Shown here piece by piece: positions 1 through 64,000 of a stretch of 64,000 nucleotides of DNA (within the stretch, counting starts at the first letter, position 1; every line of letters starts with the position of its first letter). The notes beneath the pieces were generated by a model. The model was not told where the DNA came from and did no database searches. It worked only from the letters and a program-made list of their open reading frames with translations. The DNA is from Flavobacteriaceae bacterium (GTDB lineage: Bacteria > Bacteroidota > Bacteroidia > Flavobacteriales > Flavobacteriaceae). Where the stretch lies: contig JAURRA010000002.1 in NCBI GenBank assembly GCA_030835825.1, positions 1 through 64,000 of the forward strand, written 5' to 3'. The position numbers and the translations under genes were made by a program.

Positions 1-26
1 CTAGCGCGTCTGGTATTAAACTAATT

Positions 27-99
27 GCGGGAGTAGCTCAGTTGGTAGAGCGTCAGCCTTCCAAGCTGAATGTCGCCGGTTCGAACCCGGTCTCCCGCT
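27..99 (+). tRNA. tRNA-Gly (anticodon TCC)
   Basis: The 73-nt sequence folds as a full cloverleaf. The acceptor strands GCGGGAG and CTCCCGC pair perfectly, the anticodon loop CTTCCAA gives anticodon TCC, and the T arm carries GGTTCGAACCC. The discriminator base is T and no CCA is encoded. It is first in a tRNA-Gly/tRNA-Thr/tuf/tRNA-Trp cluster typical of Bacteroidota and is probably co-transcribed with tuf. The 26 bases before it hold nothing I can identify. Confidence 0.97.
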
Positions 100-109
100 C
101 TCAATTTTT

Positions 110-181
110 GCCGGTGTAGCTCAGGGGTAGAGCGTTTCCTTGGTAAGGAAGAGGTCACGGGTTCAAATCCCGTCATTGGCT
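110..181 (+). tRNA. tRNA-Thr (anticodon GGT)
   Basis: A 72-nt cloverleaf with acceptor GCCGGTG against CATTGGC (two G-T pairs), anticodon loop TTGGTAA giving GGT, and T arm ACGGGTTCAAATCCCGT. No 3' CCA is encoded, so it must be added after transcription. It lies 10 nt after tRNA-Gly and 68 nt before tuf. Confidence 0.97.
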
Positions 182-249
182 CATTTTTGAAAGTAATTTT
201 TTTTAACATTAATATTAATTTAGATAACACTAAGCTTAAATTTTAAATC

Positions 250-1437
250 ATGGCAAAGGCAACTTTTGATCGGTCTAAACCCCACTTAAACATTGGAACT
301 ATTGGACACGTCGATCACGGAAAAACAACACTTACTGCAGCTATCACATCTGTCTTAGCAAACGCAGGTTTGTCTGAAAAGCGAGATTTCGATACAATCG
401 ATAATGCGCCAGAAGAGAAAGAACGTGGTATTACTATCAATACGTCTCACGTAGAATACACAACAGTAAATCGTCATTACGCACACGTTGACTGTCCAGG
501 TCACGCGGATTACGTAAAAAACATGGTTACAGGTGCTGCTCAGATGGATGGCGCTATTTTGGTTGTAGCTGCAACAGATGGTCCTATGCCACAAACTCGT
601 GAGCACATCCTTCTTGGTCGTCAAGTTGGTATTCCACGTATGGTTGTCTTCTTGAATAAAGTAGATATGGTGGATGATGAAGAATTATTAGAATTGGTTG
701 AAATGGAAGTTCGCGATTTGTTGAACTTCTACGAATACGACGGTGATAACGGTCCTGTAATTTCTGGTTCCGCTCTTGGTGCTCTGAACGGAGAGCAAAA
801 ATGGGTTGATACAGTAATGGAATTGATGGAAGCAGTTGACACTTGGATTGAATTACCAAAAAGAGATGTTGATAAAGATTTCTTAATGCCAATCGAGGAT
901 GTATTTTCAATCACAGGTCGTGGAACAGTTGCAACAGGACGTATCGAAACAGGAGTAGCCAACACTGGTGATGCTGTAGATATAATCGGAATGGGCGCTG
1001 AAAAATTGTCTTCAACCATCACAGGAGTTGAGATGTTCCGCAAAATCTTGGATCGTGGTGAAGCAGGAGATAACGTTGGTATCCTTTTAAGAGGTATTGA
1101 AAAGACAGATATTCGAAGAGGTATGGTTATCGTTAAGCCTGGTTCAGTTAAGCCACATGCTAAGTTCAAGGCTGAGGTTTATATTTTGAAAAAAGAAGAA
1201 GGTGGTCGTCACACACCATTCCATAACAACTACCGTCCACAGTTCTATGTAAGAACTACAGATGTAACTGGAAATATTGCACTTCCAGCAGGAGTTGAAA
1301 TGGTTATGCCAGGTGACAACTTAACTATCCACGTTGATTTGATTCAGCCAATTGCTATGACAGTAGGTTTGCGTTTTGCGATTCGCGAAGGAGGACGTAC
1401 AGTAGGTGCTGGTCAAGTAACTGAGATTTTAGATTAA
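250..1437 (+). CDS. tuf: Elongation factor Tu
   Basis: EF-Tu is the GTPase that delivers aminoacyl-tRNA to the ribosome A site in the cytoplasm. The 395-residue product has normal family length. The P-loop GHVDHGKT is at residues 19-26, the switch I element RGITIN at about 59-64, DCPGH at 81-85 and NKVD at 136-139, followed by the two beta-barrel domains ([12 protein letters not shown] near 225 begins domain 2). It sits between tRNA-Thr and tRNA-Trp, an arrangement that couples EF-Tu to tRNA production. No separate promoter is obvious in the 68-nt gap before it, so read-through from the tRNAs is likely. Nothing in the protein is unusual. Confidence 0.99.
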
Positions 1438-1453
1438 GCAATTTCTTAAATGC

Positions 1454-1490
1454 AGCCAAAAGGTATCTCGTTTTTCGGGATACCTTGGCT
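1454..1490 (+). terminator. Strong hairpin between tuf and tRNA-Trp
   Basis: An 11-bp stem (1460-1470 with 1476-1486, one G-T pair) closes a TTTTT loop. It is extended by AGCC/GGCT across a two-base AA bulge. It lies 16 nt after the tuf stop and 7 nt before tRNA-Trp. There is no T tract after the stem, so it may be a processing or stability structure that separates the tuf mRNA from the tRNA rather than a classic intrinsic terminator. Confidence 0.6.
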
Positions 1491-1497
1491 TGTGTTT

Positions 1498-1570
1498 ACG
1501 GGTTTAGCTCAGTTGGTAGAGCACTGGTCTCCAAAACCAGGTGTCGGGAGTTCGAGTCTCTCAACCCGTG
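1498..1570 (+). tRNA. tRNA-Trp (anticodon CCA)
   Basis: A 73-nt cloverleaf with acceptor strands ACGGGTT/AACCCGT perfectly paired, anticodon loop CTCCAAA giving CCA, and discriminator G. No 3' CCA is encoded. It lies between tuf and secE, as in most Bacteroidota. Confidence 0.97.
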
Positions 1571-1623
1571 CAAAGCAATGGAGACAGAACACCAACAATG
1601 GTGATAATTTTAGTAGATTTACA

Positions 1624-1809
1624 ATGATTGAATATATAAAAGCATCATTTGAAGAACTTAAATCCAACGTTAGCTGGCCAAGCCGGGATAACGCTTGGAA
1701 TTTGACGGTTTTGGTGGCAACCTTCTCTGTGGTTTTTGCATTGATTATTTGGGCTGTGGATACAGCTTTTAACGGGGTGATATCATCTTATTTTGCATTT
1801 TTAAAATAA
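1624..1809 (+). CDS. secE: Preprotein translocase subunit SecE
   Basis: A 61-residue inner-membrane protein that, with SecY and SecG, forms the protein-conducting channel. It has an amphipathic N-terminal helix, the conserved motif WPSRDNAWN at about residues 18-26 and one transmembrane helix (TVLVATFSVVFALIIW). The ATG at 1624 is chosen because family members begin about 20 residues before the WPSR motif. An upstream in-frame ATG at 1450 would read through tRNA-Trp and is rejected. The gene is followed after 9 nt by nusG, the usual secE-nusG pair. Confidence 0.95.
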   Translation: MIEYIKASFEELKSNVSWPSRDNAWNLTVLVATFSVVFALIIWAVDTAFNGVISSYFAFLK

Positions 1810-1818
1810 CAAATTAGG

Positions 1819-2373
1819 ATGGCTACAGTAGTTGATAAAAAATGGTATGTTGTTCGTGCAGTAAGTGGACAAGAAAATAAGATTAAAGCTTATATCGAGT
1901 CTGAGATTTCACGGATGGGTTTACAAGATTATGTTGAACAAATTTTAGTCCCAACAGAAAAGGTAATTCAAATTCGTAAGGGTAAGAAGGTTCAAAAGGA
2001 TAAGGTATATTTCCCTGGTTATATAATGATTCAGGCAAATTTAAGTGGTGAAATACCTCACATCATTAAGTCTGTTACCAATGTGATTGGTTTCCTTGGT
2101 GAGACAAAGGGGGGCGAGCCTGTACCATTGAGAGCATCCGAAGTGAACAGAATGCTTGGTAAGGTTGATGAGTTAGCGATAAAAGATGATCCTAATTTGG
2201 TTATCCCATTCGTTACTGGTGAAACCGTTAAAGTAATCGATGGTCCATTCAATGGTTTTGATGGTACAATCGAAAATATAAATGAAGATAAGAGAAAACT
2301 TGAAGTGATGGTTAAAATCTTTGGTCGTAAAACACCACTAGAGCTTAGCTTCATGCAAGTTGAAAAAATATAA
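1819..2373 (+). CDS. nusG: Transcription termination/antitermination protein NusG
   Basis: NusG binds RNA polymerase and links it to the leading ribosome or Rho. The 184-residue protein has the N-terminal NGN domain beginning KKWYVVRAVSGQENKI and containing VYFPGYIMI near residue 67. The C-terminal KOW domain has the motif VIDGPFNGFDGTIENIN at about residues 142-158. It starts 9 nt after secE and is followed by a 63-nt gap and rplK. Length and domain order are standard. Confidence 0.98.
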   Translation: MATVVDKKWYVVRAVSGQENKIKAYIESEISRMGLQDYVEQILVPTEKVIQIRKGKKVQKDKVYFPGYIMIQANLSGEIPHIIKSVTNVIGFLGETKGGEPVPLRASEVNRMLGKVDELAIKDDPNLVIPFVTGETVKVIDGPFNGFDGTIENINEDKRKLEVMVKIFGRKTPLELSFMQVEKI

Positions 2374-2436
2374 TTGTTACACCTAACCGATTTGTTGTCA
2401 AGCTTCCAACTGATGACCGATCACAATTGTATGTAA

Positions 2437-2877
2437 ATGGCAAAAGAGCTAAGCAAATTAGTCAAGTTACAAGTAAGAGGTGGCGCAGCCAATCCCTCAC
2501 CACCGGTAGGACCTGCATTGGGTGCCGCTGGTGTGAACATCATGGAGTTCTGTAAGCAATTTAACGCAAGAACTCAAGACAAGCAAGGCAAAATTGTGCC
2601 TGTGGTTATTTCAGTGTATAAAGACAAATCTTTTGAATTTGTAATCAAAACAGCACCTGCTGCTGTCCAGATTTTAGAAGCATCTAAGGTGAAAAAGGGT
2701 TCAGGTGAGCCTAATCGAGCCAAAGTTGCTAAAATCACATGGGATCAGGTACGTGCTATTGCAGAGGATAAAATGCAAGATTTAAATGCATTTACCGTCG
2801 ATTCAGCCATGAAAATGGTGGCAGGAACGGCCCGCTCAATGGGGATTACAGTCAAAGGAGGAGCAGAACCTAAATAA
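2437..2877 (+). CDS. rplK: 50S ribosomal protein L11
   Basis: L11 forms part of the GTPase-associated centre of the large subunit. The 146-residue product has the classic N-terminal signature [17 protein letters not shown] (about residues 13-29) and the C-terminal rRNA-binding region ending in SMGITVKGG. It is followed after 6 nt by rplA, so the two are surely co-transcribed. Confidence 0.99.
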
Positions 2878-2883
2878 ATTCTA

Positions 2884-3573
2884 ATGGCAAAATTGACAAA
2901 AAAGCAAAAAGAAGTAGTGAGCAAGTTCGATAAGAACATCTCCTATAGTTTAGCAGACGCATCCAAACTTATGAAAGACATATCTTTCACCAAGTTTGAC
3001 GCCTCCGTAGATTTGGCGATTCGCCTTGGTGTAGATCCTCGTAAAGCCAATCAAATGGTACGCGGTGTTGTTACGCTTCCCCACGGAACTGGAAAGGACG
3101 TAAAAGTTCTCGCTCTAGTTACCCCAGATAAGGAAGCCGAAGTAACGGCTGCAGGTGCCGACTATGTTGGTCTTGACGAATATCTTGAAAAAATCAAGTC
3201 GGGTTGGACAGATGTCGACGTCATTGTGACCATGCCAAGTGTTATGGGTAAATTGGGACCATTAGGCCGGGTTTTAGGACCAAGAGGTTTGATGCCTAAT
3301 CCAAAGACAGGTACGGTAACCATGGACGTGGGTAAAGCTGTGGCTGACGTGAAAGCTGGTAAAATTGACTTTAAAGTCGATAAAACTGGTATCGTTCACG
3401 CCTCCATTGCTAAAGTATCCTTTGAACCAAAGATGATAGAAGAGAACGCCAAGGAGTTAATTTCAACTCTGGTAAAGATGAAGCCGTCTACAGCTAAAGG
3501 CACTTATGTGAAAAGCATTTTTATGTCAAGCACAATGAGCCCAGGTGTAGCCGTTGATTCAAAATCGTTCTAA
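2884..3573 (+). CDS. rplA: 50S ribosomal protein L1
   Basis: L1 forms the stalk that helps E-site tRNA leave the ribosome and is often a translational repressor of its own operon. The 229-residue protein carries the family motif [20 protein letters not shown] near residues 121-140. It sits 6 nt after rplK and 18 nt before rplJ. I could not recognise an L1-binding mimic in the leader before rplK. Confidence 0.99.
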
Positions 3574-3591
3574 GCAGTTTAAATATTTACG

Positions 3592-4113
3592 ATGACAAGA
3601 GAAGAAAAATCTAAAGTAATTGAAACGTTGACTGCCGAACTATCGGAATGTCCAAATATCTATTTGGCGGACATTTCTGGTTTAAATGCTGCAACTACTA
3701 CCGCCCTTCGCAGAGCGTGTTTTAAGGCTAATATCAAATTGGCTGTAGTTAAAAACACCCTGCTTGAAAAGGCGATGGAAGCTTCGGATAAGGATTTTGG
3801 TGGATTGCCCTCTACCTTGAAAGGCAATACATCGATCATGTATTCTGAAACTGGTAATGGTCCTGCAAAGGTGATTAAGGCGTTTAGAAAAAATAACGAA
3901 CGTCCACTTTTGAAGGGTGCCTTTATAGAAGAAGCAGTATATGTCGGCGACGAACTGTTGGATTCACTAGTAAGTATCAAGTCGAAAGACGAGTTACTCG
4001 GTGAAATCATTACACTGTTGCAATCACCAGCTAAAAATGTTGTTTCGGCGCTTCAGTCGAGTGGCGGCAAATTAGCAGGAATTGTAAAAACCCTTTCTGA
4101 AAGAGAGGCATAA
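3592..4113 (+). CDS. rplJ: 50S ribosomal protein L10
   Basis: L10 anchors the L7/L12 dimers to the ribosome. The 173-residue protein has the N-terminal rRNA-binding domain (with [10 protein letters not shown] near residues 51-60) and the C-terminal helix that binds L12. It is separated by 18 nt from rplA and 40 nt from rplL. Confidence 0.98.
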
Positions 4114-4153
4114 TTTTAATAACAAAACAAATATTATTTTAAAACATAAAACA

Positions 4154-4531
4154 ATGGCAGATTTAAAAGATTTTGCAGAACAATTAGTTAACCTTACAGT
4201 AAAAGAAGTTAATGAGTTAGCTACAATTTTGAAAGATGAATACGGTATCGAACCTGCGGCTGCAGCTGTTGCAGTTGCTGCTGGCGGATCTGGTGGTGGC
4301 GAAGCTGCTGCTGAAGAGAAGTCTGAATTCGACGTTGTATTGAAAGCCGCTGGTGCTTCAAAATTGGCAGTCGTTAAATTGGTGAAAGAACTTACTGGTC
4401 TTGGCTTGAAAGAAGCTAAAGAATTAGTAGATAACGCACCAAGCGCAATCAAAGAAGGCGTTTCTAAAGATGAGGCTGAAGGGCTTAAGACTTCTCTAGA
4501 AGAAGCTGGCGCTGAAGTTGAATTGAAGTAA
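4154..4531 (+). CDS. rplL: 50S ribosomal protein L7/L12
   Basis: The stalk protein recruits translation factors to the ribosome. It is 125 residues long. An N-terminal dimerisation domain is followed by an Ala/Gly-rich hinge ([20 protein letters not shown]) and a C-terminal domain containing [20 protein letters not shown]. It is the last gene before two tandem terminators that separate it from rpoB. Confidence 0.99.
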
Positions 4532-4550
4532 TTCAATTCCTTAACACATT

Positions 4551-4586
4551 GGTTTAGGCCTGGATCGTCCAGGCCTAAGCCTTTTT
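4551..4586 (+). terminator. Intrinsic terminator 1, rplL-rpoB gap
   Basis: A 14-bp stem (4551-4564 with 4568-4581, one G-T pair) closes a 3-nt TCG loop and is followed at once by TTTTT (4582-4586). It begins 19 nt after the rplL stop. It should end or attenuate transcription of the ribosomal protein genes before rpoB. Confidence 0.88.
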
Positions 4587-4614
4587 GTGTATGAAATAAC
4601 TTCATACACTTTTT
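4587..4614 (+). terminator. Intrinsic terminator 2, rplL-rpoB gap
   Basis: A perfect 9-bp stem GTGTATGAA/TTCATACAC with a 5-nt ATAAC loop is followed by TTTTT (4610-4614). It starts on the base after the T tract of the first terminator, so two terminators stand back to back. It is weaker in GC than the first. Confidence 0.72.
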
Positions 4615-4628
4615 CTATAAGTGAAAAT

Positions 4629-4636
4629 TAAATTTT
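4629..4636 (+). promoter_or_regulatory. Possible -7 element for rpoB
   Basis: TAAATTTT matches the Bacteroidota -7 consensus TANNTTTG at 7 of 8 defined or free positions and lies 9 nt before the rpoB ATG, after both terminators. No convincing TTTG -33 box is seen at the right distance. It is proposed only because rpoB needs transcription beyond the terminators. Confidence 0.25.
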
Positions 4637-4645
4637 CGTCCGTCG

Positions 4646-7600
4646 ATGCAAGCACAACAAACAGAAAGAATCAACTTTTCCTCAATCGTCAATAAAACTG
4701 CTTATCCGGACTTTCTGGATATTCAAATCAAGTCTTTTCAAGACTTTTTTCAATTGGAGACCAAATCCGATGAACGTGCCCACGAAGGCTTATTTAATAC
4801 CTTCATGGAGAACTTTCCTATTTCTGATACGCGCAACCAGTTCGTGTTGGAATTCTTGGATTATTTTATCGACCCACCGAGATACTCCATTGAGGAGTGT
4901 ATAGAGCGCGGGTTAACCTATAGCGTGCCCCTCAAGGCGCGATTAAAACTTTTTTGTACGGATGCCGAACACGAAGATTTTGAAACTATCGTTCAAGATG
5001 TTTATTTAGGTACTATTCCATACATGACTCCTAGTGGTACTTTTGTTATTAATGGTGCAGAACGCGTTGTGGTTTCTCAATTACACCGTTCACCTGGGGT
5101 GTTCTTTGGACAGTCATTTCACGCCAATGGAACAAAATTGTACTCGGCAAGAATTATTCCTTTTAAAGGTTCTTGGATTGAGTTTGCAACGGATATTAAT
5201 TCGGTGATGTATGCCTACATTGATCGTAAGAAAAAATTACCAGTAACAACTTTATTCAGAGCCATTGGTTTTGAGAGAGATAAGGATATTTTAGAAATAT
5301 TTGACCTGGCTGAAGAAATCAAAGTTTCCAAAGCCGGCTTGAAAAAAGTGCTTGGTCGCCAATTGGCCGCAAGAGTTCTTAATACTTGGCATGAAGACTT
5401 TGTTGATGAAGATACGGGTGAAGTAGTATCGATTGAAAGAAATAGTATAGTTTTAGATCGCGATACAATTCTTGAGAAGGAAAATATTGAAGAAATATTA
5501 GAAGCTGATGTTAAGACCATCCTGCTTCATAAGGAAGAATCGCTTTCTGCTGACTACGCCATCATTCACAATACCCTTCATAAAGATCCAACCAATTCGG
5601 AAAAGGAAGCTGTTGAACACATTTACCGTCAGTTGCGTAACGCCGAACCGCCAGATGAGGAGACAGCCCGTGGTATCATTGATAAATTATTCTTTAGCGA
5701 CCAACGATATAACCTGGGAGAGGTTGGCCGATATAGAATGAATAAAAAATTGGGACTAGATATCGGCATGGACAAGCAGGTCTTGACTAAGGAAGATATT
5801 ATTACCATCGTGAAATATCTGATAGAGCTAATTAACTCTAAGGCCGAAATCGATGATATCGATCACTTGTCTAATAGACGCGTTCGAACGGTTGGTGAGC
5901 AATTATCTCAGCAATTTGGTGTCGGACTATCAAGAATGGCTCGTACTATCCGCGAGCGCATGAATGTTAGAGATAACGAAGTATTCACGCCAATTGATTT
6001 GATCAATGCAAAGACTTTGTCTTCTGTAATCAATTCATTTTTTGGTACCAACCAATTGTCTCAGTTCATGGATCAAACCAATCCATTAGCAGAATTGACT
6101 CACAAGCGCCGTCTGTCGGCCTTAGGTCCAGGCGGTTTGTCAAGAGAGCGTGCTGGATTCGAGGTTCGTGATGTTCATTATACACACTATGGCCGTTTGT
6201 GTCCAATCGAAACACCTGAAGGTCCAAATATTGGACTAATTTCATCATTGAGTGTTTTTGCAAAAGTCAACTCAATGGGCTTCATTGAAACCCCATACCG
6301 AAAGGTTGAGAATGGCATCATCGATATCGCTGGTGAACCAGTTTATCTTTCAGCAGAAGAGGAAGAAGACAAACTAATTACACAAGCCAATATCCCCGTT
6401 GATGATAAAGGCGCTATAATTGACGAAAAGGTAACAGCTCGTTTAGAAGCAGATTACCCAGTGGTTTCACCATCAGACATTCACTTCACTGATGTTGCAC
6501 CAAATCAAATTGCATCTATTTCAGCATCATTGATACCTTTCTTGGAACATGATGATGCAAACCGTGCATTGATGGGATCCAACATGATGCGTCAGGCTGT
6601 ACCTTTGTTACGTCCCGAAGCACCTATTGTAGGAACTGGTCTTGAGCGTCAAGTTGCTAAAGATTCTCGAGTTTTAATTAACGCGGAAGGCGCCGGGGTG
6701 ATCGAGTATGTCGATGCCGATAAAATTACAATCCGTTATGACCGCACTGAAGAGCAAAACCTGGTAAGTTTTGATTCTGATACCAAAACATATCCTCTGA
6801 TTAAGTTTAGAAAAACCAATCAAGGGACATCCATTAACTTGAAACCAATTGTCAAAAAAGGTGACCGTGTTGAGTTGGGTCAAGTACTTTGTGAGGGCTA
6901 CGCCACTCAAAAGGGAGAACTTGCCTTAGGTCGTAACATGAAAGTGGCTTTCATGCCATGGAAAGGTTACAATTTTGAGGACGCTATTGTAATCTCTGAG
7001 AAGGTTGTTCGTGATGATATTTTCACTTCTGTTCATATCGATGAATACTCCTTAGATGTTCGCGACACCAAACTTGGTAATGAGGAATTGACCAACGATA
7101 TCCCCAATGTTTCTGAAGAAGCAACCAAAGACTTGGATGAGAATGGGATGATTCGTATCGGTTCTGAAATCAAACCAGGAGATATTCTAATTGGTAAAAT
7201 CACTCCTAAAGGTGAAAGCGATCCTACTCCAGAGGAAAAATTATTACGCGCCATTTTTGGTGATAAGGCTGGTGACGTCAAAGACGCTTCACTTAAAGCT
7301 TCGCCATCATTAAATGGTGTTGTAATTGACAAGAAGCTGTTTGCTAGAGCTGTTAAAGACAAGCGCAAAAGAGCCCAGGATAAAGAGGATATTGCAGCCT
7401 TAGAAATAACTTATGACGCTAAATTTGACGAACTTAAAAGTGTTTTAGTAGAGAAGTTATTTGCCATAGTAGGTGGAAAAACTGCTCAAGGAGTGTACAA
7501 TGATTTGGGAGAGGAATTGTTTCCTAAAGGAAAGAAATTTACTCTTAAAATGTTGAACGCTGTGGACGATTATGCTCACTTAGTGGCTGGAAAGTGGACT

Positions 7601-8458
7601 ACTACTGACGAAACCAACCGTTTGATCGCCGATTTGATTCACAATTATAAAATCAAAGAAAACGATCTTCAAGGGGCTTTACGTCGCGAGAAGTTTACCA
7701 TAGCCGTTGGTGACGAATTGCCAGCAGGTATCATCAAATTGGCGAAGGTTTATATCGCTAAAAAACGAAAACTGAAAGTAGGCGATAAGATGGCAGGGCG
7801 TCACGGTAACAAAGGTATTGTTGCACGTATCGTCCGACCTGAAGATATGCCTTTCTTGGAAGATGGAACACCGGTTGATATAGTTCTCAACCCACTAGGG
7901 GTGCCTTCTCGAATGAATATTGGTCAGATTTATGAAACCGTATTAGGTTGGGCTGGACAGAATTTGGGGCGCACTTATGCTACTCCAATTTTTGATGGAG
8001 CTACTATTGATCAAATCAATGAAATCACTGACTCTGCCAATGTGCCGCGATATGGTCATACCTATTTGTATGATGGTGGAACGGGTGAAAGATTCGATCA
8101 ACCTGCAACAGTTGGTGTGATCTATATGCTGAAACTTGGCCATATGGTCGATGATAAGATGCATGCACGTTCCATTGGACCTTACTCGTTGATAACACAG
8201 CAACCACTTGGTGGTAAGGCCCAGTTTGGTGGTCAACGTTTCGGAGAGATGGAAGTTTGGGCACTTGAAGCTTACGGAGCTTCGAGCACACTCCGTGAAA
8301 TTTTGACGGTAAAGTCCGATGATGTCGTTGGTCGGGCTAAAACTTACGAAGCGATTGTTAAAGGCGAAGCCATGCCAGAACCTGGATTGCCAGAATCGTT
8401 TAACGTATTGATGCACGAATTGAAGGGCTTAAGCTTGGATATCAGATTAGAAGAATAA
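4646..8458 (+). CDS. rpoB: DNA-directed RNA polymerase subunit beta
   Basis: The 1270-residue beta subunit forms one half of the RNA polymerase active-site cleft and carries the rifampicin pocket. Visible hallmarks are [18 protein letters not shown] and [13 protein letters not shown] (rifampicin region, about residues 465-500). Others are [34 protein letters not shown], the [14 protein letters not shown] active-site region and the C-terminal [24 protein letters not shown]. The length is that expected for the phylum. It is followed after 26 nt by rpoC. Confidence 0.99.
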
Positions 8459-8484
8459 TAACACAACAGTTTTATATATAACTC

Positions 8485-11400
8485 ATGTCAAGACAACAAG
8501 ATATTAACACTGTCAAGAAGTTCAATAAAATTTCAATAGGCCTATCCTCTCCGGAGGCAATCCTAGCTGAATCCAGAGGCGAAGTACTTAAGCCAGAAAC
8601 CATCAATTATCGGACTCACAAACCTGAAAGAGATGGTTTGTTTTGCGAGAGAATTTTTGGTCCTGTTAAGGACTTTGAATGTGCCTGCGGTAAGTACAAA
8701 AGAATAAGATACCGCGGCATCGTTTGCGATCGTTGTGGCGTCGAGGTTACTGAAAAGAAAGTAAGACGTGACCGTGTAGGTCATATCAACTTGGTGGTGC
8801 CTGTGGCCCACATTTGGTATTTCCGTTCCTTACCCAATAAAATAGGCTACCTCCTTGGTTTGCCGTCTAAGAAATTGGACATGATCATATATTACGAGCG
8901 ATATGTCGTAATTCAACCGGGTATAGCAAAAAATGCTGAAGGTGAATCTGTAGAGAAAATGGACTTCCTTACTGAGGAAGAATATTTGACAATTATGGAA
9001 ACTTTGCCTGTAGAACAGCAATATATGGATGATTCTGACCCAGATAAGTTTATCGCTAAAATGGGAGCAGAGTGCCTAATTGAACTTCTGTCACGTATCG
9101 ATCTTGATGAATTGTCTTACGAATTGCGTCACAAGGCTAACAATGAGACCTCAAAGCAAAGAAAGACTGAAGCATTGAAAAGACTTCAAGTTGTTGAGGC
9201 CTTTAGAGAGTCTAAAGAAAATAGAGAAAATCGTCCAGAATGGATGATTTTAAAAACTATTCCAGTTATTCCACCGGAATTACGTCCTTTGGTGCCTTTA
9301 GATGGTGGTCGTTTTGCTACTTCTGATTTAAATGACTTATACCGACGAGTAATCATACGTAACAATCGATTGAAACGATTGGTTGAAATCAAAGCACCGG
9401 AGGTGATTTTGAGAAATGAAAAACGCATGTTACAAGAGTCTGTAGATTCCCTGTTTGATAATACTCGCAAGGCATCAGCAGTTAAGACTGATTCTAACCG
9501 TCCATTGAAGTCATTGTCAGATTCTTTGAAAGGAAAACAAGGTCGTTTCCGTCAAAACTTACTCGGAAAGCGTGTTGACTATTCTGCACGGTCGGTGATT
9601 GTTGTAGGACCAGAATTGAAATTGTTTGAATGTGGATTGCCAAAAAATATGGCAGCAGAGCTTTATAAGCCATTCATTATCAGAAAACTGATTGAACGTG
9701 GTATTGTAAAAACTGTAAAGTCTGCCAAGAAGATTATAGATAAAAAAGAGCCTGTAGTTTGGGATATTTTGGAAAATGTTTTGAAAGGACATCCAGTTCT
9801 TTTAAATCGCGCTCCTACCTTGCACAGACTTGGGATTCAGGCTTTTCAGCCTAAATTGATTGAAGGAAAAGCGATTCAATTGCACCCACTCGTATGTACT
9901 GCCTTTAATGCCGATTTCGATGGCGATCAGATGGCTGTTCACTTACCTTTGGGTCCTGAGGCAATATTAGAAGCTCAGTTGTTGATGCTGGCTTCGCACA
10001 ATATCTTGAATCCGGCAAACGGATCTCCCGTGGCAGTGCCTTCTCAAGACATGGTTTTAGGGCTTTATTATATGACCAAAATCATGAAATCTGAAGGAGA
10101 CCTGGTGGTTAAAGGAGAAGGGCTGACTTTCTATTCCCCAGAGGAGGTCGTTATTGCATATAATGAGAAAAAGCTTGATTTAAATGCTCAAATTAAAGTG
10201 CGTACAATGGACTTTAATGCGGCGGGTGAATTAGTGCCTCAAATCGTTCAAACGTCAACAGGGCGCGTACTTTTCAATGAAAAGGTACCTCAAGAAGCTG
10301 GTTATATCAATCAATTGTTGACAAAAAAATCCCTGAGAGATATTATCGGTGACATTCTTAAAGTAACATCTGTCCCGAGAACAGCTCAATTTCTCGATGA
10401 AATCAAAACCTTAGGATTCAACTTCGCCTTTAAAGGTGGTCTTTCCTTTAGTTTAGGGGATATCATTATTCCTGGTGAAAAGCAGGGAATGATTGATGGC
10501 GCTCAAAAAGAAATAGACAATATTGTTGCGAACTACAATATGGGTCTTATTACTAATAACGAGCGTTATAATCAGGTGATTGATATTTGGACTTCTACCA
10601 ATGCCGAATTGACTGAACTCTCTATGAAGAGAATTCGAGAAGACCAACAAGGTTTCAACTCTGTGTTTATGATGTTGGATTCAGGTGCACGAGGTTCGAA
10701 AGAGCAAATTCGCCAACTTACGGGAATGCGTGGATTGATGGCCAAGCCAAAAAAATCTAATGCTGGCGGTGGCGAAATTATTGAGAATCCGATTTTATCA
10801 AACTTTAAAGAAGGACTTTCCATTCTAGAATATTTCATCTCTACTCACGGTGCCCGAAAAGGTCTCGCTGATACGGCGCTGAAAACTGCTGACGCGGGTT
10901 ACCTGACTCGCCGTTTGGTTGATGTTTCTCAGGATGTGATTATCAATTCGGAAGATTGTGGTACGCTCCGTGGTGTTGTGGTTCAAGCCCTAAAGAAGAA
11001 TGAAGAAGTTGTTGAAGATTTGGCTGCTAGAATCGTTGGGCGTACTGCCCTAGAGGATGTATACAACCCGTTGAATAATGAATTATTAGTTGGTGCCGGT
11101 GAGGATATTACTGATCAGGTTGCTGCTAATATTGAAGATTCTCCAGTAGACAAAGTTCCTGTGCGTTCTCCATTAACTTGCGAGGCCGAGACAGGTATTT
11201 GTTCCAAGTGTTACGGTCGTAACTTGGCCACTGGCAAGATGGTACAACGTGGTGAAGCTGTCGGTGTTGTTGCGGCTCAGTCAATTGGAGAGCCAGGAAC
11301 TCAGCTTACCTTGCGTACTTTCCACGTAGGTGGTATTGCTGGTAACATTTCTGAGGAAAACAAAATTGTTGCCCGTTTTGACGGTGTGGTTGAAATGGAA

Positions 11401-12795
11401 GATTTGAAAACTGTAGCTGGTCAAACATCAGGTGGTGAAAAAGACAATATTGTTATTTCTCGTTCAACAGAATTAAAATTGTTGGATGCAAATACAGGCA
11501 ACTTACTGAATAATCACAATATTCCTTATGGTTCTAGTATATTCGTCAAGAGCGGTTCTAAAATCAAAAAGGGAGATCTTATCTGTCAATGGGATCCATA
11601 TAATGGTGTCATTATATCAGAATTCGCAGGTAAGGTACGTTATGAAAATATCGAGCAGGGAGTTACTTTCCAAGTGGAGATTGATGAACAAACTGGTTTC
11701 CAAGAAAAAGTAATTTCTGAATCTAGAAACAAAAAGTTGATTCCAACCCTTCATGTTGAAGACAAAAAAGGTAATGTGATTCGGTCATATAACCTTCCTG
11801 TTGGTGCTCACCTTATGATCGATGATAGTGAGGATATTAATGTAGGTAAAATCCTTGTTAAAATTCCAAGAAAATCGGCAAAATCAGGCGATATTACTGG
11901 AGGTCTGCCGCGTGTAACTGAATTATTCGAGGCGCGTAACCCTTCCAATCCAGCAGTGGTTAGTGAGATCGATGGTGTTGTTTCTTTTGGTAAAATCAAA
12001 CGAGGTAACCGCGAGATTATCATTGAGTCCAAATTAGGAGCTATCAAGAAATATTTGGTGAAACTTTCAAACCAAATTTTGGTTCAGGAAAATGATTACG
12101 TCAAAGCGGGCATGCCACTTTCTGATGGATCTGTGACCCCAGAGGATATTCTTCAAATCAAAGGACCAGCAGCGGTACAACAATATCTTGTGAATGAAGT
12201 CCAGGAGGTTTACCGACTGCAAGGTGTGAAAATTAATGACAAGCATTTTGAAGTAGTAGTGCGTCAAATGATGAGAAAAGTAAGAATCATCGATTCAGGT
12301 GATACTTTGTTCTTGGAAGATCAGTTGGCTCACAAATATGATTTCATCAATGAAAACGATCAGATTTTTGGCAAAAAGGTAGTCGAAAACGCTGGTGATT
12401 CGGCAACACTCAAGGTAGGTCAAATTATCACTGCCCGTGAATTGAGAGATGAAAATTCATTGTTGAAGCGAGAAGATAAGGCTTTAGTAGAAGCCCGTGA
12501 CGCGCGTCCAGCAACGGCATCGCCTGTATTGCAAGGAATCACGCGCGCATCTCTTCAAACCAAATCGTTCATCTCTGCGGCTTCGTTCCAAGAGACTACA
12601 AAAGTGCTCAATGAAGCAGCTGTGAATGGCAAAGTAGATTCTCTTGAGGGTCTTAAAGAAAATGTGATTGTTGGTAAGCGTATTCCAGCTGGTACAGGTA
12701 TGCGTAAATACGATTCTTATATTGTTGGTTCTAAGGAGGAATTGGAACAAATGGTTCAGTTTTCTGAGGAAGAAGAAGAGGTCAACTTAAATTAA
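8485..12795 (+). CDS. rpoC: DNA-directed RNA polymerase subunit beta'
   Basis: The 1436-residue catalytic subunit. The Mg-binding motif NADFDGD is at residues 475-481. The N-terminal zinc site uses C66, C68, C81 and C84, and the second zinc site includes the [13 protein letters not shown] cluster before the bridge and trigger helices ([16 protein letters not shown]). It is complete and in frame, and it is followed 6 nt later by the DUF3467 gene, which is probably its operon partner. Confidence 0.99.
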
Positions 12796-12801
12796 TAAAT
12801 A

Positions 12802-13119
12802 ATGAGTGATTCTAATAAAAATCCAAAACAAGGTCAGTTGAATATTGAAATTGATGAAAGCATAGCTCAGGGCGTATATTCGAACCTAGCTATCATTAAT
12901 CATTCGCCATCTGAGTTTGTTTTGGATTTCATTAGTATCATGCCGGGAACTCCAAAGAGTAAAGTAAGATCTAGAATTATTCTAACTCCTCAGCATGCCA
13001 AGAGATTAAACAAGGCGATTGCCGAAAACATTACTCGGTTTGAAGAAAAACACGGGGTCATTACCGACAACGATCAACCGCACATCCCATTGAGTTTTGG
13101 CCCAACAGGGCAGGCTTAG
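12802..13119 (+). CDS. DUF3467 family protein
   Basis: A 105-residue soluble protein of the DUF3467 family, function unknown. The recognisable parts are the beta-rich core beginning GQLNIEIDESIAQGVYSNLA, then FVLDFISIMPGTPKSKVRSRIILTP (about residues 40-64) and a C-terminal helix with HAKRLNKAIAENI. It is the last gene of the rpoBC operon, starting 6 nt after rpoC, as is usual in Bacteroidota. Its stop lies one base from the stop of the opposing prfC gene, so there is no room for a terminator. Confidence 0.88.
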   Translation: MSDSNKNPKQGQLNIEIDESIAQGVYSNLAIINHSPSEFVLDFISIMPGTPKSKVRSRIILTPQHAKRLNKAIAENITRFEEKHGVITDNDQPHIPLSFGPTGQA

Positions 13120-13120
13120 T

Positions 13121-14710
13121 CTATTCGAACTCTGAGGTATAGTGAAATATTATACTGGGGTATTTCTGTTGTGTCATTTGAAGTGAAAAGGCGGAGTCCG
13201 CTAAAAAAACCAGTTGGCCTTGCTTGTCAACTGCTAAAAAACGCTGCTTTGTTGTCTTAAATTCATCGAGTTCTTTGGCATCGGCTTTTCTGTCATCAAT
13301 CCAACACGCTTTATAAACATTGAGATTTTCATAACTACACTTAGCACCATATTCGTGTTCCAAACGATATTGTATCACCTCATATTGCAAAGCACCAACA
13401 GTACCTATAACCTTTCTTCCGTTTAGATTCAATGTAAATAACTGAGCGACACCCTCATCCATCAGTTGGTCAATGCCTTTGAATAGTTGTTTGGCTTTCA
13501 TAGGATCGGCATTGTTGATATATCTAAAATGCTCTGGCGAAAAGCTTGGAACTCCTTTATAATGAATGACTTCACCTTCGGTTAGTGTATCGCCAATTTT
13601 AAAATTTCCCGTATCATGAAGCCCAATGATATCTCCAGGATACGAGACGTCTACAATTTGTTTTTTTTCAGCAAAAAACGCATTTGGACTAGAGAATTTC
13701 AATTTCTTATTGTGTCTAACGTGCAAATAGGGTGTATTTCTTTTGAACTGTCCAGAAACTATTTTCACAAAGGCCAAACGATCTCTGTGGTTGGGATCCA
13801 TATTCGCATGAATTTTGAATACAAAACCAGTAAAATTAAGCTCGGATGAATCAACCAGACGCTCTTCACTTGCCTTAGCTAAGGGTGCGGGTGCAATGTT
13901 TACAAAACAGTCTAACAACTCTCTAACACCAAAATTGTTCAAAGCCGATCCGAAAAAAACCGGTTGCAAATCACCTTTTAAATAGCTCTCGCGATTAAAT
14001 GACGGATAAACTTCTTGGATCAATTCTAGTTCCTCCCGAAGTGTCTCCGAACTTTTTGAACCCACTAAATCATCTAGGGCAGGAGAAGCAATATCCTCTA
14101 TTTTAATGGCGTCTGTTATATGGGTTTTTTCTGTCCCGCTGAATAAATTGATATTTTGCTCCCAAATGTTGTAAATACCCTTGAAGTCATGTCCCATGCC
14201 AATAGGAAAACTCAGTGGTACTGCCGTTAGGCCTAATTTCTGCTCTATCTCATCTAGCAAATCGAAGGCGTCCTTTCCCTCACGATCCATTTTATTTATA
14301 AACACAATCATTGGGATATTCCTCATACGGCATACTTGAACCAACTTTTCAGTTTGTTCTTCAACCCCTTTAGCCACATCAATAACAACGATAACACTAT
14401 CCACGGCGGTCAATGTGCGAAAGGTGTCTTCGGCAAAGTCCTTGTGACCGGGAGTGTCCAAGATATTGATTTTAAATTGATTATACTCAAAAGCCAAAAC
14501 TGAGGTCGCTACAGAGATACCTCTCTGGCGTTCAATTTCCATAAAGTCACTTGTCGCAGTTTTTTTAATCTTATTGTTTTTCACAGCACCTGCCTCTTGT
14601 ATAGCTCCGCCAAAAAGCAGTAATTTCTCTGTAAGCGTAGTTTTGCCCGCATCTGGATGCGAGATGATGCCAAAGGTTCTGCGGCGTTTTATTTCTTCTT
14701 TAAAATTCAT
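13121..14710 (-). CDS. prfC: Peptide chain release factor 3
   Basis: RF3 is the GTPase that recycles RF1 and RF2 from the ribosome after peptide release. It has the P-loop SHPDAGKTTL near the N-terminus, DTPGHKDF (G3) and NKMDRE (G4), followed by the EF-G-like domain 2 and the RF3 C-terminal domain. I choose the ATG at 14710, which gives 529 residues beginning MNFKEEIKRRRTFGI, the canonical length and start. An ATG nine codons upstream (14737) would place the best promoter -7 element inside the gene. It converges with the rpoBC operon, with a one-base gap. Confidence 0.96.
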   Translation of the reverse strand: MNFKEEIKRRRTFGIISHPDAGKTTLTEKLLLFGGAIQEAGAVKNNKIKKTATSDFMEIERQRGISVATSVLAFEYNQFKINILDTPGHKDFAEDTFRTLTAVDSVIVVIDVAKGVEEQTEKLVQVCRMRNIPMIVFINKMDREGKDAFDLLDEIEQKLGLTAVPLSFPIGMGHDFKGIYNIWEQNINLFSGTEKTHITDAIKIEDIASPALDDLVGSKSSETLREELELIQEVYPSFNRESYLKGDLQPVFFGSALNNFGVRELLDCFVNIAPAPLAKASEERLVDSSELNFTGFVFKIHANMDPNHRDRLAFVKIVSGQFKRNTPYLHVRHNKKLKFSSPNAFFAEKKQIVDVSYPGDIIGLHDTGNFKIGDTLTEGEVIHYKGVPSFSPEHFRYINNADPMKAKQLFKGIDQLMDEGVAQLFTLNLNGRKVIGTVGALQYEVIQYRLEHEYGAKCSYENLNVYKACWIDDRKADAKELDEFKTTKQRFLAVDKQGQLVFLADSAFSLQMTQQKYPSIIFHYTSEFE

Positions 14711-14725
14711 GTCGTAAGATTGCTG

Positions 14726-14754
14726 TAAAGATAACATTCGAACCGGTTTTTAAA
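14726..14754 (-). promoter_or_regulatory. Candidate prfC promoter
   Basis: On the minus strand TTTA (14754-14751), a 17-nt spacer and TATCTTTA (14733-14726) resemble the Bacteroidota TTTG/TANNTTTG promoter with one mismatch in each box. The transcript would start just before the ATG at 14710, which supports that start over the one at 14737. Confidence 0.4.
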
Positions 14755-14780
14755 GACTCAATTTTATCCATACCTTAGGC

Positions 14781-14814
14781 TTTGTTTTGTAATAAGATGT
14801 TATTTTTACCTTTA
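14781..14814 (+). promoter_or_regulatory. Candidate idi promoter
   Basis: TTTG (14781-14784) is followed after 16 nt by TATTTTTA (14801-14808), five nt before the ATG. An alternative pairing is TTTG at 14786-14789 and, after 17 nt, TACCTTTA at 14807-14814. Either would give a transcript with almost no leader. Confidence 0.45.
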
Positions 14815-15350
14815 TGGAAGAAAAAGTAATATTGGTAGATGCGAATGATAATGCCATTGGTCAGATGGGCAAAATGGAAGCTCATGAATTGGGTAGGCTA
14901 CATCGCGCTTTTTCCATTTTTATACTTAATTCGAATGGTGATTTGCTACTTCAACAGAGGGCACATGCCAAGTATCATTCTCCCGGCTTGTGGACCAATA
15001 CATGTTGCAGCCATCAACGCCAAGGTGAAGATTCGCTCACTGCTGCTAATCGTCGATTGGTTGAAGAAATGGGAATGCAGGCTGATCTGAAAGCAGCTTT
15101 TACATTCATATACAAAGCTGACATGGGGAATGGCTTGACAGAACATGAATTAGATCACGTCATCATCGGATACAGTGACCTTGTTCCCAAAATAAATGAG
15201 GAAGAGGTGGCTGACTGGAAATGGGAGGATCTTGATTATTTGAAAGCTGACTTGATGGAATCTCCACAGAAATATACCGCCTGGTTTAAAATAGTTTTTG
15301 ACCAGTTTTATGCATACCAAAAAAAGTCACATGACACTAACAGTAAGTAG
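14814..15350 (+). CDS. idi: Isopentenyl-diphosphate delta-isomerase (type I)
   Basis: A Nudix-fold enzyme that interconverts IPP and DMAPP for isoprenoid synthesis in the cytoplasm. The 178-residue protein has the metal-binding histidines H24 and H30 (HELGRLHRAF). The active-site region WTNTCCSH holds the catalytic Cys, C65 by alignment to the E. coli pattern WTNSVCGH. The Nudix-like REVEEMG counterpart is RRLVEEMG, and the TEHELDH segment carries the acidic metal and proton-transfer residues. The last 20 nt overlap the start of the next gene, so the two are translationally coupled. Confidence 0.95.
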   Translation: MEEKVILVDANDNAIGQMGKMEAHELGRLHRAFSIFILNSNGDLLLQQRAHAKYHSPGLWTNTCCSHQRQGEDSLTAANRRLVEEMGMQADLKAAFTFIYKADMGNGLTEHELDHVIIGYSDLVPKINEEEVADWKWEDLDYLKADLMESPQKYTAWFKIVFDQFYAYQKKSHDTNSK

Positions 15351-15747
15351 GAAGGCACATTTTAATGCAGCCCATAGATTATACAGCCCAGATTGGAGCG
15401 ATGAAAAAAATAGAGAAGTTTTTGGAAAATGTAGCAATCCAAATTTTCACGGGCATAATTATGAATTAATTGCTAGTGTTACAGGGCCTATTGATCCAGA
15501 AACTGGGTTTGTAATTGATGTTAAGGTGCTTAAAGACTTGATCAAAACCCAAGTTGAGGATGCCTTTGATCATAAAAATTTGAATCTCGATGTGGATGAC
15601 TTCTCGTCTTTAAATCCAACTGCCGAACATATTGCCGTTGCTATTTACAATCGATTGAAACCCCATCTGAAAGCAGGGTTACATTTGGAGATAACCCTTT
15701 ATGAAACTCCTAGAAATTTTGTGTCCTATAAAGGAATATCACTATAA
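15331..15747 (+). CDS. 6-pyruvoyl-tetrahydropterin synthase family (COG0720), PTPS-II-like
   Basis: A 138-residue zinc enzyme of the family that converts dihydroneopterin triphosphate into a tetrahydropterin. Zinc ligands are H15, H40 and H42, and the catalytic Cys is C34. The spacing is C-x5-HGH (C34 to H40), as in PTPS of the biopterin type, rather than the C-x3-HGH of queuosine-making QueD. The later HKNLN and PTAEHIA motifs are also PTPS-like. I chose the ATG at 15331, which begins MTLTVSRKAHFNAAHRL; earlier in-frame starts lie inside idi. QueD function cannot be ruled out from sequence alone. Confidence 0.85.
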   Translation: MTLTVSRKAHFNAAHRLYSPDWSDEKNREVFGKCSNPNFHGHNYELIASVTGPIDPETGFVIDVKVLKDLIKTQVEDAFDHKNLNLDVDDFSSLNPTAEHIAVAIYNRLKPHLKAGLHLEITLYETPRNFVSYKGISL

Positions 15748-15749
15748 GT

Positions 15750-16724
15750 ATGGCTCAGGATACTCTAGAACCACTGCAATTCCATCCAATACTTAAATCA
15801 AGGATTTGGGGCGGAGAGAAGTTGCACACATTGTTGCATAAAAAAACATCGGATCAAAATATTGGAGAAAGCTGGGAAATTAGCGACGTGCCTGGTGATG
15901 TTTCTTCTGTTGCTCATGGATCCTTTCAAGGTTGGACCTTGAGTGACTTGGTCAGCCGTTTTAAAGGCGAATTTATAGGTCAAAAGAATTTCCATAGGTT
16001 TGGAGCTAAATTCCCCCTTCTTATCAAATTTATAGACGCAAAAGCAGACCTCTCCATTCAATTACATCCGAATGACAAACTTGCCAAGGAACGTCACAAT
16101 TCATTTGGTAAAAATGAAATGTGGTATATCATGCAGGCCGATGCCGACGCTAAGATTATAGTTGATTTCAATAAAAAGATTGACGTAAATCTTTATGAAT
16201 ACCACCTTAAAAATGGAACATTGCCTTCAGTTATGAACTGCGAGCAAGTGACTCCAGGAGATGCCTTCATGATAGATGTGGGCAGGGTGCATGCAATTGG
16301 AGCAGGTGTTGTTCTTGCTGAAATCCAACAGACAAGTGATGTTACCTACAGGTTGTATGATTGGGACAGAGTGGACGATCAAGGAAATCCGCGCGAACTC
16401 CATACAGACATGGCGCTTGAGGCTATTGATTTTAATTTGCCTAATAATTTTCGACGCGACTATAAAAAAACACCTAACCACCCAAACCCCATAGTTGAGT
16501 GCCCATACTTTAACTGTAATTATCTAGAAATCAACAATAAAACTCTAATTTCAAATATTTACGATTCTTTTCTAATTTATATTTGCATAGAAGGAGATCT
16601 CACCGTAAATTTCAACCAAAATAAATGGGAATTAAAACAGGGTGAAACCATCTTGATTCCTGCGGCAGTAACGAGTTTTGAAATCGATACTGAATTCGCA
16701 AAGCTCTTAGAAGTTTATGTTTAG
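15750..16724 (+). CDS. manA: Mannose-6-phosphate isomerase, class I
   Basis: A zinc-dependent isomerase that interconverts fructose-6-phosphate and mannose-6-phosphate, feeding GDP-mannose and sugar catabolism. The 324-residue cupin protein shows the start PLQFHPILKSRIWGG, the zinc-binding QLHPND motif near residues 104-109, KNEMWYIM, and DVGRVHAIGAGVVLAEIQQTSD with the later zinc ligands. It lies 2 nt after the PTPS gene stop. It is of the short form common in Bacteroidota and Firmicutes. Confidence 0.93.
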   Translation: MAQDTLEPLQFHPILKSRIWGGEKLHTLLHKKTSDQNIGESWEISDVPGDVSSVAHGSFQGWTLSDLVSRFKGEFIGQKNFHRFGAKFPLLIKFIDAKADLSIQLHPNDKLAKERHNSFGKNEMWYIMQADADAKIIVDFNKKIDVNLYEYHLKNGTLPSVMNCEQVTPGDAFMIDVGRVHAIGAGVVLAEIQQTSDVTYRLYDWDRVDDQGNPRELHTDMALEAIDFNLPNNFRRDYKKTPNHPNPIVECPYFNCNYLEINNKTLISNIYDSFLIYICIEGDLTVNFNQNKWELKQGETILIPAAVTSFEIDTEFAKLLEVYV

Positions 16725-16741
16725 CTTCTTAATAATACGAT

Positions 16742-17011
16742 ATGACAAAAATTAAAGATTTAAAGAAAGACATTAATAACACTCTCGGAGAGGTTATTGA
16801 ATCTGCTCTTATTTTGCAGAGCCAAAATACTTCAGACAAGGCTCCTGAAACAGAGGCAATTATTGACGAAACTATTGAGGTTTTCGACATCCTAATTGCC
16901 AAAATAAATGACAAGGATGAACGCTCTAACAAAGGTCATTTTGCAGGTATAAGACAAGAATTGGAAGCAGCTGAATCCAAGTTGATGGCTAAAATAGCTG
17001 CCCTTAAGTAA
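16742..17011 (+). CDS. Small helical protein of unknown function
   Basis: An 89-residue charged protein that I do not recognise. It has no signal peptide, cysteine or membrane segment. Three likely helices are visible (KIKDLKKDINNTLGEVIESALI; TEAIIDETIEVFDILIAKIND; IRQELEAAESKLMAKIAAL), and the last looks like a coiled coil. The gene starts 17 nt after manA on the same strand, and the next gene on the other strand begins its stop codon at the very next base. Plausible start, composition and position support a real gene. Confidence 0.7.
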   Translation: MTKIKDLKKDINNTLGEVIESALILQSQNTSDKAPETEAIIDETIEVFDILIAKINDKDERSNKGHFAGIRQELEAAESKLMAKIAALK

Positions 17012-17938
17012 TTACAAGCTTTTCAGAAATTTCGATATTCCCGCGATCAACGCTGTATTGATGGGCCGCCTTGGATCATTATAAGATTTGGCGTTTTCCA
17101 GCGGGTCATTTGATACATCAACCAATACGTGATTCATGTTTGGAATGATTAGTAATTCACTAGATTCACTTGATTTTGCCAGCATGATGGCTTGCTCTTT
17201 CTCAACTTGCAAATCATTTGTCCCTGTAATGATAAGGCTTGGTAAAGATAGCCCCTCTAATACTTGACTTGGATTGTGACTCATCCAGCTCATCAAGAAA
17301 GGTTGGATACTAGGAGCAAATAAACTCGCTAGTACAAGAGGATATTCGTTAGTTGTTTTGCCAGATTTTAGAATGGCCAGTACCTTGTCTGCACTTTCAG
17401 AATATTCACTGGCGTTTAGCTTAATTTGCTTTGAAATGATCAGGTCAATAGACTCTGCAGGGCCAGCTATCGATATGATACCATCAGAATGTTCTGCCGC
17501 AAGCATGGCAACTAAACTCCCTTGGCTATGACCTATCAAAACTATTTTGTTATAGCTGAATTGGGTCTTAAAGAAATTCAGTACATCCTTAGCATCAGAC
17601 ACAAAGTCATCAAACTGATACTGGCGGTCATATATGCCATTTTTGATGTCTTTTACCACACGTTTATCAAATCTAAAGGAGGAAAAGCCTTCCTCAGCCA
17701 ATCCATAAGCCAGTTTCTTAAGGGCATCACATTTGAGAAAATTTTGATTTCCATCACGATCAGTGGGCCCCGATCCACTCAATATAATGGCTAGGGTATT
17801 GACCTTAAGGGAATCTGCCGGAGAGGTTAATGTGCCATCGATAAATTTGGAAATGGCGAGCTCCTTGGATGTGGGTCGAGTGTTCTGCGCATTGACTAAT
17901 TGTGCCAAGCAAACAATAAGTAAGAGCCAGTATCTCAT
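17012..17938 (-). CDS. Secreted alpha/beta hydrolase
   Basis: A 308-residue serine hydrolase, substrate unknown. An N-terminal signal peptide (RYWLLLIVCLAQLVNA) places it outside the cytoplasm. The nucleophile elbow is GHSQGS (Ser near residue 139). The likely acid is the Asp in TGTNDLQ and the likely His is in PNMNHVLVDV near the C-terminus. An oxyanion-type LSGSGPTDRDG follows strand 1. Bacteroidota carry many such esterase or peptidase-like proteins. It is downstream of htpG, separated by a terminator, so it probably has its own promoter. Confidence 0.85.
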   Translation of the reverse strand: MRYWLLLIVCLAQLVNAQNTRPTSKELAISKFIDGTLTSPADSLKVNTLAIILSGSGPTDRDGNQNFLKCDALKKLAYGLAEEGFSSFRFDKRVVKDIKNGIYDRQYQFDDFVSDAKDVLNFFKTQFSYNKIVLIGHSQGSLVAMLAAEHSDGIISIAGPAESIDLIISKQIKLNASEYSESADKVLAILKSGKTTNEYPLVLASLFAPSIQPFLMSWMSHNPSQVLEGLSLPSLIITGTNDLQVEKEQAIMLAKSSESSELLIIPNMNHVLVDVSNDPLENAKSYNDPRRPINTALIAGISKFLKSL

Positions 17939-18010
17939 TAAGGGTAATTTTTGACAAAAGTAACCTAAAAACGCTAACGCAATACTGTTTTATTGTTCAT
18001 GAATGTGTTA

Positions 18011-18048
18011 AATAAAAAAAAACACCACCTGTTTTGGTGATGTTTTTC
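18011..18048 (-). terminator. Intrinsic terminator of htpG
   Basis: A 10-bp stem with one mismatch (18020-18029 with 18036-18045, loop TGTTTT). On the minus strand it is followed by a run of nine or more T (the A run at 18014-18022 on the plus strand). It lies about 140 nt after the htpG stop. The remaining bases of the 247-bp gap between htpG and the hydrolase hold no other gene that I can support. Confidence 0.75.
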
Positions 18049-18185
18049 TGGTAGGGTTAAATTTTGATTTGGTGTCAAAAAAGGTATAGTCAAAAGTAGA
18101 TAGTCCCTTTTGACTAATATCTTAAATGCTATAAGTGGCAATAGAAACCTTTCAAAAGTACCAAATCGCGTATAAGTGGTTATTT

Positions 18186-20072
18186 TTATTTAATTAACTC
18201 GTAACTTCTTGAAATAAAGCCAGTCAACTCTTCGCCTTTTAATAGACCTTGTGATAATCTTGCCAAATCTACCCCCTGTTTAATGAGTCTTTGCTGTTTG
18301 GCTTCAGTCTTTGTGCCCAAAATTTTCCCAATCAATTCATGATTGGTATTGACTACTAAGTTATACATTTCTGGCATATTACCCATACCAAACATGCCTC
18401 CGCCGCCTGTTTGTTGCATCTCTTTCATTCTTCTCATAAACTCGGGCTGAGTGATAAGAAAAGGAGGCGCGTCGCTATCCATGGCTTCTAGTTGCACAGC
18501 ATACTTGTCCTCAGAGATTTGTTTTTTGAGTAAGGTTTCGAAATTACTTTTTTCATCATCGGATAGTTTTGAAATGGTGGTGTCCTCTTTCTTGATCAAA
18601 TTATCTATATGATCCGAGTCAATTCTGACAAAACTCAATTTCTCCTGCGATGATTCTAGTTTTTGAATCAAATGACTAACAATCGGAGAATCGAGTAGTA
18701 GTATCTCATAACCCTTGGCCTTTGCCTGTTCGATATAACTGTGTTGCTCCTCAATGCTTGAGGCATAAAGCAATACCAATTTGTCGTCTTTATCAGTTTG
18801 ATGAGGCTTAACTTTTTCTTGAAGTTCCTCAAAAGTGTAGTATTTCCCATCGACTGTTGGATATAAAGCAAATTTCTCTGCCTTTTCAAAGAACTTGTGA
18901 TCGCTCAACATGCCGTATTCAATCACTACCTTCACATCATTCCATTTGTTTTCAAATGACTCGCGGTCATCTTTAAACATGGAGTTAAGTTTATCAGCCA
19001 CCTTTCTACTGATATAAGATGAGATTTTCTTTACCGCGCCATCGGCTTGCAAATAGGATCTCGAAACGTTGAGAGGAATGTCTGGTGAGTCTATGACCCC
19101 GCGAAGCATGGTTAAAAATTCGGGAACTATACCCTCCACGTTATCTGTTACAAACACTTGATTTTGATAGAGTTGAATACGATCTTTTTGTAAATTGAGA
19201 TCGTTGTTCAATTTTGGAAAATACAGAATACCCGTTAAGTTGAAGGGATAATCTACATTGAGATGGATTTGAAACAAAGGTGCTTCAAATTGCATGGGAT
19301 ACAATTCTCTGTAAAATGCTTTGTAATCTTCATCTTTTAAATCTGCTGGTGGAATGGTCCAAGCAGGATTCGTGTTATTGACGATATTATCAACAGTTTT
19401 AGTCTCTGGTTTGGCGTCTTTATCGGCACCTTCCGGCAACGGCAAAGTCTCTTCCTTGGTGCCAAATTTAATTGGCACAGGCATAAACTTGTTGTACTTG
19501 TTTAACAAGGTGTTAATTCTAGCTTCCTCTAAAAACTCTTTTGAGTCTTTGTCGAGATGTAAGATAATCTCTGTTCCTCTGTCTTTTTTGTCACATGTTT
19601 CAAGGGTAAACTCTGGAGAGCCATCACAAGACCAATGCACGGCTGGTTCGTCTTTGTAAGATTTGGTTAAAATCTCGACTTTTTCCGATACCATGAAAGC
19701 CGAATAAAAGCCTAACCCAAAATGACCAATGATGCCTGAATCTTCGAGTTTATCCTTGTATTGATCTATAAATTCTTCAGCTCCAGAAAAAGCAACCTCA
19801 TTGATGTATTTTTCAACTTCTTCTTTTGTCATCCCCAAGCCCTGGTCGATGATGTGTAATTTTCCGGCTTTTTTGTCAATTTTAACTTCAATTTTGGGTG
19901 AGCCATAATCGACTTTTGCCTCGCCAAGCTTGTTGAGGTGTTTTAGTTTAAGAGTGGCATCTGATGCGTTACTAATAAGTTCTCTTAAGAATATTTCGTG
20001 ATCACTGTAAAGAAATTTTTTGATGAGCGGAAAGATATTGTCCACCGATACATTGATTTTTCCTTTTGTCAT
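18186..20072 (-). CDS. htpG: Chaperone protein HtpG (Hsp90)
   Basis: The bacterial Hsp90, an ATP-driven homodimeric chaperone of the cytoplasm. The 628-residue protein shows the GHKL ATPase motifs: the Glu/Asn helix in LRELISNASDATLKL (about residues 31-45), IDQGLGMT and GHFGLGFYSAFMV. The middle domain has GILYFPK and NVSRSYLQ with the catalytic-loop Arg, and the C-terminal dimerisation domain follows. The length is normal. It is divergent from fabH across a 126-bp gap with a promoter for each. Confidence 0.98.
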   Translation of the reverse strand: MTKGKINVSVDNIFPLIKKFLYSDHEIFLRELISNASDATLKLKHLNKLGEAKVDYGSPKIEVKIDKKAGKLHIIDQGLGMTKEEVEKYINEVAFSGAEEFIDQYKDKLEDSGIIGHFGLGFYSAFMVSEKVEILTKSYKDEPAVHWSCDGSPEFTLETCDKKDRGTEIILHLDKDSKEFLEEARINTLLNKYNKFMPVPIKFGTKEETLPLPEGADKDAKPETKTVDNIVNNTNPAWTIPPADLKDEDYKAFYRELYPMQFEAPLFQIHLNVDYPFNLTGILYFPKLNNDLNLQKDRIQLYQNQVFVTDNVEGIVPEFLTMLRGVIDSPDIPLNVSRSYLQADGAVKKISSYISRKVADKLNSMFKDDRESFENKWNDVKVVIEYGMLSDHKFFEKAEKFALYPTVDGKYYTFEELQEKVKPHQTDKDDKLVLLYASSIEEQHSYIEQAKAKGYEILLLDSPIVSHLIQKLESSQEKLSFVRIDSDHIDNLIKKEDTTISKLSDDEKSNFETLLKKQISEDKYAVQLEAMDSDAPPFLITQPEFMRRMKEMQQTGGGGMFGMGNMPEMYNLVVNTNHELIGKILGTKTEAKQQRLIKQGVDLARLSQGLLKGEELTGFISRSYELIK

Positions 20073-20106
20073 GAGTTTGTTTTTAAATTATACTGCCATA
20101 TGTCAA

Positions 20107-20136
20107 AAAAAATACCACAAATAAGAACATGACAAA
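20107..20136 (-). promoter_or_regulatory. Candidate htpG promoter
   Basis: On the minus strand TTTG (20136-20133), an 18-nt spacer and TATTTTTT (20114-20107) fit the Bacteroidota promoter with one mismatch in the -7 box. The predicted start is about 28 nt before the htpG ATG. Confidence 0.4.
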
Positions 20137-20145
20137 CTGACATTA

Positions 20146-20175
20146 TTTAGCAGACCTATCATTTCCTTATCTTTG
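20146..20175 (+). promoter_or_regulatory. Candidate fabH promoter
   Basis: TTTA (20146-20149), an 18-nt spacer and a perfect TANNTTTG box, TATCTTTG (20168-20175), lie 23 nt before the fabH ATG. Confidence 0.55.
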
Positions 20176-20198
20176 AGCCAGAACTAAATTGACTTTCC

Positions 20199-21206
20199 AT
20201 GTATAAATCTAGAATTACGGGCTGCGGGCACTTTCTACCCGAGCGGATAGTTAAAAACAGTGATTTACTTGAATTCATGGAGACAAGCGACGAATGGATT
20301 CAAGAGCGCACAGGTATCGAGGAGCGCCGCTGGATCGATCCAGCGTCTGGAGAAACTACTTCCACCATGGGAGCTAAAGCAGCAGAGCGGGCAATAGCCC
20401 ATGCGGGTCTGACAAAAGAGGATATTGATTTTATCATTTTCGCAACTTTATCTCCAGACATGTATTTTCCTGGTGGAGGAGTTAGAGTTCAAGATATCCT
20501 TGGGATGTCAACTATCGGTGCTTTAGATGTGCGTAACCAGTGTTCGGGTTTTGTTTATGCCTTGTCAGTAGCCGATCAATTCATCAAAACGGGGATGTAT
20601 AAGAATATTTTGGTTATTGGTAGTGAGAACCATTCTGGAGGTTTGGAAAAATCTACCCGAGGTCGAGGAGTAACCGTAATTTTCGGTGATGGAGCAGGAG
20701 CGGTGGTACTGTCGAGAAGCGATGACGAGACGAGAGGATTGCTTTCAACCCATTTACATTCTGAAGGCGCACATGCTGCACAATTGTCACTCTTAAGCCC
20801 AAGTACAGGAAGGTGGGTCGATGAGATCATGAAAGACAACGACCCTGACGATATCTCGTATTATCCATATATGAATGGCCAATTTGTTTTTAAACATGCT
20901 GTAGTGCGTTTCAGTGAAGTTATCAACGAGGCCCTAGCGGTTAATAATTTGACGTCCTCAGATATCGATTTACTCATTCCACATCAGGCTAACTTGAGAA
21001 TAGCTCAGTTTATTCAAAAAAAATTCGGACTGACAGACGATCAGGTTTATAACAATATTATGCGTTATGGAAATACTACGGCCGCGTCAATACCAATTGC
21101 TTTGTCGGAAGCGGTTGACGAAGGCCGGGTCAAGCAAGGAGATTTGGTGGTCATGGCTGCCTTTGGAAGTGGATTCACCTGGGCGAGTGCCCTTTTTAAG
21201 TGGTAA
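20199..21206 (+). CDS. fabH: 3-oxoacyl-ACP synthase III (FabH)
   Basis: This ketosynthase condenses acetyl-CoA (or a branched starter) with malonyl-ACP to begin fatty acid synthesis. The 335-residue protein has the family start ITGCGHFLPERIV and SDEWIQERTGI. It also has the catalytic Cys in NQCSGFVYAL, His in LIPHQANLRI and Asn in MRYGNTTAASIP, and the C-terminal GSGFTWASALFKW. It is a single gene away from the usual fab clusters, followed directly by a CoA-binding protein whose ATG abuts the fabH stop. Confidence 0.94.
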   Translation: MYKSRITGCGHFLPERIVKNSDLLEFMETSDEWIQERTGIEERRWIDPASGETTSTMGAKAAERAIAHAGLTKEDIDFIIFATLSPDMYFPGGGVRVQDILGMSTIGALDVRNQCSGFVYALSVADQFIKTGMYKNILVIGSENHSGGLEKSTRGRGVTVIFGDGAGAVVLSRSDDETRGLLSTHLHSEGAHAAQLSLLSPSTGRWVDEIMKDNDPDDISYYPYMNGQFVFKHAVVRFSEVINEALAVNNLTSSDIDLLIPHQANLRIAQFIQKKFGLTDDQVYNNIMRYGNTTAASIPIALSEAVDEGRVKQGDLVVMAAFGSGFTWASALFKW

Positions 21207-21575
21207 ATGGCATTAACTACCCTAGTCCTTGGCGCAAGTGAAAATCCCGAGCGATACGCTTACAAGGCCATAATGGCTCTATTACGACATGGCCATCCAG
21301 TGAGTGCTGTAGGCAATAGAATGGGTAGTGTTGGAGAAATCGAGATTGTCACCAATTGGCCAAAAACTAATGCAATAGATACTTTGACGCTTTATGTGGG
21401 TAAAAAACATCAGAAAGAGATTGTGGACAAAATTATTTGCCTCAACCCCAGAAGAGTTATTTTTAATCCAGGTACTGAAAATGCAGACCTACAAAACACT
21501 CTTCAACAGGCAGGAATAGAAGTAGAAGAGGCATGTACTTTGGTGTTACTTGCGACGAATCAGTATGAGTCCTAA
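21207..21575 (+). CDS. CoA-binding domain protein (YccU-like)
   Basis: A 122-residue Rossmann-fold protein of the CoA-binding family, exact role unknown. It shows the N-terminal [21 protein letters not shown] loop, [12 protein letters not shown], and the C-terminal [14 protein letters not shown] plus EEACTLVLL. The ATG follows the fabH TAA with no gap, suggesting coupled translation. Its last 30 nt overlap the end of the opposing symporter gene. Confidence 0.85.
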
Positions 21576-23003
21576 AAAGGTGATCAAACCATTTAACGGC
21601 AGTAATTCATAACCTAATTGGTATCCTCCTAAGCTTTCAGATGGCAGGTTTCCCAATAGAGTAGTCAAAAGAAGTGATACCAAGCATACAACCCAAACCC
21701 ATTGATCCATTAGCTTGTATTTTGTAAGAATACCAAAAGCAAATAACCCTAGAAGAGGTCCGTAAGTGTAGGTAGCTACAGTGAGCAATCCATCAATTAC
21801 ATTGCGATCGATGATGTATTTGAAGCTAATTATTACCAAAATAAGAACCACACATATTGCGATATGCACCTTTTTTCGCAGCGATTTTTGAACTTGATCT
21901 GATCGCTTTTCAATGGTCAAAAAATCGACACAAAAGGAGGTTGTAAGTGCGGTCAATGCACTGTCAGCACTGCTATATGCGGCAGCAATAAGCCCTAATA
22001 AAAATGTCACAGAAAGGGCCATGCCAAGTCCTTGATTTAGAGCAATTTCTGGAAAAAGTAAGTCGCTTTTCGGGGTGCCATCCATGAGGGGTAAACCCAA
22101 TCCGGCACTATCAGTATAAACAAACAGTAGCGCGCCTAAAATGAGAAATAAGAAGTTCACTACAACCAAAACAATGCTGAAGCAAACCATATTTTTCTGT
22201 GCATCTTTCAGGGTCCGGCAAGTGAGGTTTTTCTGCATCATGTCTTGATCAAGGCCTGTCATGCAAATGGCGATAAACATCCCTCCGAGAAAGGATTTAA
22301 TCAGATGATTTTTCTCGAGAAAATTGTCCGTAAAGAAAATTTGATTGTATTGACCGAAAGCCTCTGACTGAAGAAAATCAGCAAACCCAATATTTAAGAA
22401 ATTAAGGATTAAAAACACAGATAGTCCCACAGCAATCAACATGAAAAGAGTTTGAAGTGTATCAGTCCAAACAATGGTTTTTATGCCTCCACGGTGTGTG
22501 TATACCCAAATAAGCAATACAGAGAGAATTACAGTTAGCTCGAAAGGTATGTTCCATTGGTCAAAAACAAATTGTTGTAACACAATGGCTACTAAAAACA
22601 ATCTGAAGGCCGCTCCAACGACCCTAGAAATAAAAAAGAAAAAAGCTCCTGTCCGATGACTTACAGTGCCAAACCGGTCGTTCAAATATTCATAAATCGA
22701 TGTTACGTTGAGGCGATAATAAATGGGCATTAGAACAAAAGCAATCACCATGTAGCCAGCCAAATAACCCAAAACAACTTGCATGTAGCCCATTTGTGCC
22801 CCCGCTACCCATCCAGGAACAGAAATAAAAGTTACTCCCGATAGTGAGGTTCCAATCATACCAAAAGCTACCAAGTACCAGGGTGATTGACGATTTGCTT
22901 TAAAAAATGCTTGATTACTGTCGTCTCGTCCAGTGATGCGGGAAATACCGTAAAGCACCGCAAAGTAGGAAAGGATTACAAATATTATCAGTGTTGGTGT
23001 CAT
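21546..23003 (-). CDS. Sodium:solute symporter family transporter
   Basis: An inner-membrane carrier of the SSS family, 485 residues with about 13 transmembrane helices; the substrate is unknown. Recognisable parts are [29 protein letters not shown] with [10 protein letters not shown] after it, the LGYLAGYMV helix, [15 protein letters not shown], and [18 protein letters not shown]. The start at 23003 ([14 protein letters not shown]) is preferred to an ATG nine codons upstream because the hydrophobic first helix then begins normally. It converges with the CoA-binding gene, overlapping it by 30 nt. Confidence 0.9.
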
Positions 23004-23099
23004 AATGTCATTGATTGAACAATATTGCAATAAATTTGTCCAATTTCCAAATGACGCAGAACAGAACTAACTTTAGTGCATTCAAACGAGTTTAAATTG

Positions 23100-23107
23100 T
23101 ATTTTTG
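23100..23107 (+). promoter_or_regulatory. Candidate recR -7 element
   Basis: TATTTTTG fits TANNTTTG exactly and lies five nt before the recR ATG, which would place the transcript start at or next to the start codon. The -33 box is poor (a TTTA 24 nt upstream). Confidence 0.4.
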
Positions 23108-23112
23108 CCATC

Positions 23113-23730
23113 ATGGAGTTTTCATCAAAATTACTCGAAAAAGCAGTTGCCGAAATGTCTCATTTGCCGGGAATAGGAAAAAGGACTGCCCTGAGGTTGG
23201 TCCTGCACCTTTTGCGCCAGCCTAAACAACAAACGGAAAGCCTTTCTGAGGCACTACTCAACCTTAGGCAAACCATTAAATTCTGTGAACAATGCCACAA
23301 CATCTCCGACACCTCAATTTGTGATATCTGTTCAAATGGTTTTCGAGATGGAAGTCAAGTCTGTGTGGTTGAGGATATTCGTGACGTGATGGCCATAGAG
23401 AATACGGGCACCTTTAAAGGACTCTACCATGTTTTAGGTGGTAAAATTTCACCTATAGACGGCGTAGGACCCCAAGATTTGAAAATTGAGTCATTGGTAA
23501 ATAGAGTCAATTCTGGAGCTGTAAAAGAGCTGATATTTGCCTTGAGTTCAACCATTGAAGGAGACACAACAAACTTTTATATTTTCAGACAACTGAATGG
23601 ATCTGAAGTCAAAGTTTCCACTATTGCAAGAGGTATTGCTGTTGGAGATGAATTAGAATACGCCGATGAAATTACATTAGGACGGAGTATTCAAAATAGA
23701 ATTCCCTTTGAATCCGCCATAAAATCATAG
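23113..23730 (+). CDS. recR: Recombination protein RecR
   Basis: RecR works with RecO (and RecF) to load RecA onto SSB-coated DNA in gap repair. The 205-residue protein has the N-terminal helix-hairpin-helix [17 protein letters not shown]. The four-Cys zinc finger [16 protein letters not shown] is at about residues 59-74. The Toprim domain includes [30 protein letters not shown] and the C-terminal [20 protein letters not shown]. Standard length. Confidence 0.97.
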
Positions 23731-23739
23731 TATAGCTTC

Positions 23740-24840
23740 ATGCAGCTCTCTATAGTCATTCTCAATTATAATCTTCAGCATTTTCTGTATCTATGTGTCG
23801 ATAGTGTTGATCGCGCTATCTCAAAAATAGATGCAGAAATTATCGTTATTGACAACGCCTCTACTGATGGCAGCCGTCAAGCCATTCAAGAGGCCTTCCC
23901 CCATGTAATTTGGATTCAGAATACGCAAAATGTTGGTTTTGCCAAGGCCAACAATATGGCTGTCGAAAGGGCGAAGGGTGAGTTTATATGCCTTTTAAAT
24001 CCTGATGCCGTGGTGCCTGAAAATACTTTTTCTGAGATTTTAAATTTTGCAAATAAACAGAAAAACCTTGGTGCAGTTGGCTGTCAGCTTTTTAATGGTC
24101 AAGGTGATTTTTTGCCAGAAAGTAAAAGAAATAGACTCACATTCCCAATAGCTTTAATGAAACTTTTAGGGTTTAATAAAGGTTACTACAACTTGGATTT
24201 AGGTCAGAATGATATTGGGGAAACCGATGTTCTGGTCGGAGCATTCATGCTTTTGAAAAGAAAAACATACCATGACTACAATGGCTTAGATGAGGCGTTT
24301 TTTATGTTTGGAGAGGATATCGATTTCTCTTTAAGACTCCAAGAAAATGGCCTCAAAAACTTATATTACGGTCAAGTTAAAGTCTTGCATTTTAAAGGAG
24401 AGAGCGCTCTGAAAGACAGTGCATATGCAAAGAATTTTTTTGGAGCTATGAAAATCTTTTACAAAAAACATTTCAAAAGAAATTTATTCAGAGATATAGC
24501 CATTCGAGCAGGAGAGATAGTGATTCGAATCCTGGCTCGTCCAAATCACCAAGCTCAGCAGCCATCATATCCGATGGTATTAATTTCAAAAAGTGAGGTT
24601 CATAATCTGGGATCTATAGACATTTCCTACTGCCAAGATCAGTTGCTTTTCGATGAAACAGAGGTGACTTACCTCATTGATATGTCACATTTTTCTTATC
24701 GTGAAGTGCTTGATGCTCTTTGTTCAAATTATGACTCTCACAGGAAACAAGTCAAGTTTATTCCTAAAAATGCTTCTTTTGCTGTTGGGAGTAATGGTTC
24801 CAATAGCTTAGGTTCGGCAATTATTTTTGAAACGATTTAA
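23740..24840 (+). CDS. Glycosyltransferase family 2 protein
   Basis: A 366-residue cytoplasmic or membrane-associated sugar transferase, acceptor unknown. The GT2 core covers about residues 1-260: SIVILNYN, IIVIDNASTDGS, NVGFAKANN, LLNPDAVVPE (DxD-like NPD), GAFMLLKRKTY and FMFGEDIDFSLRLQENG. The remaining 100 residues form a separate domain ending in FIPKNASFAVGSNGSNSLG, a tail I have seen attached to Bacteroidota GT2 enzymes but cannot name. It starts 9 nt after recR. Confidence 0.85.
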   Translation: MQLSIVILNYNLQHFLYLCVDSVDRAISKIDAEIIVIDNASTDGSRQAIQEAFPHVIWIQNTQNVGFAKANNMAVERAKGEFICLLNPDAVVPENTFSEILNFANKQKNLGAVGCQLFNGQGDFLPESKRNRLTFPIALMKLLGFNKGYYNLDLGQNDIGETDVLVGAFMLLKRKTYHDYNGLDEAFFMFGEDIDFSLRLQENGLKNLYYGQVKVLHFKGESALKDSAYAKNFFGAMKIFYKKHFKRNLFRDIAIRAGEIVIRILARPNHQAQQPSYPMVLISKSEVHNLGSIDISYCQDQLLFDETEVTYLIDMSHFSYREVLDALCSNYDSHRKQVKFIPKNASFAVGSNGSNSLGSAIIFETI

Positions 24841-24873
24841 TACTATTGAAGGCTTCCTTTCAGGCATTTTATT

Positions 24874-24881
24874 TAATTTTG
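24874..24881 (+). promoter_or_regulatory. Candidate -7 element for the E2 gene
   Basis: TAATTTTG is an exact TANNTTTG match 23 nt before the ATG of the 2-oxo acid dehydrogenase E2 gene. No good -33 box is visible. Confidence 0.4.
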
Positions 24882-24904
24882 CAAAAGAATTGAGATTCTT
24901 GCAT

Positions 24905-26197
24905 ATGGCACGATACGAGTTGAAATTACCTAAAATGGGTGAGAGTGTAGCGGAGGCTACCGTGACCAGTTGGTTAAAAGGAATTGGTGATGCCATAACC
25001 ATGGACGAGGATGTCTTGGAGATAGCTACTGATAAGGTTGACAGTGGTGTTCCTAGCGAGGTCAGCGGTATATTAGTCGAAATGTGCTTTGAAGTGGATC
25101 AAGTAGCGCAAGTTGGAGATACTTTGGCCATTATTGAAACAAAGGATTTAAATGCCACTGCAAAAGAAAGTATTTCTAAACCTCAAGAACCTACTCCTCA
25201 GGTTGTCGTGCCTCACATCCCTTCGGAAGTTACAGTTGATTCTGTAAAATTGCCTTCGGATAATAGGTTTTATTCACCATTGGTAAAAAACATTGCCAAG
25301 ACAGAGGGTATTTCAAATGATGAATTGAGTAGAATTACGGGTACGGGCAAAGATGGTCGTGTGACCAAAAACGATATTATCGCATACATCGCAAATCGGG
25401 GGCAGAGTCCAGAAATCCCCTTAAGACAGAATTCAGAAGAGGTTGTTAATGAACCTGTACAGCCACAATCAGTGAATATATCTAGTGGCTCAGACGATAT
25501 CATAGAAATGTCCAGAATGGGTAAACTGGTTGCTAAGCACATGGTTGATTCGTTGCAAACTTCGGCTCATGTTCAGTCCTTTGTTGAAGTTGATGTTACC
25601 AAAATATGGAATTGGCGCACGCGTATCAAAGAAGATTATTTAAAACGAGAAGGAGAGCCCTTAACTTTTACACCGATTTTTATGGAAGCGGTGGCTCAAA
25701 CGTTGCGCAATTTCCCAATGATGAACATATCAGTTCAGGGAGATCAAATAATCCTGAAGAAACACATCAATCTTGGCATGGCTACAGCATTGGGAGATGG
25801 TAATTTAATTGTGCCGGTTATCAAGGATGCAGATCAGCTCAATTTAAGAGGCCTGTCGAAAAGAGTAAATGATTTGGCGAATCGGGCAAGAAATAACAAG
25901 CTTAAGCCCGACGATATCCAAGACGGAACCTATACAGTAACCAATGTTGGTACATTTGGAAGTATTATGGGTACACCAATAATCAATCAACCTCAAGTAG
26001 GTATTTTGGCTTTAGGTGCCATTAGAAAAGTCCCAGCTGTCATTGAGACTTCGGAGGGAGATTTCATTGGAATACGACACAAAATGTTTTTATCACATTC
26101 CTATGATCATCGGGTAGTTAATGGGGCGCTCGGCGGTCAGTTCGTTCAAGCTGTAAAGATGTATCTGGAAGCTTGGGACGAAAATCGCACGGTTTAG
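24905..26197 (+). CDS. 2-oxo acid dehydrogenase complex E2 (dihydrolipoyl acyltransferase)
   Basis: The core acyltransferase of a pyruvate, 2-oxoglutarate or branched-chain keto acid dehydrogenase complex. The lipoyl domain covers about residues 1-80 with lipoyl-lysine K44 in IATDKVDSG. The peripheral subunit-binding domain is SPLVKNIAKTEGIS...GRVTKNDIIAYI near 120-155, and the catalytic domain runs from about 200 to 430. The active-site His is H402 in YDHRVVNG. The usual HxxxDG Asp is replaced by N406. The ATG at 24905 gives the normal start MARYELKLPKMGESV; an upstream in-frame ATG inside the previous gene is rejected. No E1 or E3 gene is nearby. The branched-chain type seems likeliest but is not proven. 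Confidence 0.92.
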   Translation: MARYELKLPKMGESVAEATVTSWLKGIGDAITMDEDVLEIATDKVDSGVPSEVSGILVEMCFEVDQVAQVGDTLAIIETKDLNATAKESISKPQEPTPQVVVPHIPSEVTVDSVKLPSDNRFYSPLVKNIAKTEGISNDELSRITGTGKDGRVTKNDIIAYIANRGQSPEIPLRQNSEEVVNEPVQPQSVNISSGSDDIIEMSRMGKLVAKHMVDSLQTSAHVQSFVEVDVTKIWNWRTRIKEDYLKREGEPLTFTPIFMEAVAQTLRNFPMMNISVQGDQIILKKHINLGMATALGDGNLIVPVIKDADQLNLRGLSKRVNDLANRARNNKLKPDDIQDGTYTVTNVGTFGSIMGTPIINQPQVGILALGAIRKVPAVIETSEGDFIGIRHKMFLSHSYDHRVVNGALGGQFVQAVKMYLEAWDENRTV

Positions 26198-26235
26198 GTG
26201 CTTGAGGTCTTTTCCATCATTTCAAAAATGACACT

Positions 26236-27021
26236 ATGGATTTAAAATTAAATCGACCAATATGTTTCTTTGATCTAGAAACAACAGGGGTTGATATTTC
26301 TAAAGATAGAATTGTAGAAATAGCCGTTCTAAAAGTTTTTCCTTCGGGAAATCAAGAGTCGCATCGATGGCTGGTCAATCCTGAACAGCCTATTCCTGCC
26401 CAGGCTTCAGCAGTGCACGGAATAACTGATGATATGGTAGCTGACGCGCCTACTTTTAACAGTCTTTCGGGTGAAATAAGTCGCCTGATCGCTGATTCCG
26501 ATTTGGCTGGTTACAATTCCAATAGGTTCGATATTCCGTTATTAGCCGAAGAAATGCTTAGGGCAGATTGTGATTTTGATATGAGTAATCGTTTGGCTAT
26601 TGATGTTCAAAATATTTTTCACAAAAAGGAACAAAGAACTTTATCGGCAGCCTATCAATTTTATTGTCAACAGACACTTGAAAATGCGCACACAGCAGAG
26701 GCCGACACTGCTGCCACTTACGAAATTTTGAAAGCCCAGTTGGATCGATATGACGATTTGGAAAACGATGTCACTTTTTTATCTGATTTCACGACAAGAC
26801 AAAAATTTGCAGATTTCGCCGGTTTCCTTGGCTATGACAAGCAACAAAGAATTTGTTTTAGCTTCGGAAAACACAAAGGTAAGCTAGTGACTCAGGTGCT
26901 GGATAGTGAACCAGGATATTTTAGTTGGTTACTCAATGCTGATTTCCCGCTTTACACAAAAAAAGTCCTCACGGCTATTAAATTAAGTGCTTTGAATACC
27001 AATCCAAATACCTTATTATGA
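26236..27021 (+). CDS. DEDDh 3'-5' exonuclease (DnaQ-like)
   Basis: A 261-residue exonuclease of the PolC/epsilon superfamily. The DEDDh residues are visible: D and E in FFDLETTG, the first-His region HGITDDMV, Asp in YNSNRFDIPLLAEE, and the terminal His and Asp in NAHTAEADTAATYEI. After about residue 190 there is a second small domain, FSFGKHKGKLVTQVL...GYFSWLLNADFP, seen in exonuclease-X-like proteins. It is not fused to a polymerase, so a repair or end-trimming role is more likely than proofreading. Its TGA overlaps the next ATG by 4 nt. Confidence 0.88.
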   Translation: MDLKLNRPICFFDLETTGVDISKDRIVEIAVLKVFPSGNQESHRWLVNPEQPIPAQASAVHGITDDMVADAPTFNSLSGEISRLIADSDLAGYNSNRFDIPLLAEEMLRADCDFDMSNRLAIDVQNIFHKKEQRTLSAAYQFYCQQTLENAHTAEADTAATYEILKAQLDRYDDLENDVTFLSDFTTRQKFADFAGFLGYDKQQRICFSFGKHKGKLVTQVLDSEPGYFSWLLNADFPLYTKKVLTAIKLSALNTNPNTLL

Positions 27022-27629
27022 AATTGATTTGTATCGGCAGGAACTACGCAGACCATATCGCTGAGTTGGAAAATCAAAAACCAGATCATCCAGTTGTTTT
27101 TTTGAAACCAGATTCTTCTATTTTACTTAAAAAAATGCCTTTTGTTATCCCAGCTTTTTCCAATGACATTCATCATGAAGTTGAGGTATTGGTCAAAATC
27201 AATAAATTGGGAAAGCATATTGACTCTAAATTTGCTCATAAATATTACGATGAATTAGGCCTAGGTATTGATTTTACCGCCAGAGATATTCAAAACGAAT
27301 TGAAGCAAAAAGGATTGCCTTGGGAAAAGGCCAAGGCTTTTGATGGTGCTGCTGTTATCGGAGATTGGATGCCTAAGGATGAATTTAATAACACCGATGA
27401 TTTATCGTTCAGTTTAAGCAAAAACGGTAAAGTGGTGCAACAGGGCAGAAGCAGTCTCATGCTTTGGAAAATTGACGAAATCATTTCATATGTATCGCAG
27501 TATTTCACCCTAAAGATTGGCGATATTATTTTCACTGGCACACCCGCAGGTGTTGGTCCTGTTGCGTCGGGGGATCATTTGGTTGGCGAATTGGAAGGTC
27601 ATCAATTGTTTGCAATAAATGTGAAATAG
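27018..27629 (+). CDS. Fumarylacetoacetate hydrolase family protein
   Basis: A 203-residue metal-dependent enzyme of the FAH superfamily, which includes acylpyruvases, oxaloacetate decarboxylases and isomerases. The metal ligands are the Glu pair in HHEVEVLVKI and the Asp in GIDFTARDIQ. KAFDGAAVIGDW and IIFTGTPAGVGPV are also typical. It is the short single-domain form. The ATGA overlap with the exonuclease gene and the 3-nt gap to cinA indicate one operon. Confidence 0.88.
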   Translation: MKLICIGRNYADHIAELENQKPDHPVVFLKPDSSILLKKMPFVIPAFSNDIHHEVEVLVKINKLGKHIDSKFAHKYYDELGLGIDFTARDIQNELKQKGLPWEKAKAFDGAAVIGDWMPKDEFNNTDDLSFSLSKNGKVVQQGRSSLMLWKIDEIISYVSQYFTLKIGDIIFTGTPAGVGPVASGDHLVGELEGHQLFAINVK

Positions 27630-27632
27630 ATC

Positions 27633-28895
27633 ATGCGTGCCGAAATCATTACTATTGGAGATGAAATCCTCATTGGTCAAATTGTCGATAGCAATTCTGC
27701 CTTCATTGGAAAATCTTTGTCTCAAATTGGAATCACGGTAAAGTACATTACTTCTATTGGCGACGATCAGGAGGCCATTATTTCGGCTTTGAGATTAGCC
27801 GAATCTCGTACCGATTTAATCATTATTACTGGAGGCTTGGGTCCTACGAAGGATGATATTACTAAAAAAACCTTAGCCACTTATTTTAATGACTCCTTAG
27901 TTCTTGATAAAACGGTTTTACTCCATATCGAGGAACTTTGGAGGTCATATATAAAGCAACCCTTATTGCAAGTCAACAGAGATCAAGCTTTGGTCTTGTC
28001 GAAGGCAGAAATTCTTGCAAATCATTACGGCAGTGCGCCAGGGATGTGGATCGAAAAGGGTCAAACTGTGGTGGTGTCTTTACCCGGTGTTCCCTATGAA
28101 ATGAAATCGATTTTGAATTCCGAATTACTGCCAAAATTAACAGAGAGATTTCAACTACCCACAATTGTTCATAGAACTATCCTGACTCAGGGTATGGGTG
28201 AAAGTCTATTGGCTGAAAGAATTTCTGATTGGGAAAACATGCTCGATCCTTCAATTAAATTGTCTTACTTGCCCAATTTAGGTCGCGTCAGACTGCGTCT
28301 TTCATCAATAGACCAGGATAAAATGAAGGTAGAAATTAGAGTACAATCGGCCATTGACACTTTGCTTCCTCTTATCCAAGATATATTTGTAGGTTTTGAG
28401 GATAACCAATCCATTGAAACAATTATCGGGGATATTTTAACAAAGCGCAATCAAACTTTGTCACTCGCAGAGAGCTGCACCGGTGGAGCCATAGCTGGAT
28501 GTTTGACTTCACATCCTGGGGCATCGAAATATTTTAAAGGTAGTTTGGTAAGCTATGCTACCGCGGTCAAAACAGAAGTTTTAGGCGTTGATGACGAATT
28601 GATTCAAGATCAGGGTGTGGTGAGTGAAGCGGTAGCTATTCAAATGGCTCAAAAAGTTCGAGCTCTTTTCAAAACGGATTATGCGATATCAACAACTGGA
28701 GATGCAGGGCCCTCTACCTCAGAAGGTCGGGTTACCGTTGGTACTGTTTGCATTGCAATTGCTGGTCCCACAGAGATTCAGTCGGGTACTTTTCAGTTTG
28801 GAAAAAGTCGTGAAAGAGTAATTAAAAAGGCTGTGAACAAGGCGTTTGAACTGCTATATAAGGAAATATTAAAAAATGCCTCTAAAGAAGTTTGA
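27633..28895 (+). CDS. cinA: CinA family protein (NMN amidohydrolase / MoCF domain)
   Basis: A 420-residue protein with the N-terminal MoCF-like domain (ITIGDEILIGQIVDSNSAFI, IITGGLGPTKDDITKKT, PGVPYEMKSIL). The C-terminal CinA deamidase domain (LAESCTGGAIAGCLTSHPGASKYFKGSLVSY...TGDAGPS) removes the amide from nicotinamide mononucleotide in NAD recycling. The full-length two-domain form is the one shared by most Bacteroidota. It is the last gene before a fresh promoter and rpmB. Confidence 0.95.
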   Translation: MRAEIITIGDEILIGQIVDSNSAFIGKSLSQIGITVKYITSIGDDQEAIISALRLAESRTDLIIITGGLGPTKDDITKKTLATYFNDSLVLDKTVLLHIEELWRSYIKQPLLQVNRDQALVLSKAEILANHYGSAPGMWIEKGQTVVVSLPGVPYEMKSILNSELLPKLTERFQLPTIVHRTILTQGMGESLLAERISDWENMLDPSIKLSYLPNLGRVRLRLSSIDQDKMKVEIRVQSAIDTLLPLIQDIFVGFEDNQSIETIIGDILTKRNQTLSLAESCTGGAIAGCLTSHPGASKYFKGSLVSYATAVKTEVLGVDDELIQDQGVVSEAVAIQMAQKVRALFKTDYAISTTGDAGPSTSEGRVTVGTVCIAIAGPTEIQSGTFQFGKSRERVIKKAVNKAFELLYKEILKNASKEV

Positions 28896-28921
28896 TGAGA
28901 CATATAATTTTACTAGATTTG
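28891..28921 (+). promoter_or_regulatory. Promoter of rpmB-rpmG-DUF4295
   Basis: TTTG (28891-28894), a 19-nt spacer and TAGATTTG (28914-28921) match the Bacteroidota promoter consensus at every defined position. The -33 box overlaps the end of cinA. The predicted start is about 20 nt before the rpmB ATG. Confidence 0.7.
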
Positions 28922-28948
28922 CGCCCTGTTTGAATTAAAAGAAACGCC

Positions 28949-29185
28949 ATGTCACGAGTATGTGAACTTACTGGAAAAAAAGCAATGACTGGAAACAATG
29001 TTTCCCACGCTATGAATAAAACCAAACGCACTTTTGGCGTTAACTTGGTTAAAAAACGCTTTTATATACCAGAAGAAGATAGCTGGATCACTTTAAAAGT
29101 GTCTACTTCAGCCTTGAAAACTATAAATAAAATTGGTATTTCAGCGGCTCTTAAAGATGCGCGTCAAAAAGGCTTCATAAAATAA
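28949..29185 (+). CDS. rpmB: 50S ribosomal protein L28
   Basis: A 78-residue large-subunit protein. The hallmarks are the start MSRVCELTGKKAMTGNNVSHA, the basic NKTKRTFGVNLVKKRF and the C-terminal STSALKTINKIG. It begins a three-gene cluster with rpmG and the DUF4295 gene. Confidence 0.98.
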   Translation: MSRVCELTGKKAMTGNNVSHAMNKTKRTFGVNLVKKRFYIPEEDSWITLKVSTSALKTINKIGISAALKDARQKGFIK

Positions 29186-29202
29186 TTTAACAAAATTTAG
29201 TC

Positions 29203-29385
29203 ATGGCTAAAAAAGGCAATCGCGTACAGGTAATTCTAGAATGCACAGAGCATAAAGAATCTGGTATGCCAGGAACATCACGGTACATTACCACCAAAAA
29301 CAAAAAAAACACTCCCGATCGTATGGAGATTAAGAAATTCAACCCAATTCTTAAGCGCATGACGGTTCACAAGGAAATTAAATAA
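29203..29385 (+). CDS. rpmG: 50S ribosomal protein L33 (zinc-free form)
   Basis: A 60-residue protein with the family core [25 protein letters not shown] and the C-terminal [14 protein letters not shown]. It has only one Cys and lacks both CxxC pairs, so it is the zinc-independent (C-minus) type. It lies 17 nt after rpmB and 6 nt before the DUF4295 gene. Confidence 0.97.
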
Positions 29386-29391
29386 TTAATC

Positions 29392-29544
29392 ATGGCAAAA
29401 AAATCTGTAGCATCCTTACAAACTGGATCGAATCGGCTAACCAAGGCGATTAACATGGTAAAGTCTTCTAAAACGGGAGCCTATACTTTTGTTGAAACTA
29501 TTATGGTACCTGAAGAAGTGAACAACTTTTTCAATAAAAAATAA
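29392..29544 (+). CDS. DUF4295 family small protein
   Basis: A 50-residue basic protein that begins MAKKSVASLQTGSNRLTKAI and ends PEEVNNFFNKK. It belongs to DUF4295, a short family that almost always follows rpmG in Bacteroidota. The position and positive charge suggest a ribosome-associated role, but that is inference. It starts 6 nt after rpmG and is followed by an intrinsic terminator. Confidence 0.9.
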   Translation: MAKKSVASLQTGSNRLTKAINMVKSSKTGAYTFVETIMVPEEVNNFFNKK

Positions 29545-29565
29545 TTTATCCTTATAATGACATTC

Positions 29566-29602
29566 AAAGCTGCTTTTGTTTCGGAAGCAGCTTTTCTTTT
29601 TT
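29566..29602 (+). terminator. Intrinsic terminator of the rpmB-rpmG-DUF4295 operon
   Basis: A perfect 10-bp stem AAAGCTGCTT/AAGCAGCTTT (29566-29575 with 29585-29594) with a 9-nt loop is followed by a T-rich run (TCTTTTTT). It begins 21 nt after the DUF4295 stop and ends 13 nt before the rimO start. Confidence 0.85.
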
Positions 29603-29614
29603 ATACTTTTCAAT

Positions 29615-30919
29615 TTGAGAACTAAGACCTTATCAAAAAATACTATTAATGTTATCACCTTAGGGTGTAGCAAAAATACTTATGATAGCGAGGTTCTATT
29701 GGGTCAGTTACAGGCTAACGGCAAGGCTGTGGTTCACGAGGGTGAAGGTAATATTGTAGTCATTAACACTTGCGGTTTTATCGATAATGCAAAAGAGGAA
29801 AGTGTTAACACCATACTTGATTATATTCAAAGAAAACAAGAGGGATTGGTCGACAAGGTTTATGTCACGGGGTGCTTGAGCGAACGCTACAAGCCAGATT
29901 TAATTGAAGAAATTCCGGACGTGGATCAATATTTTGGTACTACCGAATTACCACAATTGTTGAATGCACTCGGAGCCGACTACAAACATGAGCTCGTGGG
30001 GGAGCGGTTGACAACTACGCCTCGGAATTATGCCTATCTCAAAATTGCTGAAGGTTGCGATCGCCCTTGTAGTTTTTGCGCTATTCCATTGATGCGCGGG
30101 AAACACCGATCTACACCGATAGAAGATTTGGTGCTTGAAACTAAAAAATTGGCTTCTAAAGGGGTAAAAGAACTTATTCTCATCGCTCAAGATCTCACCT
30201 ACTATGGGCTAGACTTGTACAAAAAGCGCCGTTTAGCAGATCTGTTGCGTGAACTGGTTAAGATAGATGGTATCGAGTGGATTCGCCTGCATTATGCGTT
30301 TCCGACTGGCTTCCCAATGGAAGTATTGGACGTCATGCGTGCCGAGTCAAAAATTTGTAATTATATAGATATTCCGTTACAGCATATCTCCGACAATGTT
30401 TTGAAAAGTATGAAACGCGGCACAACAATGGCTAAAACTACTGCTCTTCTGAATGAATTTCGTTTAGCAGTTCCAGATATGGCTATTCGCACGACTTTAA
30501 TTGTGGGTTATCCTGGCGAGACCGAAGATGATTTTCAACTGCTAAAAAAATGGGTTAAAGACATGCGATTCGAGCGTTTAGGATGTTTTCAATATTCTCA
30601 CGAAGAAGACACCAAGGCCTACGAGTTGGATGACAATGTGCCTGCCGAAGTGAAACAACAACGAGCTAACGAGATTATGGAGGTTCAATCTCAAATTTCG
30701 TGGGAGTTAAATCAACAAAAGGTGGGGCATGTCATGAAGGTCATGATCGATAGGAAAGAGGGCAATTATTATATCGGTCGCTCGGAGTATGACTCGCCAG
30801 ATGTCGATAATTTGGTCCATATATCCAATGTTCAATCCTATTTATCACCAGGTACTTTTGTAGATGTGCTTATAGAAGAAGCTACCGACTACGATTTGTA
30901 TGGTATTTTGAGAGCCTAA
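29615..30919 (+). CDS. rimO: Ribosomal protein S12 methylthiotransferase RimO
   Basis: A radical-SAM enzyme that methylthiolates an Asp of ribosomal protein S12 using two 4Fe-4S clusters. The N-terminal UPF0004 domain has LGCSKNTYDSEV, NTCGFI and VTGCLSERY, whose Cys bind the first cluster. The radical-SAM motif CDRPCSFCAIP is near residue 150. The C-terminal TRAM domain ends the 434-residue protein. No ATG is available near the expected start. I choose the TTG at 29615, which gives the usual Bacteroidota start (M)RTKTLSKNTINVITLGCSKN. An earlier TTG at 29576 would start inside the terminator. Confidence 0.93.
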   Translation: MRTKTLSKNTINVITLGCSKNTYDSEVLLGQLQANGKAVVHEGEGNIVVINTCGFIDNAKEESVNTILDYIQRKQEGLVDKVYVTGCLSERYKPDLIEEIPDVDQYFGTTELPQLLNALGADYKHELVGERLTTTPRNYAYLKIAEGCDRPCSFCAIPLMRGKHRSTPIEDLVLETKKLASKGVKELILIAQDLTYYGLDLYKKRRLADLLRELVKIDGIEWIRLHYAFPTGFPMEVLDVMRAESKICNYIDIPLQHISDNVLKSMKRGTTMAKTTALLNEFRLAVPDMAIRTTLIVGYPGETEDDFQLLKKWVKDMRFERLGCFQYSHEEDTKAYELDDNVPAEVKQQRANEIMEVQSQISWELNQQKVGHVMKVMIDRKEGNYYIGRSEYDSPDVDNLVHISNVQSYLSPGTFVDVLIEEATDYDLYGILRA

Positions 30920-31785
30920 GTGGTTTTCAAATGGATTTCATTTTCCAATTCTTGTTTTTTTGGAAACAGTATAAAATATCCCCCCATAAAGGAGACAATT
31001 GCGCCAATAATTGAAATCCAAAGTCCAACTGTAGCTGAGGTTTCTCCAGATAGTGCTAAAAATTGGGCACTGCTTAGAAATAAAAATTCCCTCACACCAA
31101 TTCCGGCAAACGAAATAATTCCTGCAGCGGAGGAGATCAAAAAAATCCAAACCATTAAACTTACAGTACTTTCAATTCCCATACCTTCAATAATCAATAT
31201 CACGGCAGAAATTTGTAAAAATTGTGCCATAACTGAATATCCAAAAGTATGAAAATAGATCATTTGACTCTTGAAAATATAGTGCGTAATAGCATATCCT
31301 ACTGCTATCATCGCTACAACTGCAATCAATCTTAGCCCCAGCATAGGTATCAGAACACCAGACGGATCCAATAGTATAATCATTACGGCTAACACACCAA
31401 ATCCAATGGCGCGATCAAGAAATAACATTTTCAAAATCTGCTTACTCGGCCAGCCCAAAACGCTGCGCAATCTAACCCCCTTATAGGCATCACCACCAAC
31501 ACCACCCGGAAGAAAGAAATTGTAGAAAAGTCCAGCTGCGTACAATTTCATATTGGATTGCCACGAAAGTTTATAATTAAATCGTCTGAAGATATTATAA
31601 ACTCTAAATGAGGAAACGACTTGAGACAGCATGAATAGTGTTAAAGCACCTGCTATATATTCTAAACGCGTATTGTGAATGGTGTCAACTAATTGACTCC
31701 CATTGATGTTGCTAACGGTATAGTATACACAAAATGTTGTAATACACAATTGCAGGGATTTCCCCAAGAGCTTACGAATAGCCAT
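30916..31785 (-). CDS. Flippase-like / LPG-synthase transmembrane domain protein
   Basis: A 289-residue inner-membrane protein with about eight transmembrane helices. It belongs to the family related to the membrane part of lysylphosphatidylglycerol synthase (UPF0104). The typical AAGLFYNFFLPGGVGGDAYKG, FLDRAIGF and GIISFAGIGVREFLFL segments are present. The neighbour upstream is a dolichol-phosphate-sugar-synthase-like transferase, overlapping by 14 nt, so it may move or handle the lipid-linked product. The exact substrate is unknown. It converges with rimO, sharing the tetranucleotide CTAA as overlapping stops. Confidence 0.82.
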   Translation of the reverse strand: MAIRKLLGKSLQLCITTFCVYYTVSNINGSQLVDTIHNTRLEYIAGALTLFMLSQVVSSFRVYNIFRRFNYKLSWQSNMKLYAAGLFYNFFLPGGVGGDAYKGVRLRSVLGWPSKQILKMLFLDRAIGFGVLAVMIILLDPSGVLIPMLGLRLIAVVAMIAVGYAITHYIFKSQMIYFHTFGYSVMAQFLQISAVILIIEGMGIESTVSLMVWIFLISSAAGIISFAGIGVREFLFLSSAQFLALSGETSATVGLWISIIGAIVSFMGGYFILFPKKQELENEIHLKTT

Positions 31786-32728
31786 GGTGAGGTATCGATT
31801 TTTTAACTAGGGTCAATTTATCTTGACAGTATTTTTTGAAGGATTCAACCCTGGAGTGGTATAGTTGGCCAAGACTATAGAAAAGCCATCCAACAAAAAC
31901 AAAACTCACACCGACCCACAATCCACCAACGTCAATATCAGATCCTTTCATAAGGTTTAAAAATACTAAATATAGTGCTATCGCACATCCAATAATTAAC
32001 AATATCCCTCCGATTAAAGATAAATAGGAAAGAATAGATTGGGACTTTTTATTTTGAAGTAAAATGATAATCAAGTCTCCAAGGACTCTAAAAGTACGAC
32101 TCAAATTATATTTCGATTTTCCATAGAGTCTAGGATGATGTGTCACAGGAGTTTCGAGAATCTTTGCGCCTTTGAGATGTGCGATCAAGCTGATGTAGCG
32201 ATGCTGTTCTCCGTAGAAATCTAACGATTTAGCTAAGCTAGCATTAAAAATTTTTAGGCCACAACCCAAGTCTTTTATTCTTAATGGGGTTGAAAATCGC
32301 ACTATGGCGTTTGCAATTAGCGAGGGTATGGTCCTCATTACGCCATCTTTGCGATTTATGCGACTACCAGTGATTAAATCCCATTGTTGTGTTTCTGCCA
32401 GTTCTAATAATTTCGGAATGTCTTTAGGGTCATTTTGCATATCACCATCCATGGTCAGAATATATTGTCCTTTGGCTATTTCTATACCTTGAGCCAGGGC
32501 CGTGCTTTGGCCAGAACGCTGCTCCAATTGAATTAAAATTATTCTGTGGTCTTGTATAGATTGAATAATCGCACTTGAGCCATCCTTTGAACCATCATCG
32601 ACATAGATCAATTCAAAAGAAATGCCATCGAGTGCTGCAGTAATATTTCTAGTCAATGGACGGATATTGTCCAATTCATTGTGAATGGGTATAATTATAG
32701 ACAGATGAGATGTATTCAATTCAGGCAT
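31772..32728 (-). CDS. GT2 glycosyltransferase, polyprenyl-phosphate type
   Basis: A 318-residue enzyme of the DPM1/ArnC-like group that transfers a sugar from a nucleotide to undecaprenyl phosphate. The catalytic core shows SIIIPIHNELDNI, LIYVDDGSKDGS, RSGQSTALAQG, TMDGDMQNDPKDIPKL and ITGSRINRKD. Two C-terminal transmembrane helices (ILSYLSLIGGILLIIGCAIALYL and VGVSFVFVGWLFYSLGQL) anchor it. It overlaps the flippase-like gene by 14 nt, which indicates coupled expression. Confidence 0.88.
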   Translation of the reverse strand: MPELNTSHLSIIIPIHNELDNIRPLTRNITAALDGISFELIYVDDGSKDGSSAIIQSIQDHRIILIQLEQRSGQSTALAQGIEIAKGQYILTMDGDMQNDPKDIPKLLELAETQQWDLITGSRINRKDGVMRTIPSLIANAIVRFSTPLRIKDLGCGLKIFNASLAKSLDFYGEQHRYISLIAHLKGAKILETPVTHHPRLYGKSKYNLSRTFRVLGDLIIILLQNKKSQSILSYLSLIGGILLIIGCAIALYLVFLNLMKGSDIDVGGLWVGVSFVFVGWLFYSLGQLYHSRVESFKKYCQDKLTLVKKSIPHHGYS

Positions 32729-32816
32729 AGCTGCAGCAGTTTGTCGTACTGTTGCAAGTTATTGCTTTTGACAAATCAAAAGGCAGTTAAACCTGAATTT
32801 CCTTTAAGTCATAAAA

Positions 32817-33965
32817 TTACTCAAAGGGATCCGACCATTTTATATCCGTATAGACATTACTACCTGAGAGTGTATTCAAAAAAGCTACTAAAGCTTGTTT
32901 TTCATTTTCGGTCAAATTCAACTGAAGCCCTTGGTTATTGGGTCCCAACAATCTGTTGTCGATATTGTCGTTGGCCGTTATGCTGTTGTAGTGGTTCAAG
33001 ACTTGAATTAGGCTAGAAAAGGCACCATTGTGCATTAGTGGGCTATTCAGGATGCCTTGTCCATTGGTAACATCTCTGAGACTTGGGGCGCGTGTGTTGG
33101 TCAAATCTGTTTCAGCTGGGCTTCCTGCTGTTGCAATAACACCATTGTTTAGCGATTGAGGATCGATAGAAAATTCAGGTGGCGCATGACATCCAGCGCA
33201 TCCTGCACCATTTAGATTGGGAGGATTTAAAAATAGTGTTTTGCCTAGATTTTCTTCAGGACTAAAATTCGGAAAGGGTGCTTGGTCATTTGGAGTATTA
33301 GCTCTTCCTTGGTCGTATTTAGAGTCAAAAGATTGTATACTTCGAACAAATTGTGATAGTGCTCTTTGTATTCTGTTTTCATTGATTTCATTGCTCTCAA
33401 ATGCATAGGTGAACAACACTGGGTAATAACTGAGCCCATTCATTCGAGTAATCAAATCGTCGAAATTAGGATCGCCGTTTTCGCCGCTAAAGCCCATTTC
33501 AATATGATCTTGAATCGGCTGAGTAACTTGATCGTCTAGATTAACTGCCCGTTCGTCCCAAAAGAATCGGGATTCATTAGCAAAACGAGCATTTATTAGT
33601 CGCATGGCATGTCGGCCTGTAAGTCCTCCAGATAGCCCAGAACTTTGTGTATCATCATCGCTGAAGGCCAATGATTGTTGATGGCAACTAGCACATGAAA
33701 CACTATTATTGACAGAGAGGTTAGTGTCATAAAAAAGAACCCTTCCCAAAGTAGCAATGTCATCGTCTATGGTTTCACCAAGAGGTGTGTTGTCTTTAGT
33801 AATGTAGCCCGGAACAGTTTGGCTCGAGTAGTTGTAAGGGCTCGTAGGCAAGTTTAGACCCAATAATGGATCAACGGAATTATCTGAAGAATCTGAGGTG
33901 GATTCGTCACCAGAAGTACATGCGGCTAAGGCCGCTAATAAAACCAGGTAAAATATCTTTTTCAT
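32817..33965 (-). CDS. Di-heme cytochrome c peroxidase, lipoprotein
   Basis: A 382-residue cell-envelope protein of the CcpA/MauG family that reduces hydrogen peroxide. The N-terminus is a lipoprotein signal peptide with lipobox LAAC (C16) followed by an acidic, Ser/Asp-rich linker. Two c-type heme motifs are present, CASCH (first domain) and CAGCH (second domain). LGRVLFYDTNLS, NARFANESRFFWDERA and the C-terminal NLTENEKQALVAFLNTL are typical. The start at 33965 (MKKIFYLVLLAALAAC) is preferred over an ATG five codons earlier because it gives a standard signal peptide. Confidence 0.93.
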   Translation of the reverse strand: MKKIFYLVLLAALAACTSGDESTSDSSDNSVDPLLGLNLPTSPYNYSSQTVPGYITKDNTPLGETIDDDIATLGRVLFYDTNLSVNNSVSCASCHQQSLAFSDDDTQSSGLSGGLTGRHAMRLINARFANESRFFWDERAVNLDDQVTQPIQDHIEMGFSGENGDPNFDDLITRMNGLSYYPVLFTYAFESNEINENRIQRALSQFVRSIQSFDSKYDQGRANTPNDQAPFPNFSPEENLGKTLFLNPPNLNGAGCAGCHAPPEFSIDPQSLNNGVIATAGSPAETDLTNTRAPSLRDVTNGQGILNSPLMHNGAFSSLIQVLNHYNSITANDNIDNRLLGPNNQGLQLNLTENEKQALVAFLNTLSGSNVYTDIKWSDPFE

Positions 33966-33994
33966 TTTGTTGTTTCTCATTAGACACGGGATAT

Positions 33995-34022
33995 CAAGAT
34001 TAGTTTAAATCTGGATTTCAAA
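33995..34022 (-). promoter_or_regulatory. Candidate promoter of the di-heme peroxidase gene
   Basis: On the minus strand TTTG (34022-34019), a 16-nt spacer and TAATCTTG (34002-33995) match the phylum promoter with one mismatch in the -7 box, about 30 nt before the chosen ATG. Confidence 0.45.
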
Positions 34023-34036
34023 CGAGATAAGCCAAT

Positions 34037-34060
34037 CAGCGGAATGTTGCTATTCCGCTG
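34037..34060 (-). terminator. Hairpin downstream of the M14 peptidase gene
   Basis: A perfect 9-bp stem CAGCGGAAT/ATTCCGCTG with a 6-nt loop lies 23 nt after the M14 peptidase stop and before the peroxidase promoter. There is no T tract on either side, so it may stabilise the mRNA 3' end or act as a weak terminator. Confidence 0.45.
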
Positions 34061-34083
34061 TGAAAATTAATATTGGTACGGGG

Positions 34084-36558
34084 CTATAATTCATAACTGT
34101 TGTTGTTGACAAAAAAGATGGCATTGGCCAATAACAACTTTCCGTTTTCCCAAAAACTTCTGAATAGCGGATTATCCACCATGTATATTACGCTGCCCCG
34201 TCCATGGCTTTCTTCACCAAATACGAGGGATTTACTCATAGATTTTAGGGCCTCACTACCTACAAAACCAGATACTTTTTGAACATTTTCAGTCAAGTAG
34301 CCTACGTTGAAACCTTGTTTTAAATACTCATAACTATCACTACTCAGCTTCAGGGAATAATAATGGTTGTCATAACCAAAAGCTAAGGGGTGAGAGTTGT
34401 CCATTTGAACTTTGAAAATAGCTCCTGTGATTAAATTTTTCGCACTTTCACGCTCTCTCTTGTCGTAAGGTAATAATGGGTCTGACTCAGGGGGTTTCAC
34501 TTCTTTGGAACCTAGTCCAAACCCTTCCTTGCCCTCGAAAGACCGGACCGCCCGACCAATAACAATCATATTACCGCCCTTGGAGAGCCAGTCGTTCAGT
34601 AGATCCATTGTCCGACCATTCATCTGGCGGCCATAATATCCTTCAGGAACAATCAAGGTTGAAAATTGACTCCAGTTTGTTGACGCAAAATCGTCCGTAT
34701 TAATTCTTGTTACTGGGTATTTGAGTTGTTGGTCAAAGAAATGCCATAGAGCACCATAGCTCAAAGATGATGTCCCATTGCCAGCTAACATAGCTATTTT
34801 TGGAGGATTGATGAGTTTGATATCTGGAGATCCAAAGTCTGGTCCAGTGGTTGAGAAACCTGAACTCGCTAGGGTGAGTTTTCGACCGTGAAGGTTAGCC
34901 AAACGGCTAAGCGTTTGGTCGAAATCTGAAACGTGATGGTTGTCGCCTCTTGTGATGATTAGACTGCCTCTGTCAAATAATTTGCCAGCTGTGCTCATTT
35001 CCTTTTCGGTAAATCGCACTTTGAAGTCCTTTTTAAGTAGGTCAGCCAAAAATTTAGCATCACTTAAATTATGCCATTCAACCAAATAACCTACCGCATT
35101 TGTGCTGATGTCATTGGACATTTGATCCTTTGTTACAGGGCTAAAATTCACAGATTTTTGACTTGCTAAAGCGTTCAAACCATAGGCATAGGGTAAGCTC
35201 CACGCAGTGATATCATAAGTCAAAGAGTCGGATAGTTTGGCATTGGATTCGAACAATACCTTAATCATTTTTCCTCTCGCTTGAGTAGCTGGTACCACCA
35301 AATCACTTGACGACAATTGCCATTGGGTGTTTTTTAAACTGTGATAGTCATAACCGTTTGCGGAAGTCTGCTGTGCTCGACCATAGCTGATTTGATGCTT
35401 GTCAAGCAGATCCATCAAGGCTTGTTTCTTGTCCCGATCTCCTCTCAAAACATAGCTTTTAGTTGCTATATCACTGTTGTCAAAATAGGCTGTAAACTCT
35501 TTATTCAATCGATCGGCATTTTTAGAGGTCATTTCAACGGTTGACAGACCAGTGACAGTATGATGTTTTACCCGATCAATCAAGGTCAATTCAATACCTT
35601 CATCATTCATCACTCCTAGTCCGCCCATACCATGACCAGCTTGCTCGTAGGTCATGCCAATGGCTCCAAGATAGGTAGGGTAGGTATCCCCATAAGCAGG
35701 ATAGAGCAAGTCAAAACGTTCTCGAGTGAAATATAACCATCCGTTTTCATCAAAATATTTTGCATTATTTTTCCCAATTTGAGTTTGAAATTCTCTCTGC
35801 CAATCAGTGATTATCTCGTGAAAAGGCTCCGCCGCTGGAGCAAAGTAATAAGGTTCGTTGATGCCCTGCTCATGGAAATCCACGTGTACATGAGGTAGCC
35901 ATTGATGATATACTTTTAAACGAGATTGTGTTTCAATTTGACTTGCCCAAGTCCAGTCTCTATTGAGGTCAAAAAGATAATGGTTGGGTCTACCACCAGG
36001 CCAAGGCTCACTGTGTTCAATAGATGCTGGATTAGAATCGTAAGGACTGCCGGTTTGCTGGTTAAACCAATTGGCATAGCGATCTCTACCGTCAGGATTT
36101 ACACATGGATCAATCAAAACAACCGTATTTTTCAGATAATCTCGATGCTCGGTGAGTAATTCGTATATGGTTTGCATGGAGGCTTCCGTACTTGATGCCT
36201 CATTACCGTGAACATTGAAACTTAACCATACCACGCCCATATTATTTGATGACGTTTGGGAGGACACTGTTTGAGCCAAATGAGATGCTCTAATAGATTC
36301 AAGCTGATTCATATTACTTCCACTTGAGACTGTGGCCAAATAGAGTGGACGACCCTCGTAGGTTGAACCATATTGATCCAACTTAACTTGATTTGGATAT
36401 TCAGAAGCTACATATTGAAAATATTCGACAACCCGGTGGTGCCGACTAAATTGAGTGCCAATGTCATAGCCTAAAAACTCAGAAGGCGATTTTAGCGTCT
36501 GTCCATTTAGTAGGAATGAAAAACATATTGAAATAATAAAAAATGTCGTTTGTTTCAT
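34084..36558 (-). CDS. Secreted M14 family zinc carboxypeptidase
   Basis: An 824-residue exported peptidase. The signal peptide is MKQTTFFIISICFSFLLNG. The M14 zinc motif HxxE appears in NVHGNEASSTEAS, the third ligand His is in HVDFHEQG, and the substrate-binding region includes DPCVNPDGRDRYANWFN. A long C-terminal part of about 450 residues includes a glutamine-amidotransferase-like Rossmann region (KIAMLAGNGTSSLSYGALWHFFDQ; IVPEGYYG). This size and design are frequent in Bacteroidota. The start at 36558 is preferred because it begins the signal peptide. Confidence 0.9.
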   Translation of the reverse strand: MKQTTFFIISICFSFLLNGQTLKSPSEFLGYDIGTQFSRHHRVVEYFQYVASEYPNQVKLDQYGSTYEGRPLYLATVSSGSNMNQLESIRASHLAQTVSSQTSSNNMGVVWLSFNVHGNEASSTEASMQTIYELLTEHRDYLKNTVVLIDPCVNPDGRDRYANWFNQQTGSPYDSNPASIEHSEPWPGGRPNHYLFDLNRDWTWASQIETQSRLKVYHQWLPHVHVDFHEQGINEPYYFAPAAEPFHEIITDWQREFQTQIGKNNAKYFDENGWLYFTRERFDLLYPAYGDTYPTYLGAIGMTYEQAGHGMGGLGVMNDEGIELTLIDRVKHHTVTGLSTVEMTSKNADRLNKEFTAYFDNSDIATKSYVLRGDRDKKQALMDLLDKHQISYGRAQQTSANGYDYHSLKNTQWQLSSSDLVVPATQARGKMIKVLFESNAKLSDSLTYDITAWSLPYAYGLNALASQKSVNFSPVTKDQMSNDISTNAVGYLVEWHNLSDAKFLADLLKKDFKVRFTEKEMSTAGKLFDRGSLIITRGDNHHVSDFDQTLSRLANLHGRKLTLASSGFSTTGPDFGSPDIKLINPPKIAMLAGNGTSSLSYGALWHFFDQQLKYPVTRINTDDFASTNWSQFSTLIVPEGYYGRQMNGRTMDLLNDWLSKGGNMIVIGRAVRSFEGKEGFGLGSKEVKPPESDPLLPYDKRERESAKNLITGAIFKVQMDNSHPLAFGYDNHYYSLKLSSDSYEYLKQGFNVGYLTENVQKVSGFVGSEALKSMSKSLVFGEESHGRGSVIYMVDNPLFRSFWENGKLLLANAIFFVNNNSYEL

Positions 36559-36665
36559 GAGAGAATATATTTGCAATCAGATAAAGATATCAATTGTGTT
36601 TAAATTCTAGCTCTCTAAGGGTTAAATAATTAAACTGTTCTATCTTTACAGTCAATTTGTATTTC

Positions 36666-38258
36666 ATGTCGAGCGACTGTCTCAATTTTAAGGATACCCA
36701 TAGATTTTCAAAACTGGTTGAGGACTATGCTAATTCCCATCCCCAATTAGTACCCTTCTTTAATAGGCCTTTTTGTACAGACAGTTTTGGGCCTCAAATG
36801 GCTGAAAAGGCTCAGAACTATCCAACTTCACATCGCGCTATTCTGGTTGATGCCTTAAAAGAGCAATATGCCCATTTAAAGGTCTCAAAAAGCACTTTGG
36901 CAAATATGGAGTCATTGTCAAAAGAGGATACTTTTACAGTAACAACTGGACATCAATTGAATCTTTTTACTGGGCCTCTTTATTTTTGGTATAAAATTAT
37001 CGATACCCTTAAATTGGCATCTCATTTAAACACCATTCACCCGACAAAAAAAATTGTGCCAATATTTTGGATGGCTACAGAAGATCATGATTTTGAAGAA
37101 ATAAATCATTTCAATTTAAATAACCTAACACTCAGTTGGGCAGGGGTTAATCTCGGTCCAGTGGGAAGGAGAGATGTCAAAGGTCTTGAAAGTGTATTGG
37201 AATTATTACAAGAACACCTGCAGCCGGGCTTTAACGGTTATTATTTAACGTCTTTATTTGAGAAAAGCTACAACAATTGTACAGACTTGTCAACGGCGAC
37301 AAGATTTTTGGTGAATGAATTGTTTGGCGAAGACGGTTTGGTCGTCCTTGATGCTGACCATCCCAAATTAAAAAGCTTGTTTGTGCCTTACTTTCAGGAG
37401 GAATTATTGCAGCAAACTGCCTGCAAAAGCATTGAGGCTACCTCTGAGGCATTGCAAGAAAATTATCATAAGCAAGTTAATCCAAGGGATATCAATCTGT
37501 TTTATATTGCACAAAATTCAAGGACTAGGATTGAACGACAAAACGATGGGTTGTTCTCTTCGGGTACCGATTATCGGTGGTCAGAAGCAGAACTGCTTCA
37601 TGAATTGGAGCTTCATCCTGATCGTTTTTCGCCAAATGCCTTGCTTCGGCCGCTGTATCAAGAAGTTATTTTGCCCAATATTTGTTATGTCGGTGGTGGA
37701 GCCGAGGTGGCCTACTGGATGCAATTGAAATCTTACTTCCGCACACAATCGATGACCTTTCCCATTCTGAAAATTAGAAATAGTGCGGTTCTTTTGACAT
37801 CCCAGCAAGAGAATAAATGGCTCAAATTAGGACTTTCAAAAGAAGATTATTTGCAGCCACTTAAGCAGGTGACGGACAAATTTGCCTTGAGCGGTGGGGA
37901 AGGTAAACCCAATTTCGAAGGACTTTATAAACAATTAGCGGAGCAATTCGATACACTAAAACAATTTGCAAAAGCCACAGATCCTTCATTCAGTTCGGCT
38001 TTGGAGGCCCAACTACGCAAACAAAAAAAGGGGCTTCAAAATTTGGAAAAGAGATGGTTGAGAGCCCAAAACAAGTTGCATCAACAAGCGATTTTTCGTG
38101 TGCAAAGAAATTATCATTCTGTGAATCCTGGCGGAAAATTGCAGGAGCGTTTTCTTAATTTCGCACCTTTTCACAATGAATTTGGAAGTAATTTTAAATC
38201 CCAATTGATGCATTCGTTGGATCCAATGACTCAGGGTTTTTATGTGATTTCAATGTGA
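36666..38258 (+). CDS. bshC: Bacillithiol biosynthesis cysteine-adding enzyme BshC
   Basis: The last enzyme of bacillithiol synthesis, thought to add Cys to GlcN-malate. The 530-residue protein has the family motifs TGHQLNLFTGPLYFWYKI, FWMATEDHDFEEINH, LVVLDADHPKLKSLF, YRWSEAELL, NALLRPLYQEVILPNICYVGG and a long C-terminal coiled coil. The start at 36666 (MSSDCLNFKDTHRFSKL) fits the family better than an ATG three codons earlier. bshA and bshB are not in the window. A weak TATCTTTA box lies at 36641-36648. Confidence 0.95.
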   Translation: MSSDCLNFKDTHRFSKLVEDYANSHPQLVPFFNRPFCTDSFGPQMAEKAQNYPTSHRAILVDALKEQYAHLKVSKSTLANMESLSKEDTFTVTTGHQLNLFTGPLYFWYKIIDTLKLASHLNTIHPTKKIVPIFWMATEDHDFEEINHFNLNNLTLSWAGVNLGPVGRRDVKGLESVLELLQEHLQPGFNGYYLTSLFEKSYNNCTDLSTATRFLVNELFGEDGLVVLDADHPKLKSLFVPYFQEELLQQTACKSIEATSEALQENYHKQVNPRDINLFYIAQNSRTRIERQNDGLFSSGTDYRWSEAELLHELELHPDRFSPNALLRPLYQEVILPNICYVGGGAEVAYWMQLKSYFRTQSMTFPILKIRNSAVLLTSQQENKWLKLGLSKEDYLQPLKQVTDKFALSGGEGKPNFEGLYKQLAEQFDTLKQFAKATDPSFSSALEAQLRKQKKGLQNLEKRWLRAQNKLHQQAIFRVQRNYHSVNPGGKLQERFLNFAPFHNEFGSNFKSQLMHSLDPMTQGFYVISM

Positions 38259-38302
38259 ATAAATTAGATTGAGCAAATCTAGATGAACTCAAAATCAATG
38301 CT

Positions 38303-38310
38303 TATTTTTG
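38303..38310 (+). promoter_or_regulatory. Candidate guaA -7 element
   Basis: TATTTTTG matches TANNTTTG exactly and ends only three nt before the guaA ATG at 38314, implying a leaderless or near-leaderless mRNA if used. No good -33 box is visible. Confidence 0.35.
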
Positions 38311-38313
38311 ACC

Positions 38314-39846
38314 ATGACTGATAAAGTACTAATTTTAGATTTTGGCTCCCAATACACCCAGTTAATCGCACGACGGGTTAGAGAATTAAATATTTATTCT
38401 GAGATTGTTCCCTACAATAAAATTCCAAACCAACTGGATGAATACAAGGCAATTATACTCTCGGGAAGTCCGTATTCTGTAAGATCGGAAGAGGCCCTGA
38501 TTCCAAACCTTTCTGAGATCCGAAAGAAAAAGCCATTGCTCGCCATTTGTTATGGTGCCCAATATATAGCTCATTTTTCTGGTGGAGAAGTTGGCAGTTC
38601 TAAAACACGAGAATATGGAAGAGCCAAATTAACTCATGTCGATCAAACTTCCGTTTTTTTAAAAGGCGTTCCCTTGAATAGTCAAGTTTGGATGAGTCAC
38701 AGTGACACCATCAACAGCTTGCCAGAGGGCGGTATGCTGTTGGCTAGCACTAAGGATGTGACCAATGCGGCCTATACCATAGAAGGAGAAGATACCTTTG
38801 CTATCCAGTTTCATCCAGAGGTGTACCACTCGGAGCATGGAACTCTAATTCTAAAGAATTTTCTTTTAAATATTGCCCAATTGAAGCAAAACTGGACACC
38901 AGATTCATTTGTGGAAATGACTATTGACAAATTGAAGGCACAACTGTGTGATGATAAAGTTCTCCTAGGATTGTCTGGTGGTGTAGATTCAACGGTGGCA
39001 GCAAGCTTATTGCATCGGGCTATTGGAAAAAATTTATATTGTGTTTTTGTCAATAATGGGTTGCTAAGAAAAGATGAATATCAACAAGTTCTGAATCAGT
39101 ACGTTGGACTGGGGCTAAATGTGATTGGTGTTGATGCGTCAAAGCAATTTATGGAAGCACTTTCTGGAGAGAGTGATCCAGAAACTAAAAGGAAAATCAT
39201 TGGACGTACTTTTATAGAAGTTTTTGATCAAGAGGCACATAAGATTGAAGAGGTCAAGTGGTTAGCGCAGGGTACCATTTATCCCGATGTAATTGAAAGT
39301 ATTTCAGCTACTGGAGGCCCCTCGGCAACCATAAAAAGCCATCATAACGTGGGTGGGTTACCAGATTTTATGAAGCTTCAGGTCGTTGAGCCACTGAAGT
39401 TGTTGTTCAAAGATGAGGTAAGACGGGTAGGTGCTGCACTGGGATTAGAGGCTCATATTTTAGGACGCCACCCTTTTCCAGGACCTGGTTTAGGTATTAG
39501 AATCCTTGGAGATATTACCTTTGAAAAAGTCAGAATTTTGCAAGAAGTGGATGCCATTTTTATTCAAAGTTTGAAAGAATGGGACTTATATGATAAAGTT
39601 TGGCAAGCGGGTGCTATACTTCTGCCAGTCAATAGTGTCGGTGTTATGGGGGATGAGAGGACTTACGAACAATGTGTTGCCTTGAGAGCCGTTGAAAGCA
39701 CAGATGGCATGACTGCCGATTGGGTGGATTTGCCCTACAAATTTTTGCAGGAAGTCTCAAATGCCATCATCAATAGGGTAAATGGCATAAATCGTGTAGT
39801 ATACGACATCAGTTCAAAACCACCTGCAACGATTGAATGGGAATAA
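38314..39846 (+). CDS. guaA: GMP synthase (glutamine-hydrolysing)
   Basis: Converts XMP to GMP using glutamine and ATP. The 510-residue protein has the class I amidotransferase domain, with catalytic Cys C79 in LAICYGAQ and the His/Glu pair in [11 protein letters not shown]. The ATP-pyrophosphatase domain has the P-loop [14 protein letters not shown], and the C-terminal dimerisation domain ends with the motif [18 protein letters not shown]. The ATG at 38314 gives [17 protein letters not shown]; an in-frame TTG two codons upstream is less likely. The next gene starts 10 nt after the stop. Confidence 0.98.
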
Positions 39847-39856
39847 CACTATTAAT

Positions 39857-41782
39857 ATGAGTAGCAGATTTCGATATATCCTAATTTTATTTTGCTGTGG
39901 ATTATTCTCAGTGACCACTACTTTTGCTCAACAGCTGAGGAAACACAAGGTTAAACCTGGAGATACCCCGCTGCTCCTAACTGACATCTATGAGGTTACA
40001 ATAGCTGACTTGATGGCACTCAATAAAAATTTGAACGACAGTTTGGTTCAGGGAAAAACTATTATCATTCCTGAGACATATCGACTTTCTGAACCAGTCC
40101 AATTGCCAAAACAAGTTTTTAGCCGAATTAAAACCCATAAAGTCAAAAAGGGTGAAACCCTTATTGGTATTTCTAAAAAATACAATTTAGATCAGGCGGT
40201 TATTTTGGCTTTTAATGGAGAGTTGAGCAGTCAAGGCTTAAGGCGTGGTATGAAACTCAAAATTCCTGTTTACAGGACTGAAATGGTTTTGTCTTATTTA
40301 GGGAATTCGCTAAAAACCTATACCGTTCAGCCCAAAGAAGGCAAGTGGCGGATAGCTCAAAAATTCGGTATCAGCATACCTCAGTTAGAGAATATAAATC
40401 CTGACTTACCAGAGACCTTGACGGTTGGCTTGATTATCAATGTGCCAAATATCGAGGCTGTCGATCTTGACGCTGAAGATTTGAATTACTTTTACTATGA
40501 AGTTCCAGCAAAAGTTGGATTTTTCAAGTTGGAGCAAACACTTGGTTTTACAGAGGCAGAAATTACAGAATGGAATCCTATCATTAAAGACAAGGGACTG
40601 ATGGCTGGTATGGTATTGAAATTGCCTAAACCAGTGTTGGAACAGCCAGAAATGGCAGCAGAGGAAAAAAACAATACTATTGCGCTAGATTTTACGGATC
40701 TATCCGAAAAAAAATTAGCAGTAATCTTGCCTTTTCAATTGGATAACTATAAGCTCGAAGATATCGAAGTATTAAAAGGTGTTTTTTCTAATCGCAGTTT
40801 TTTAGGATTATCTTTGGATTTTTATAGCGGTATGATACTGGCTTTAGAAGATGCTAAGGCTGTTGGCCTGAGGGTTAGTGTCGATGTTTTTGACTCTGGG
40901 GTTGATCAAGTTACCTTGAATAAGGTGTTGAATTCGAAATATTTTGGCGCCTTTGACGCCTTTATTGGACCAATCAATCCCGACCTTTTCGAGATCACTT
41001 CCTCGCGAATGAATGCCATGGACGTGCCATGTATCGCCCCATTCAATTTTCCTAAAGTGAGCCGTAAAAATGTTTATCAAAGTGTCCCGTCCGACCTTCA
41101 GTTAAAAGAAGCTTTGTTGGCGCAATTGCAAAATGATAGTTCAATTGATAAGGTTCTTGTGATTTCTGATCGCTCGCATCAAGTTGTCTCAAAAGAATTG
41201 AAAGGCTTATTTCCACAAGCGCAATTGATTTATTCGAGCCTTGACAAAGATGGCGCTGACAGTTTTTTTATCACCCTTGAAGATGTAGAGAAAAATCTTA
41301 TTCAAGGCCATAATTTAGTGATTTTAGAAACAGACAATATTGGTTTTGCTTCTAATGTGGCTAGTGTATTGAATGGTTTAATATCTCCTGTCCGAAGTAT
41401 AGCTTTGGCCACTACAGATTTTAATGCTGCTTTTGAGAATGAGAATTTTTCGAATTCCTACAAGAGTAATTTGAAGTTGAGGTATGCTACAAGTAACAAA
41501 CCTATGGATACCCTTGGTAGCGCTGACTTTATTGAGCGCTATCAAGAACGCTATCATGTTTACCCTAATAAATACGCCATTCGTGCCTATGATTTAACCA
41601 TTGATTTGCTCTATCGACTTGGTATGTATGGGGGTCTCGATCAATCGGTAGGCAATTTGACAGCTGCAAAGACTTTAGAAAATAAATTTAATTACCAGAA
41701 ATTGCCCGATGGTGGCTTTACTAATGTGAGTTGTTTTGTAGTGGCCTATGATAATTATGAAATAAAAGTAATAGCAGAATGA
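39857..41782 (+). CDS. LysM-domain protein fused to a type 1 periplasmic-binding domain
   Basis: A 641-residue exported protein. The signal peptide RYILILFCCGLFSVTTTFAQ is followed by about four LysM-like modules. The clearest are HKVKPGDTPLLLTDIYEVTIADLMALN, HKVKKGETLIGISKKYNLDQAVILAFN and YTVQPKEGKWRIAQKFGISIPQLENIN. LysM binds peptidoglycan. From about residue 290 there is a Rossmann-like region resembling ABC-transporter amino-acid binding proteins (KLAVILPFQLDNYK; DSGVDQVTLNKVL; PNKYAIRAYDLTIDLLYRLG). It lies between guaA and an OsmC gene, overlapping the latter by 4 nt. Its role is unknown; a wall-bound sensor or scaffold is a guess. Confidence 0.83.
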   Translation: MSSRFRYILILFCCGLFSVTTTFAQQLRKHKVKPGDTPLLLTDIYEVTIADLMALNKNLNDSLVQGKTIIIPETYRLSEPVQLPKQVFSRIKTHKVKKGETLIGISKKYNLDQAVILAFNGELSSQGLRRGMKLKIPVYRTEMVLSYLGNSLKTYTVQPKEGKWRIAQKFGISIPQLENINPDLPETLTVGLIINVPNIEAVDLDAEDLNYFYYEVPAKVGFFKLEQTLGFTEAEITEWNPIIKDKGLMAGMVLKLPKPVLEQPEMAAEEKNNTIALDFTDLSEKKLAVILPFQLDNYKLEDIEVLKGVFSNRSFLGLSLDFYSGMILALEDAKAVGLRVSVDVFDSGVDQVTLNKVLNSKYFGAFDAFIGPINPDLFEITSSRMNAMDVPCIAPFNFPKVSRKNVYQSVPSDLQLKEALLAQLQNDSSIDKVLVISDRSHQVVSKELKGLFPQAQLIYSSLDKDGADSFFITLEDVEKNLIQGHNLVILETDNIGFASNVASVLNGLISPVRSIALATTDFNAAFENENFSNSYKSNLKLRYATSNKPMDTLGSADFIERYQERYHVYPNKYAIRAYDLTIDLLYRLGMYGGLDQSVGNLTAAKTLENKFNYQKLPDGGFTNVSCFVVAYDNYEIKVIAE

Positions 41783-42183
41783 CAACATCAAAAGTGATTT
41801 ACGTTGGACAGTTGAGAACGGAAAACACCCATCTGGCTTCGGGAAGAAGCTTTATTACGGACGCCCCATTAGACAATCATGGTCTAGCATCGGCGTTTTC
41901 TCCAACCGATATTGTTGCAACAGCATTAGCAGATTGCATGATTACTGTTATGGCTATCAAGGCCGACGCTATGTCTGTTGAGCTCAAGGGAACTACGTGC
42001 GAAGTTACTAAGGTGATGGCTAGTTCGCCAAGGCGCATAGCTGAAATTCATATCACAATGAATTTACCCGTTGGTGTTTCAGAAAAGCACAGAAAAATTT
42101 TGGAACACACCGCCAAGACCTGTCCTGTCCACCACAGTTTACATCCAGATACAACCGTGACTTGTGACTTTATATGGGGGTAA
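41779..42183 (+). CDS. OsmC family peroxiredoxin-like protein
   Basis: A 134-residue thiol-dependent enzyme of the OsmC/Ohr group that reduces organic hydroperoxides. Two reactive Cys are visible, in ALADCMITVMAIKAD and KTCPVHHSL, with the GLASAFSPTDIVATAL helix. It starts on the ATGA overlapping the LysM gene stop. Because bacillithiol genes are present, a low-molecular-weight thiol may serve as reductant, but this is inference. Confidence 0.9.
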   Translation: MTTSKVIYVGQLRTENTHLASGRSFITDAPLDNHGLASAFSPTDIVATALADCMITVMAIKADAMSVELKGTTCEVTKVMASSPRRIAEIHITMNLPVGVSEKHRKILEHTAKTCPVHHSLHPDTTVTCDFIWG

Positions 42184-42232
42184 TATTGCCCGCTTATATC
42201 TGTCAATATTTATGTTCATGGATTTGTAAAAG

Positions 42233-42268
42233 AAACTGCCAGTTTCTGAGACTATTTTTTTAAATTTG
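42233..42268 (+). promoter_or_regulatory. Candidate pyrG promoter
   Basis: An exact TANNTTTG box, TAAATTTG (42261-42268), lies 19 nt before the pyrG ATG. The nearest TTTG (42233-42236) is 24 nt upstream, a little long. A small hairpin AGAAACT/AGTTTCT (42231-42247 region) lies between the boxes. Confidence 0.5.
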
Positions 42269-42272
42269 TTAG

Positions 42273-43925
<1,653 letters not shown>

Positions 43926-43947
43926 GGCTTCATCTAAGTATGTAATT

Positions 43948-45780
43948 ATGGAAGAAAAGAAATTTGACGTCAATTCCATTATCGGGTTTATCCTGATTTT
44001 CGCGATTTTGATTTGGATGTTGTATCAAAACAAAAGTGAGTTTGAACAAGATCAGGCGACTATTGCTAAGACCGAAACAGAGGTCAAAAGTGAGCCTGTT
44101 GCAGATCAGTTGGTAGACAACAATGCAGAAATAACTGCTGCTCCTAAACAAAATGAACCAGTTGAGGAGTCTCAACAAAATGCCCTGACTAGCATTGAAA
44201 ACGACGTCTTGTTCCTTACTGTCCAGTCTAAAGGAGCCGACCTGGTTGAGGTCCGATTGAAATCGCAGGAAGATTTTCAGGGACGACCATTGTATTTGGT
44301 TAAAGATGGTAATGCAGCATTTGGGCTCGATTTCACGACTAATGCAGGCATGAACTATTCGTCTAGACGACAGTTTTTTAGCACCTCATTGACTGAAAAA
44401 GATGGCTCTCAAATCATTACTTTGACCGACTCTTTAGGAGTTGGACAATTCATTCAATTCCGATATGAGCTCCCTGAGACGGGCTATTTGATGAAATTTT
44501 CTGTTCAGACCAAAGGCATCAATAATATAGTTGATGGTTCTAAATCTACAGACTTGGTCTGGGAGCAAAAAGGCAGACGCCAAGCAAAAAGTATCAGCTA
44601 CGAAAACAGATACACCAGATTGACCTATCAATACGAAGGTGAAAAGACTTCTAAACTCTCTCAAACCGGTGAAGACGATGATGAGTCTTCTGAAGTTGAT
44701 TGGTTGTCATTTCGTCAGCATTTTTTCAGCTCGATTTTAATTCCTGGACGACCTTTAAATAAGGTTAAATTTTATTCAACAGATTTGGTTCAGGATGAAG
44801 ATATTGATTCGCTATACACCAAGCAGTATAAGGCAATTATGCCCATGAGTCTATCTCAGACTGATATGGTTCAATCTTTTGACTGGTATTTTGGCCCCAC
44901 AGATAATACTATTTTAAAATCATATGATAAAAACTTAGAACGCAGTATACCTTTTGGCTGGGGTATTTTCGGATGGATAAATCGTGCGCTGTTTATTCCT
45001 TTATTTGGGTATTTAAGTGGTATGCTACCTTATGGATTGGCTATTATCGTGATGACTATTTTGGTCCGACTGGTGCTTTCGCCAGTTTTGTATAAGTCCT
45101 ATTTATCGCAGGCTAAAATGAAAATTCTTCGTCCCGAACTGAACGATATTAACGCTCAGTTTAAGGACAATGCTATGAAACGTCAGCAAGAAACCATGGC
45201 GCTTTACCGAAAGGCTGGCGTAAACCCTATGAGTGGCTGCTTGCCGGCATTGATTCAGTTACCAGTTTTCTACGCTCTGTTTATGTTTTTCCCGACAGCA
45301 TTCGATTTGAGACAAAAATCTTTTTTATGGGCCGACGATTTATCCTCATATGACTCAATTTACGAATTACCTTTTAGAATTCCTTTCTATGGTGATCATG
45401 TTAGTTTGTTTCCAATTTTGGCCTCTATTGCTATTTTCTTTTATATGAAAATGACTACTGGTCAGCAGACTATGGCGCAGCCTACTCAAGAGGGAATGCC
45501 AGATATGGCCAAAATGATGAAGGTCATGATTTATTTATCGCCAATCTTTATGATGGTCTTTTTCAACAACTATGCTAGTGGGTTGAGTTTGTATTACTTT
45601 GTTTCAAATTTGATTACTATCGGTATTATGTTGGTCATTAAAAATGTGATATTGGACGAGGATAAAATTCACGCTCAAATTCAGGAAAACAAGAAAAAAC
45701 CTAAGGCACAAAATCGTTTTCAACGCAAAATGGCTGAAGTTATGGAGCAGGCCGAAAAGCAACGAAACGCCCGAAAATAG
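43948..45780 (+). CDS. yidC: Membrane protein insertase YidC
   Basis: Inserts and folds inner-membrane proteins alone or with SecYEG. The 610-residue protein has an N-terminal transmembrane helix (IIGFILIFAILIWMLYQ). A long periplasmic domain runs from about 40 to 345, and the conserved five-helix core starts at GWGIFGWINRALFIPLFGYLSG. SPVLYKSYLSQAKMKILRPEL and GVNPMSGCLPALIQLPVFYALF are also present. A basic C-terminal tail (KKKPKAQNRFQRKM) can contact ribosomes. The pyrG-yidC order is common in the phylum. Confidence 0.98.
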   Translation: MEEKKFDVNSIIGFILIFAILIWMLYQNKSEFEQDQATIAKTETEVKSEPVADQLVDNNAEITAAPKQNEPVEESQQNALTSIENDVLFLTVQSKGADLVEVRLKSQEDFQGRPLYLVKDGNAAFGLDFTTNAGMNYSSRRQFFSTSLTEKDGSQIITLTDSLGVGQFIQFRYELPETGYLMKFSVQTKGINNIVDGSKSTDLVWEQKGRRQAKSISYENRYTRLTYQYEGEKTSKLSQTGEDDDESSEVDWLSFRQHFFSSILIPGRPLNKVKFYSTDLVQDEDIDSLYTKQYKAIMPMSLSQTDMVQSFDWYFGPTDNTILKSYDKNLERSIPFGWGIFGWINRALFIPLFGYLSGMLPYGLAIIVMTILVRLVLSPVLYKSYLSQAKMKILRPELNDINAQFKDNAMKRQQETMALYRKAGVNPMSGCLPALIQLPVFYALFMFFPTAFDLRQKSFLWADDLSSYDSIYELPFRIPFYGDHVSLFPILASIAIFFYMKMTTGQQTMAQPTQEGMPDMAKMMKVMIYLSPIFMMVFFNNYASGLSLYYFVSNLITIGIMLVIKNVILDEDKIHAQIQENKKKPKAQNRFQRKMAEVMEQAEKQRNARK

Positions 45781-45791
45781 TATCATACCAC

Positions 45792-45820
45792 TTTGGGATG
45801 TTGATCCTTTTGATAATTTG
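45792..45820 (+). promoter_or_regulatory. Possible mnmA promoter
   Basis: TTTG (45792-45795), a 17-nt spacer and ATAATTTG (45813-45820) sit 13 nt before the mnmA ATG. The spacing is right but the -7 box has two mismatches at its first two bases. Confidence 0.3.
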
Positions 45821-45832
45821 TAAATTTACCAC

Positions 45833-47020
45833 ATGAAGCGAGTAGTAGTAGGTCTTTCTGGTGGTGTCGATTCTTCGGTTGCGGCTTTTCTCTTAAAAGA
45901 GCAAGGCTACGAAGTTATCGGTCTTTTTATGAAAAATTGGCACGATGATTCTGTGACCATATCCGATGAGTGTCCTTGGCTTGAGGATAGTAACGACGCT
46001 ATGATTGTTGCTCAAAAACTGGGTATTCCGTTTCAAACAGTTGATCTGAGTGAAGATTATAAAACTCGGATTATCGATTATATGTTTGGAGAATACCAAA
46101 GAGGACGTACACCCAACCCCGACGTGTTATGTAATCGAGAAATTAAGTTTGATGTCTTTTTAAAATTAGCCTTAAGTCTTAAAGCCGATTTTATTGCAAC
46201 GGGTCATTATTGTCAAGTGAGCCATTCTCAACAAAACGGTACTACAATGTATCACTTAAAGGCTGGTAGAGATCAGCTAAAGGACCAATCTTATTTTTTG
46301 TGTCAATTATCTCAGGATCAGCTATCTAAAACCTTATTTCCTATCGGCCATCTCAGTAAACCAGAGGTGCGTCAAATTGCTAAAGAGCAAGGATTGATTA
46401 CTGCTAACAAAAAAGATTCTCAGGGCTTGTGCTTTATTGGAAAGGTAAAATTACCAGTATTTTTGCAACAGAAATTATCGCCAAATGAAGGCGATATCAT
46501 TGAAATTCCTCAATCTCTAGCTATATATCATCAGGCTATTCCCAAGTTTTCCAATGATGAGGAGCAGTATCACTATTGGTCGAAGAAGCCAACGTATAGG
46601 GAAGTTGACGGTAAGCTAGTTGGTAAGCATCAAGGCGCACACTATTTTACCAAAGGACAGCGTAAAGGATTGAGTGTTGGCGGAACGGCACAAGCTCTAT
46701 TTGTTATCGATACCGATGTTAAAAAGAATATTATTTATACAGGCCAGGGGAGTGATCACCCAGGACTATACAGGAAAGCTCTTTTTGTGAGCGATGAAGA
46801 TTTACATTGGGTTAGAGAGGATTTGACTCTCAGGCCCCAAGAACAGCTCAAGGTAAAGGCAAGAATAAGATACCGTCAACCCTTGCAAGACGCCAGACTC
46901 TTTAAAAGCAGCGCAGGCCTATATGTACTATTTAGCAAGCCTCAATCGGCTATAACCGAAGGTCAATTTGTGGCGTGGTATCTAGAGGATGAATTGATAG
47001 GATCTGGAGTAATATCTTAG
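45833..47020 (+). CDS. mnmA: tRNA-specific 2-thiouridylase MnmA
   Basis: Adds sulfur to U34 of tRNA-Lys, tRNA-Glu and tRNA-Gln. The 395-residue protein has the PP-loop [17 protein letters not shown] and [10 protein letters not shown]. It has the first catalytic Cys in [21 protein letters not shown], and the second Cys in [13 protein letters not shown]. The C-terminal barrel domain ([15 protein letters not shown]) is present. It is followed 2 nt later by a GTG-start gene. Confidence 0.97.
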
Positions 47021-47022
47021 TT

Positions 47023-47961
47023 GTGAATAGGATATGTAAACTTTTTGGAATTCAATACCCTGTGGTGCAGGCTGGTATGATATGGAATAGTGGTTGGAAA
47101 TTAGCCGCTGCTTCGAGTAATGCCGGTATTTTAGGTTTGATTGGTGCCGGAAGTATGTATCCCGAGGTACTCAGAGAACACATTCTGAAATGTAAAGCAG
47201 CCACTAAGAAACCCTTTGGAGTTAATATTCCTTTGTTGTATCCAGATATAGAGCAACTCATACAAGTCATACTGGATGAGGCGGTAAAAATTGTATTCAC
47301 CTCCGCAGGTAATCCCGCCAGTTGGACTGCACAATTGAAATCACATGGTATCGTTGTAGTGCACGTGGTTAGCAGTGCAAAATTTGCACTCAAAGCCCAG
47401 AATGCTGGGGTAGATGCCGTGGTAGCTGAAGGCTTTGAGGCAGGAGGTCACAACGGAAGGGAGGAAACAACTACTCTTGCTCTGGTTCCTCAAGTAATAA
47501 ATGCCTTGAACATACCAGTTATTGCTGCAGGTGGTATTGCCTCTGGACGGGCGATGTTAGCTATGGAAGCTTTGGGCGCCGATGGTGTCCAAATTGGCAG
47601 TCGATTTGTTGCTAGTGTCGAGTCCTCTGCCCACGACAATTTCAAACATATGGTTGTAAATGCCAATGAAGGCGATACCCAACTTACCTTAAAAGAATTG
47701 GCTCCCGTCAGACTACTCAAGAATAAATTTTTTCACGATATTCAAGACTTATATCGGCGTGGAGGTACCACAGACGATCTAAAAGCTCTTCTTGGAAGAG
47801 CTCGGGCTAAAAGAGGAATGTTTGAAGGTGATTTGGTGGAAGGTGAATTAGAAATCGGACAAGTCGCAGGTCAGATTAACGCCATAAAGCCGGTGGCAGA
47901 AATTGTTACTGAAATCTTGAGTGAATACGATATAGCTAAAAAATCTTTAATTAAACCTTGA
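47023..47961 (+). CDS. Nitronate monooxygenase / FabK-like FMN protein
   Basis: A 312-residue TIM-barrel flavoprotein of the NMO/enoyl-ACP reductase II family. The motifs are IQYPVVQAGMIW, IVFTSAGNPASW, VVHVVSSAKFALKAQNAGVDAVVAEGFEAGGHNG with the active-site His, IPVIAAGGIASGRAML and GADGVQIGSRFVAS for FMN binding. The start is GTG at 47023, giving the usual (M)NRICKLFGIQYP; no ATG is closer. Sequence does not decide whether it oxidises nitronates or reduces enoyl chains. It lies 2 nt after mnmA and overlaps mazG only if an upstream mazG start is used. Confidence 0.85.
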   Translation: MNRICKLFGIQYPVVQAGMIWNSGWKLAAASSNAGILGLIGAGSMYPEVLREHILKCKAATKKPFGVNIPLLYPDIEQLIQVILDEAVKIVFTSAGNPASWTAQLKSHGIVVVHVVSSAKFALKAQNAGVDAVVAEGFEAGGHNGREETTTLALVPQVINALNIPVIAAGGIASGRAMLAMEALGADGVQIGSRFVASVESSAHDNFKHMVVNANEGDTQLTLKELAPVRLLKNKFFHDIQDLYRRGGTTDDLKALLGRARAKRGMFEGDLVEGELEIGQVAGQINAIKPVAEIVTEILSEYDIAKKSLIKP

Positions 47962-47972
47962 CTACTATTATT

Positions 47973-48746
47973 TTGAATACAAGAGAAAACCAATTAAAAT
48001 CCATAGATCGGCTATTAACCATAATGGATGACTTGCGTGCCAAGTGCCCGTGGGATAAAAAACAGACCTTAGAGTCGTTGAGGCATCTCACCATTGAAGA
48101 GGTCTACGAATTGGGCGATGCCATTCTTGAAGGTGATATGGAAGAAATCAAACAGGAGCTAGGAGACCTATTACTTCATATTATTTTTTATTCTAAAATT
48201 GGTAGCGAAACTAAGAATTTTGACATCGGGTTGGTGGCAGAATCTATCTCGGATAAATTAGTAGATAGACATCCACATATTTACGGTGATGTCGTGGCAG
48301 AAGATGAAGAAGCTGTCAAGCAGAATTGGGAAAAGCTTAAACTCAAAGAAGGTAAAAAAAGTGTTTTAGAGGGCGTCCCGAAAAGTTTACCTGCCTTAGT
48401 CAAGGCGAGTAGAATTCAAGAAAAGGTGGCCGGAGTTGGTTTTGATTGGGAAAAAACCGAAGACGTCAAAGGTAAATTACTTGAAGAATTGTCCGAACTA
48501 GATCAGGAAGTGCAATTAGGAAATACCGATAGAATCGAGGAAGAATTTGGAGACGTCATGTTCTCTCTGATTAACTATGCCCGGTTTCTAGATGTAAGTC
48601 CAGAAAATGCTTTAGAAAGGACTAATAAGAAATTTATAAAACGATTTCAGTTTATAGAACATCAGGCATCAAGGGCGGGTAAAACTATATCCGATTTATC
48701 TCTAAATGAAATGGAACATTATTGGGAAATGGCTAAAACCAACTAA
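47973..48746 (+). CDS. mazG: Nucleoside triphosphate pyrophosphohydrolase MazG
   Basis: Hydrolyses (d)NTPs to NMP and pyrophosphate, a house-cleaning enzyme also linked to ppGpp control. The 257-residue protein has two MazG folds. The first contains CPWDKKQTLESLRHLTIEEVYELGDAI with the ExxE metal motif and KQELGDLLLHIIF. The second contains LLEELSELDQEV and EEEFGDVMFSLINYAR. I prefer the TTG at 47973 ((M)NTRENQLKSIDRLL, the usual start) to a TTG five codons earlier that overlaps the preceding gene. Its TAA shares the CTAA tetranucleotide with the stop of the opposing DUF349 gene. Confidence 0.92.
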   Translation: MNTRENQLKSIDRLLTIMDDLRAKCPWDKKQTLESLRHLTIEEVYELGDAILEGDMEEIKQELGDLLLHIIFYSKIGSETKNFDIGLVAESISDKLVDRHPHIYGDVVAEDEEAVKQNWEKLKLKEGKKSVLEGVPKSLPALVKASRIQEKVAGVGFDWEKTEDVKGKLLEELSELDQEVQLGNTDRIEEEFGDVMFSLINYARFLDVSPENALERTNKKFIKRFQFIEHQASRAGKTISDLSLNEMEHYWEMAKTN

Positions 48747-50821
48747 TCATCTTCTCTGGCCACGCGCTTCAGGGCATTCATTTTACTTTGGTATTCCTCT
48801 AATTCAACCCGTTTTTTGTCAATATTTTTGTGAACGTCTCTCACCATTGGATTCTTCGAATCTACATTGCTAAAAAATTGTAAATTATTTTCCAATTGAC
48901 GTATTTCTCCGGTAATCTCGTCGATTTTTTTACGAAGCTGTATTTGTTCGTAATCAAATGATCTGGAGTCGTCTGAGGAATACAGGTCTCTTAATTTACT
49001 TTCGTACAGATGACTTTGAAGTTCTTGTTTGGACAGTCCCAATCCCTTAAAAGTTTTGTCAATATATTTGTTGAATTTCGTTTCAACTTCTTTGCCGCCT
49101 CTGGGGACACGACCAAGCGCATTCCACTCAGAGGTCAAAGTTTTGACAAACTGAAGTGCATCCTTTTGGTCGGATGGGATTTCTCTGTCTTTCAATGTTT
49201 TTAAAAACGCAGTCTTATTGTTTAAGGCCTCTATCGCCTCTTTGGTATCTCCACTTCGTTCTTTTTTTAGATTTTCAAAGTATGTGTTGCATGCACTCTT
49301 AAACTGTTTCCAAATTTTATCGCTGTCTTTTCGCGGCACTTGACCTATGGTTTTCCATTCATTCTGAATTTTTTTCATGATTGGAGTCGATACCTTAAAG
49401 TCCGAACTATTCATATGCTCTTCAGCGATAGTAATGAGTTCTTTTTTCTTGGCTAAGTTATCCAAGAGTTCTTTTTTCTGGTTTTTAAAATATTGGTTTT
49501 TATTTCTATTGAAGGTTCTAGTAGCGTCCTTAAAGGCGTCCCAAATGACATTTCTGTCTTTAGAAGGAACTTTACCAATATCAAAATATTGCTCCCTGAG
49601 CTTTTGAACCGCACTACTAGCCTGCTGAAACTCTCGGTGTGTATTATGAGATTTATGGGCTAGGTCATTGATCTTGGCAATGATTTCTTGTTTTCGAGAT
49701 AAATTCTTTAGGTAATTCTCATCGAGTGAGGCATTATAGTCTTGCCGCTTGTCATGAATTATTTTAGTTACATCCTGAAACCTTTTCCAAATCTCTTCAC
49801 TTTGGTCTCTATGTACTGGACCCAATTCCTCTTTCCACATTTTGTGAAAAGTTTGAAGCTCTCTAAATACTTTGTTGTTAAACTGTTTTTTAGCTAATCC
49901 TTCTGCAATTTCAATGATTTTGAGCTTTTGTTCGAGGTTATGCTTGTAGTCCAAGTCTCGAAATTCTCTGTTCAGATGCAAAAAGGTATAAAAGTTTTCG
50001 ACATGGTGGTGATAGGTTTGCCACAGATTGTGGCTTTCAACTCGAGGTACAGCTCCGGTATCTCGCCACTTTTTTTGAAGACCTTTAAAAACCTTATAAA
50101 TTTCAGCCATTTCCTCTGGGGATTCGAAAAGAGCCTTGATGTCATCTATTATTTGAAGCCTAATCTTGAGATTCTGTTGAAGTTTTTCTTCCAATTCGCG
50201 TCTGGAGGCCTTTCTCTTCTGCTGATAAGTCCTAAACAGTTTGTCAAAAGATCGTTTTTCGTCAGATTCGAAGTAAAATGGCACTTGGGATTCCCCAGTC
50301 TCAGATGTTTGTGCTTTCTCAGCTAAGTTTTTAGCCTCATCAAATTGCGTATCAAAGGCTTTTTTCAACGCATCTACTTTATCTCTTAATTGTCGGGTTG
50401 ATTCAGAGGTTAAAAGTAATTCGAAAGCCTTGACCAGTTCCGCCATGCTCATAGTCTCAAATTCATCCGATTCCTGTTCTTCTGAATTCGCTTTTTCCGA
50501 ATCAACTGCTGAGTTTTGAGTTTTTTCTTTTCCAGTAGCATCTGGTTTTGCCTCTGCTTTTGGATTTTCTGGTTCACTTTCTTTAGTACCCGCAATAACT
50601 TTGTCTGAAACAGACTCTAAACTCAATTCAGTTGCTTCTGAAGAATCCTCACCTTCAATCTTGGTAACAGACTTTTTTGTAACTTCAGCAGAATCCTCTT
50701 TTTCAACTGGGTTTGTGGCGTCCTGAGATTGTACAACTTCTGCAGAGTGCTCCTCAGATGGGTTCGCATCGTTCTTATTCTCTGAAGCTCCTAGTGACTC
50801 GTTCTTTTGATCGTCTGACAT
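48743..50821 (-). CDS. DUF349 repeat protein
   Basis: A 692-residue cytoplasmic protein of unknown function. Residues 1 to about 130 are acidic, Glu/Ser/Thr-rich and probably disordered. After that come about five DUF349 repeats, each with the pattern EWKTIGQVPRKDSDKIWKQFKSACNTYF. Examples are KKWRDTGAVPR, EQYFDIGKVPSKDRNVIWDAFK and SEWNALGRVPRGGKEVETKFNKY. Long coiled-coil helices follow, and the C-terminus is also a coiled coil. Such proteins are found in nearly all Bacteroidota. It stands upstream of no obvious partner and converges with mazG. Confidence 0.9.
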   Translation of the reverse strand: MSDDQKNESLGASENKNDANPSEEHSAEVVQSQDATNPVEKEDSAEVTKKSVTKIEGEDSSEATELSLESVSDKVIAGTKESEPENPKAEAKPDATGKEKTQNSAVDSEKANSEEQESDEFETMSMAELVKAFELLLTSESTRQLRDKVDALKKAFDTQFDEAKNLAEKAQTSETGESQVPFYFESDEKRSFDKLFRTYQQKRKASRRELEEKLQQNLKIRLQIIDDIKALFESPEEMAEIYKVFKGLQKKWRDTGAVPRVESHNLWQTYHHHVENFYTFLHLNREFRDLDYKHNLEQKLKIIEIAEGLAKKQFNNKVFRELQTFHKMWKEELGPVHRDQSEEIWKRFQDVTKIIHDKRQDYNASLDENYLKNLSRKQEIIAKINDLAHKSHNTHREFQQASSAVQKLREQYFDIGKVPSKDRNVIWDAFKDATRTFNRNKNQYFKNQKKELLDNLAKKKELITIAEEHMNSSDFKVSTPIMKKIQNEWKTIGQVPRKDSDKIWKQFKSACNTYFENLKKERSGDTKEAIEALNNKTAFLKTLKDREIPSDQKDALQFVKTLTSEWNALGRVPRGGKEVETKFNKYIDKTFKGLGLSKQELQSHLYESKLRDLYSSDDSRSFDYEQIQLRKKIDEITGEIRQLENNLQFFSNVDSKNPMVRDVHKNIDKKRVELEEYQSKMNALKRVAREDD

Positions 50822-50918
50822 TTGTTTCAGTATAAAGGTTCGTAGTAGTGGATATTCTTCAAAGATACGACTAAGCTAAGAATAACCAAATATGTCAACT
50901 GGCTAAGTCACTGCGATT

Positions 50919-51644
50919 TTAGGTTGTCCAAATTTCCCAAGCTTTTTCGGCTTGATAAATGAGCATATCCAGTCCGTTGACGGTCTTCGCCCCATGTTCA
51001 TTTCCTAAATTCAAAAAAGCTGTCTCACTAGGATTGTACACCAAGTCAAAAAATAAATGCCCACGAGTCGCACCGGCGTAAGGAATATCGGGATATGTTT
51101 TAACGTTTGGAAAAGTTCCTAATGGGGTACAATTAATGATTAATGGACGATTCTTTACCGTGTCAATGGTCATTTGGGAATAGCTAATTTGATCTATTTC
51201 TGGATTTCTCGATACCAAAAGATACTCAATCTCTAAAGTTTTTAGCACATATTGCACAGCTTTAGACGCTCCTCCAGTACCCAGCACCAAGGCTCTTTTG
51301 TGCCCAGAAGATAGATGCTCACTCAAGCTTTTTTTAAAGCCAAAGGCATCAGTATTGAAGCCTTTAAGTCCTGTTGTTTTAACTTTTATGGTATTGACTG
51401 CTCCAATTTCGGCTGCTGTTTTATCAATTTCGTCGAGCTGCTCGATGATTTCTGTTTTATAAGGTATGGTTATATTTAATCCTTTCAATTTGTGCCGACT
51501 AATCATGTCGCGGACTTGGCTTAAATCTGGCAAATCAAAGTTCCGATAAAGGTGAGGCAGCTTCTCCTTTTCAAATTTGGAGTTAAAAAACTCGGCCGAA
51601 AAAGAGTGATTTAAATGACGCCCTAAAAGACCGAAATCAGCCAT
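50919..51644 (-). CDS. aroE: Shikimate dehydrogenase
   Basis: Reduces 3-dehydroshikimate with NADPH in aromatic amino acid synthesis. The 241-residue protein has the substrate-binding start FGLLGRHLNHSFSAEFFN, LNITIPYKTEII with the catalytic Lys, GAVNTIK, GFNTDAFGF with the catalytic Asp, the cofactor loop VLGTGGASKAVQYVL, and the C-terminal NGLDMLIYQAEKAWEIW. The ATG at 51644 is chosen by the family start. It overlaps the upstream DUF368 gene by 8 nt, so aroE is coupled to a membrane transporter gene. Confidence 0.95.
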   Translation of the reverse strand: MADFGLLGRHLNHSFSAEFFNSKFEKEKLPHLYRNFDLPDLSQVRDMISRHKLKGLNITIPYKTEIIEQLDEIDKTAAEIGAVNTIKVKTTGLKGFNTDAFGFKKSLSEHLSSGHKRALVLGTGGASKAVQYVLKTLEIEYLLVSRNPEIDQISYSQMTIDTVKNRPLIINCTPLGTFPNVKTYPDIPYAGATRGHLFFDLVYNPSETAFLNLGNEHGAKTVNGLDMLIYQAEKAWEIWTT

Positions 51645-52656
51645 TCCCCGATGTTTTAGTTCCAAATAAAGACAAGCCAACAACTAAAACTATTCCAACA
51701 AAAATAAATCCAATACATATGTAGGTGTCTTGCGACCAATTTGGCAAATAGCGTTGATAGGAAATCACTATATCATGTCCGTTGGCATCTAATAGACGTT
51801 GTCCTAAGTCGTCCGTTTTGAAAATAGTGTTTTTCCAAGGCCAAACAACACCCAAGGACCCAGTTATGAATCCTAGAATTAGGGCCAACGTGCGTCTTTT
51901 AAAATGCTTGAGCACATAGCCAAGTAAATGAGAAAAGAAAACAAGACCTATAATTGATCCCAAAGTAAATACGGCCAATACTAAAAGTAGTCGCATTGTT
52001 TCTCCGTCTTGAAAAATATCAAAATTGCCCGTGAAAATTGAAAGTATGGTGTCAAATAGTGCATTAACTGCATCCACCAGCAGCAACACATAATTTCCAA
52101 GCAAGATGAGGACAAATGATCCAGAAAAACCAGGTAAAGTCATTCCTGATACACTAACTATGCCGCAGATAAAAACAAAAAATAAGTTGTCGTTTTGAGC
52201 CTGTGGCTCTAGGAAGCTCACACTAATCCCCGCCAAAATACCCAACAGAAGAAAGCCCCAGTTTTTAATACTAATTAACTTAAGGTCTTTTTTTACCGCA
52301 TAAATTGAACCGATGATCATGCCAAAAAAGGCGCTCCAGACAAATCGCTCGTAGTGGACAATGAGTAAATCTAAAAGTTTTGAAACACTGAAATAGCTGA
52401 TAATGAAACCTGAGAGTAAAACGGCTAAAAAACTCCCGTTGACATACTGATAAGCCATTTTGAGTCGTCCAGATAATAGTAATAAAACTAATTTCCGATT
52501 GAACTTTTGTAATGTGTAAATGAATTCCTCGTAAAACCCTCCGACTAAGGCCACAACCCCTCCAGATACCCCAGGAACCTTGTTTGCGGCTCCCATGGCA
52601 ATACCTTTGAGAAGTAATAAAATATAGTCTGATATTTGGCGTTTGTAGGTTTTCAC
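51637..52656 (-). CDS. DUF368 membrane protein (PopT-type C55-P translocase), copy 1
   Basis: A 339-residue inner-membrane protein with about nine helices. DUF368 proteins (PopT) have been shown in other bacteria to return undecaprenyl phosphate across the membrane for reuse in cell-wall and polysaccharide synthesis. The two inverted-repeat signatures are GAANKVPGVSGGVVALVGGFYEEFI near the N-terminus and LPGFSGSFVLILLGNY in the middle. The start is GTG at 52656. It lies 4 nt after its paralogue (52661-53560) and overlaps aroE. Confidence 0.88.
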   Translation of the reverse strand: MKTYKRQISDYILLLLKGIAMGAANKVPGVSGGVVALVGGFYEEFIYTLQKFNRKLVLLLLSGRLKMAYQYVNGSFLAVLLSGFIISYFSVSKLLDLLIVHYERFVWSAFFGMIIGSIYAVKKDLKLISIKNWGFLLLGILAGISVSFLEPQAQNDNLFFVFICGIVSVSGMTLPGFSGSFVLILLGNYVLLLVDAVNALFDTILSIFTGNFDIFQDGETMRLLLVLAVFTLGSIIGLVFFSHLLGYVLKHFKRRTLALILGFITGSLGVVWPWKNTIFKTDDLGQRLLDANGHDIVISYQRYLPNWSQDTYICIGFIFVGIVLVVGLSLFGTKTSGNG

Positions 52657-52660
52657 AGTT

Positions 52661-53560
52661 TTAAAGATTTTCTGTTTGAACCTTATCTAAAGCAATAATA
52701 ATACCTAATCCAATAATCATCCAAAATAGTGCTTCGAGGCCATGAGCTTCAGCTGGATATGAGGATGGCCAAACGGCTTGATCGGTAACCCAACTCGAAT
52801 TGATGGATGGAATTTTCCATGGCCAAATTTTATATAAGGAACCAAAAATGAACCCTGTCAATAGAGCTAATACGAAAGTCCTGTAGTGAGTGAACAGCCA
52901 CTTTAGCAAGCGGCTAAAACTTAAAATCCCAACAATAATCCCTGCACCAAATAATAGAATTTTTTTGAAATCTAAATCCTCTACAGCCTGTCCTAATTCG
53001 TCATAGGCGCCCATCAGTACCAAAAGGTATGCTCCAGAAATTCCAGGCAAAATCATAGCGCAAATAGCAATAGCGCCAGCAACGAACAAAAACCACTCCG
53101 GCAAATCTTGACTTCCTGCTGGGAGATTAGTCAAAATAAAAGCCAAACAAATTCCAAAGAGCAGGGTAATGATTGAACTAAGACGCCATTTTTTTAAGGA
53201 CCTACCAACTAAAAAGGTGCTTCCCAAAATCAGCCCAAAAAAAAAGGACCATATCAGGATGGGGTGATTGGCGAGAAGCCATTTGGCTGTTTTGAGAACG
53301 GTTACAAAACTAACAGACATTCCAGCTAGAAGTGCAAGAAAAAAAGATCCATTGATTTCTTGCCAAGTCGCTTGGACTCCTTTGTTTTTGAGTGTTTTAA
53401 GAAGGCTCCATTTGATTTTTGTAATACTGATAATCAACTCCTCGTAGATACCCGTGACAAAAGCAATGGTTCCGCCAGAGACCCCGGGCACCGCTTCTGC
53501 AGCTCCCATTAATAGACCCTTTAAGGCAAGAAAACCATAAGATTTAATCGTGCGTTTCAT
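52661..53560 (-). CDS. DUF368 membrane protein (PopT-type C55-P translocase), copy 2
   Basis: A 299-residue paralogue of the next gene, with the same signatures: GAAEAVPGVSGGTIAFVTGIYEELI and LPGISGAYLLVLMGAYDEL. The two proteins are clearly related but far from identical, so the duplication is old. It begins with ATG, has about nine transmembrane helices and lacks any extra domain. The tandem pair suggests two carriers with different affinities, subcellular use or conditions. Confidence 0.88.
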   Translation of the reverse strand: MKRTIKSYGFLALKGLLMGAAEAVPGVSGGTIAFVTGIYEELIISITKIKWSLLKTLKNKGVQATWQEINGSFFLALLAGMSVSFVTVLKTAKWLLANHPILIWSFFFGLILGSTFLVGRSLKKWRLSSIITLLFGICLAFILTNLPAGSQDLPEWFLFVAGAIAICAMILPGISGAYLLVLMGAYDELGQAVEDLDFKKILLFGAGIIVGILSFSRLLKWLFTHYRTFVLALLTGFIFGSLYKIWPWKIPSINSSWVTDQAVWPSSYPAEAHGLEALFWMIIGLGIIIALDKVQTENL

Positions 53561-53596
53561 CTGTTATGCTAGGCGTAAAACTAATTAAAATTACTT

Positions 53597-54991
53597 CTAA
53601 GCGCTTTTAAAGGTCTCTATAAAACTTATTATAGAAGGTTTCAAGAGAACTGAAGGAAATAGGTCTTCAAGGATAAAGTCGTAGTCAGCATTTTGTTCAT
53701 AAGCCCGTTTTAGATAAGTCAAGCCTTCTTCGGTTTTGAGTTGTTCAATTAAAATCCCTGCTATTCGAAAGTATACTTCTGCCTCGTCAATATGAAAAAC
53801 GGCCGCCTGTTTTAAATTGACAAGCGCTAAATCGGACTGGTTCATTTTTATCAGGTTATCACTTCTTTCAAGCCATATATCAAGGTCGCAAAGACCCAAT
53901 TCAATCATTTGTTTATAGGCTTCCTCAACCTGCTCAAAATGTTTTAATTTTTTTTGAATTTTGGCAAAAACTTTCCAAAATTCAATGTTTTCTTGATCTA
54001 CATTTAGTGCCTTATTTATCGTCGATATGGCTTCATCTAATTCGTTTTGACGATAGAAAAAATTAGCCAGTGCCAACCACCCTTTTTCTAAAATAGGGTC
54101 TTCCTTAATTGTTTTTCGATAAAATTGTAAGGCCATTTCAGTAGCACCCAATAGCTCATAACAATGGCCAATGCGCAGCAGGGCATAGGCTGTTGGGTCA
54201 TCCAAGACGAGGGTAAGTTGATAATTCTCAATGGCTTCATTGTAACGCTTTAAACGTTCCAAAACTTTACCTTTTTCCAAGTAGGCACCAACAAAACTGT
54301 CGTCTGAAATAGTAGCAAAATCATAGGCCGATAATGCTTTTTCATAGGCCTTGATGGCGTAATACTGCTTACCCAGTTGTTGCCAAGCTACTTCGCTATA
54401 AGGGTTGTTTTCCAGATATCCATTTAAATAAAGAATGGCTTCATCGTGCTGAGTTAAGAAGTCAAAACAGTAAATAAGGTTATATAATGCCGAATAGTCT
54501 GTGGGGTCCTCTTTTAAACAATCTATAAAAAAGGACTTGGCATTATTATAATCTTCTAAAAACAAATACTCCATCCCGATAAAGGCGAGTATTTCTCCGG
54601 GATCGTCAGTAAGGTCAAGTACTTTGAGGTACATTTCAATGGCTGTAAGGTGGTTTTCTTTTTTGGAATAAAGAGACGCTCTATGAATGTAAACTTCCTC
54701 ATTTGACGGCTCTATCCGTTCCAAAACGTTCAATAGTTCCTCCGCCTGATCTAGTTGATCCTCGAAAATAAATATCTCTACTTTCAAGAGACTCAAACAC
54801 ATGACATTTGGGTGCTGTTCGAGTCCAAGTTTCAATGCTTTTTTGGCTAAAGCAATTTTTCCAGAATCAATATAATGCTGGACAATGGCCTCAAACTCAA
54901 GGGCGTCAAAGAAGAACACCCTATTGGTTTTTATCATCGACTCAAATCGTGTGAGGCACTGCTCGTATTCCTCAAACATGTTCGACTCCAT
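53597..54991 (-). CDS. Tetratricopeptide repeat protein
   Basis: A 464-residue protein made almost entirely of TPR units, about twelve in number (for example AYEKALSAYDFATISDDSFVGAYLEKG, RYNEAIENYQLTLVLDDPTAYALLRIG and ELDEAISTINKALNVDQENIEFWKVFA). There is no signal peptide, so it is probably a cytoplasmic scaffold. The partner is not known. It starts 84 nt after the aminotransferase gene and 36 nt before the DUF368 pair. Confidence 0.9.
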   Translation of the reverse strand: MESNMFEEYEQCLTRFESMIKTNRVFFFDALEFEAIVQHYIDSGKIALAKKALKLGLEQHPNVMCLSLLKVEIFIFEDQLDQAEELLNVLERIEPSNEEVYIHRASLYSKKENHLTAIEMYLKVLDLTDDPGEILAFIGMEYLFLEDYNNAKSFFIDCLKEDPTDYSALYNLIYCFDFLTQHDEAILYLNGYLENNPYSEVAWQQLGKQYYAIKAYEKALSAYDFATISDDSFVGAYLEKGKVLERLKRYNEAIENYQLTLVLDDPTAYALLRIGHCYELLGATEMALQFYRKTIKEDPILEKGWLALANFFYRQNELDEAISTINKALNVDQENIEFWKVFAKIQKKLKHFEQVEEAYKQMIELGLCDLDIWLERSDNLIKMNQSDLALVNLKQAAVFHIDEAEVYFRIAGILIEQLKTEEGLTYLKRAYEQNADYDFILEDLFPSVLLKPSIISFIETFKSA

Positions 54992-55075
54992 TAACTTTGT
55001 TTTTAACGAATATAAAAGATGCCCCCTTATAAAATGTCCGTTTGGCCAGAGTTTTTTAACAAAGTAATTAACACT

Positions 55076-56272
55076 TTACGATTTCGCGACATAAGCATTT
55101 AAGGAGGCCAATATCGTTTCACAACCTTTGCGGATCTGTTTTGAACTAATGGTCAAAGGTGGCGTTATTCTCAAAGCCTTTGATTCATATAGTAATCCGA
55201 ATAAAATCAAACCGCGTTCGAGACAATCCTTGATGACCCACTGAACAGCCTCTTCCGAAGGCAAAATGGCTGCTAGCATTAATCCTTTACCTCTAATTTC
55301 ACTAATGAGCCGATGCTTCAATTGTGCCCGAATCATTTGTTCTTTAGATAATGTATCTCGAATGAGATGACTTTTTTTCAGAACCTGGAGCGTTGCCAGT
55401 GCTGCGGCAGCTATAATGGGATGCCCGCCAAAAGTTGTAATATGCCCCAATTTTGGATTGTCAGCCAAACTATACATGATTTCTTTGGAGGCTGTAAAAG
55501 CCCCAATGGGCATGCCGCCACCCAAACCTTTTCCCATGACTAAAATATCTGGGATACAATTGTAGTGCTCGAAGCCAAATAATTGTCCAGTTCGGCCCAT
55601 GCCTGGCTGGATTTCATCCAGTATCAGTAGTGCACCAACTTCTGTGCATCTGGCGCGTAAAGCTTCTAAATATCCTAAGTCGGGTAATATAAATCCTGCA
55701 CCACCTTGAATGGTTTCTGCTACAACTGCTGCGGTATTTGTGGTAATTTGGGATAAGTCTTCTCGACTGTTAAAATGAATAAAACTGATGTCGGGGAGCA
55801 GGGGTTCAAATGGTTTTTTTCGCGATTCATAGCCCATAATACTCAAGGCACCATAGGTATTACCGTGATACGCTTGATGCATTGCAATTATTTCTGTACG
55901 ACCTGTCGCACGACGCGCCAATTTCATAGCCCCGTCAATAGCTTCAGTGCCCGAATTGGTCAAATAAGTGCTTTCCAAAGGATGGGGTAGCGACTCAGCG
56001 AGCAGTTTGCATAATCCGATAGGCGCCGATTGCAGATACTCCCCATAGACCATAACATGAAGGTACTTTCCCAGTTGCTTTTTGATGGCTCTAGTAACTG
56101 CCGGGTGTCGATGACCTAAGCTACAAGCCGAAACTCCAGCTACCAGGTCCAAATACTTTTCCCCTCGGTCGTCATAAATATAACAACCCTTGGCTTTTTG
56201 AACTTTGAGTGTATAGGGATGCGGGGTGGTCTGTGCCTGATACTGAAAGAAGTCAGAAGTCTTCATCCTCAT
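55076..56272 (-). CDS. Class III PLP-dependent aminotransferase
   Basis: A 398-residue aminotransferase of the acetylornithine/ornithine/4-aminobutyrate group. It has YLDLVAGVSACSLGHRHPAV, LTNSGTEAIDGAMKLARRATGR for phosphate binding, HQAYHGNTYGALS, ILDEIQPGMGRTG with the Asp that touches the pyridine ring, and the PLP-Lys in VMGKGLGGGMPIGA. No other arg or lysine genes are nearby, so the substrate is unassigned. Either ATG 56272 or ATG 56266 could be the start. The first overlaps the OstA-like gene by 20 nt. Confidence 0.87.
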   Translation of the reverse strand: MRMKTSDFFQYQAQTTPHPYTLKVQKAKGCYIYDDRGEKYLDLVAGVSACSLGHRHPAVTRAIKKQLGKYLHVMVYGEYLQSAPIGLCKLLAESLPHPLESTYLTNSGTEAIDGAMKLARRATGRTEIIAMHQAYHGNTYGALSIMGYESRKKPFEPLLPDISFIHFNSREDLSQITTNTAAVVAETIQGGAGFILPDLGYLEALRARCTEVGALLILDEIQPGMGRTGQLFGFEHYNCIPDILVMGKGLGGGMPIGAFTASKEIMYSLADNPKLGHITTFGGHPIIAAAALATLQVLKKSHLIRDTLSKEQMIRAQLKHRLISEIRGKGLMLAAILPSEEAVQWVIKDCLERGLILFGLLYESKALRITPPLTISSKQIRKGCETILASLNAYVAKS

Positions 56273-58049
56273 CTTTTATTGGTTTGCCCTTTTTTTTCCG
56301 CAGTTCGTCCATGAGTTTTTTGGGAACCGGCTTCTTTTTCAGTAGGTTCGTTGACTTGTCCTTTTCGCGCTCTTTGATCTCATTTGGAGTAGCCGTTTCG
56401 ATCGCCTTAAGACGGGCTTCGTCAAAAAATTCAGTCTGAGGAATATAGGGTGACAGACCTTTAATAACTGGCAGTTCAAGAGGCGGGTCGTCTTTGAATA
56501 AGTCTTCGACACTTTGCGGTCTTTCGTCATCTCGCCAGACAAAGCCTCTTAAAATCCGATCTCTTTCTTCAAGATCTGCTTCGGGATATGACTTTCCGCC
56601 AATCTGAATGTATTTAATGAGTTCTTCGACGGTATTGTCTTCAAAGAGCATCACAATTTTTCCCGATTTAGATACGTCAATTCCAATGAGTTCATTGACC
56701 TCATTCCTCATAAAATATATGGATTCAGCATTTTTGATCACATCAACTTGGTATAGGGCATTGTCGCTAAACAACCCGATTAAGGTTTTGCCCTTAATTT
56801 GATTAAAACCTAATCCTATGGTATCTTTCGATACCACAAAGGCATTGTTAAAAACTCTAAGACTGTCTAGGGTTTCAGTCTTAGGGTTGGCTTTCAAAAT
56901 AATTGTGTCACCAGTCATTTGATTGTCTAAGTGCCAAAGGATAGGATCCTTTTTTTTACCGAAGGCTTCAGCTCCTGAAAACCTTTGGAGATTGATTAAC
57001 TTGGTCAGGCCGCTTGCCTGATTGGTATGTATAGAATCCGCTTTGCCAGCAAGATTCGATTTATAAATTTTGGCGTTGTAATACGCTTTAGTGATGCGTT
57101 TGTCCTCTGGTCCAACAACCTTGATGGTATCACTGTGAATGTAAATGGAATCATTTTCCTGAACTCCAATCGCGACCGCTCTTTTGGTGATATACATCGA
57201 ATCCTGTGCTCGGAATATTTCAGCAAAATGACCTCTTACCACTGTATTATTTAGGGTGTCAGTGACCTGTATGTTGTTGACAGCAGAGGCGTAGTTCCTA
57301 CTGCGATCAAAGTAAAGGCTATCGCCTTTTACAATTGAGTTATTATAAAATAGCTTGGCATCTTTTAAAAAATAGCCTACATCCCTTTTGGTATCATAAT
57401 AGCCGCGTTCGCAATACACCCGACTGTCCTTACTTTGGATAGTACTTGGCCCAAAGAGATAGGCATGACTGCTCTCAGCATAGAAATCTAATTGTTGGGA
57501 ATCGATGACGTATTTGTCATTGACCAAATGAACAGAATCAACAAATTGATATTTTTTAGCGTTCATATAATAACGCCCAATTCTGCTTGTAATAGTTCCG
57601 GTTGTATCTTGTTCTACACGTCCATTATCTTTGTAAAAAGCCTCTTGAACACGCCGGTCGAAATATAATTTTTCAGTAAATATTGTTGATGAAGGGTCTT
57701 TTAAAATAACACCTCCGCTAGCAATAGCTAATTCTGTTTTCCCACTGTAATCTACAAAATCTGAGCGCATTTCCAGAGTGTCGCCTTGCCGAATCAGCAC
57801 ATTGCCATAGGCTTCAATATAATTGTCTTTGGCATAGTGAATGGCTTGATCACACCACATCAATACCCCGTTATGCGATATTCTGACTTGATCACTTTTA
57901 TCGCGGGTGAGAATGGTCCCTCCAGGAAATTTTGACGCGTCCTTTTCTAGGGAAGGCGCGTAATCAATGGTGATTTGTTGCCGCTCTTGAGCATGGCCAA
58001 GACCAGCACAGCACAAGGCAAAAACAACGACATATCGCAATAAACCCAC
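56253..58049 (-). CDS. OstA-like envelope protein (LptA/OstA domain)
   Basis: A 598-residue exported protein. The signal peptide is LLRYVVVFALCCAGLGHAQ. The following region holds OstA/LptA-type beta-jellyroll repeats (VLMWCDQAIHYAKDNYIEAYGNVLIRQGDTLEMRSDFVDY; LYFDRRVQEAFYKDNGRVEQDTTG; VYCERGYYDTKRDVGYFLKDAKLFYN). The C-terminal tail is basic and Lys/Glu-rich. Bacteroidota OstA-like proteins are thought to help carry lipopolysaccharide to the outer membrane. The start codon is GTG at 58049. It overlaps the aminotransferase by 20 nt. Confidence 0.87.
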   Translation of the reverse strand: MGLLRYVVVFALCCAGLGHAQERQQITIDYAPSLEKDASKFPGGTILTRDKSDQVRISHNGVLMWCDQAIHYAKDNYIEAYGNVLIRQGDTLEMRSDFVDYSGKTELAIASGGVILKDPSSTIFTEKLYFDRRVQEAFYKDNGRVEQDTTGTITSRIGRYYMNAKKYQFVDSVHLVNDKYVIDSQQLDFYAESSHAYLFGPSTIQSKDSRVYCERGYYDTKRDVGYFLKDAKLFYNNSIVKGDSLYFDRSRNYASAVNNIQVTDTLNNTVVRGHFAEIFRAQDSMYITKRAVAIGVQENDSIYIHSDTIKVVGPEDKRITKAYYNAKIYKSNLAGKADSIHTNQASGLTKLINLQRFSGAEAFGKKKDPILWHLDNQMTGDTIILKANPKTETLDSLRVFNNAFVVSKDTIGLGFNQIKGKTLIGLFSDNALYQVDVIKNAESIYFMRNEVNELIGIDVSKSGKIVMLFEDNTVEELIKYIQIGGKSYPEADLEERDRILRGFVWRDDERPQSVEDLFKDDPPLELPVIKGLSPYIPQTEFFDEARLKAIETATPNEIKEREKDKSTNLLKKKPVPKKLMDELRKKKGKPIKDEDEDF

Positions 58050-58108
58050 GGATTTGTTTTTGGTAAAATTAAGGATAATTTTTAGCCTATTTTCCTTATC
58101 GTTACGAT

Positions 58109-58317
58109 TTACTTTTTCTGTACAAACTCGGTTCGCAGTACAATTTTTATTTTTTGAACCCGACAGTCAATTTCATCGCTATTCTCGGTAATCGAATCCC
58201 TTTGACAACAGTACCTCTTTTGATGGTCATCCCTGCGCCTTTTACCTTGAGATCTTTGGTCGTTTTAACGCTGTCTCCGTCTTGGAGTGGGGTTCCATTG
58301 CAGTCTTTAGTTTCCAT
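58109..58317 (-). pseudogene. PhnA-domain protein gene broken by a one-base frameshift
   Basis: From the ATG at 58317 the frame reads [16 protein letters not shown]...VKGIRL, the first two thirds of a short PhnA (alkylphosphonate utilisation operon) domain protein. After the Leu codon the original frame runs to a stop at 58147 (56 codons). The -1 frame continues the domain as [13 protein letters not shown]...RTEFVQKK and stops at 58109. One missing base near position 58185 explains this; the repaired protein would have about 69 residues. It lies 24 nt after the DUF167 gene. The site (CGATTACCG) is not a known slippery heptamer, so a real deletion or an assembly error is likelier than programmed frameshifting. 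Confidence 0.8.
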
Positions 58318-58341
58318 AGAATGTTGAATTATGAAGCGGAA

Positions 58342-58569
58342 TCAGTGCGCATGAACCCGAACCAATTTGTTTTTATTTTGATGACCTTTTAGAATTTCAA
58401 TACTTTTTTTCTGTATTTGGAAATGCTTGGCCAAAATTTCAATTACCGCTTTGTTGGCTTTGTCGTCTATGGCAGGGGCATTGACCCACACCTTGAGCAA
58501 TTGTTCGTTAGCTACCAACTTGGTCAGCTTGGCGTTTGGAACCACTTTAACGGTATAAATCCATTCCAT
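58342..58569 (-). CDS. DUF167 (YggU-like) protein
   Basis: A 75-residue protein of the DUF167 family. It has VKVVPNAKLTKLV, LKVWVNAPAIDDKANKAVIEILAKHF and the C-terminal IEILKGHQNKNKLVRV. The function is unknown, although the fold is seen near RNA and metabolic enzymes. It starts 17 nt after the purA stop, and the frameshifted PhnA gene follows. Confidence 0.93.
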   Translation of the reverse strand: MEWIYTVKVVPNAKLTKLVANEQLLKVWVNAPAIDDKANKAVIEILAKHFQIQKKSIEILKGHQNKNKLVRVHAH

Positions 58570-58586
58570 TTTAACTTCGGAGCGTC

Positions 58587-59858
58587 TTATCTAAAAATAG
58601 TTTGTTTGCGGTCTGGTCCAACGGATACAATCGTGATAGGAATATCTAGTTCCTTTTCAATAAAATCGATATAGGCCAACAACTCTTGAGGCAGATCGTT
58701 CATGGTTGTCATCCCGGTCAAGTCTTCTTCCCAACCCTTAAATTTCTTATATATGGGCTTCACAAATTCTGGGGCAATGTCAAATGGAAAATGACTAATT
58801 TCTTCGCCTTTGTGTTCATAGGTCGTGCAAATTTCTATGGTGTCAAAGCCCGACAATACGTCCGCTTTCATCATCATGAGTTGTGTCACACCATTAATCT
58901 GACAACTATACTTTAATGCAACTAAATCCAACCAACCACAGCGTCTGGGACGGCCAGTTGTAGCTCCAAACTCTTGACCAACTTTTGACATGGCAGCTCC
59001 ATTATCGTCAAATAACTCCGTAGGGAATGGTCCCGAACCAACCCGTGTTGTATAAGCTTTGAAAATTCCAAAGACCTCACCGATGGCTTTTGGGGCAATC
59101 CCCAGTCCAGTACAAGCACCTGCTGCAGTAGTAGTGGAGGAGGTTACAAAGGGATAGGTGCCAAAGTCGATATCAAGCAGTGAACCCTGCGCTCCTTCTG
59201 CTAAGATGGGCTGAGAGTTTTTTATGGCCTGATGTAAAAACTCTTCGGAATCGATAAACTGAAGTGTTTTTAAGGTGTCGATAGCCTCGAAAAAATCAGT
59301 CTCTAAGGCATCTAAATCATATTCAATATCGGATTGATGAAACTTGATAAGCGTGCAATGTTTTTCGGCTAATCGGCGGTATTTTTCCTTCCAATCAGGA
59401 GATTCGATGTCACCCACGCGTATACCGTTACGGCCAGTTTTATCCATATAGGTGGGGCCAATTCCCTTAAGAGTAGATCCGATTTTCGCTTTCCCTTTTG
59501 AGGCCTCACTGGCGGCATCCAATAGACGGTGGGTTGGCATTATTAAGTGAGCCTTTCTCGAAACGAGTAAATTTTTTCGGTAGTTTATGCCTTCTTCACT
59601 CAGTTTGTCCAGTTCTTTTTTGAAGATTACGGGATCAATTACAACTCCGTTGCCAACAACATTCATGGCTTCCGAATGAAATATTCCTGAGGGTATGGTA
59701 TGCAGCACGTGTTTACGCCCATTAAAAACCAAGGTATGACCTGCATTAGGACCACCTTGAAAACGCGCGATGATGTTGTATTTTGCGGTGAGGACATCGA
59801 CAATTTTTCCTTTGCCTTCGTCACCCCACTGTAATCCAAGAAGTAAATCTACTGCCAT
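58587..59858 (-). CDS. purA: Adenylosuccinate synthetase
   Basis: Makes adenylosuccinate from IMP, Asp and GTP, the first committed step to AMP. The 423-residue protein has VDLLLGLQWGDEGKGKIVD (catalytic Asp and P-loop), QGGPNAGHTLVF, ILAEGAQGSLLDIDFGTYPFVTSS and TTGRPRRCGWLDLV. The start at 59858 (MAVDLLLGLQW) is set by the family; upstream in-frame codons belong to the end of fur. It starts 7 nt after fur. Confidence 0.98.
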   Translation of the reverse strand: MAVDLLLGLQWGDEGKGKIVDVLTAKYNIIARFQGGPNAGHTLVFNGRKHVLHTIPSGIFHSEAMNVVGNGVVIDPVIFKKELDKLSEEGINYRKNLLVSRKAHLIMPTHRLLDAASEASKGKAKIGSTLKGIGPTYMDKTGRNGIRVGDIESPDWKEKYRRLAEKHCTLIKFHQSDIEYDLDALETDFFEAIDTLKTLQFIDSEEFLHQAIKNSQPILAEGAQGSLLDIDFGTYPFVTSSTTTAAGACTGLGIAPKAIGEVFGIFKAYTTRVGSGPFPTELFDDNGAAMSKVGQEFGATTGRPRRCGWLDLVALKYSCQINGVTQLMMMKADVLSGFDTIEICTTYEHKGEEISHFPFDIAPEFVKPIYKKFKGWEEDLTGMTTMNDLPQELLAYIDFIEKELDIPITIVSVGPDRKQTIFR

Positions 59859-59865
59859 ATTGGGT

Positions 59866-60318
59866 TTATTTCTTATTGTTTTTAGTTCCGTAAAAATAGA
59901 GACAATGCTTATGAATGCTGATGTCGAATAGTTCTTCGATGGTTTGCTTAATACTTTGAATACGCGGATCACAAAACTCAATGACTTCTCCAGTGTCGCT
60001 CAATATGACATGATCGTGCTGCTTGTCGAAATAGGATTTTTCGTATTGAGATTGATTACCTCCAAATTGATGCTTGCGCACAAGGGCACATTGCTGCAGT
60101 AGTTCAATAGTATTGTAGAGGGTGGCTCTCGACACACGATAGTTTTTTTCTTTCATGGTCATATACAGAGCCTCGATATCAAAGTGTGTTTCTTGATCGT
60201 AAATTTCCTGGAGAATAGCATAACGCTCCGGCGTTTTTCGGTGCCCATTTGACTCAAGAAAAGCTGTGAAAACTTCCTTGACAATTTCCTGCTGTTTTAT
60301 ACCTGATTTTATACTCAT
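59866..60318 (-). CDS. Fur family transcriptional regulator
   Basis: A 150-residue metal-dependent repressor. The DNA-binding winged helix lies at about 25-85 ([31 protein letters not shown]). The dimer domain holds the regulatory metal ligands (HFDIEALY; H101/H103 in [27 protein letters not shown]). The structural zinc CxxC expected around residues 106-109 is replaced by LSDT. It lies in rsh-fur-purA, 19 nt after rsh and 7 nt before purA, an order conserved in Bacteroidota. Whether it senses iron, peroxide or zinc cannot be told. Confidence 0.9.
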
Positions 60319-60337
60319 TGTCGAATGGCAAAGTTAG

Positions 60338-62542
60338 TTAAACTCGGACAACTTTATCTATACCATTCATGTTTTTCAAATGGTTGACCAGTTTGGTGAC
60401 ATAATTACTGTTTTTCACAGAAAGTGATAAGGTTCCATTAAATACCCCACCTTTGGTCTCAAAGCTCAAAGAATTAATATTTACGTTCATAGTGCTAGAA
60501 ATGACCTTGGTAACTTCGTTTACCAATCCGATATGATCTAGACCTGATAATTTAAGTACAACATTAAATTCTGGTTGATTGGAATCGATCCACTGCGCTT
60601 TGATAACGCGGTAGGCAAAATTGGCTTGCATGCTCAGTGCGTTTGGGCAATCGTATTTGTGAATCTTGATGCCATCGTTAATGGTTAAAAACCCAAAAAC
60701 TTTATCGCCAGGGATTGGATTACAACAGGGCGCTAATTTGTATTCCAAATGTTCACGGTCATTACCAAAAACTAATAAATCATAATTTGGCTTTGACTCG
60801 TTTGGATTGTGTTCCTGAGAGGGTTTATTCTTTCGAATGCTTCGTTTGAGGAAGCTCATCAGCATATTGCTACGCGAGGCTGAATAAGCTTTGATCATTT
60901 TACTGTCTATAGACCCTGATCCAACACGAAAAAATAAATCTAAACTGGTTTTTAGTTTGAAAAAATTAACCATCGCATTAGTTTCCTTTTCATTCAAAGG
61001 AATTTTCAGCTGTTTTAGCTTTCGTCTTAGAATTTCTTTGCCGTCCTCTGCAATAGCCTTGGTTTCTTCCTTCAAGGCAGTTTTTATTTTCGTTCTGGCT
61101 CGCGCTGTTATGGTATAATCGAGCCAGTTTTGTGATGGCTTGGCATTGGCTGAAGTAATCACTTCGACGGTATCTCCGCTCGAAAGCTGATGGTCAAGTG
61201 GTTTAAGTTGACCATTTACTTTGATGCCTCTGGTGTGCATGCCAACTTCTGTATGAATAGAATAGGCAAAATCAAGAGCCGAGGCACCCTTAGGTAAAGA
61301 TTTTAATTCACCGTTTGGTGTAAATACGAAAATTTCTCGTGCGTATAAATTGAATTTGAATTCTTCGACAAAATCTACCGCATTGATTTCATTATTTTCA
61401 ATGGCATCCTGAAGTTTATTTACCCAGACATCTAGGTTGTCTTGTTCGCCGTTGTTTTTATACTTATAATGGGCGGCAAAGCCTTTTTCGGCCAGTTCGT
61501 TCATTCTCTCACTTCTGATTTGCACTTCTACCCATTTGCCTTTTGGTCCCATCACGGTGACGTGCACGGCTTCGTAGCCTGTAGACTTGGGCGCAGAGAT
61601 CCAGTCTCTCATTCTGGTCGGATTGGGTGTGTATTGGTCAGTTACCAATGAGTAGATTTTCCACGCCAAAAATTTTTCATTTTTTTCGTTGGACTTGTAG
61701 ATAATGCGCATCGCGAATTTATCGTATACCTCTTCGTAGGATACATTCTGTTTGCGCATTTTATTTCTGATAGAATAAATGGATTTGGGTCGTCCTTTGA
61801 TAATACAGTCTATTTTTCCCTCTTCTAATGACTTTTTTAGCACCTCACTAAAGACTGAAATATATTGTTCTTGCTCGTCCTTGCTTTCTTCGATTTTTGC
61901 CTCTATCATGTCGTAAGTTTCTGGCTCCGTATATTTCAAACCCAAGTTTTCAAGTTCGGTTTTGATATTATACAAACCAATCCTATGGGCCAGAGGAGCA
62001 TAGATGTATAAAGTTTCAGAGGCGATTTTTATTTGTTTCTCACGCTTGATATCTTTCATGGTCTGCATATTGTGCAAACGATCGGCGATCTTAATAATTA
62101 TTACTCGCACATCCTCATTGATGGTCAAAAGCATCTTTCTGAAATTCTCTGCTTGGAGCGACACATGACTCTCTGCTTTGATTTTACCGATTTTGGTCAA
62201 TCCTTTGACAATTTTAGCGACATCTGTGCCACAAGCGGCCTCAATCATTTCGTGAGTGTAATCTGGATTATCCTCAACCACATCATGGAGGAGGGCAGCG
62301 GCTATTGAGGTGGTATCAAGACCTATTTCAGAGGCCACAATTCGAGCAACAGCGATAGGATGAAAGATGTACGCTTCTCCAGATTGACGCCTTTGTTCAT
62401 TATGAGCGGCCACAGCAATGTCAAATGCTTTTCTAATAAGTTTTTTATCATCCCTTGACAAGGAACGGTAGCTTACCCTAAGCAACTCTTTATAGGCAAT
62501 TTTGATTGCCCTATTTTCCGCTAAAACATCGGTTGAAGCCAT
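60338..62542 (-). CDS. Bifunctional (p)ppGpp synthetase/hydrolase Rsh
   Basis: The stringent-response enzyme of RelA/SpoT type, 734 residues. The hydrolase HD domain is intact, with HNEQRRQSGEAYIFHPIAVA and HDVVED at residues 86-91. The synthetase domain shows PKSIYSIRNKM, YDKFAMRIIYK and EVQIRSERMNELAEKGFAAHYKYK. The TGS domain is EIFVFTPNGELKSLPKGASALDFAYSIH, and an ACT domain ends the protein. Both active sites look complete. The ATG at 62542 (MASTDVLAEN) is chosen over one 11 codons upstream. It leads the rsh-fur-purA unit, which links ppGpp to purine synthesis. Confidence 0.96.
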   Translation of the reverse strand: MASTDVLAENRAIKIAYKELLRVSYRSLSRDDKKLIRKAFDIAVAAHNEQRRQSGEAYIFHPIAVARIVASEIGLDTTSIAAALLHDVVEDNPDYTHEMIEAACGTDVAKIVKGLTKIGKIKAESHVSLQAENFRKMLLTINEDVRVIIIKIADRLHNMQTMKDIKREKQIKIASETLYIYAPLAHRIGLYNIKTELENLGLKYTEPETYDMIEAKIEESKDEQEQYISVFSEVLKKSLEEGKIDCIIKGRPKSIYSIRNKMRKQNVSYEEVYDKFAMRIIYKSNEKNEKFLAWKIYSLVTDQYTPNPTRMRDWISAPKSTGYEAVHVTVMGPKGKWVEVQIRSERMNELAEKGFAAHYKYKNNGEQDNLDVWVNKLQDAIENNEINAVDFVEEFKFNLYAREIFVFTPNGELKSLPKGASALDFAYSIHTEVGMHTRGIKVNGQLKPLDHQLSSGDTVEVITSANAKPSQNWLDYTITARARTKIKTALKEETKAIAEDGKEILRRKLKQLKIPLNEKETNAMVNFFKLKTSLDLFFRVGSGSIDSKMIKAYSASRSNMLMSFLKRSIRKNKPSQEHNPNESKPNYDLLVFGNDREHLEYKLAPCCNPIPGDKVFGFLTINDGIKIHKYDCPNALSMQANFAYRVIKAQWIDSNQPEFNVVLKLSGLDHIGLVNEVTKVISSTMNVNINSLSFETKGGVFNGTLSLSVKNSNYVTKLVNHLKNMNGIDKVVRV

Positions 62543-62593
62543 GTCTAAAATTAATACATTGTGCTTGAAATGCAAGGCTGAATATAAAATAAA

Positions 62594-63376
62594 TCAAAAA
62601 CCTCTCTGTCGTTTTGCTTCAAAGATCAGAATAGCAGCTGAAACAGAAACATTCAATGAATCTATTTGGCCTGACATGGGGATTTTGATAACTTTTTGAG
62701 CAGATTCAAGCCAAAGCTGACTCAATCCTTGATCTTCAGTGCCTACAACAATGGCGGTGGGAGCGGTGAAATCTATTTGTTGATATGATTCGGCTTGCTC
62801 TAAGGCCGCCGCATAGATTGATATGTGTTTCGTCTTAAGCCAATTTATGATCTCTTCAGTCGAACCAGTGGCTACTGGGACAGTAAATATCCCACCTACT
62901 GATGACCTGATAATATTGGGGTTATATAGATCTGTTTTTGGATTAGCAATTAATACAGCATCTAATTTGGCTGCATCTGCCGTGCGAAATAAGGCGCCAA
63001 TATTGCCTGGTTTTTCTGGGGCTTCAGCAATTAAAATCAAAGGAGTAGAGGATGCCATCTTTAAATGGCTCAACTCGTGCTTTGGCATTTGAACTAGGGC
63101 TATCATCCCTTCTGTAGTGCCTCTATGTGCCAGCTTGTCATAGACTGCCTCAGAAACGGAAATATATTCATTTGGACCTATTGGCAGACTCTCGAGGGAA
63201 AGCTTATCTGAAAAGAGAAGCGTCTCAATTTTGCACCCACCATCAATTGCCAACTGAACTTCACGTCGACCTTCTACAACAAACAACCCACTAGTCTTTC
63301 GCAATTTTGACTTCAATTTTAATTGAAGTATTTGCTTTACTAGCGGGTTGCTTTGACTTGAAATATGCTTGTTCAT
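62594..63376 (-). CDS. TrmH/SpoU-family RNA 2'-O-methyltransferase
   Basis: A 260-residue SPOUT methyltransferase, probably acting on 23S rRNA or tRNA. The N-terminal substrate-binding domain begins NPLVKQILQLKLKSKLRKTSGLFVVEGRREV. The knotted SAM domain has PGNIGALFRTADAAKLDAVLI, NIIRSSVGGIFTVPV, IVVGTEDQGL and KIPMSGQIDSLNVSVSAAILIFEA. It lies 51 nt upstream of rsh on the same strand. Confidence 0.93.
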   Translation of the reverse strand: MNKHISSQSNPLVKQILQLKLKSKLRKTSGLFVVEGRREVQLAIDGGCKIETLLFSDKLSLESLPIGPNEYISVSEAVYDKLAHRGTTEGMIALVQMPKHELSHLKMASSTPLILIAEAPEKPGNIGALFRTADAAKLDAVLIANPKTDLYNPNIIRSSVGGIFTVPVATGSTEEIINWLKTKHISIYAAALEQAESYQQIDFTAPTAIVVGTEDQGLSQLWLESAQKVIKIPMSGQIDSLNVSVSAAILIFEAKRQRGF

Positions 63377-63426
63377 TTCTTTCTAATCAGCCTATGAGCT
63401 AAGGTCGAAAGATACTACTTTTTGAT

Positions 63427-64000
63427 CTAGTTGGACTCGTATTTCTTTTTGTAGCGCTGCCATAACTCAGTTTGATGACTTTCTAAACTGACCTCACGAC
63501 CATCGATATAAGCTTTAGTCAATCTGTTCCCCATCATCTCCAGGGCATCACCCTCACTAATAAATAAAGTAGCACTTTTACCTACTTCCAGCGTTCCGTA
63601 ATTATCATCAATACCCAGGATTTTAGCTGTGTTGGCTGTAATCATACTTAAAGCAACTTCTCTGTCCAATCCTTGTCCGACGGCTTGACCAGCAAAAAAG
63701 GGTAAATTTCTACTTTGAAAATTAGCTTTTCCACCAGTATTAAGTCCAACAAGTACACCCGCATCTGACAATAATTTCGGTAGTTTGTAGGGCATGTCAT
63801 AGTCGTGATCTTGCGATCTCGGTAATCTGTGCGTATTACTTAACAGTACGCCAACACTCTCGCTCTTGAGCAGGTCAGCTACTTTATAGGCCTCTTCAGC
63901 CCCAACTAAAACCAGTTTCAATTGATATTTTTTCGAGAAACCGACGGCATCAGTAATGCCTTTTTCATCGCCGACATGAACATAGAGATTCTGATAGCCT
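63427..64000 (-). CDS. Amidohydrolase (imidazolonepropionase-like), 3' part only
   Basis: The C-terminal 190 residues of a metal-dependent amidohydrolase. The 5' end lies outside the window, and the reading frame stays open to base 64000. Typical tail elements are ALSMITANTAKILGIDDNYGTLEVGKSATLFI and RLTKAYIDGREV. A likely metal-site region VHVGDEKGITDAV appears near the cut. The domain closes the TIM-barrel with its beta-strand composite. Without the N-terminus it cannot be said whether it is exported, as many Bacteroidota relatives are. It is downstream of nothing visible and 50 nt before the TrmH-type gene. Confidence 0.85.
   Translation of the reverse strand, partial: GYQNLYVHVGDEKGITDAVGFSKKYQLKLVLVGAEEAYKVADLLKSESVGVLLSNTHRLPRSQDHDYDMPYKLPKLLSDAGVLVGLNTGGKANFQSRNLPFFAGQAVGQGLDREVALSMITANTAKILGIDDNYGTLEVGKSATLFISEGDALEMMGNRLTKAYIDGREVSLESHQTELWQRYKKKYESN

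Follow-up and report, generated by a model that had tools for sequence, protein, structure and literature searches.

The closest described relatives of the locus presented here are the YjdM/PhnA-domain proteins (PF03831), with 2akk and 2akl as solved relatives. For E. coli YjdM, phosphonoacetate hydrolase activity has been reported in vitro (PMC10645960), while this role is contested on genetic and genome-context grounds (PMC12506659). The cellular role of the family is disputed. The second point of comparison is given by the frameshifted genes of Blochmannia, where slippage at homopolymer tracts is reported to correct the frame (PMC3017870).

The window, i.e., the whole stretch of 64,000 nucleotides analysed here, is contig C7 of genome G000 (1,624,941 bases, 30 contigs). 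Both halves of its PhnA gene match the PF03831 profile in order, but unlike in other YjdM/PhnA-domain proteins they are split between two frames. The likeness to the Blochmannia genes consists of a single indel in an otherwise well-kept gene; however, the Blochmannia indels sit in poly-A or poly-T tracts (PMC3017870), and the junction here does not. The frameshift in this small, widespread bacterial gene is most likely either a new inactivating mutation or an error of sequencing. The split gene is otherwise ordinary and nothing unusual.

The split gene and its product

The gene lies on the minus strand at 58317-58109 and is spread over two frames. The features of the locus, together with its two neighbours, were as follows:

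58147..58317, minus strand: first part, ATG at 58317, zero-frame ORF of 56 codons with stop at 58149-58147
58109..58189, minus strand: second part, -1 frame 58189-58112, 26 codons with stop at 58111-58109, C-terminal third of the domain
58187..58191, minus strand: boundary between the frames, short of one base relative to three congeners, outside any homopolymer
58342..58569, minus strand: upstream neighbour, intact, DUF167/YggU family (TIGR00251, 73.4 bits, cut-off 35)
56253..58049, minus strand: downstream neighbour, intact, with weak likeness to LptC (TIGR04409, E 0.00047, under the cut-off of that profile), presumably LptA/OstA-like

Residues 1-43 of the first part, through ...KGIRL, belong to the YjdM/PhnA domain and the last 13 residues are out of family; the second part, in the -1 frame, ends ...RTEFVQKK. 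The first part matched PF03831 over profile positions 2-42 (E 2.8e-18, 66 bits), which is over the curated Pfam cut-off of 23.2, and the second part alone matched positions 43-69 with E 6.4e-5 and 23.2 bits, exactly the cut-off. The halves stand in order and side by side on the profile, but the whole domain is not found in one frame. The first-pass annotation had described two convincing PhnA parts in different frames, and the profile positions bear this out; judged from the sequence, the two-frame match is not due to chance. The same annotation had placed one missing base near 58185, in agreement with the four-sequence DNA alignment of the window and three congeners from start to stop, where the gap comprises one column only, in the row of the window, at the junction 58187-58191.

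Loss of one base would bring translation out of frame after residue 43, with a stop at codon 57, and the resulting product, lacking the C-terminal portion of its small beta domain, would probably be unfolded and non-functional. In the predicted structure of a congener's PhnA protein (10 sequences, mean pLDDT 94.2, pTM 0.78), strands of at least three residues were found at 17-19, 49-54, 57-62, and 66-68, the last three of them after the break, while several two-residue strand stretches precede the break and would remain in the short product. Because the break precedes all but one of the four longer strands, the truncated 56-aa product is, judged from this model, probably not folded. The zinc ribbon of YjdM is N-terminal. 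The 56-aa product matched the full-length YjdM profile TIGR00686 (zinc ribbon domain-containing YjdM) only from position 43, over 43-83 of 109, with 39.2 bits against a cut-off of 80.2. The 56-aa protein might be functional in itself, having an open frame that begins with a start codon, but three of the four longer strands would be missing from it and the 44 further domain matches described below all continue past that point; we regard a functional short protein as extremely improbable.

Congeners and the wider family

The window was compared with three genomes of the same genus (G001, G002, and G003). When the DNA of 40 genomes, the own one among them, was searched, seven gave matches, i.e., the own genome, the three congeners, and three others over 32-55 bases. 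All three congeners have an unbroken 69-aa PhnA frame, each behind a YggU-like frame and a gene which we take to be purA. The protein search in the four genomes of the genus, own included, returned three unbroken copies and that of the window in two pieces. The 69-aa protein of G003 matched 2akk over residues 2-68 (E 1.2e-21). The gene downstream of PhnA is the same in G003 and G002, while in G001 another small frame (L005 1933-2163) comes first. A break shared by orthologues had been named in the first-pass annotation as evidence against its reading; the break is conserved in 0/3 congeners.

Among 60 genomes, own included, PF03831 was found over the cut-off in 45. The match is whole in 44 of these, beginning at position 1 or 2, ending at 68 or 69, and free of internal stops; only that of the window's genome is cut, ending at 42. 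No match was found in the remaining 15 genomes, among them 10 of the 51 near-complete ones, although so short a gene may also drop into an assembly gap. Since these 10 near-complete genomes are without the domain, the gene seems to be dispensable and its loss tolerated. A second PF03831 copy over the cut-off was not found in the window's genome. A candidate rescuing copy on contig C12 (16.5 bits, E 0.012) contains an internal stop, continues into the beginning of an unrelated frame of 204 aa, and appears to be a chance hit.

Mutation or consensus error

We find it moderately probable that in this genome or strain one base was lost, very recently, from a single-copy YjdM/PhnA gene which stands in the same place as in the congeners. 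A sequencing or assembly error, by which the gene of the organism would be whole and the consensus one base short, is possible with rather less confidence. Family residues are kept in both halves and, in the set of 60 genomes, no other of the 45 domain matches is cut, which speaks for such an error, as do the numbers of changes in the gene, which are within those of the intact flanking genes, as an assembly error would also give. The own genome, with its 30 contigs, may moreover be a metagenome assembly.

For the counts of these changes on the window branch, G003 and G002 served as references and the junction codons were left out. PhnA showed 7 synonymous and 5 non-synonymous changes (first part 6/2, second part 1/3); the counts for the intact PhnA, both parts together, were 7/0 in G003 and 16/5 in G002. 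The flanking genes, for which the names (purA, LptA-like, Fur-like, and aminotransferase among them) are partly our assumption, gave 97/32 for purA, 9/7 for YggU, 162/81 for the LptA-like gene, 40/11 for the Fur-like gene, and 130/80 for the aminotransferase. The 7/5 of PhnA is inside the range of these five genes, near its upper end, and the PhnA counts are too small for dating. Because the PhnA changes fall within the flanking-gene range, the break is either young relative to the separation of the species or an artefact. The earlier proposal of a recent event or an assembly error is supported by this range and by the family residues kept in both halves. Between the window and G003, the first part differed by 14/3 and the second by 4/6 (Fisher p 0.039, uncorrected, with several pairs compared), and the intact pair G003-G002 trended the same way (17/4 vs 9/6, p 0.26). 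The tilt of the second part toward amino-acid changes comprises very few changes and may weakly favour real decay.

Most consensus indel errors fall in homopolymers. Other split genes were looked for with frames of at least 80 aa, a range which leaves PhnA and other tiny genes outside; matches of at least 50% identity were taken as partners, and the own genome was searched as 14 pieces. The 61 frames of G003 had 60 partners with two split matches, neither of which was a broken gene. For G002, all 8 frames had partners and none was split, while 278 frames of G001 gave 28 partners, none split, and G001 adds little. In the reverse scan with 249 own frames, 61 partners were found in G003 (3 split) and 31 in G001 (2 split). 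No second broken gene was found in the 60 frames shared with the G003 contig, and the consensus there is not generally indel-rich. These comparisons point to a low error rate and a clean consensus in the shared region, where one error would still be possible. The position of the junction outside a homopolymer and the lack of a second broken gene in the scan count against a consensus error. Of the two, recent real inactivation is somewhat likelier; on this inferred reading, the organism itself would lack the base and its product would have no activity. This matters little beyond annotation, in which the frameshift of the PhnA gene should be indicated; a real break would add to the signs that the small PhnA domain is dispensable.

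The split matches of the scan from 80 aa were inspected individually and rejected as broken genes of the window. The match at 58574-58642 joins the end of purA to a stop-to-stop frame of YggU, and that at 58590-59999 is a stop-to-stop extension of purA. Matches antisense to other frames were found at 4087-4670 (to the plus-strand frames 3592-4113 and 4154-4531), at 58393-58671 on the plus strand (to YggU), and at 58079-58324 on the plus strand (to the PhnA gene itself, seen against both G003 and G001). The match at 48746-50875 is split in G001 and not in the window: the 692-aa frame 48743-50821 of the window has its counterpart at L059 19354-20000, at the end of contig C2 of G001, where the match falls into two frames, and G001 may carry a frame break of its own there. 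A scan from 60 aa added 8275-8606, antisense to the end of one long plus-strand frame and the start of the next. It also added 29281-29480 on the minus strand, between the plus-strand frames 27633-28895 and 29576-30919. Here a stop-to-stop frame of G003, 67 aa long, is matched in two frames and with a stop, and the stretch may be a small gene, the antisense of one, or a chance match.

Recoding and the neighbourhood

Some full-length product could be obtained from the two frames by a -1 ribosomal shift or by RNA polymerase slippage at a run of six A, which we consider very unlikely. The two open frames overlap by more than 100 bases, and the A6 run at 58155-58150, the only slippage candidate seen, lies directly before the premature stop, about 32-37 bases downstream of the junction. 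Slipping by one base at this run would reconnect the domain with its C-terminal tail, and the correction by slippage reported from Blochmannia is a precedent (PMC3017870). However, the run is in the wrong phase for a slippery heptamer, and no in-phase X XXY YYZ heptamer was found in the PhnA gene, just as the first-pass annotation had noted the lack of a classic slippery site. No stable RNA structure was found in the 110-nt fold, which is weaker than most shuffles (z +1.18, 182 of 200 folding at least as well). Even after a slip at A6, some 12 foreign residues would remain, lying across a predicted strand. For E. coli RNA polymerase, longer runs are reported to be necessary, with a minimum of 7 for T and a still higher one for A (PMC6260861). 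Because the break is absent in the three congeners, it is not an old programmed signal. Still more improbable is that a real, strain-fixed frameshift is tolerated through slippage at A6 giving a low-level chimeric full-length product; if true, the A6 rescue would be a natural case outside endosymbionts.

A mobile origin was also considered. A viral-contig search with the 56-aa product returned 10 pattern matches and no confirmed relative, and a 37-base stretch spanning the junction, when searched for, gave no exact match. Between 57900 and 58700, Rfam gave no match at gathering thresholds, and a consensus scan gave no terminator-like sites and three promoter-like sites (shuffles mean 1.3, sd 1.1), into which we read nothing. 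In G001, the YggU-like frame before PhnA (L005 1265-1384) is only 39 aa long, while its counterparts in the window and G002 measure 75 aa; the frame of G001 may be broken.
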